IMG/VR virus record: IMGVR_UViG_3300027728_000079
Coordinates: 1 to 26,001 of that record
Reading direction: 5' to 3' (one strand)
Source: a virus
DNA: 26,001 bases
Shown: in pieces, positions 1-26,001 of the stretch
Layout of the letters: every line of letters begins with the position of its first letter
Position numbering within the stretch: the first letter of the stretch is position 1
Translations under genes and position numbers: made by a program
The notes under the pieces: model-generated
Told to the model about the DNA's origin: nothing
The model's input: the letters and a program-made list of their open reading frames with translations, nothing else
Database searches by the model: none

Positions 1-16
1 ACCCGACCATTAAAAC

Positions 17-48
17 AAACCTGCATACTTTTGCGGGTTTTTTATTTT
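17..48 (+). terminator. Rho-independent terminator of an upstream unit
   Basis: Positions 17-25 (AAACCTGCA) pair with 32-40 (TGCGGGTTT) in a 9-bp stem with one G-U pair and a six-base loop. The stem runs into a T-rich tract up to about 49. It would end a plus-strand transcript entering from the left, so the leftmost complete gene belongs to a new transcription unit. Confidence 0.7.
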
Positions 49-53
49 TACAA

Positions 54-71
54 TGTTTGTACGTACAAACA
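54..71. repeat. 18-bp perfect palindrome
   Basis: TGTTTGTAC is followed directly by its reverse complement GTACAAACA with no spacer. It lies in non-coding DNA just after a terminator. A perfect uninterrupted palindrome of this length is typical of a binding site for a dimeric regulator, but no regulator is encoded in the window. Function is inferred only. Confidence 0.5.
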
Positions 72-155
72 ATTTGAATTTTTAAAAATTGCCATCAATC
101 TTTACTTAAACGTGCTTTATATCTAAATTAGTAAACAATATTACATCTTGGCAGA

Positions 156-420
156 TTTGACAGATAAAAAAAATCTGTCAAAAGCTGAACGCCTACTATA
201 AGTAAGGATATAGTAGTACTTTTGACAGATGACAGATTTTTTTATAAAAAAGTATATAGAAAAATATATTTATTTATAGCCCTATTTTTACAATGTTATT
301 TCTATATAACAGAGTCAAAATGCAAATTATCTGTCATCTGTCAAAAAATCGGCTAAAAACGTTGATGCTCTAAGAAGATAGCTTTTGACAGATGAAAATA
401 CATCTGTCCTATCTGACAAA
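156..420. repeat. Array of GACAGAT / ATCTGTC elements
   Basis: Eight exact copies of the 7-mer occur. Forward copies are at 159-165, 224-230, 231-237 and 387-393. Reverse copies are at 173-179, 329-335, 336-342 and 402-408, with a one-mismatch reverse copy at 411-417. Each forward copy has a reverse partner. The tandem pair TTTTGACAGATGACAGAT (220-237) is exactly inverted at 329-346, flanking about 91 bp of roughly 85% A+T DNA. This is what iterons around a melting element, or paired operators, would look like. Confidence 0.75.
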
Positions 421-439
421 AAATTAAAAACTATTATTA

Positions 440-472
440 TTTGTTTTCAATTAAATAATATTGTTATATTTG
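440..472 (+). promoter_or_regulatory. Bacteroidota-type promoter for the nuclease gene
   Basis: A TTTG at 440-443 lies 21 bp upstream of TATATTTG at 465-472, matching the Bacteroidota sigma-factor consensus (TTTG near -33, TAnnTTTG near -7). The -7 element ends only three bases before the ATG at 476, so transcription would begin at or very near the start codon. Confidence 0.65.
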
Positions 473-475
473 CCC

Positions 476-826
476 ATGAACTTATCCGAAGACCGATTAC
501 AATCCGATTGCTTCCAATGGTTTCATAATACTTATCCTGATTTGCGAGGGTTATTGTGGCACGTTCCGAACGGTGGGAATAGAAACGCACATGAGGCAAA
601 TAAACTTAAAGCAATGGGAGTTGTTGCAGGGGTTGCTGATTTGCATTTTTATTATAATGGCAACCTACACCTATTTGAACTTAAAACAGAAATTGGTAGG
701 CTATCGCCAGCACAGGAATTGTGGTTAGCAAAAATTGAGTATCAAGGTGCAAAAGTCAACATCGTGCGTGATTTCGCTACTTTTCAATATATTATTAATA
801 ATTTAATATCAAATGGCAGCAACTAA
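476..826 (+). CDS. VRR-NUC domain nuclease (PD-(D/E)XK superfamily)
   Basis: This 116-aa protein is almost entirely one VRR-NUC domain. Visible motifs are HVPNGG (residues 29-34), the conserved GVADLHF around Asp55, FELKT with Glu68 and Lys70, and Gln80 in the following helix, which together give the PD-(D/E)XK metal-binding core. VRR-NUC proteins act on branched or flapped DNA, and phage versions are usually stand-alone like this one. A role in resolving replication or packaging intermediates is inferred from its position next to the terminase genes. The ATG at 476 is preferred over an upstream TTG at 461, because the promoter's -7 element lies between them. It overlaps the next gene by 14 bases in another frame. 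Confidence 0.85.
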   Translation: MNLSEDRLQSDCFQWFHNTYPDLRGLLWHVPNGGNRNAHEANKLKAMGVVAGVADLHFYYNGNLHLFELKTEIGRLSPAQELWLAKIEYQGAKVNIVRDFATFQYIINNLISNGSN

Positions 827-1043
827 TCAACGCCCCCACAAACTACCAACCAAGCCCTACAAACCATTATCTGAGCAAATAAGTATGTTGGGTATAGAAT
901 CAGCTTATTTTTCGCACGGTGGAAAGAATTTTGAAATTGTGGCAACAAATGTTAAACCGCATATTCATACAATTAAGAATTGTGAAACGGGTTCCACGAT
1001 TGAAATGCTTCATAGTAGATTGATTGCTTTGTCGCAGTCTTAA
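813..1043 (+). CDS. Small hypothetical protein
   Basis: This 76-aa protein is not recognised. It is soluble, with no membrane segment or signal peptide. The N-terminus is rich in Pro and Lys (residues 7-18), and the rest alternates polar and hydrophobic residues as a small mixed alpha/beta fold might. Its ATG lies inside the end of the nuclease gene (14-base overlap), so the two are probably translated from one transcript. A strong hairpin terminator follows at 1121-1160, so the unit seems to contain just these two genes. Confidence 0.65.
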   Translation: MAATNQRPHKLPTKPYKPLSEQISMLGIESAYFSHGGKNFEIVATNVKPHIHTIKNCETGSTIEMLHSRLIALSQS

Positions 1044-1065
1044 TTGTTGTTTTGTATGGTAACTA

Positions 1066-1097
1066 TTGCATCTTATTGTTTTTTATTATTATCTTTG
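1066..1097 (+). promoter_or_regulatory. Promoter-like element with no downstream ORF before a terminator
   Basis: TTG at 1066-1068 and TATCTTTG at 1090-1097 are separated by 21 bp, the same spacing as the promoter at 440-472. Directly after it, CCTCA (1098-1102) and TGAGG (1107-1111) form a small hairpin, and a terminator lies about 25 bases further on. The promoter would therefore drive a transcript of about 60 nt. Confidence 0.5.
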
Positions 1098-1101
1098 CCT
1101 C

Positions 1102-1160
1102 ATAGTTGAGGTTTAAATTAAATGCGCAGTTTCGTGATTGGTTCTGCGCATTATTTTTTT
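1102..1160 (+). ncRNA. Candidate short non-coding RNA
   Basis: The segment between a full promoter match (1066-1097) and a strong terminator (1121-1160) contains no ORF of note. The expected RNA of about 55-60 nt would carry an AT-rich single-stranded stretch (1112-1120) and a terminal 9-bp hairpin. The alternative is that the hairpin only terminates the upstream two-gene unit and the promoter match is chance. Confidence 0.35.
1121..1160 (+). terminator. Rho-independent terminator
   Basis: AATGCGCAG (1121-1129) and CTGCGCATT (1144-1152) form a perfect 9-bp stem with a 14-base loop. It is followed by seven T residues at 1154-1160. It separates the nuclease unit from the terminase unit, whose promoter begins within the hairpin region. 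Confidence 0.8.
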
Positions 1161-1171
1161 ATGTAAATTTG
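1138..1171 (+). promoter_or_regulatory. Promoter for the terminase operon
   Basis: TTG at 1138-1140 is 23 bp upstream of TAAATTTG at 1164-1171. The -7 element ends four bases before the terminase small-subunit ATG at 1176, so the message is predicted to be leaderless or nearly so. This is the same geometry as at the nuclease gene. Confidence 0.6.
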
Positions 1172-1175
1172 CGGT

Positions 1176-1637
1176 ATGTCAGCACCTAAAGGAAATGAAT
1201 TTTGGAAGAATAGGTCAAAGCATGGAAGAGATAAGATTTTCTCTTCTCCAGAACTATTTTTGGAAGAATCTTTAAAATACTTTCAATGGTGCATTGATAA
1301 TCCATTTATTGAAGTTGATTTTAGAGGTAAAGATGCTAAAGAAGTTTATATTCCAAAGATGCGACCTTTTACTTGGGATGGTCTTGAATTATTTCTAGGA
1401 GTTGAAAGTTTAAGAGAGTATAAAACAAACCCTGATTACAAAGAATTTTCCCAAGTCATAGCACGTATTGGCAAAATCATCTACGACCAAAAATTTTCTG
1501 GAGCCGCTGCTGGCTTTTTAAATCCAAATATTATCGCTCGCGATTTAGGACTAAAAGAGCAGTCCGATGTAACAAGTGGAGGCGAAAAAATTAACCAAGT
1601 AATAAATTGGGGAGACAAGCAAATACCAATTTCATAA
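1176..1637 (+). CDS. terS: Terminase small subunit
   Basis: This 153-aa protein resembles the P22/Sf6 gp3-like DNA-packaging proteins. The recognisable part is near residues 108-130, where AGFLNPNIIARDLGLKEQ matches the conserved 'N-x-IIAR-x-LGL' helix of that family, preceded by a helical region with a conserved-looking FTWDGLELFLG (about 65-75). The small subunit oligomerises, recognises the packaging start site on phage DNA and hands it to the large subunit. Its 3' end overlaps the large-subunit ORF by 31 bases if the TTG start of that gene is correct. Position directly upstream of the large terminase supports the call. The GACAGAT array about 0.8 kb upstream is a possible recognition target, but that is speculation. 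Confidence 0.8.
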   Translation: MSAPKGNEFWKNRSKHGRDKIFSSPELFLEESLKYFQWCIDNPFIEVDFRGKDAKEVYIPKMRPFTWDGLELFLGVESLREYKTNPDYKEFSQVIARIGKIIYDQKFSGAAAGFLNPNIIARDLGLKEQSDVTSGGEKINQVINWGDKQIPIS

Positions 1638-2899
1638 CTCTTTCACCAAAGCAGTGTGAAGCGATGGATGCTATTGCTTCAGAAAAATACACCTTTATTT
1701 TATTTGGTGGGGCAATGGGTGGTGGTAAGACTTTTTGGGGACTAACTGCACTGCTTATAATGTGTAAGTTATTTCCTAAATCAAGATGGTGCGTTGTGAG
1801 GGAAGATATGGAAAAGATTAGATCAACCACAATTCCATCATTTAGAAAGTTGAATCCGCCAGGGCGATTATTTGAAAGCCCGTTTCATTATGTTCATACA
1901 AATGGCAGTGAAATACTTTTTAAGGGTGAAAATTACAACAACGATAAAGAACTGAATTGGTTGAAAGGTTTAGAGGTTTCTGGATTCTTGTTTGAGGAAA
2001 TAAACGAATGCAATCTTGATACTTTACAAATTTCATTTGGTAGGATTGGTAGATGGGAATCGAATCCACGGCCAAAGCCAATAATTATGGCAACATGCAA
2101 CCCATCAAAGAATTGGGTTAAAAAGGAAGTTTACGATAAATATATTAATGGAACGCTTCCTAATAAATGGCTTTACATTCCTTCAAAGATTACTGACAAT
2201 CCTTATGTAACTGAGGACTATTTGGAATCACTTAAAAATATGCCGCCGCATAAATACCAGCAGTTTGTTGAAGGTGATTGGAATGTTGATGTTCCCGTTG
2301 ACAATCCATTTTTAGATGATTTCAACGAGCAAAAGCACGTTGCACCATTGCCTTTAAAGTATAATGTACACTTACCATTAATTATATCAATTGACTTTAA
2401 CTTAAACCCATTTTGTGCAATATTAGCGCAAGAACACGTAAGAAATGCTTGGATATTAGAAGAAGTAAGTATTGAAAATGGAAACATTGGTAAGATGTGC
2501 GAAACAATTAGAAAGATATTGGAGCGCGAAGGAATTACTAAAGCAAAGTTAAGAATAACAGGTGATGCGATGGGTAATAGGGGTGAAATTAGCCAGCGCG
2601 ATAATGCATCTCTTTACATTCAGATTATGCGCGAACTGGGACTAAGTAAAACACAATTTGAGGTAAAAGCAAATCCGAAACATTCAAACTCTCGCGCAGA
2701 TTGCAATCAAATACTTCGCAAGTTAAATGTACTAATAAGCCCAACATGCAAGGGGTTTATAACAGATTGTTTAAAGGTTGCTTGTGGTCCTGATGGAGAA
2801 ATTATAAAGAGTAATAGAAAAATAATTGAGCAAAGAGCCGATTTCTTAGATTGCTTTCGTTACTTTTGCAATACATTTTTAAAAAAATATATTCAATGA
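1607..2899 (+). CDS. terL: Terminase large subunit (packaging ATPase and nuclease)
   Basis: This 430-aa protein has a complete two-domain terminase layout. In the ATPase domain an adenine-binding Q motif (LSPKQ, residues 12-16) precedes Walker A GGAMGGGKT (34-42), Walker B FLFEE (127-131, Glu130/131) and a coupling motif ATCNPS (162-167). The RNase-H-like nuclease domain shows acidic residues in SIDFN (Asp263), ITGDA (Asp320) and ADFLDCFRY (Asp412/Asp415). The enzyme pumps DNA into the prohead through the portal and cuts it. The start is uncertain: TTG at 1607 keeps the Q motif, whereas the first ATG (1664) would remove it. The stop overlaps the next ATG as ATGA. Confidence 0.93.
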   Translation: MGRQANTNFITLSPKQCEAMDAIASEKYTFILFGGAMGGGKTFWGLTALLIMCKLFPKSRWCVVREDMEKIRSTTIPSFRKLNPPGRLFESPFHYVHTNGSEILFKGENYNNDKELNWLKGLEVSGFLFEEINECNLDTLQISFGRIGRWESNPRPKPIIMATCNPSKNWVKKEVYDKYINGTLPNKWLYIPSKITDNPYVTEDYLESLKNMPPHKYQQFVEGDWNVDVPVDNPFLDDFNEQKHVAPLPLKYNVHLPLIISIDFNLNPFCAILAQEHVRNAWILEEVSIENGNIGKMCETIRKILEREGITKAKLRITGDAMGNRGEISQRDNASLYIQIMRELGLSKTQFEVKANPKHSNSRADCNQILRKLNVLISPTCKGFITDCLKVACGPDGEIIKSNRKIIEQRADFLDCFRYFCNTFLKKYIQ

Positions 2900-3231
2900 G
2901 TTGTTGCCCAACAGAATGTTACAGAATTAAAGTTGCTGATTCCTGTATAAGCGAGGATAATGTTTTGATTTTCGGAACGATTGAAGAAATTAACACGCAA
3001 GTAACATTTCAACAGTTAAACCAAGCAAGCGGAAGGATTGACCAATTCTTGTTAACTTCTGATGTGACGGGTGAATTAATGTATGCGCCAGAAACGCCGC
3101 AATACTTTTCGAAGCGCACACCTTTTAGATTTATATTTTACATTTACACTGATGGTTATCCTGAGCAAGTGCCAGTAACAATTGATGGAGTTCTGTACGA
3201 TTGTGTTGAGGTAACATTTGGAGTGATATGA
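2896..3231 (+). CDS. Small hypothetical protein of the tail region
   Basis: This 111-aa protein begins at the ATG that overlaps the terminase stop codon (ATGA), so it is probably translationally coupled. An upstream in-frame ATG at 2851 would lie deep inside the terminase gene and is less likely. The protein is beta-rich with no membrane segment, and several Cys residues sit at the N-terminus (MSCCPTEC). The family is not recognised. Its place between terminase and tail genes suggests a small virion or assembly protein. Confidence 0.75.
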   Translation: MSCCPTECYRIKVADSCISEDNVLIFGTIEEINTQVTFQQLNQASGRIDQFLLTSDVTGELMYAPETPQYFSKRTPFRFIFYIYTDGYPEQVPVTIDGVLYDCVEVTFGVI

Positions 3232-3425
3232 GCCTACTTAACATACCAAAAGGATTTTATCTAATGGCAACAAACAACAAAGATACGATTGCTATGAAGG
3301 ACGCAAGATTAAAAATTTGCGGTGAATGCCCAAAGGCTAAAGCAGGATTCTGCAAAGAATGCGGCTGTATGTTGGCGGCAAAGACAAGAGTTAAATCAGA
3401 AAAATGCCCGTTGGGTAAATGGTGA
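3228..3425 (+). CDS. Small zinc-ribbon-like protein (four CxxC-type cysteine pairs)
   Basis: This 65-aa protein has a C-terminal half with the pattern ICGECP...FCKECGCML...KCPLGKW (residues about 31-65), the signature of a small Cys-rich family common in phages (of the DUF6171 type, recalled from memory). It likely binds zinc. The ATG at 3228 overlaps the preceding stop (ATGA). A second in-frame ATG at 3264, preceded by a better A-rich tract, is also possible and would leave the whole Cys domain intact. Function is unknown; the conserved ending CPLGKW is typical of the family. Confidence 0.8.
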   Translation: MSLLNIPKGFYLMATNNKDTIAMKDARLKICGECPKAKAGFCKECGCMLAAKTRVKSEKCPLGKW

Positions 3426-3453
3426 CATATACCAAGCAAACCAAACCAAAATT

Positions 3454-4050
3454 ATGTTAAAACTATTAAGAAATTTCCGCGCCAATAAAGCGCAAAAAGA
3501 ATATAAAGGCAAATTGAAATATTTGTTTACTGCAAGTAACGGTGAAATGTTTTACACATTCCCTTCTGACTTAGCACAGCCTTTAAATAGATTTGCAAAG
3601 GTTCAGTATTTACTTGAAAGATTAAATTCTGGACTAAGCGGTGAAGAGTTAGAAAAGATTACCACAATAATGAAATCTGCTATTCATGGAGGACTTAAAG
3701 ACCCAAAGAACAGCGCACAGATTGCTGCGTGTGTAAGCCTTATTGAAATGCGAAAAGGTGATGTGATACATAAGGATATTTTACTCAACATTGCCGCAAT
3801 GTTAATCATTGGAGAAAAAGAAGATCCAATGATAATTAGCGATGACTACCATCAACACAAACTTGACATCTTCAGCAAAGAAATTGAAACGACATCGCCG
3901 CACTCTTTTTTTTTGCGAACTTCCTTACATCCGCTACTAGGGTTAACACGTATTTCAGAACAAGAATTGCAAATGTTGTGGGAGGAAAATCTGAACAAAC
4001 AGAAGCAGTTGAAACAGATGCTAAACAATTGGATGTCAATGTTAGAATAA
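3454..4050 (+). CDS. Tail assembly chaperone-like protein, short (zero-frame) product
   Basis: This 198-aa helical protein is encoded just upstream of the tape measure gene, the position of the lambda G / GT tail chaperones. The ATG at 3454 is chosen because the earlier part of the frame overlaps the zinc-ribbon gene. No clear family motif is visible; the call rests on position and on the frameshift arrangement. A run of nine T residues (3906-3914) falls in codons for SFFL. After it the zero frame continues for 45 codons to the stop at 4048-4050, while the -1 frame stays open to 4196. Chaperones of this kind coat the tape measure protein during tail assembly. Confidence 0.7.
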   Translation: MLKLLRNFRANKAQKEYKGKLKYLFTASNGEMFYTFPSDLAQPLNRFAKVQYLLERLNSGLSGEELEKITTIMKSAIHGGLKDPKNSAQIAACVSLIEMRKGDVIHKDILLNIAAMLIIGEKEDPMIISDDYHQHKLDIFSKEIETTSPHSFFLRTSLHPLLGLTRISEQELQMLWEENLNKQKQLKQMLNNWMSMLE

Positions 4051-4196
4051 GCCAGCAGGACAAACAGTTTAAAGAGCATCTATTTGACATTGGTATGTTT
4101 GCAGAAAAGTCACTGGATGAAATGCTAAGTACTTCTGTTGAAGAATATTTAATTATATTTGCGAAATACTTTAATTTCAAAAAAAATGGCAGATGA
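3888..4196 (+). CDS. Probable -1 frameshift extension of the tail chaperone (GT-like)
   Basis: The frame is open from just after a TGA at 3885-3887 to the TGA at 4194-4196. It overlaps the chaperone's zero frame by 163 bases and then covers the gap to the tape measure gene. A -1 slip at the T run would fuse about 153 residues of the chaperone to 94 new residues, giving about 247 aa. The extension is hydrophilic with an acidic helical ending (EKSLDEMLSTSVEEYLIIF), as coding sequence would be. The first ATG within it (3978) lacks a good start context and would give only 72 aa. An alternative is a natural indel in the T run. Confidence 0.6.
   Translation, partial: NDIAALFFFANFLTSATRVNTYFRTRIANVVGGKSEQTEAVETDAKQLDVNVRISQQDKQFKEHLFDIGMFAEKSLDEMLSTSVEEYLIIFAKYFNFKKNGR
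3906..3915 (+). promoter_or_regulatory. Slippery site for -1 ribosomal frameshifting
   Basis: Nine T residues are followed by G. Read in the zero frame as tcT-TTT-TTT-TTG, it contains two overlapping X-XXY-YYZ heptamers, T-TTT-TTT and T-TTT-TTG. It lies immediately before the region where both the zero and -1 frames are open. No convincing downstream pseudoknot was identified by eye. Confidence 0.6.
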
Positions 4197-6651
4197 AGTA
4201 ATTGTAATCTTAGGGGCTGAGGTTGAAGGTTACACCGCGCAGATTAAATCAGCCATTGGAGCAAATGATAAGTTGGAGCAATCCGCAAACGAAACGTCTG
4301 CACAAATAAGTAAAGACTTTGCTCAAAGCGGCAAAGCAATTCAACAAGCATTTGCAGGGAAAGAGGTTTCTAAGTCATTAGACCAAACAAAAAAGTCAGC
4401 AACCGAACTAAAGGCGCAGATTAAGGCACTTTACGATGAGGAAGTTCGATTACTTATGATTTCAAAGAATGTTGCAACAGGTGGAGTTGGAGCGGTAAGA
4501 AAAGAGGCGGCTTTGTTAAGGTCGCAGTTGGGAGTGCTAAGCGGTGAATTAAACAAGACAGGAAGCGAAATAGAAAAGGCTGCAAAGAAAGGTTTAACTT
4601 TAACGGGCCAACTTCGTAATTTAAAGAATGAAATTTCACTACTTGCAGCAAGCGGTCAAGGTGGTTCAAAAGCATTCACAGACTTAACAATAAAAGCCGC
4701 GCGATTAGAAACCCAAATTGGAGATACAAGGGAAAGGGTGCGTGTTCTTGCCAGCGATACTTTCAAATTCGATGCAGCAGTTCAAGGAGTTCAAGCTGTT
4801 GCGGCTGCTTTTGCAGGGGTGCAAGGAGCAATTGCTTTGTTTGGTGCAGAAAGTGAAGAAATAAACAAAGCATTATTAAAAGTTCAAGCATCATTAGCAC
4901 TTGTTGCGTCGGCTCAAGAGTTTGCAAATTTGGTGACGGGGGAAGGAGCATTAAAGGTGGCAATAACTACTGGAGCGCAAACATTATACGCCTCATCACT
5001 TGGAGCCACAACAACAGCTTTAAAAATATTTAGAGGCGCTTTAATTACAACTGGTTTAGGGGCTTTAGTTGTTGCACTTGGATTTGTTATTGCAAAACTT
5101 CAACAATTTGCTGAAAGTTCAACGGCGGCCGCTGCGGCTGTAAAGGCTGCTAATGCCGCACAAATTGAATCATCAAAAGCTCTTGTAAAAGCACAATTAG
5201 AATTAGATGTTACGCGTGGAAAAATTACCCAAGCAGAATTTGATAGACAAATTGCTTTAGCTGATTTTACAAATAAATTATCTGCTGAGTTACTTGCGCA
5301 AAAAAGACGTGTTGCCGATGCTGAATTAGAGATTGAAAGCGCAAAGCAAAAGCGTTTATTATTACTTATTACCGCACCTTTAGTTGATGCAAACAAAGTT
5401 GTAAGAGATGCTGAAGGTAAAAAGGCCGCGATAATTGCGGATGGTGAAAAAACAATAGCTAATTTAAGAGGTGAGTTTAATAAGCAGGAGCAAAAAAGAA
5501 TTTTAGATGCGAATAAAAAAGAGATTGAAGATACTAAGAATAAAGAAATTCAAAAAATACAGATTGAACTCACTTACCAAACAATAAGAGGTGAACTTAT
5601 TGTTGCTCAATCTAAGAAAAGATTTGCTGATGTTGCTGTATTGGAAGCAGAATTGGATGTTTTACGTAATAAAGATTCAATTGAGGCGCAAAAAAATCTT
5701 ATAAAAGCTAAATTAAAGGCTGATTTACAAGGTTATGAATTAGAATTTGACGCGGCAAAGCAAGCGAATGATGATTTGGAGGCGGCAAAGGCTACATATT
5801 TAGCAAAAATAAAATTAACTCAAGAAAAAGCCTCGCAAGATACAATTGCATTAACCCAAGAGACTAATAAAAAGATTTTAAAATCTGATGAAGAATTAAC
5901 TATAAGCCAAATCGGATTAATTGAATTAAGAAGACGCGCAAGGGAAAAGGAAGCAAATGCCGCACTAGATATTTCTAAACAAATAGTAACAGAATTGTTT
6001 GAATTTGGCGCACAGCTAAATGCGAATTCTATTGCTGATTTAGAGGCAAGTAAAGAAAAGGAGTTGCAGGCTGCTGGAGATAATGCAGCCAAAAGAAAAG
6101 AGATTGAAGAAAAATATTTAATTGAAGTAAGGAAACTACAGCGTAAACAAGCGATTTCCGATAAAGCGCAGGCATTGTTTAACATCGCAATAAATACGGC
6201 AACGGCAATATCTAAGGCAATCCCCAACCCCGCATTAGTTGCATTAGCTATTACATTAGGTGCTATCCAAGCAGCGACAGTTGCAGCGCGTCCAATTCCA
6301 AAATTTGAAAAAGGTGGATTGGTTAAAGGTGCGCGTCACTCACAAGGTGGTGTATTGGCTGAATTAGAAGGCGAAGAATACATTACAAACAGAAACGCAA
6401 CAAGAAAAAACCGCGCACTACTTGAAGCAATTAATACAGGCAAAGAAAAAGAATTTATTTACAAACGTTTTCAAGTCCCAATCATTCAAGCCTCACAATC
6501 TGCATCAATAAATCAAAAGTTGAACGCTAAGTTAGATTCATCAAGAATGGAGCGCGAACTGCAAACAAGTAGAAAAGCTGAAAAGCAAAACACTAAAGAA
6601 ATGATAAAAGCTATTGCAAACAACAAATCATTAAGAAGTACTTGGAACTAA
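4186..6651 (+). CDS. Tail tape measure protein
   Basis: This is an 821-aa protein from the ATG at 4186, which follows a run of eight A residues; an upstream in-frame ATG at 4159 lies inside the chaperone extension. It is mainly long amphipathic and coiled-coil helix (about residues 30-180 and 310-650), rich in Ala, Lys, Gln and Glu. A hydrophobic stretch lies near 284-305, and a second near 680-700. The C-terminal segment has the typical phage motif FEKGGLVKGARHSQGG (707-722), followed by an EGEEYITNR stretch (about 728-736). Tape measure proteins set tail length and help DNA enter the cell. With about 0.15 nm per residue, a tail near 120 nm would be expected. The stop overlaps the next start as TAATG. 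Confidence 0.92.
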   Translation: MADEVIVILGAEVEGYTAQIKSAIGANDKLEQSANETSAQISKDFAQSGKAIQQAFAGKEVSKSLDQTKKSATELKAQIKALYDEEVRLLMISKNVATGGVGAVRKEAALLRSQLGVLSGELNKTGSEIEKAAKKGLTLTGQLRNLKNEISLLAASGQGGSKAFTDLTIKAARLETQIGDTRERVRVLASDTFKFDAAVQGVQAVAAAFAGVQGAIALFGAESEEINKALLKVQASLALVASAQEFANLVTGEGALKVAITTGAQTLYASSLGATTTALKIFRGALITTGLGALVVALGFVIAKLQQFAESSTAAAAAVKAANAAQIESSKALVKAQLELDVTRGKITQAEFDRQIALADFTNKLSAELLAQKRRVADAELEIESAKQKRLLLLITAPLVDANKVVRDAEGKKAAIIADGEKTIANLRGEFNKQEQKRILDANKKEIEDTKNKEIQKIQIELTYQTIRGELIVAQSKKRFADVAVLEAELDVLRNKDSIEAQKNLIKAKLKADLQGYELEFDAAKQANDDLEAAKATYLAKIKLTQEKASQDTIALTQETNKKILKSDEELTISQIGLIELRRRAREKEANAALDISKQIVTELFEFGAQLNANSIADLEASKEKELQAAGDNAAKRKEIEEKYLIEVRKLQRKQAISDKAQALFNIAINTATAISKAIPNPALVALAITLGAIQAATVAARPIPKFEKGGLVKGARHSQGGVLAELEGEEYITNRNATRKNRALLEAINTGKEKEFIYKRFQVPIIQASQSASINQKLNAKLDSSRMERELQTSRKAEKQNTKEMIKAIANNKSLRSTWN

Positions 6652-8705
6652 TGCCTATTCAATTTTTCATTAACGGACAAGAGTATGAAGACCCATTAAA
6701 TTGGAGGGATTTTACTATTAAGTTACAGCTTGATAAGCAAATTAATGCTGTTGTTACAACTTATGATATTGATTTAGAAATGGGAGGCGATGCTTACCAA
6801 TACTTAACAAATATAAGAGTTAATGGGAGTTATTGTGAGCCAATTCCAGTGCTTATAAAGTACAGTTGTAATGGAATAGGCTACATAAATTTGGTTGAAG
6901 GGAATATTTTTATTACCGAATGCAAATTTAATTTAAGTCGGTGTACAGTTGCAACACGGGTATTTGATAAGACTTTTTCAAGTTACATTAACACAAATAA
7001 GAACGTAAAATACATTTCAGACGCGCTATTTACAAAGGACTTAGTGCCAATGATTGCCCCACCAATAAGTATTGTTGAAATGTTTATTCCGCGTAACGGT
7101 GCAACTTCTGCTAATATTATTTTTGGAATAAAAGTATTTGATTATTTTACAAAAATTATTGAGTTTATTTCTAATGGAACAGTAAATTTTGTTTCAAATT
7201 TTTTTCAGAATGATGCAATTGGAAAAGAACACATAATTACCTCTGGACTTGCTTTGCGCAATAACGTTTCAACACCTTTCACATCTTCATTTGCTGATAT
7301 GTTTGAGGTGTTTAGAAGTAAGTATAATTTAGGGATGGCTTTTTCTACAATCAACGGACAACCAACATTGCAAATTGAAAAAGTATCTGACTTGAATCAA
7401 GACCAGCTCTCAACAATTATAAATGAAGTTGACCCTGTATTTTTAAATTATGAGATACCTCAACTTTTTAACAGAATTGCACTTGGCAATAGAAGTATTT
7501 TAGAACAATTCCAATCAAGCAATCCAAATGTCTATTTACAATTTCCTCAGTCAAGGTTTAGAGGATTTAGAGAAGAATCATTTTTTTTTGTTGGCCAATG
7601 TAACATTGATAATGCTTACGATGCCTTTAACGAAACTGAAGTTATTGTTTGCCCAAATGTTATTGAAGATACATTTATAAACAATAACACTTCTTACGAC
7701 CTTAATCCAATTATAATTCAGACCGAAGATATTGACACGGCTCCAAAAGCAAAAAGAACAGACCCTTATTTTATAAATCAAACTGTTTATAATGGTGGCT
7801 TAACAAATGCAATATCTTCATTAAATGCAATTGGAGGTGTTCCAAATAGTGTGATTTCAACCAATGATGGTTATCCTGATACGGACTTGGAATTTTTCAC
7901 AGACATGAACGTTCCGCCGCCGTTTAACACGCCTTGCAGTGAATCAGACCCACCTGTGGATGCTTTTCCTATGCTTATGCCTGCTGGAGTTGGATTAATT
8001 GAGTTTGGTAACGATGCTTTTTACACGGAAATTACAGGGCAAAATATACCATTTGGCGATGTTGTAACTGATGTTGGATTAAACTATGACCCAATATTGT
8101 TTAGATGGAAGGCTCCAGATGTTTGTAATATTGTTTTTAGGGTAAGATTGAACGTTTTAAAAGACCCTTGTGCAATTGCTTTTCAAATAATTGTAATAAA
8201 AATTTGTTTAAGAATTTACGATGCTGGAGGTAATATTGTTTTTACCATAATTGGAGATCCTGTATTTTACACACCATTATTAGCTCCTTTGAACTTTCAG
8301 CTAGAACAATTTTTCCCTTTAGTACCTTTAGAGGGTGGTTTTTCAGTAGGAGTTGATGTATTGGCAAATAAAGCATTCGATGATGATGCGGCTTTGTATT
8401 TTCAACCTACAATTGATGATTTTGGGGTAGAATTTTTTAGCGACTTTACATCTGCAATTTATATTGCAGTATCTCCAAATGATTTACCTTTGTACGACCC
8501 TGCAACTAGAAAAACACTTTCTTATGGATTTGAACAGCCTATTTCTTTTGAGCAGGTGCAACTATTAATCAATAACCCTTCAAAAAGAGTAGATTTCACC
8601 TATGGATTCATTCAACTTATTAAAGGCTCTGGCTATATCGACACGGTACAAATTAATAACCTCGATAGCTTTGAAACTAATTTTAAACTTCTTACTAATC
8701 AGTAA
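6651..8705 (+). CDS. Distal tail / baseplate hub-like structural protein
   Basis: This 684-aa protein starts at the ATG overlapping the tape-measure stop (TAATG). It is beta-rich throughout and has no signal peptide. The start (PIQFFINGQEYEDPLNW) looks like an N-terminal beta domain of a baseplate protein. Its place directly after the tape measure gene is where distal tail and hub (Dit/Tal) genes lie in siphophages. The region of about residues 380-620 is rich in Asp, Pro and Phe, with many short beta strands. No enzymatic motif was seen. Family assignment is by position, not by motif. Confidence 0.7.
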   Translation: MPIQFFINGQEYEDPLNWRDFTIKLQLDKQINAVVTTYDIDLEMGGDAYQYLTNIRVNGSYCEPIPVLIKYSCNGIGYINLVEGNIFITECKFNLSRCTVATRVFDKTFSSYINTNKNVKYISDALFTKDLVPMIAPPISIVEMFIPRNGATSANIIFGIKVFDYFTKIIEFISNGTVNFVSNFFQNDAIGKEHIITSGLALRNNVSTPFTSSFADMFEVFRSKYNLGMAFSTINGQPTLQIEKVSDLNQDQLSTIINEVDPVFLNYEIPQLFNRIALGNRSILEQFQSSNPNVYLQFPQSRFRGFREESFFFVGQCNIDNAYDAFNETEVIVCPNVIEDTFINNNTSYDLNPIIIQTEDIDTAPKAKRTDPYFINQTVYNGGLTNAISSLNAIGGVPNSVISTNDGYPDTDLEFFTDMNVPPPFNTPCSESDPPVDAFPMLMPAGVGLIEFGNDAFYTEITGQNIPFGDVVTDVGLNYDPILFRWKAPDVCNIVFRVRLNVLKDPCAIAFQIIVIKICLRIYDAGGNIVFTIIGDPVFYTPLLAPLNFQLEQFFPLVPLEGGFSVGVDVLANKAFDDDAALYFQPTIDDFGVEFFSDFTSAIYIAVSPNDLPLYDPATRKTLSYGFEQPISFEQVQLLINNPSKRVDFTYGFIQLIKGSGYIDTVQINNLDSFETNFKLLTNQ

Positions 8706-8709
8706 CGCA

Positions 8710-10356
8710 ATGGCATTCACTCCAATAAAAAATCAGCCTTTCATTTTTAATCAAGTTATACCTTGTTATGTTGACCAGCAGCCATACAAGTATGAAGTCT
8801 TAAACAATGATACTAATCAAATTAGTTTTGAGTTAACACCATGCGAAGGGGTAGAGCCAAACTTATTTAATACAATTTCTGCGGGTGAAGGATGGACAGT
8901 TGATGACCAAATTTACACTTCATCAGGTGGTACGGGAACAATAACTTTAACATTTGATGCTAACCTAAACAGTGAATTACTTTGGAAGGTAACATTTAAG
9001 GTTGAGGAATTAACCGCAGGAAGTTTATTATTCAGCGTAAGTGGTTGGGGTTCTTACACAATTACAAGTAATGGGATATTTGAGTTTTATATTACCACGG
9101 CAACAAGCACAACAAACATAAATATCACATCGCAAGGTTTTGTAGGTAACATTTTACTTGAAAACTCTGGTACAATTAACCCATTGATTCAGCCCGTTAA
9201 TACCTCAAACCTTGTTCATTTATTGGATAATGAAGATAATATTATTGACACTATTCCAACTACCATTTACGGCAACCTTGCACTTTATAATATTAATTGG
9301 AACGATTATGCAGCAGGATGCTACAAACTTGCTTACATTGATGGATGCACAGACTTTGCAGGAAGGTTTACGGGGATTTGTAATGGGATTCCAACAGATG
9401 ACTTAACGTGTTGGACAAATAATGGCATTGGCGGTTGGAGCGAGGACGATTCTTTCTTTTTTGAAGCTGATGGAGAAACGGGGGTTGCTGTGCTTTCAAA
9501 CGGTACAATTTTAGAAGCTGGCTACACTTACCAAGTGTCATTTGATTTATTTTCTATGAGCGGTGCGCAGTTTTATGTTACTTATTTAAGAGAAGATGAG
9601 ACGGTTCAAATTTTAGATGGTCCATATTCAACGGCTGATTTGGGTGACCATTCATTTACATTTACACCTACTCAAAATGGCGTAATTCAATTACAATTTG
9701 TTGCACCTTCTACAAGTTCTGAAGGTAAGATTAAAGATGTAGTTGTTGCCTTAACAGGACCATTCGATTATGATGGAATTACCCCTTGCATTTGTATTGG
9801 AGGAGCGACTTGTAGCACATTAGAATTTAGCGGGTGTTTTGCTGACACGTTTGTTATGGAAGGGGTGATACTTGACAATCATTATCAACCGTCATTGAGA
9901 TTAAATGCTTTGAATGGTTATCCGATTGCACGTTTATTTAAAAAGCAATACCTAACCGAGCAAATAAAATACAGAAGTTCATTAGGTAAGAATCAACTTA
10001 ACTTTTTTGATGTTCAAAACACTTACATTTTAAGAATTGAGCAGCAGCCAGAATTTATATTTGATTTCATTTTTAAGACTTGGGCAGGATTTGATAATAT
10101 GCTTATTAACGGCTTGCCTTACCGTTTAAACTCTGACCAATTCCCAGTAATTGAATGGAGCGATAAAACAGGACTTGGAAGCGTAGATATTGAAGTCTTG
10201 CCGTTCCAAGAGCGCACAAGAAAAGTTTTATGCGGATTTAGAAATCAACTTTGTGAACCTTTAACACCTACCAATTTAAGCGGAATGCTTTATGAGGATG
10301 GAGTAGGTAGATTGCTCGAAGATGGTGAAGGTATGGTTTATAATTTGGGGGAATAG
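8710..10356 (+). CDS. Distal tail protein with two jelly-roll (carbohydrate-binding-like) modules
   Basis: This 548-aa protein starts at the ATG at 8710, four bases after the preceding stop. Two segments, about residues 50-160 and 235-365, look like CBM4/9-type jelly rolls, with the pattern 'GW...D......GG.G...L......L..G..Y.V.F.....' and a closing aromatic strand. The second reads GGWSEDDSFFFEADGETG onward. A conserved C-terminal part (about 385-548) lacks these repeats and probably anchors the protein to the tail tip. The two modules suggest binding to surface polysaccharide. Whether they bind sugar is inferred, since lectin-like jelly rolls also act as structural domains in tails. Confidence 0.7.
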   Translation: MAFTPIKNQPFIFNQVIPCYVDQQPYKYEVLNNDTNQISFELTPCEGVEPNLFNTISAGEGWTVDDQIYTSSGGTGTITLTFDANLNSELLWKVTFKVEELTAGSLLFSVSGWGSYTITSNGIFEFYITTATSTTNINITSQGFVGNILLENSGTINPLIQPVNTSNLVHLLDNEDNIIDTIPTTIYGNLALYNINWNDYAAGCYKLAYIDGCTDFAGRFTGICNGIPTDDLTCWTNNGIGGWSEDDSFFFEADGETGVAVLSNGTILEAGYTYQVSFDLFSMSGAQFYVTYLREDETVQILDGPYSTADLGDHSFTFTPTQNGVIQLQFVAPSTSSEGKIKDVVVALTGPFDYDGITPCICIGGATCSTLEFSGCFADTFVMEGVILDNHYQPSLRLNALNGYPIARLFKKQYLTEQIKYRSSLGKNQLNFFDVQNTYILRIEQQPEFIFDFIFKTWAGFDNMLINGLPYRLNSDQFPVIEWSDKTGLGSVDIEVLPFQERTRKVLCGFRNQLCEPLTPTNLSGMLYEDGVGRLLEDGEGMVYNLGE

Positions 10357-10396
10357 TTTACAATAAACAAACAACGCTCGCTTAAAAAACGTGCGC

Positions 10397-10429
10397 TTGC
10401 TATTGTATAATTATTTTTCCTTATATTTG
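10397..10429 (+). promoter_or_regulatory. Promoter for the 10500 gene, with a 70-nt leader
   Basis: TTG at 10397-10399 is 22 bp from TATATTTG at 10422-10429. The ATG is about 70 bases downstream. A weak 7-bp inverted repeat upstream (10359-10365/10401-10407) may end the preceding tail operon. The start of the leader resembles that of the major capsid gene (both share a GTGCC-A--TC pattern and a later A run). Confidence 0.6.
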
Positions 10430-10499
10430 CCCGTCCGATATTTAGTGCCGATTCTTCACAGCAAAAAAGAGAAGTTCAAAATTTTAATATTTTTTTAAA

Positions 10500-11048
10500 A
10501 TGGGAAATTGCGTAAGCTATTGCTCTTCTGAATTATTAGAACATGAATTAATTAATTGTGAAGCATACGTTGAAGGCGCATCTTCTGAAATTGTAATCGG
10601 TTCATGTTCTTCGGATTTAATTGACCCTTCAGATGGGACGGCAGTGTTAGCAGAAATTGCGGCAGGTCGTGCAAGATTGATAAAAAATGTACGTGTTGAC
10701 ATTCCGCTTCCAAGCGCAGTGTTAGCAGATTCGCCTGTTGGCGGAGGCGCACAGATTCCTACAACTTATGACCGTACAATTAATTTATTTGATGCAAATG
10801 TTACCACCGAAAACGTTGACTTTTACAATCAGGTAAAAAATGATCGTATTGGATATATAATTGTAAAAGAATTTGGTGCAAATCGTGTAACATTTATTTC
10901 TCCTACAAATGGATTAGGAATTAAATTTAGCGGTGGTCGTATTATTCCTGCAACAAAGACTGAATTCCAAAGATTCGAGTTGATTGGTGCTTGGAGTGAA
11001 AAAGACGATGCGGGAATTTTTCCAACACCTGCGGGAGTATTTAGTTAG
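10500..11048 (+). CDS. Structural protein, possibly the major tail tube protein
   Basis: This 182-aa protein is beta-rich, with a Cys-rich N-terminus (CVSYC, Cys residues also near 19 and 35) and no membrane segment. It has its own promoter, a 70-nt leader and a terminator right after its stop, so it is set up for high independent expression, as expected for a protein needed in many copies. Size and lack of enzyme motifs fit a tail tube or a head decoration protein. Neither is shown by a recognisable motif, so the call is tentative. Confidence 0.5.
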   Translation: MGNCVSYCSSELLEHELINCEAYVEGASSEIVIGSCSSDLIDPSDGTAVLAEIAAGRARLIKNVRVDIPLPSAVLADSPVGGGAQIPTTYDRTINLFDANVTTENVDFYNQVKNDRIGYIIVKEFGANRVTFISPTNGLGIKFSGGRIIPATKTEFQRFELIGAWSEKDDAGIFPTPAGVFS

Positions 11049-11052
11049 TATT

Positions 11053-11080
11053 GGGGGTGTTGAACCCCCTCTTTATTTTT
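11053..11080 (+). terminator. Rho-independent terminator
   Basis: GGGGGT (11053-11058) and ACCCCC (11064-11069) form a 6-bp GC-rich stem with a five-base loop, followed by TCTTTATTTTT. It lies five bases after the stop of the 182-aa gene. The same arm sequences recur in the hairpin at 18043-18078. Confidence 0.8.
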
Positions 11081-11102
11081 ATTGCCGCGAATTATTTTTA
11101 TT

Positions 11103-11993
11103 ATGACTACATCAATTATCTTAATGGCATTTGGGAAAAACGGCTACTACTTTGCGGCCTATAACCTTGCATTTTCCATTAAAGAACAAGGTTGTATAAC
11201 CCCAATACATTTGATTACCGATTCTTATGAGAAATTGGCTAAGAATATTGGTGAGCGCATTAATGTTTTTGATTTGATTGTTGAAATTGAACCGCAACAC
11301 TTCAAAGTTGGTGAACCAGCATTTGCAAAATTAAACTTACATCATTACATTACAACTGACCGCGCGCTCTATTTAGATGTTGACGCGGTTGCAGTTAAAG
11401 ACATTTCTCCTTTAATTAAATTGTTAGAGGACGCAAACAAGCCGTATATTTCGCATACAGTAGGGTATCACACAATTGATAAAGGTAACGATATTCCATC
11501 AATGCAATGGGCTTGGGCTAATGACATTTGGAATCAATATGCGCTTCCAACAGATGCTGTGCTTCCCGCAATAAACTCTTCGCTTGTATTTATCAACAGA
11601 GTTGGAGCAGAACCAATCTATAAAAAAGCATTGGAATTATACGCAAATCCAATACCTGTTAAAAAATTACGCATGCCGTGGGGAGGTTCTCAGCCTGATG
11701 AACTATACATGAACATTGCCTTGTCGATTTGTAATATTGACCCATCACTTGACGGCAAAGGAAACGATGATAAGACGGGAGTAATTCATTTTGCAATGAA
11801 GCGCACGTTAACCACGGTTGAGGTAAGAGAACGTTTTTATTTACAATCATATTACGGCGGCCTTGGATTTACCAATTCATTTTACACAAATTGGTGCGAT
11901 AAGATATTGCGTGATTTACACGCAGCAAAAGGATTAAGACACGATTTTACAATGAATCATATTTTAAAAGATAAACACGCAAATAAGAAATAA
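11103..11993 (+). CDS. Glycosyltransferase, GT-A fold (GT8-like)
   Basis: This 296-aa protein starts at the ATG at 11103. A first beta-alpha unit (SIILMAFGKNGYYFAAYNLA, residues 4-23) is followed by the metal- and nucleotide-sugar-binding DxD motif in LYLDVDAVAV (Asp92, Asp94), preceded by AKLNLHHYITTDR, as in GT8 enzymes, where the conserved Lys and Asp lead into the DxD strand. Such enzymes transfer a sugar from a nucleotide sugar. The acceptor is unknown: it could be a virion protein, phage DNA or a host glycan. The gene sits between structural genes and next to a methyltransferase, suggesting a small modification cassette expressed with the virion. Confidence 0.8.
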   Translation: MTTSIILMAFGKNGYYFAAYNLAFSIKEQGCITPIHLITDSYEKLAKNIGERINVFDLIVEIEPQHFKVGEPAFAKLNLHHYITTDRALYLDVDAVAVKDISPLIKLLEDANKPYISHTVGYHTIDKGNDIPSMQWAWANDIWNQYALPTDAVLPAINSSLVFINRVGAEPIYKKALELYANPIPVKKLRMPWGGSQPDELYMNIALSICNIDPSLDGKGNDDKTGVIHFAMKRTLTTVEVRERFYLQSYYGGLGFTNSFYTNWCDKILRDLHAAKGLRHDFTMNHILKDKHANKK

Positions 11994-12001
11994 AATAACG
12001 A

Positions 12002-12559
12002 ATGGAACTAAGCAGCGAACAGGTTAAGGCAATGGCAAAAGAAGTTGAGGGGGGCGAGCGTCACTTATGGAATAGCGAACCTGAAGTATGTGATTTTATT
12101 GGTAGCCTTGTTGCTATGATTAAGCCTAATCGTGCGCTTGAAATTGGTGTTTTTCAAGGTGAAACAAGTGTAAAAATCATTGAAAATATGCCGAAAGATT
12201 CATATTTTGCAGGCGTTGACATTGAAGATTTTCGCACTCATAATTGGGCGGGCACTCAACATAGAGGTAGTGCATTTGATTTTATAAAAGGTAGTTCATC
12301 CGATTCCTCCACCTACAAAGGATTTAGCGATAAATTTGATTTTATATTTGTAGACTCAATGCACCATTGGCAGCACATTTTACCTGAATGGAAGATTGTT
12401 GAAAAGTGGCTTGCACAAGGCGGTGTAATTGTATACCATGACACTCATCATATTGAAGACGTTGCAAGGTTAATGGAATATATTGAAAATTACGGATACA
12501 ACATAATTAAACTACAAACACCCTATAATAGAGGATTAACTTTAATAACAAAAGCATGA
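12002..12559 (+). CDS. Class I SAM-dependent methyltransferase
   Basis: This 185-aa protein has a Rossmann-type methyltransferase core. Motif I is ALEIGVFQGETS (residues 45-56). The acidic residue after the second strand is Asp73 in GVDIED. FDFIFVDSMHHW (112-123) and GGVIVYHDTHH (140-150) supply strand 4 and 5 residues typical of the methyltransferase_24 group. That group methylates small molecules or sugars, among other substrates; the target here is unknown. It follows the glycosyltransferase by eight bases, and its stop overlaps the start of the next small gene as ATGA. It could modify a glycan that the transferase adds. Confidence 0.82.
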   Translation: MELSSEQVKAMAKEVEGGERHLWNSEPEVCDFIGSLVAMIKPNRALEIGVFQGETSVKIIENMPKDSYFAGVDIEDFRTHNWAGTQHRGSAFDFIKGSSSDSSTYKGFSDKFDFIFVDSMHHWQHILPEWKIVEKWLAQGGVIVYHDTHHIEDVARLMEYIENYGYNIIKLQTPYNRGLTLITKA

Positions 12560-12690
12560 AAAATAAACCAAATTACAAAAAGCCAAGCCACAGATTATTT
12601 TACAACTGTGGCGGCAAAAAAGGCGGCTGCAATTGGGCTGGTGCTACTGAAAGCAAGACGCAAATAAAAGTAATTGCTAAATTAAAGTAA
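12556..12690 (+). CDS. 44-aa Lys/Cys-rich small protein
   Basis: This short ORF starts at an ATG overlapping the methyltransferase stop (ATGA) and ends two bases before the portal start. It encodes 44 residues, with 11 Lys and a central segment FYNCGGKKGGCNWAG (residues 15-29, Cys18 and Cys25). The tight packing between two genes and the translational overlap argue that it is real. No family is recognised. The basic charge suggests contact with nucleic acid or a phosphate-rich partner, but this is speculation. Confidence 0.6.
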   Translation: MKNKPNYKKPSHRLFYNCGGKKGGCNWAGATESKTQIKVIAKLK

Positions 12691-12691
12691 A

Positions 12692-14578
12692 ATGCTAACA
12701 ACAGAGGAAATAACAGCCATAGTTGACCGCTATGTTGAGCATACAAAAGATTGGGCGCAGGCGCAAGCACAAAAGCAGTACGGCGGTATGATTAAATCCC
12801 TTAATGCTTTGTTCCCGTCAAGCGATGCAGTTAATACTAACACCATTCCTAATCAATTACCTGAGTATTGGGTTGGTTACAATTATGTAGTTCAGCAAAT
12901 GCAATCAATTGAGCCGCATACAACACGCGCGTTATTTCCCGAAAGACTTTTTAATTTACGCACTCCAAATCAAACTACTGAAGAATTAGAATACATAAAA
13001 CAAACTTTTAAAAGTGTTACACTACCAGTTTGGCAAGATTTTATAAGCACATTATCACGAGGGGCGAACCGTTCAAATTACTCATTAAGATTTGAAGGTG
13101 ATGAAGCAAAAGTAAAAGACTTTGAAGATTATTTAGAGTATTACTTACCAATTTACAATTCATTTTATAATTGGATACTGCAATACGAAATCCCACTTGC
13201 TCAAAAAGATGCAAACGGATATATTGCCGTAATGCCTTACGAAATACCTACAACAACAAATGAGGCGGGCGATATTGTGATGTCTGATGAAATGGTAAAG
13301 CCATTACCTTATTATTTTTCATGTAAAAACACTATTGGAAAAGGTGAGCATTACTATTTGTTTTTATCACCAAATGAATATTCGGTAGTGCTTGAAAATG
13401 ATAAGCCTAAAAGAATAGGGCAAGTGCTTTACTTGTTTGATGACACTTACATTTACCGAATTGAACAAACGGGCAAACGTGTTGATTTTAAATTTAGTGA
13501 GCAAGTTATTTACTTTGAGCATTTATGCGGTGAAGTTCCTGTTCAACAGTTGGGAGGTGTTCCAAATTATGTGAATGACAAAGTTGTTTTTGATAGCGCA
13601 TTTAGCTTTGTTTCTGACATTTTAGATTTGGTATTACTTGACCAAAATAATTTAAACATTGCAAAGACTAAATGCATTTATCCATACCGAATAATGCTTG
13701 GTTCAATTTGTGATTTTGAAATTGACGGAGCAAAGTGTGATAATGGTTATATATTAAGCGAAACAGGAACTAAAAACACATGTCCAGCTTGTAAAGGGCG
13801 AGGAAGTGTACCTCGCATATCTCCTCTTGGTGAATTGCTGATAAACCCTGAAGATGTTTTTGGAAATGGAGATAAATTAACAACAGCGCCAATTCAGTAT
13901 GTCAGCCCATCCACAGAAACGGTTGAATTCTTGAAAAAAGAAATTGCGGACAATGAAATTAGAGCGCGCAAAATTGTACACTTAAACGATAGTGATGCAA
14001 AAGTTGCAGGAAATGAAAGCACAACCGCAACGGGGTCTTTAAATAAATTACGCTCAACATACGCATTTATTAAGCCTATCAACAGCCAAACATTTAAAGT
14101 TGCATTTAAGGTTTTAGATTACATTTCCATCCAAAGAACGGGAGGTGCGGTTAATGTTTACGGTACAGAGCCGACAAGTTTTGATATTAATACACCATCT
14201 GACTATTTAGATGCAATTAATGAAGCTAAATTAAGCGGAGTTGCACCTTTTATAATGTATCAACTTTATTCTGCTTACTTGATGTCAATTTCAAAGACAG
14301 ATCCGTTACAAGCATCAGCTTACGATTTATTACTTAATACAGATTTGTTACTTGGAAACACACAAGAAGAAATTGCACTTAGAATTGCAAGCGGAACTGC
14401 TGAAAAATGGATGGATATTGTGCATAATTCTGGACTTGTTTTAATTTATCAATTGCATGACGCAAATGAAAGGTTCTTTAAGTTAAGTATGGAGGAGCAA
14501 AAAACGCAATTGGTTGATTTAGCTAAAAAACTTGTTGAAACGCCTCCGACAAATATGCGCGCTGATGTTATTGTGTAG
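12692..14578 (+). CDS. Phage portal protein
   Basis: This 628-aa protein fits a portal in length, helical C-terminal part and position before a MuF-like gene. An unusual feature is a Cys cluster, Cys340, Cys349 and Cys364-x2-Cys367, in a segment ending CPACKGRGSVP (364-374) that resembles a DnaJ-type zinc ribbon inserted in the portal body. The portal forms the dodecameric DNA channel at one head vertex and docks the terminase. The call rests on length, context and general character, not on a sharp motif. The ATG at 12692 follows an A-rich tract. Confidence 0.75.
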   Translation: MLTTEEITAIVDRYVEHTKDWAQAQAQKQYGGMIKSLNALFPSSDAVNTNTIPNQLPEYWVGYNYVVQQMQSIEPHTTRALFPERLFNLRTPNQTTEELEYIKQTFKSVTLPVWQDFISTLSRGANRSNYSLRFEGDEAKVKDFEDYLEYYLPIYNSFYNWILQYEIPLAQKDANGYIAVMPYEIPTTTNEAGDIVMSDEMVKPLPYYFSCKNTIGKGEHYYLFLSPNEYSVVLENDKPKRIGQVLYLFDDTYIYRIEQTGKRVDFKFSEQVIYFEHLCGEVPVQQLGGVPNYVNDKVVFDSAFSFVSDILDLVLLDQNNLNIAKTKCIYPYRIMLGSICDFEIDGAKCDNGYILSETGTKNTCPACKGRGSVPRISPLGELLINPEDVFGNGDKLTTAPIQYVSPSTETVEFLKKEIADNEIRARKIVHLNDSDAKVAGNESTTATGSLNKLRSTYAFIKPINSQTFKVAFKVLDYISIQRTGGAVNVYGTEPTSFDINTPSDYLDAINEAKLSGVAPFIMYQLYSAYLMSISKTDPLQASAYDLLLNTDLLLGNTQEEIALRIASGTAEKWMDIVHNSGLVLIYQLHDANERFFKLSMEEQKTQLVDLAKKLVETPPTNMRADVIV

Positions 14579-14580
14579 TA

Positions 14581-15453
14581 ATGACTATTGACGAACTAAT
14601 AAAAAAAAAGATTGAAATACTGGAGAATGAGCCTGAGAAATTGGGCGAAGCTGCGGTAAAATCACAACTTTATATTTGGGAGCAAGTACAAGAGCAAATT
14701 GATAAATTTGAAACTGTTGATGGTAAAATTGTAGTTAATAACAAAAATATCCGCATACTTTACAAAGTAATTGACACGCTAAAAGAATCTATTAACAATA
14801 CCGATTTTCAAGAAGCAATGAAAGCGTTTGTTAATTCATTTGATGAGGCGACCACAATATCAGATAGGCTTGCAAAAGAAATTGAGAAAGGGTTTAAGCC
14901 GAATAAAGCACAAAAAGATTTAGTTCAATTAGCAAAAGATAACGCAGTTGCAACATTGATTGGTGAAGGATTGGCCGCAAGATTAACTCAGCCGTTTGTT
15001 GAATTGTTGGCCGCAAATGTAAGTGCAGGAAATAGCTTACTTGAAACGCGTAAACAGTTAAAAAAGTTTGTTCTTGGAACAAAAGATTCGGATGGAAGGT
15101 TACTTGCAAATGTGCGGACAAATTCAGCCACAGCTTTAGCCGTTGCGGATGCTTCATATTCAGCCGCAGTTGCCGAACAAGTTGGTGCGGTTTGGTTTAG
15201 ATATGCAGGAAGCGTTATTGACACAACAAGACCATTCTGCAAAGATCGCGCGGGTAAATATTACCACAAAAAAGAGATTGAATCATGGGCTGATGGCGAT
15301 TGGAAAGGGGAAATCGCAGGCACTACTTCGCGTACAATTTTTAGTTTTAGAGGCGGGTGGAATTGCAGACACTCAATAAATATGTTAAATATTCGAGTAG
15401 TTCCACAGTCAGTTATACAAAGAAATATTGATAATGGTAATTATAAACAATAA
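14581..15453 (+). CDS. Minor head protein, SPP1 gp7 / MuF-like
   Basis: This 290-aa protein has a helical N-terminal two-thirds and a C-terminal MuF-type domain (about residues 203-275). It shows VWFRYAGSVIDTTRPFC (204-220), a conserved basic DRAGK (222-226) and GGWNCRHS (258-265), with Cys220 and Cys262 as expected for the family. MuF-like proteins are minor capsid proteins that attach to the portal and are injected or required for head assembly. The start is two bases after the portal stop. A promoter-like TATATTTG lies just after the stop, at 15458-15465. Confidence 0.85.
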   Translation: MTIDELIKKKIEILENEPEKLGEAAVKSQLYIWEQVQEQIDKFETVDGKIVVNNKNIRILYKVIDTLKESINNTDFQEAMKAFVNSFDEATTISDRLAKEIEKGFKPNKAQKDLVQLAKDNAVATLIGEGLAARLTQPFVELLAANVSAGNSLLETRKQLKKFVLGTKDSDGRLLANVRTNSATALAVADASYSAAVAEQVGAVWFRYAGSVIDTTRPFCKDRAGKYYHKKEIESWADGDWKGEIAGTTSRTIFSFRGGWNCRHSINMLNIRVVPQSVIQRNIDNGNYKQ

Positions 15454-15457
15454 TTTG

Positions 15458-15465
15458 TATATTTG
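15458..15465 (+). promoter_or_regulatory. Possible -7 promoter element
   Basis: TATATTTG lies 41 bases before the next ATG, just after the MuF stop. No TTG occurs at the usual distance upstream, so this is a weaker candidate than the other promoters. Confidence 0.4.
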
Positions 15466-15506
15466 TATCCAATTAATGTCAAACTAAACCATAAAAACTA
15501 TGTAAA

Positions 15507-15797
15507 ATGCCAGAAAAAATGATATTATGTATCCGTTATGCGGATGGAATGCAAAGGGAATTTCCCGAACATCTTGTAAAAAAAACAGGCTATCTTTCAA
15601 GAATGGGTTGGTCTGTTTTGGAGGAGGTTGAAATGCCACCTGTAAATGAACTGAAAAAAGTAGTTGAAGAAAAACCAAAACAAACTAAAGCACGCAAAGT
15701 TGCTAGTCATGCTGCTGAAGCTATTTTGAATGAAGATGAATTTCAGCCCTTACCTGAAGATGAAGAAAACGAAACCGACAAATTAAACAATCTATAA
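15507..15797 (+). CDS. Hypothetical protein of the head region
   Basis: This 96-aa protein has a compact basic N-terminal half (MPEKMILCIRYADGMQREFPEH, then a helix) and an acidic, unstructured-looking C-terminal half (residues 70-96, rich in Glu and Asp). It is separated from the scaffold-like gene by three bases. The opposite charges of the two halves suggest an assembly or accessory head protein. The family is not recognised. Confidence 0.65.
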   Translation: MPEKMILCIRYADGMQREFPEHLVKKTGYLSRMGWSVLEEVEMPPVNELKKVVEEKPKQTKARKVASHAAEAILNEDEFQPLPEDEENETDKLNNL

Positions 15798-15800
15798 ACC

Positions 15801-16643
15801 ATGCCAATAAAACCAGAAGAAGCAATTGAAATATTGCAATTTATCGGGATTGACCCTGAAAAAACAGAAACGATTGATGCTGCCAAAGAAAAATTTGGAG
15901 CCGATTTTATTTTAAAAAGTGAAGCGATAAAGGATGATGTAATTGCAAGCAAGATAGTTGGCTCACGTATGGGCGCACTTGAAACAGAAGCAAAGCGCAC
16001 ATTTAAAGAAATCGGTGTTGAATTTGAAGGTGAAGAAATTAAGGGTAAAAAGTTAGAGGATATCTTAAAACTTGGAGCCACAAAAGTAAAAGAACAATTT
16101 GAGCAAATTAAAAAGCTAAACACGGGCGGAGATGATGCTTCAAAAGAATGGGAAAAGAAATACACAGCCCAACAAAAAAAGTTAGCCGACACTCAAGAAC
16201 TTGCTAAAAGTCTAGAAGAACAGTACACATCACTTGAAGGTACTTACAAAACCGAAAAGAAACAAGCTAAACTTACTGACTATAAAAAGTCACAGATTGC
16301 GGATATAAAATTTAAATCTGACATTAATACTTTAATGCTTGATGGCTTTCATGCAAACATTGAAAAGAAATACGGAATTGATTTTGATGAAAAAGACGAA
16401 CCATTTGTAATTGATAGGTCAACAAATAGCCGCATTCAATCAAAGAAAAATGCGGGTAAATTTGCGGATTTTGGAGAAATTTTTGAACTTGAAGCCGCGG
16501 CAAATAAACTTATTGCAGAATCGCCGCACGGAGGTAAACCTGTATTCACATCTAAGCCCGCAGGAAATCCGCCCGCAGGAAATCCGCCCGCAACAAATCA
16601 AAATGTATCTTCAAGAGCTTTGAGAGCCGCAGGGAAGTTTTAA
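15801..16643 (+). CDS. Scaffold-like protein
   Basis: This 280-aa, highly charged protein contains long coiled-coil-like helices (about residues 85-165) and no membrane or enzyme motif. It sits immediately before the major capsid gene. These features match phage scaffolding proteins, which organise capsid subunits and then leave. The C-terminus has a Pro/Asn-rich linker with PAGNP repeated twice plus a degenerate third copy (about residues 253-267), from a 15-bp tandem repeat, then a basic end (ALRAAGKF) of the kind that contacts capsid proteins. No protease motif was seen, so cleavage is not implied. Confidence 0.7.
   Translation: MPIKPEEAIEILQFIGIDPEKTETIDAAKEKFGADFILKSEAIKDDVIASKIVGSRMGALETEAKRTFKEIGVEFEGEEIKGKKLEDILKLGATKVKEQFEQIKKLNTGGDDASKEWEKKYTAQQKKLADTQELAKSLEEQYTSLEGTYKTEKKQAKLTDYKKSQIADIKFKSDINTLMLDGFHANIEKKYGIDFDEKDEPFVIDRSTNSRIQSKKNAGKFADFGEIFELEAAANKLIAESPHGGKPVFTSKPAGNPPAGNPPATNQNVSSRALRAAGKF
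16557..16592 (+). repeat. 15-bp tandem repeat in the scaffold gene
   Basis: The unit CCCGCAGGAAATCCG is present at 16557-16571 and 16572-16586, followed by a partial third copy. It encodes PAGNP twice, in a flexible linker. Such short direct repeats can expand or contract by slippage. Confidence 0.75.
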
Positions 16644-16673
16644 AATAAAGCAACAATTACCTTTTGACGCTTT

Positions 16674-16714
16674 AAAGTGCAATCGAACTCTAATTCTGTT
16701 GCGCTTTTTTTATT
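16674..16714 (+). terminator. Rho-independent terminator upstream of the capsid gene
   Basis: AAAGTGCAA (16674-16682) pairs with TTGCGCTTT (16699-16707), with one G-U pair, and a T-rich tract follows. It would separate the scaffold transcript from the major capsid transcript. Confidence 0.7.
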
Positions 16715-16733
16715 TTGTAATTAATATTTTTTC

Positions 16734-16741
16734 TATATTTG
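16734..16741 (+). promoter_or_regulatory. Promoter for the major capsid gene
   Basis: TATATTTG lies 98 bases upstream of the capsid ATG, directly after the terminator. A TTG at 16715-16717 is 16 bp away, shorter than the usual spacing, so the -33 element is doubtful. A leader of about 95 nt is expected. Confidence 0.6.
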
Positions 16742-16839
16742 CAGTATTGGACATTGTGCCTACATCGGCAAAAATGATGTAAATCGTGGTGAATCGCCCC
16801 GCCATTAATTGGAGCGCAAATTCATAAAATTTACATATC
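16742..16839 (+). promoter_or_regulatory. Structured 5' leader of the capsid gene
   Basis: Two stems compete in this leader. TACATC (16761-16766) can pair with GATGTA (16776-16781). ATGTAAAT (16777-16784) can instead pair with ATTTACAT (16829-16836), which ends three bases before the ATG. Both use 16777-16781, so only one can form. The second stem would cover the translation start region. Confidence 0.45.
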
Positions 16840-17910
16840 ATGTCTGCATTAAATCAGATTTATTCAGAATGCCCTGCGATTCAGGCAGGTATCAATGATG
16901 CTTTTGGCTTTCAAATGGCTCAAGAAGCATTGCCTCAGTTAGAGTTTGTTAACTCCGAATTAAATACACGTAACATTAAACAATTAGTTTCTCCAGGCGG
17001 CGCAAAAAAGCGCAAGGTTAAACTTTCATTTTTCCCACGTTTACCTGAATCACAAGCTGTTGAAGGTGCTGCTGTTTGCGGTCCTTTCGATCCAATTGGC
17101 GATAACACGGCAGAATATGAAATCACTGCAAACCCTGTTACTTCAGGAGAATCTTTTACACCAGAAGATTTAGCAGAATATTGCAGCGGAAATTCAAGCA
17201 TATTAAATGAGAAATTAGCACTTCACTTAGATGTAATTGATAGAGCTATTGCAACAAGACTTGCTGAAGAAACCTTTGCTTTAGTTGGTGGATATTCTCA
17301 AGATGCAAAAGATTACTATGTTGCCCCAAATCCAGACGGTATAATTACCAATTTGGAAGTATTGGAAATGCCTACAAGAATTGCATCTTCTCAAGAGCAA
17401 TCTGGATGGTTAGAAACATTGCAACAAGCTTTAATGATGACAGGTTACACAGGTGGAGTTGTTGGATTTGGTGGTGCTGCAATTAACACAGCCTTTAGAC
17501 GCGCCCTTGCAGGATGCTGCACAAATTCTGGTCTTAATATGCAAGAATTGTTAAGACTTTACGGTATTTCATTTGCTTACGACAAGCGCGTTGCGGCTGC
17601 TTTTGGTGGTCAAAACGAGGCTTTTTCAACTGTGCCTGGTGCAATTCAATTGCTTTCTTATCAGTTAGCTGGTTGGAAAGATGGTTTTCCTCCTGCTGCT
17701 CAAATGGGTTCTAATTACGTTCGTTTAAGCGCTTCCACTCGCGCTGGTGTTCCTGTTGATATTATTTTCAAAGACGAGTGTCCAGGCAATTTGCAAATAT
17801 CTGTAACGGCAGATGTTCAAACAATTGCACTACCTTCTAATATGTTCTACGAAGGGGATAATTTCTTTGGAGTTAATTACATTAATCATTTCCGCGCAAA
17901 AAACTCATAG
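16840..17910 (+). CDS. Major capsid protein, HK97-fold
   Basis: This 356-aa protein is in the right size range and place (after scaffold). Elements compatible with the HK97 fold are a long N-terminal part, a helical segment around residues 125-150, and a Gly-rich region near 205-235. It has its own promoter, leader and flanking terminators, as expected for the most abundant virion protein. The call relies on context and overall character rather than a diagnostic motif. The gene ends with TAG, which is therefore a normal stop codon in this genome. Confidence 0.8.
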   Translation: MSALNQIYSECPAIQAGINDAFGFQMAQEALPQLEFVNSELNTRNIKQLVSPGGAKKRKVKLSFFPRLPESQAVEGAAVCGPFDPIGDNTAEYEITANPVTSGESFTPEDLAEYCSGNSSILNEKLALHLDVIDRAIATRLAEETFALVGGYSQDAKDYYVAPNPDGIITNLEVLEMPTRIASSQEQSGWLETLQQALMMTGYTGGVVGFGGAAINTAFRRALAGCCTNSGLNMQELLRLYGISFAYDKRVAAAFGGQNEAFSTVPGAIQLLSYQLAGWKDGFPPAAQMGSNYVRLSASTRAGVPVDIIFKDECPGNLQISVTADVQTIALPSNMFYEGDNFFGVNYINHFRAKNS

Positions 17911-18104
17911 ACCCGATTGAGTATATTGGCAAGCTGTTTGAAAGTGGAGCGGGCTTTTTATACGAATCGGGCGAAGGGTACGAATTTAACGCATAGAAAC
18001 GCATAATTTAATTCATAGTAAATTAAATTTCATAGTTTGATTGGTTTGAGGGGGTTTGTCGTGTACTTACCCCCAACCATTCAAATTTTTAAAACACAAA
18101 CACC
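17911..18104 (+). other. Structured intergenic region after the capsid gene
   Basis: This 194-base stretch has no gene but several symmetric elements. They are CCCGATT (17912-17918) with AATCGGG (17965-17971), the direct repeat AACGCATA (17988-17995 and 17998-18005), AATTTAATT (18005-18013) with AATTAAATT (18021-18029), and TTCATAG twice (18012-18018 and 18029-18035). It ends with a strong hairpin at 18043-18078. No promoter of the usual kind is visible. Confidence 0.6.
18043..18090 (+). terminator. Strong hairpin, probable terminator or attenuator
   Basis: GGGGGT (18050-18055) pairs with ACCCCC (18069-18074), and GGTT (18043-18046) with AACC (18075-18078), leaving a three-base bulge. A T run follows at 18086-18090, and the next ATG is at 18105. 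If it terminates fully, the next gene would lack an upstream promoter, so partial read-through is likely. Confidence 0.55.
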
Positions 18105-19103
18105 ATGTCAAATTGCTTTTCAAAAATAATAGGAATAAAAGAGGCGTGTTCGCAAGACTACGTACCTAAATTATTCATTAATCAAATTGGAATGAATTTG
18201 GAATTACTTGACCAATATGCAGGAAGTAATTATTCTTCGGGGCTTGACTTATTTAATGAGAAGTTAGAATTCGCAGGGGATGCAATGGCAAGTGAAATGC
18301 TTGCTCAATTATCAAAGAAAATTAAAGGAACTACCATTATTGCAAATATTGCAATTGGTTACATTCCAAATCAAAGCGGTAACAATACTGCTTTAGGTGA
18401 TGGCAATTGGGTTGGAATTAGAATTAGACAAGATTCGCCTTCATTTATTGCGCTCACTTTAAAAGATATTAAATTGAATATTGATACTACGGGAAATATT
18501 CCCCTTAAAATATTCGATTACAGAACAAAAAAAATAGTTAAGGACATAACAGTTACGGCTAATGATTGGAGCCAACTTAATGAAGTTATTCAATCTTTAG
18601 GGCGTGACATCGACATAGTAATTGGTTATGAATCACTTTTTACCTCAACGCGCACGCTCGTTAACAGAAATGTTTGCACAAACGGTTGCCCGCCTTCATT
18701 TATTAGCTGTTCAGACTATACAGATGTTGTTGGGGTTAGGTTTGTTTTAAGTGGTGCAGATTTAGGGACTTTAAGTAACGTTGGAAACACTTACGGTATG
18801 CAATTAAATTACAATATCACATGTAATTATCAATCATGGCTTTGCTCCCTTTCACAAGTTACAGCCCTACCATTACTTTATAAAGTTGCGGCTGACATAA
18901 CAGAATACGCAATTCACTTTGCGCCAAATGAGCGAGTAAATAATAGTGTTGATAATAAAGAAAATTTAAAATCTCAATATCAGTTTTTTACTCAGAAATA
19001 TAATGAGGCGTTAAACACGTTGCTTACTAATATGCGATTGCCTGCGGGTGACGATTGTTTTTATTGTAAGGAAAATTTGAGATATACAATTTCATTAACA
19101 TAA
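18105..19103 (+). CDS. Hypothetical virion protein
   Basis: This 332-aa protein is not recognised. It is beta-rich with an even spread of polar residues, has a Cys pair near residues 195-199 and another near the end (DDCFYCKE), and has no membrane segment. It follows the capsid gene and precedes two connector-type proteins, so it may be a head-tail connector, capsid-associated or tail protein. Its stop overlaps the next start (TAATG), indicating coupled translation. Confidence 0.65.
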   Translation: MSNCFSKIIGIKEACSQDYVPKLFINQIGMNLELLDQYAGSNYSSGLDLFNEKLEFAGDAMASEMLAQLSKKIKGTTIIANIAIGYIPNQSGNNTALGDGNWVGIRIRQDSPSFIALTLKDIKLNIDTTGNIPLKIFDYRTKKIVKDITVTANDWSQLNEVIQSLGRDIDIVIGYESLFTSTRTLVNRNVCTNGCPPSFISCSDYTDVVGVRFVLSGADLGTLSNVGNTYGMQLNYNITCNYQSWLCSLSQVTALPLLYKVAADITEYAIHFAPNERVNNSVDNKENLKSQYQFFTQKYNEALNTLLTNMRLPAGDDCFYCKENLRYTISLT

Positions 19104-19666
19104 TGACGCGGGATATGGCACAGACAATAGAACAATTAAATAAAAGATTATTAGAATTAACAGAATCGCAGAAATTTAATGATGCGTTGACGGAGGCGGC
19201 TTTAACTGTGCAAGATGAAATGAGTAATAGAATATTTATTGAATTAGAAAATATTGCAGGAAACAAAGCGTCAAGTGCAGATTATTCAACTAAAGAAATT
19301 TGGGTTGAACCGTTGACATTACCACGCAATGCAGGCAGCGCAATTGGTAAAAGAGGCAAACCAATTCAAACAAGATATTTTGCTGGAGGTTGGGCTGATG
19401 TTAAATCGCAAGTTGGTCGCCCAAATTATGAATTAAACGGAGTATTGTTTCGTGATTTCAATTCTGCTTTAGTTTCATTTGGAAGTAATTTACGTGTTGC
19501 GTTAACCTTAAAAAATCCTGAAAACTTTGGAAAGGTAAAAGGACTTAATAAAAAATACGGACGTACTTTTGGCGTAAATGATAAAGAGCGCGAACTGTTT
19601 GGGTTAGTGCTTGGTGATTTAGTTACAAAACAAATTAATGAAGACATAAATACTACAACTACATAG
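19103..19666 (+). CDS. HK97 gp10-like tail-completion / minor tail protein
   Basis: This 187-aa protein starts with the ATG overlapping the preceding stop; a second in-frame ATG lies four codons later. It opens with a helix (IEQLNKRLLELTESQKFNDA) and continues with a basic, Gly-rich region. The size and character resemble HK97 gp10-type proteins, which act at the neck. Position between capsid and a tail-terminator-like gene fits. The family assignment is by general resemblance and context only. Confidence 0.55.
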   Translation: MTRDMAQTIEQLNKRLLELTESQKFNDALTEAALTVQDEMSNRIFIELENIAGNKASSADYSTKEIWVEPLTLPRNAGSAIGKRGKPIQTRYFAGGWADVKSQVGRPNYELNGVLFRDFNSALVSFGSNLRVALTLKNPENFGKVKGLNKKYGRTFGVNDKERELFGLVLGDLVTKQINEDINTTTT

Positions 19667-19673
19667 TGTGTAA

Positions 19674-20210
19674 ATGGACATCCTGACCCAAATAATTACT
19701 TACGGAAATAGCAAGATTGCTACAAGCGGCCTAATTGAGCGCGCGTTTAATTTAGCTGTTTTGCAATCAGGAAATTATTCTGTTTACGAAAAGGATGGAC
19801 AAATGATACTGGTAAACAATATTGATAATTACCGAGGTCAATCATTTTGGATATTAAAAACGCTTAACGTAGTTGTTGAAGATGATGATTTAAAAGGTGG
19901 AGGCGAACTTTACACGCATACTTTTAACTTTGACTTAATTGTTTCAAAGCGAAAAAATGAACTTGCTTGCGATAGTTTTGGAGCCGACTTTGAAATTTAC
20001 CAACGTATTTTAAAGTCACTTGTTGAAAATGGAAGCGATGAAGCGTTGCGATTGGTAACAACAAGCAGACAAGCAACAATGCGCGTGCGTGGGTATGGAG
20101 CTGCGCCGAAAGAGGTCACACAAAAAATAGACTACTCAACAATCGCAATAAAGATTGAAGTAATTTTAAAAGCAAATATTAACTGCATAGCTAATCTATG
20201 CGCAAATTAA
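19674..20210 (+). CDS. Tail terminator / completion-like protein
   Basis: This 178-aa protein lies eight bases after the gp10-like gene. It has an alpha/beta pattern: N-terminal helix, beta strands (SFWILKTLNVVVEDDD), and a helix (AQ-type EIYQRILKSLVENG), then beta strands. This recalls small tail-terminator proteins in length and position. No diagnostic motif was seen. An alternative is a different neck protein. Confidence 0.5.
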   Translation: MDILTQIITYGNSKIATSGLIERAFNLAVLQSGNYSVYEKDGQMILVNNIDNYRGQSFWILKTLNVVVEDDDLKGGGELYTHTFNFDLIVSKRKNELACDSFGADFEIYQRILKSLVENGSDEALRLVTTSRQATMRVRGYGAAPKEVTQKIDYSTIAIKIEVILKANINCIANLCAN

Positions 20211-20217
20211 ATAAGAT

Positions 20218-22344
20218 ATGGCAACTCCATCAGAATTTAAAAAATTAACAGACCCAACAATTCCTTTTCAAAGCGGAACCGTTGCGCTAAATGATTTAGC
20301 ACATATAGTTGATGTAAGTGATACTTCAGGAGGTGCTGCGGGGACTTCTAAACGTACAACAGTTCAAAAGATTGTTGATGTTGTGGCTGCAAACATTGAT
20401 ACATTTGTTCCACTTGCAGGAACAGATGTTGGAGCGCCTATTACAGGGCAAATTGAAATGCAAAACGATGCGGTTACTTCAATTTATAAAAAAACGGAAC
20501 TCCAAAAGTGGCAACTGTATATGCCTGATGAGGCAATTATAGCATTAAGAAACGATTTAATTGAAGATACTGAAGGAACAATTTTTTTATTAACACCCGA
20601 TAGTATGTTAGCTTCTGCGCCTGGCGTAACAGGATTTAGAGGTGTTGAATATGGTACAGACTATTCGGCTAATTATACACTTCTCAGCCTCATCGACAAA
20701 GGTTATTTATTTAAAACTGCGGCTACAACATTATTAGCAACAGCGCCAACAGTAGATGAAGATGACCAAGATGGTTATGTAGTTGGAAGCAGAGTAATTG
20801 CACAAGACACCCAAATCGAATATAAATGTAACGATAACTCAACAGGCGCAGCGGTTTGGCAGGCGCAAAGTTTTAATATAATTTCAATCACCTATTCAGA
20901 TTTAGTTACGGCAATATCAAATTCAACATTAGTAAAATTAGGGTGGTATTTGCTAACAGACTTTGAATTAACACATGAAATACCTAATAGTGAAGGGGCT
21001 ACTTGGACATCTCCTGTTGAGCCGATTTTAATCCAAGCTATTGACGTTAATAAATTAGCTGATTACGGCCACTCTCAAACATGGTTAGGCGAGGTTGTTT
21101 ATTATACAACTGATAATAATCAATCTGCGGTGTTAGGGTGTACAAAAGGTTATGTAAGAAGGAGGGTAAATAATAGATGGAAACTTGATTTTGGAACTGA
21201 TTACAGAAATAATAGATATAGGAGGTTTGCGGTTAATGTTACAAATACTTATGATGGTGCAACTACTTACGCTCAATATGATGTGGTTGAAGATGGTAGC
21301 GGGGTTGTGTATGGAAGTTTGCAAGCTGGAAATTTAGGAAATGCTTTGGCCGACGAATTGTTTTGGGTTAATTTAGGATATAATAACGGTGAATATTGGG
21401 GGGTAACTGGCACAACTTGGAATATTGGAAATTATACCATTGACACCGATGCTGCTGATTTTGAAGATAGACCTATGTTAGACCCAACTGATTTAGATAG
21501 TGGAAATTACTTTAACGGAACAATTGAACAAAGCGCAGATGAAACAGGGTTTAATTTTGGGTTAAATCAATTAAACAATATTGTTGTTAAACTCGGCAGC
21601 ACCATGTACGGCTTCACAATGAGTAGCAACAGCGCCATGTACAACTTCACATTGAGTGGCAACACCAGCCTGTACGGCTTCACATTGAGCGACAGCAGCA
21701 CCATGTACGGCTTCTCATTGAGTGGCGGCAGCCTGTACGGCTTCACAATGAGCTACAGTAGCCTGTACGACTTCACATTGAGTAGCGGCACCAGCCTGTA
21801 CGGCTTCACATTGAGTGGCTACAGCACCATGTACGACTTCACATTGAGTGGCAACAGCAGCCTGTACGGCTTCACATTGAGTGGCAACAGCACCATGTAC
21901 GGCTTCTCATTGAGTGGCGGCAGCCTGTACGACTTCACATTGAGTAGCGGCATCACCATGTACGGCTTCACATTGAGTGGCTACAGCACCATGTACGGCT
22001 TCACATTGAGTGGCTACAGCACCATGTACGACTTCACATTGAGCAACAGCAGCCTGTACGGCTTCACATTGAGCGACAGCAGCCTGTACGGCTTCACAAT
22101 GAGCTACAGTAGCCTGTACGGCTTCACAATGAGCTACAGTAGCCTGTACGGCTTCACAATGTCTTTACAAACAATTCGAAAATTCTCAATGGAGGGCGTA
22201 ACGGTAAATACCCTCGACACCACAATAGCAACAATAATTTTCGGAAATTACTCTAAAACAATAACGTCAAGGAAAGATGGAGCACCAAGAATTAGTTACA
22301 TAGATAATTCGGACGCATTACAAATTGTAGATATAAACATATAA
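20218..22344 (+). CDS. Phage appendage / tail fibre protein with 18 tandem 10/11-residue repeats
   Basis: This 708-aa protein has an N-terminal attachment part. Its first 60 residues carry the LNDLAHIVDVSDTS...GTSKRTTVQKIV pattern common at the start of Bacteroidota phage fibres. A beta-rich middle part follows. Residues 463-649 are 18 tandem repeats of the form [LM]Y[GDN]F[TS][LM]S followed by three or four variable residues (G, N, Y, D, S, T). The alternating Y-F-L pattern predicts stacked beta strands, probably a beta-solenoid. A short C-terminal part (about 650-708) caps it. Repeat DNA is GC-richer than the rest of the gene and uses TAC/GGC/TTC codons instead of the AT-rich synonyms used elsewhere. 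A role in host binding is inferred. Confidence 0.8.
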   Translation: MATPSEFKKLTDPTIPFQSGTVALNDLAHIVDVSDTSGGAAGTSKRTTVQKIVDVVAANIDTFVPLAGTDVGAPITGQIEMQNDAVTSIYKKTELQKWQLYMPDEAIIALRNDLIEDTEGTIFLLTPDSMLASAPGVTGFRGVEYGTDYSANYTLLSLIDKGYLFKTAATTLLATAPTVDEDDQDGYVVGSRVIAQDTQIEYKCNDNSTGAAVWQAQSFNIISITYSDLVTAISNSTLVKLGWYLLTDFELTHEIPNSEGATWTSPVEPILIQAIDVNKLADYGHSQTWLGEVVYYTTDNNQSAVLGCTKGYVRRRVNNRWKLDFGTDYRNNRYRRFAVNVTNTYDGATTYAQYDVVEDGSGVVYGSLQAGNLGNALADELFWVNLGYNNGEYWGVTGTTWNIGNYTIDTDAADFEDRPMLDPTDLDSGNYFNGTIEQSADETGFNFGLNQLNNIVVKLGSTMYGFTMSSNSAMYNFTLSGNTSLYGFTLSDSSTMYGFSLSGGSLYGFTMSYSSLYDFTLSSGTSLYGFTLSGYSTMYDFTLSGNSSLYGFTLSGNSTMYGFSLSGGSLYDFTLSSGITMYGFTLSGYSTMYGFTLSGYSTMYDFTLSNSSLYGFTLSDSSLYGFTMSYSSLYGFTMSYSSLYGFTMSLQTIRKFSMEGVTVNTLDTTIATIIFGNYSKTITSRKDGAPRISYIDNSDALQIVDINI
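21604..22164 (+). repeat. Tandem 30/33-bp repeat array inside the fibre gene
   Basis: Seventeen units of 30 or 33 bp and a partial eighteenth are arranged head to tail. They are nearly identical in the core TGTACGGCTTCACA with TTGAGT or ATGAGC after it. Ten units are 33 bp and seven are 30 bp. Variation is concentrated in the third codon (GGC, GAC, AAC) and the last three or four codons. Nucleotide conservation well beyond what the protein requires points to recent duplication or gene conversion. Confidence 0.9.
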
Positions 22345-22375
22345 CAATGAACATAGCAAAGACAATAATAAACAA

Positions 22376-22594
22376 ATGGCATCAATGGAACAAAATACAG
22401 ACAGTAATAACGGAATACTTGGATGGGCAATATTCGCAGTAAGTTTTATTGGTTCGTTTTTAGAGCCGCTAACTGATGGATTAAAATTTATAGCTGCGTT
22501 TACCGCCGCACTTATTGGTGTTGTAAAGGTTGTTCAATGGATAAGAGTTGAATTAAACAAAAGAAAAAAGGCGCAACAAAAAGGCGGTATTTAA
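22376..22594 (+). CDS. Small holin-like membrane protein
   Basis: This 72-aa protein has a polar N-terminus, a hydrophobic stretch (about residues 14-30), a second moderately hydrophobic stretch (about 35-53), and a basic C-terminal tail (NKRKKAQQKGG). Small size, one or two membrane segments and a charged C-terminus fit a holin, which makes pores in the inner membrane at the end of infection. No endolysin is visible nearby, so this is only probable. The gene ends at the exact junction with the convergent minus-strand module. Confidence 0.55.
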   Translation: MASMEQNTDSNNGILGWAIFAVSFIGSFLEPLTDGLKFIAAFTAALIGVVKVVQWIRVELNKRKKAQQKGGI

Positions 22595-22600
22595 CTACCG
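22585..22600. terminator. Small hairpin at the convergent junction
   Basis: CGGTA (22585-22589) and TACCG (22596-22600) form a 5-bp stem around the stop codons of two convergent genes, with a six-base loop. It could serve both directions, but the stem is short and no T run follows, so this is a weak call. Confidence 0.25.
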
Positions 22601-23302
22601 TATCAACCTACCCGCCAAATCGTATCTAAGCGTATCAATAACAATTTCCTTGCATAATACATAGATTGGCTGCGATATTGTCATTTCACCGTTGTAATCG
22701 TATTCTAATATTTGCAAATAATAAACCCCCAAATAATTAAAAGGCACACGTAAATAATAATTCTGCTGCGTTGAGGTGTTGCCGAATGCATTTTTACTGC
22801 CAATTCGCTGCCAACTAATCATATCACTTGACACCATAATATCAAAATAATTCGCGTTTGTTTCTGACATTGTTTGCCAGTTAATCACCAAGTATCCATT
22901 GTTTTGATATCCTTGTATTGCTCCGAAATTCACAGCCAAAGCTACGTAAGGAATGAAATATGGGCAAAAATTATCTATGTATGAATTAGTGATTGTAAAG
23001 CAAATGTTCAGCGTGTCGTTGCCTAATTGTACATAGTTGCCTTGTTGAATTAGTGTTGCGTTTTGGTATTGGTTTATTTCGCTAATATTTAAACTACCAT
23101 TTTGCGGTGAAGAATAAGCCACGTAAATATATCCTTCTGCGCCGTTTGTATTAAGGTCAAAGCAAAGTGTAGTGTCTCCTATAATTAATTGCTCAAAGCA
23201 AAATGAAGCATTGTAGATTTGGATGAAACTTGGAACAGTGGGAGTGGTAAAAATTTGGCAAGTAACAAGCAATGGCGCAAGTAATAGTAGCAAAGTTTTC
23301 AT
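22595..23302 (-). CDS. Exported protein with a T9SS type A-like surface domain
   Basis: This 235-aa protein starts at the ATG at 23302, which overlaps the upstream stop as ATGA; an upstream in-frame ATG at 23365 lies inside the previous gene. The N-terminus (KTLLLLLAPLLVTCQ) is a signal peptide, perhaps a lipoprotein one with Cys15. Residues about 122-213 match the beta-sandwich common just before T9SS sorting domains of Bacteroidota, with NWQTMSETNANYFDI (141-155), the 'SsDmisWq.IG' strand and YYLQILEYDYNGE (194-206). The ending YDLAGRLIR (227-235) matches the middle of the type A sorting domain, but the protein stops there, so the domain looks truncated. Surface display is inferred. Confidence 0.75.
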   Translation of the reverse strand: MKTLLLLLAPLLVTCQIFTTPTVPSFIQIYNASFCFEQLIIGDTTLCFDLNTNGAEGYIYVAYSSPQNGSLNISEINQYQNATLIQQGNYVQLGNDTLNICFTITNSYIDNFCPYFIPYVALAVNFGAIQGYQNNGYLVINWQTMSETNANYFDIMVSSDMISWQRIGSKNAFGNTSTQQNYYLRVPFNYLGVYYLQILEYDYNGEMTISQPIYVLCKEIVIDTLRYDLAGRLIR

Positions 23303-23808
23303 CTTACCAACGTCACCCTCCCCAAATCTCTTAATTTCAAACCCGTAATTGTAGTGTAGTCGCAAGTGTAAACGTACACGCCGCCCATAAATTCACCACC
23401 ATCCCATTCACTCACACCTTCAAATATTACTTGCCCTTCCCGTGTAAAAATCCTTATCATATCTATTGTAATATTTTCTCCAACGGGAATCCAAGTTTTA
23501 TTCGTCCCGTCTGGCACAAATGCATTCGGGGCGTAGTAAGTCCACTCTTTGCAATTGTCGACAAATAGAATACGTTTATCAATTGATGTGCATCCGTATT
23601 CATTTGTAATCTCCAACTCCACAATAAAACTACCTTCACGATTAACTACTAATGTTGCATCTTGTTCGGTACTTATAAATCCATCTACATTCCAATTGTA
23701 CCCGTATGCAGTTTGAGTAGTAAGATTTATTATTATATCCTTGTCGCAGTAGTTAATCTGTGCAATAATTGAGTAACATAAAAAAAGCAGCACAAGGGTT
23801 ATTCTCAT
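23299..23808 (-). CDS. Short exported protein with T9SS type B (gliding-motility) sorting domain
   Basis: This 169-aa protein has a signal peptide (MRITLVLLFLCYSIIAQ), a PKD-like domain (about residues 20-86) and a complete C-terminal type B sorting domain (about 91-169). The conserved parts are PNAFVPDG (94-101), IRIFTREGQVIFEG (118-131), WDG (135-137), GGVYVY (142-147) and GRVTLVR (163-169). In Bacteroidota this domain directs export through the type IX secretion system to the cell surface. The protein consists of little more than the domain. A -7 element (TAAATTTG, 23813-23820) ends four bases before its ATG, so it can be expressed without the genes upstream. Confidence 0.85.
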   Translation of the reverse strand: MRITLVLLFLCYSIIAQINYCDKDIIINLTTQTAYGYNWNVDGFISTEQDATLVVNREGSFIVELEITNEYGCTSIDKRILFVDNCKEWTYYAPNAFVPDGTNKTWIPVGENITIDMIRIFTREGQVIFEGVSEWDGGEFMGGVYVYTCDYTTITGLKLRDLGRVTLVR

Positions 23809-23812
23809 GCTA

Positions 23813-23820
23813 CAAATTTA
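23813..23820 (-). promoter_or_regulatory. -7 promoter element before the T9SS-B gene
   Basis: On the minus strand TAAATTTG ends four bases before the ATG at 23808. This matches the -7 element and spacing at the nuclease and terminase genes. No clear TTG at the -33 distance was seen. Confidence 0.5.
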
Positions 23821-23834
23821 ATCCAAAAAAGTTA

Positions 23835-24164
23835 CTATAATGTTAATTCTTTGCCCGTTAAAGCAAAATAAAGGTTTTGAAAAGTATGAACGTATTCGCA
23901 CATTATTTCCATTTTATTAATCCATATATAAACCTTTTGAAAATTTACAGATTCATCGGAGGAGAATTTTAAATACCTATATTTTAAATGCAACCATGCG
24001 TTATCTTCATCAAATATATCTTTTACAAACCCTAACTTTAATAACCATTCTTCATTAATTTGAATTGGTTTACACTAACTTCTTATAGTATTTGGGGTTG
24101 CTTTTGTAATGATTCCATTATTATCAAAATAATTTCCTACTCTTAATTCATTTGCTTGTATCAT
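23835..24164 (-). pseudogene. Conserved small phage gene interrupted by an in-frame TAG
   Basis: Reading from the ATG at 24164 gives MIQANELRVGNYF..., the start of a small protein family common in Bacteroidota phages and mobile elements. It then meets TAG at codon 30 (24077-24075). The same frame continues with CKPIQINEEWLLKLGF, a helical stretch and the typical ending YVHTFQNLYFALTGKELTL, to a TAG at 23837-23835. Both halves fit one 109-residue gene, so the stop is a lesion or sequence error. TAG ends other genes here (for example the capsid gene), which argues against recoding. Function of the family is not known to me. Confidence 0.75.
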
Positions 24165-24174
24165 GGTCTTATTT

Positions 24175-24441
24175 TTAATTACACACCGCCACAACACACG
24201 CAATAACACCAAATGCAAGCCCTATTACAAACCAAGTGAAGCTGAAATATGATTTTTGTAAGGGTGGGATGTCTTTGATGTTTTTGTTGGCACGTACTAA
24301 AGCCTCTTTTAATACAGTTCTTGTAAATTGAAAAGGTAAAATTCTACCATCTTCAAGTTTTATGTAGGTTGTTTGATATTGTAAGCCCGCACCAAACTCG
24401 TGATGCTTGTTCTCGATTGTTTTTAATTCGCCTTGTTTCAT
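24175..24441 (-). CDS. Small tail-anchored membrane protein
   Basis: This 88-aa protein has a soluble N-terminal part of about 65 residues (ELKTIENKHHEFGAGLQYQTTYIKL...) and one C-terminal membrane segment (SFTWFVIGLAFGVIACVVAV, about 67-86), so it is probably inserted with most of its mass in the cytoplasm. The family is not recognised. It lies between the propeller-like gene and the interrupted gene with gaps of 19 and 10 bases, as in an operon. Confidence 0.7.
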   Translation of the reverse strand: MKQGELKTIENKHHEFGAGLQYQTTYIKLEDGRILPFQFTRTVLKEALVRANKNIKDIPPLQKSYFSFTWFVIGLAFGVIACVVAVCN

Positions 24442-24460
24442 TTTATATAAATTTAGTTAT

Positions 24461-25930
24461 TTAAAAGCCTATAATACCTGCGAGTATCCCCCCACTAACA
24501 TTTACAATCTGAACCCTACTTGTCGTTTCACAATCACAAATCCTTTCCAAAGTAACTGAATGATTTCCGTTTGGCAAATTAACAGTTACATTAAGTCCAT
24601 TAGCAACACCAAAACTACCTATCCATCTATACGTGCAAGGCTCAAAACAAGTGCGAGGAACAGCGTTTAAATTAGCTTGAGCGCAAGAAGATGTGTAAGT
24701 AAATGGTAACATTGCGGGCCGTGTGTATGGCATTGAAATATTTTGCAGACCAAACATAGTGTTTCCGTTTGCAATTGCAGCGTTGAAAACAAAATTACAA
24801 CCTACTCCTGGGGTTAATGGATTGTTGATTCGTGCAATGTCTGTATTGTTTCCGCGTGAAATGTAAATGCGTCCGTCGTCTGCATACCAACCTGTTCCAA
24901 GACTCGCAACAGTCTGAGGCGTTGAACCAACTTGTGTTATTGTTCCTGTACAAACATTAATTTGCCTTACTGCTCCATTGTTTGAAAAGGTGTAAAGTAA
25001 GTTCTCAGCAAACTTTGAATCGTAAACACCATTTATAGTATAGTTATTTTGAAATGTTACTACTCCCGTTGACTTGTTAAAGCCGTAAGTTTCAATTTGA
25101 TTTACTCCATAGTAACAAACTGCGAATCTATTGCCGTCTAAATGAAAACCAAGTGTACCTTGTGATCCGTTTGCGCCTCCATTTAGTCCTGCACTACTTA
25201 TGATTGCTGGACCTAATCCGCCTGCTGTTAATGGGTAAGCGTAGAAATTAGTTGATTGAAAACGCTTAGTTACAATCCATGTCGTGTCGCCGCCGCAAGT
25301 AGTTACAGCACTTACCGATTCGCGCATATTAAAAGCCGCATTTAAAGCAACGTTTTTTACTGCTGTAACGGCCCCTAAACCTCCATTAAGTGTCATGTCA
25401 ATTACGCTGTATGCCAAAGGTGCTAATCCCATTTGACCAAGTGTAAATAAATACAAAATATTTGGCGTGTTTGGTTGATCAACTATTAAAGCTGATTGCG
25501 TTGTGGAATTGCTGCCCGTTAAAAAGTTTCCATTTGGCATTGCGTTATTGTTCCTATCGTATGCCGTTAGACCATCGCTGTAAGCAAGTATTTGACCTGC
25601 GGCATTTGATAGGCAACTTGTACCCTCAATGGTATTAATTGCGCCAAATTGAAATGCTGCGGGAGGGTTGAGCCTTACGTTACGCCCAAATGTCCAGTTT
25701 TGGTTTTGGGCGGTGCAGAATAAGGGCAATAAAAACAGCACTAGAAATACTTTAGATTGAAGCCATTTAACAGTTCTTAAATACCTTCTTAATTGCTTAA
25801 ATCCTTTGCTACTTACTTTAAATTCAGCGTTACTATTAAAAGCTGGATAATAAAATGAAGCATAACCAAAATTATAAACTTCAACTTTAAAACCATCAAC
25901 TTCTATTTCTCTTATGTTAATGTTTGCCAT
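24461..25930 (-). CDS. Exported beta-propeller-like protein of the Bacteroidota gliding/PKD family
   Basis: This 489-aa protein has an N-terminal extension (1-58), a hydrophobic signal-like segment ending TAQ (about 60-75), and then a mature part that opens like Bacteroidota surface proteins usually found ahead of PKD and type B sorting domains. The characteristic parts are NWTFGRNVRL (78-87), EGTSCLSNAAGQILAYSDG (102-120), MPNG (131-134) and TTQSALIV (143-150). About five beta-propeller-like repeats follow, then a short PKD-like end (about 430-489). There is no sorting domain. The signal segment lies 60 residues from the start, and no in-frame start codon lies nearer, so the fused N-terminus is odd. 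Host-surface change or adhesion is inferred. Confidence 0.75.
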   Translation of the reverse strand: MANINIREIEVDGFKVEVYNFGYASFYYPAFNSNAEFKVSSKGFKQLRRYLRTVKWLQSKVFLVLFLLPLFCTAQNQNWTFGRNVRLNPPAAFQFGAINTIEGTSCLSNAAGQILAYSDGLTAYDRNNNAMPNGNFLTGSNSTTQSALIVDQPNTPNILYLFTLGQMGLAPLAYSVIDMTLNGGLGAVTAVKNVALNAAFNMRESVSAVTTCGGDTTWIVTKRFQSTNFYAYPLTAGGLGPAIISSAGLNGGANGSQGTLGFHLDGNRFAVCYYGVNQIETYGFNKSTGVVTFQNNYTINGVYDSKFAENLLYTFSNNGAVRQINVCTGTITQVGSTPQTVASLGTGWYADDGRIYISRGNNTDIARINNPLTPGVGCNFVFNAAIANGNTMFGLQNISMPYTRPAMLPFTYTSSCAQANLNAVPRTCFEPCTYRWIGSFGVANGLNVTVNLPNGNHSVTLERICDCETTSRVQIVNVSGGILAGIIGF

Positions 25931-26001
25931 TCTGATTAGTTTTTAGTGTTGGTTTTGGGGGTTATTAATTGTACATTTTATTTACAAAACTTTCGGTTTA
26001 T

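Follow-up and report, generated by a model that had tools for sequence, protein, structure and literature searches.

The question raised by this locus is what a phage might do with exported proteins made of domain types found on the surface of Bacteroidota cells, and whether the genes for them are the phage's own. The window (the whole stretch analysed, 26,001 nucleotides, positions 1 to 26,001 of IMG/VR record IMGVR_UViG_3300027728_000079) is one truncated phage record. Near its end, on the minus strand, lie three genes for exported proteins, at 24461..25930 (a propeller-type protein), 23299..23808 (a protein of 169 aa, here called the mini) and 22595..23302 (a third protein, of 235 aa). The first-pass annotation credited all three with signal peptides, and this is confirmed: each has a Sec signal peptide, with predicted cleavage sites (A-Q, A-Q and C-Q) that fit the Bacteroidetes Q-rule.

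Phage residence of the cassette

Between the propeller and the mini, on the same strand, are a protein of 88 aa (24175..24441) that has a membrane segment at its C-terminus and is weakly holin-like at best (phrog_689, E 0.13; 0.033 for an orthologue), and a small phage ORF broken by an in-frame TAG (23835..24164). The virion side runs on the plus strand. Its operon has as its last large gene a fibre-like protein with 10/11-residue repeats (20218..22344), followed, where a holin would be expected, by a small membrane protein (22376..22594), convergent with the cassette and abutting it; in the relative G005 the equivalent position is occupied by a holin gene (phrog_4237, E 2e-5). The description of the cassette as a compact unit meeting the virion operon without a gap therefore holds, the boundary being at 22594/22595, and the convergent junction is also kept in relatives.

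The host-type domains, and a strand opposite to that of the virion genes, might suggest host DNA beside a prophage end, as the first-pass annotation allowed, or an assembly chimera. Comparison with related phages argues strongly against this. The cassette is conserved in eight relatives of the window phage, with phage genes flanking it on both sides. The genome of G005, which is complete and bounded by terminal repeats of 123 bp, has the cassette inside it; G006, a contractile-tail phage whose virion genes are unrelated, also has it. Because the cassette lies within a terminal-repeat genome and, in another relative, beside unrelated virion genes, host DNA is excluded, and we give this explanation almost no weight. 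As to the suggested check of whether the domains stay next to the same tail genes, the cassette always lies against holin or fibre genes, G006 included; the virion genes of G006 are different ones. This exact cassette was not found within 10 kb in other endolysin-bearing phages (80 loci), and profile searches of genome contigs with the propeller and endolysin alignments gave no match, so that neither a bacterial host genome nor a close cellular homologue was obtained.

The third protein starts at the ATG at 23302 and not at 23365; its gene has a 4-bp ATGA overlap with that of the mini, to which it is translationally coupled. It is present in three relatives besides the window. The type A-like ending attributed to it has to be withdrawn, there being no match to TIGR04183 (Por_Secre_tail), the profile suggested as a check, and no PNP. 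The protein, with its W.T.SE.N..YF domain, stops at a GRL(I/V) strand, short of the final strands, and has no type A C-terminal domain (CTD); all that is recognisable is a domain commonly located just ahead of type A signals.

A divergent type B domain and its recurrence

The mini consists of a signal peptide (residues 1-16), a PKD/Ig-like domain (17-85) and a type B CTD (86-169) encoded by 23302..23553 on the minus strand, with GRVTLVR as its final residues. The first-pass annotation called it a very short protein with a complete type B sorting domain of the type IX secretion system (T9SS). The homology stands. Across seven phage orthologues of the mini, all seven match CHU_C (best 4.7e-6) and four match TIGR04131 (best 3.2e-6), and alignment of the mini profile by hhalign with type B domains from two bacterial proteins and one huge-phage protein gave 96.9% (E 1.6e-10), spanning the whole type B domain to the last residue of the mini (columns 91-169 of 169). 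A hydrophobic N-terminus and a Q-rule cleavage site are predicted from sequence in 7/7 orthologues. A search of solved structures with the mini gave PKD-type matches; its AlphaFold2 model (pLDDT 40) was not used.

The word "complete" was an overstatement, because changes to the motifs are fixed in all orthologues: NRWG has become TREG, and two residues are lost after PNAF.P.G. PN.F.P, WDG, G.Y.Y and G.V.L.R are retained. It has been reported that secretion of SprB requires each of five conserved motifs (PMC12618676). The window mini itself scores only 15.2 bits against TIGR04131 (cut-off 35), the profile proposed as a check; with CHU_C (PF13585) it reaches 17 bits where 27 are required. On sequence grounds it is a divergent relative of T9SS type B CTD substrates, called divergent because it lies below the curated cut-offs whereas the minis of larger phages pass CHU_C.

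Within the mini, conservation is highest in the sorting domain, which is 77-88% identical between diverged phages against 46-71% for the Ig domain. Values of dN/dS, where calculable, are 0.04-0.26 (the window propeller rows were left out of this analysis), and purifying selection on the sorting domain is strong.

Proteins with the architecture of the mini, 133-206 aa long, were found in about 17 distinct lineages of IMG/VR phages, in most cases with an exported PKD partner directly upstream, although lone minis without tagged neighbours also occur (for example in G009 and G012). There are dozens of phage homologues, of which two were scanned; they score 45.8 and 59.9 bits with CHU_C, both above its cut-off of 27. 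In the huge phage LR745206 the partner (401-558) and mini (563-732) are fused in one chain, and two huge phages encode proteins of signal peptide and CTD alone. Versions of this surface-protein set recur in many unrelated phages, where they probably remodel the surface of the infected cell. The genes neighbouring the minis are those for endolysin, sheath or baseplate.

A T4-like phage, with clamp loader and RNA ligase/fibre catalyst genes, has a PorP/SprF gene (E 1e-73) immediately following that of its mini, the only case in 23 records outside the window family; among the eight relatives of the window there is none. The missing shuttle gene is not disqualifying, because orphan type B substrates exist (PMC12618676). 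Together with the type B homology, the purifying selection and the phage homologues above cut-off, the PorP/SprF gene supports the earlier suggestion that these phages use the host T9SS, by which the mini would itself be secreted.

The conserved sorting domain, and the proteins of signal peptide and CTD alone, could also be explained if the mini were a decoy, a cargo-poor sorting domain occupying the SprA translocon or the PorP/SprF shuttles and so keeping host adhesins used as phage receptors from being exported. The altered motifs would suit such a role, as would the phage resistance that results from gld/spr mutations in Flavobacterium columnare (PMC9233685). However, PorP/SprF beside a mini favours productive export, and a decoy leaves the tagged partners described below unexplained; we consider it improbable. 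The exported proteins might instead be lysis or egress factors that, together with endolysin, holin and spanin-like genes nearby, weaken the envelope from the periplasm: a signal-peptide endolysin, a membrane protein and a holin adjoin the cassette, and a mini elsewhere has an endolysin close by. Against this, the domains are of kinds found in surface adhesins, and a protein confined to the periplasm would have no use for a type B sorting domain; we regard it as very improbable.

Shared C-terminal tails and separate partners

The propeller-type protein (six orthologues) has an Ig-like stretch towards its C-terminus and, as the first-pass annotation stated, no sorting domain. Its propeller-type domain is borne out by homology to a type B protein of the bacterial gliding type, Adhaeribacter WP_185269933, of which it matches the N-terminal region (hhalign 97.8%). 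The propeller-type assignment rests on that homology, the AlphaFold2 model (pLDDT 40) being too poor to show the fold and a search of solved structures having given nothing useful. The mature protein is predicted to start at about residue 75, by cleavage between CTA and QNQNW; the roughly 60 residues ahead of the signal peptide are missing in most orthologues. Its C-terminus, ...GGILAGIIGF, includes the tail ILAGIIGF (24464..24487, minus strand), which is common to an exported protein of relatives, PKD-195 (...GGILGF or ...GSVIGF). The three relatives with both propeller and PKD-195 have exactly two GF-ending ORFs each, all from those two genes.

The exported neighbours of minis, otherwise unrelated, have a common C-terminal tail, I-x-H-N/D in the larger set and I/V-x-G-F in the window family, so that the type of tail differs between the two. 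The ending I-x-H-[ND] was found in 21 of 1,321 ORFs (13 contigs), and all 21 encode exported proteins and lie in mini clusters (Fisher 3e-34 when compared with every other ORF and 2e-12 when compared with the remaining exported proteins, values that overstate independence because many of the contigs are related). Other exported proteins of the same phages have it in only 1 of 64 cases, that one itself in a mini cluster. With signal peptides and tails removed, the tagged proteins of one phage have no BLAST similarity to each other. The tail codons vary synonymously and the tail occurs on genes with no mini following, so the idea that it merely results from translational coupling with a downstream gene was rejected.

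The tails are open to a second explanation, in which the mini is a stand-alone T9SS surface protein, the propeller, PKD-195 and third protein are periplasmic or released at lysis, and the tails are remnants of an ancestral domain junction. Some phages do have minis alone, some tails follow related PKD domains, and in the fused homologue the tail lies at the domain junction. That correspondence applies to the PKD partner only; the propeller tail aligned with the junction of the bacterial fused chain no better than shuffled sequences. Moreover, tails are found on proteins without detectable similarity elsewhere, including one downstream of its mini, are nearly absent from other exported proteins, and are kept despite synonymous codon change. 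This explanation is accordingly possible but unlikely. A candidate cellular precedent, the propeller and CTD "split genes" of Hymenobacter volaticus, was set aside: the second ORF has no signal peptide and they are therefore probably one frameshifted gene.

The reading that we prefer, with a probability of roughly 0.55, is that the late-region module uses the host T9SS to display a split surface complex on the Bacteroidota cell during infection. The mini would be exported by Sec and carried over the outer membrane by the T9SS with a host PorP/SprF-type shuttle, like the orphan type B substrates. The propeller and, in relatives, PKD-195, having no sorting domain, would most likely join it through the common short tail, perhaps by strand donation to the Ig domain of the mini. 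Pieces that are joined in a single chain in bacteria and in some huge phages would here make a split, non-covalently assembled surface protein. The suggestion that the split pieces act together gains independent support from the tails and the fused homologues. The benefit to the phage would most likely be receptor masking (superinfection exclusion) or altered adhesion. Counting against the split complex are the sub-cut-off scores and two altered motifs of the window mini, the lack of PorP/SprF in the window family, the lone minis, and the GF as opposed to HN/HD tails.

More tentatively, and on balance doubtfully, the system may amount to a two-part sorting code, in which a small T9SS carrier (signal peptide, Ig domain and type B CTD) brings several unrelated exported proteins to the host surface by means of their short, phage-specific C-terminal tails, some phages adding PorP/SprF. 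If true, this would be a previously undescribed form of multi-protein T9SS delivery and a widespread viral strategy of surface remodelling. The shared tails lead to a testable prediction of the route by which proteins lacking a sorting domain might arrive at the surface. Being only 8-10 residues long, they might also be tried as a transferable tag for displaying proteins on Bacteroidota cells.

Comparison with known systems

Infection by some Bacteroidota phages requires surface proteins that the T9SS exports, and gld/spr mutants are resistant to them (PMC9233685). Phages making their own T9SS substrates would rewrite a surface on which they and their rivals depend. With the present analysis, families annotated as "hypothetical protein" in jumbo and ordinary phages can also be named.

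A functional analogy to receptor masking is T5 Llp, a superinfection-exclusion outer-membrane lipoprotein of a phage that blocks FhuA: there too a phage protein at the host surface could mask receptors, with no sequence relation to the cassette. A mechanistic analogy, again with no sequence relation, is provided within the same phylum by the Mfa-type fimbriae of Bacteroidetes, for which donor-strand complementation has been proposed (PMC4789730); strand donation would join exported subunits in both, though in the cassette it is conjectural.

The type B substrates of Flavobacterium johnsoniae, such as SprB, resemble the mini in having a signal peptide, Ig/PKD-type domains and a type B CTD. However, the type B substrates described so far, such as SprB (669 kDa) and PG1035 (~50 kDa), exceed it in size, and in F. 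johnsoniae most of them adjoin a shuttle gene (PMC12618676, PMC9143113), whereas the window mini has 169 aa, is an orphan and has altered motifs. Bacterial gliding-type propeller-PKD-CHU_C proteins (Adhaeribacter WP_185269933) have homologous propeller and type B domain types in one chain; in all phage relatives of the window these are separate exported proteins, and an SprB-like adhesin, with propeller/PKD and CTD in a single chain, is not found there.

The nearest phage precedent is Cryophage, reported in 2020 to encode T9SS type A cargo (endoglucanase, GH39, PA14; PMC7468147). As here, its proteins have T9SS sorting domains, use of the host system was proposed and superinfection exclusion was suggested. 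Unlike those type A cargo proteins of one phage, the sorting protein here is type B and has no enzymatic cargo, its partners are separate and have a common tail, and the cassette moves among unrelated phages. Phage T9SS cargo of type A was therefore already known; the recurrence of the mini architecture, the fused form, the shared tails and the phage PorP/SprF beside a mini are new here.

Layout of the cassette and the phages that carry it

The window takes up the whole of one virus record in IMG/VR (26,001 bases). Its plus strand encodes terminase (phrog_979/phrog_2), portal (phrog_7376), a tape-measure-like protein and other virion proteins, with a repeat-rich fibre (20218-22344) near the end of the series and a small membrane protein (22376-22594) as its last member. 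All genes from 22595 on lie on the minus strand and include those for three exported proteins: the third protein (235 aa, 22595-23302), the mini (169 aa, 23299-23808) and a propeller-type protein (24461-25930). The record ends shortly past the propeller gene, leaving the cassette incomplete, and its continuation was read from near-identical relatives, whose three exported proteins match those of the window at 100% (G001) or 96-99% (G002).

Eight IMG/VR contigs (G001-G008) carry relatives of the mini and the propeller. As read in relatives, the fuller cassette begins with a membrane protein and an endolysin with a signal peptide (phrog_9589, E 1e-4); there follow an exported PKD protein (PKD-195), the propeller, some variable inserts, a metallophosphoesterase (phrog_284, E 1e-40; lacking in the window and G001), a 61-aa protein, the mini and, where present, the third protein, and then a convergent holin (phrog_4237, E 2e-5) and fibre. 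The first-pass annotation proposed a phage-linked module, with host DNA beside a prophage end as the alternative. G005 (38,574 bp) has a terminal repeat of 123 bp and its propeller gene spans the junction, so that the cassette lies inside a complete phage genome; the virion genes of the window recur in the same order in G003 and G005, at 35-86% identity. The virion proteins predicted for G006 (45 kb) are sheath-like, baseplate-J-like and capsid-protease-like, with no detectable similarity to the virion proteins of the window, and yet its cassette is that of the window family (propeller 68%, mini 68%, PKD-195 74% identical) and also terminates at a convergent small membrane protein and fibre. 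These two genomes dispose of the host-DNA reading: the cassette belongs to the phage, and the same module is found throughout G001-G008.

Some further features are recorded here. The fibre gene contains many imperfect 30/33-bp repeats (21595-22191, YGFTLSxxST-type), and although G002 is otherwise near-identical to the window, identity falls to 67% in this protein, which suggests rapid change. A GT8-like glycosyltransferase and a methyltransferase-like gene lie within the virion operon (11082-12559); G003 and G005 have kept both, about 70% identical. A 23-nt inverted repeat (220-242/324-346, 91% complementary, spacing 81 nt) precedes the first genes. A small minus-strand ORF (23835-24164, MIQANELRVGNYFDNNG...) is interrupted by an in-frame TAG, as in G001; this is probably a nonsense mutation, since other genes use TAG as an ordinary stop. 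Near the endolysin region, G002 (L021, 14911-15438) and G005 (L025, 5031-5651) encode a protein that resembles a unimolecular spanin, being lipoprotein-like and having a membrane segment at its C-terminus. In the relatives examined, about 130-150 bp are shared, in different frames, by the endolysin gene and the membrane-protein gene upstream of it (L021, 17102-18144; L027, 11060-12087).

Exported proteins and the sorting domain of the mini

All three exported proteins are real ORFs, as annotated, except that the third protein starts not at 23365 but at ATG 23302, in an ATGA overlap with the mini stop. Their signal peptides are predicted to end at A|Q in two of them and at C|Q in one; the Q site is conserved in relatives and fits the Bacteroidetes Q-rule (PMC5837995). 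The supposed type A-like ending of the third protein was not borne out: the protein has no type A domain.

The mini had been credited with a complete type B domain. Its score is below curated cut-offs (15.2 vs 35 bits for TIGR04131; 17 vs 27 bits for CHU_C), but CHU_C matches all seven orthologues (best 4.7e-6), TIGR04131 matches four of the seven (best 3.2e-6), and in profile comparison residues 91-169 align with type B domains of two bacteria and one huge phage at 96.9% probability. Because TREG replaces the bacterial NRWG in all orthologues, the domain, judged by sequence, is of type B and conserved, yet altered: the homology stands, the completeness does not. Purifying selection acts on the mini (dN/dS 0.04-0.26 in those comparisons that allowed calculation), and between diverged phages its sorting domain is 77-88% identical, against 46-71% for its Ig domain.

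Recurrence, partners and shared tails

An alignment scan of viral contigs for type B domains gave 80 loci, 23 of them with complete minis (133-206 aa; about 17 distinct lineages after removal of near-duplicates), each built of a signal peptide and a type B domain, with no more than one Ig-like domain besides. The contigs range from 4 to 322 kb, and several carry terminase, endolysin, sheath or baseplate genes. At thirteen mini loci the gene directly upstream encodes an exported PKD protein of about 185 aa, to which PKD-195 is related. The two are fused in one chain of the huge phage LR745206 (partner, residues 401-558; mini, 563-732), domain-fusion evidence that partner and mini work together.

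Within one phage, the exported proteins encoded near a mini have their last few residues in common: ISHD (proteins of 382 and 185 aa), ISHN/IQHN (214 and 187 aa), IWHN/IIHN/IFHN (three proteins) and, for the window family, IIGF (propeller) and ILGF/VIGF (PKD-195). Across 13 mini-bearing contigs, I-x-H-[ND] ends 21 of 1,321 ORFs: 19 of 27 exported proteins encoded no more than three genes from a mini (the filter used), 1/64 other exported proteins and 1/1,230 other ORFs. The two outside the filter both lie in the mini cluster of contig G024, failing on distance or signal peptide. Fisher tests of this enrichment (3e-34 with all other ORFs as the comparison, 2e-12 with the other exported proteins) overstate independence, the contigs being partly related. 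Tagged proteins of the same phage, stripped of signal peptide and last 12 residues, gave no BLAST match to one another below E 1. Tail codons vary synonymously and tailed genes do not always precede a mini, so that selection acts at the protein level. In the fused LR745206 homologue the tail position is the junction ahead of the mini Ig domain, which the tail may either complete or dock with; for the propeller, the junction match is not significant.

Probable export and comparison with known systems

Sequence comparison establishes residence in phages, the export signals, homology to type B domains, conservation, recurrence, the tails and the fusions. Export of the proteins through the host T9SS is likely; that the tail would then join partner and mini at the cell surface is about an even chance. 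The benefit to the phage may be receptor masking (superinfection exclusion) or adhesion. Flavobacterium columnare T9SS/gliding mutants are phage resistant (PMC9233685), which makes the system relevant to phage entry.

Type B substrates require PorP/SprF shuttles, orphans using that of the host (PMC12618676, PMC9143113). PorP/SprF genes are absent from the window family (0/8) and from 22 of the 23 other records that bear type B domains. The lone exception is G028, a T4-like phage that encodes a T4-type clamp loader (7e-53) and an RNA ligase/fibre attachment catalyst (9e-59). Here PorP/SprF (E 1e-73) lies within a few bases downstream of the mini; two proteins upstream have similar C-termini, NPIIKLY and NVIIKVN, the nearer with a Q-rule signal peptide (L281/L282, 23975-26814 for the group).

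Matches to the propeller were found in bacterial proteins encoded on plasmids. The best, Adhaeribacter swui WP_185269933 (tblastn 1e-9; hhalign 97.8%), is annotated 'gliding motility-associated C-terminal domain-containing protein' and is a single 917-aa chain in which a propeller and PKD-like repeats are joined to a type B domain above cut-off (48.7 bits). Huge uncultured phages also encode type B proteins (four in LR745206, three in LR756502), and type A domains occur in both and in LR756504. Two of the type B proteins are a signal peptide and sorting domain alone (107 and 116 aa; L284, 9837-10217 in LR745206; L285, 9508-9858 in LR756502), have no tailed neighbours, and may act as decoys for the secretion system of the host.

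The bold reading would be a sorting principle that is categorically new. A search of an open-access library turned up no report of type B minis in phages, of partners with a common tail or of a PorP/SprF gene in a phage. Phage T9SS cargo is already known: it was described in Cryophage in 2020, with the same functional guess as here (PMC7468147), but that cargo is type A, whereas the phages described here carry type B minis.
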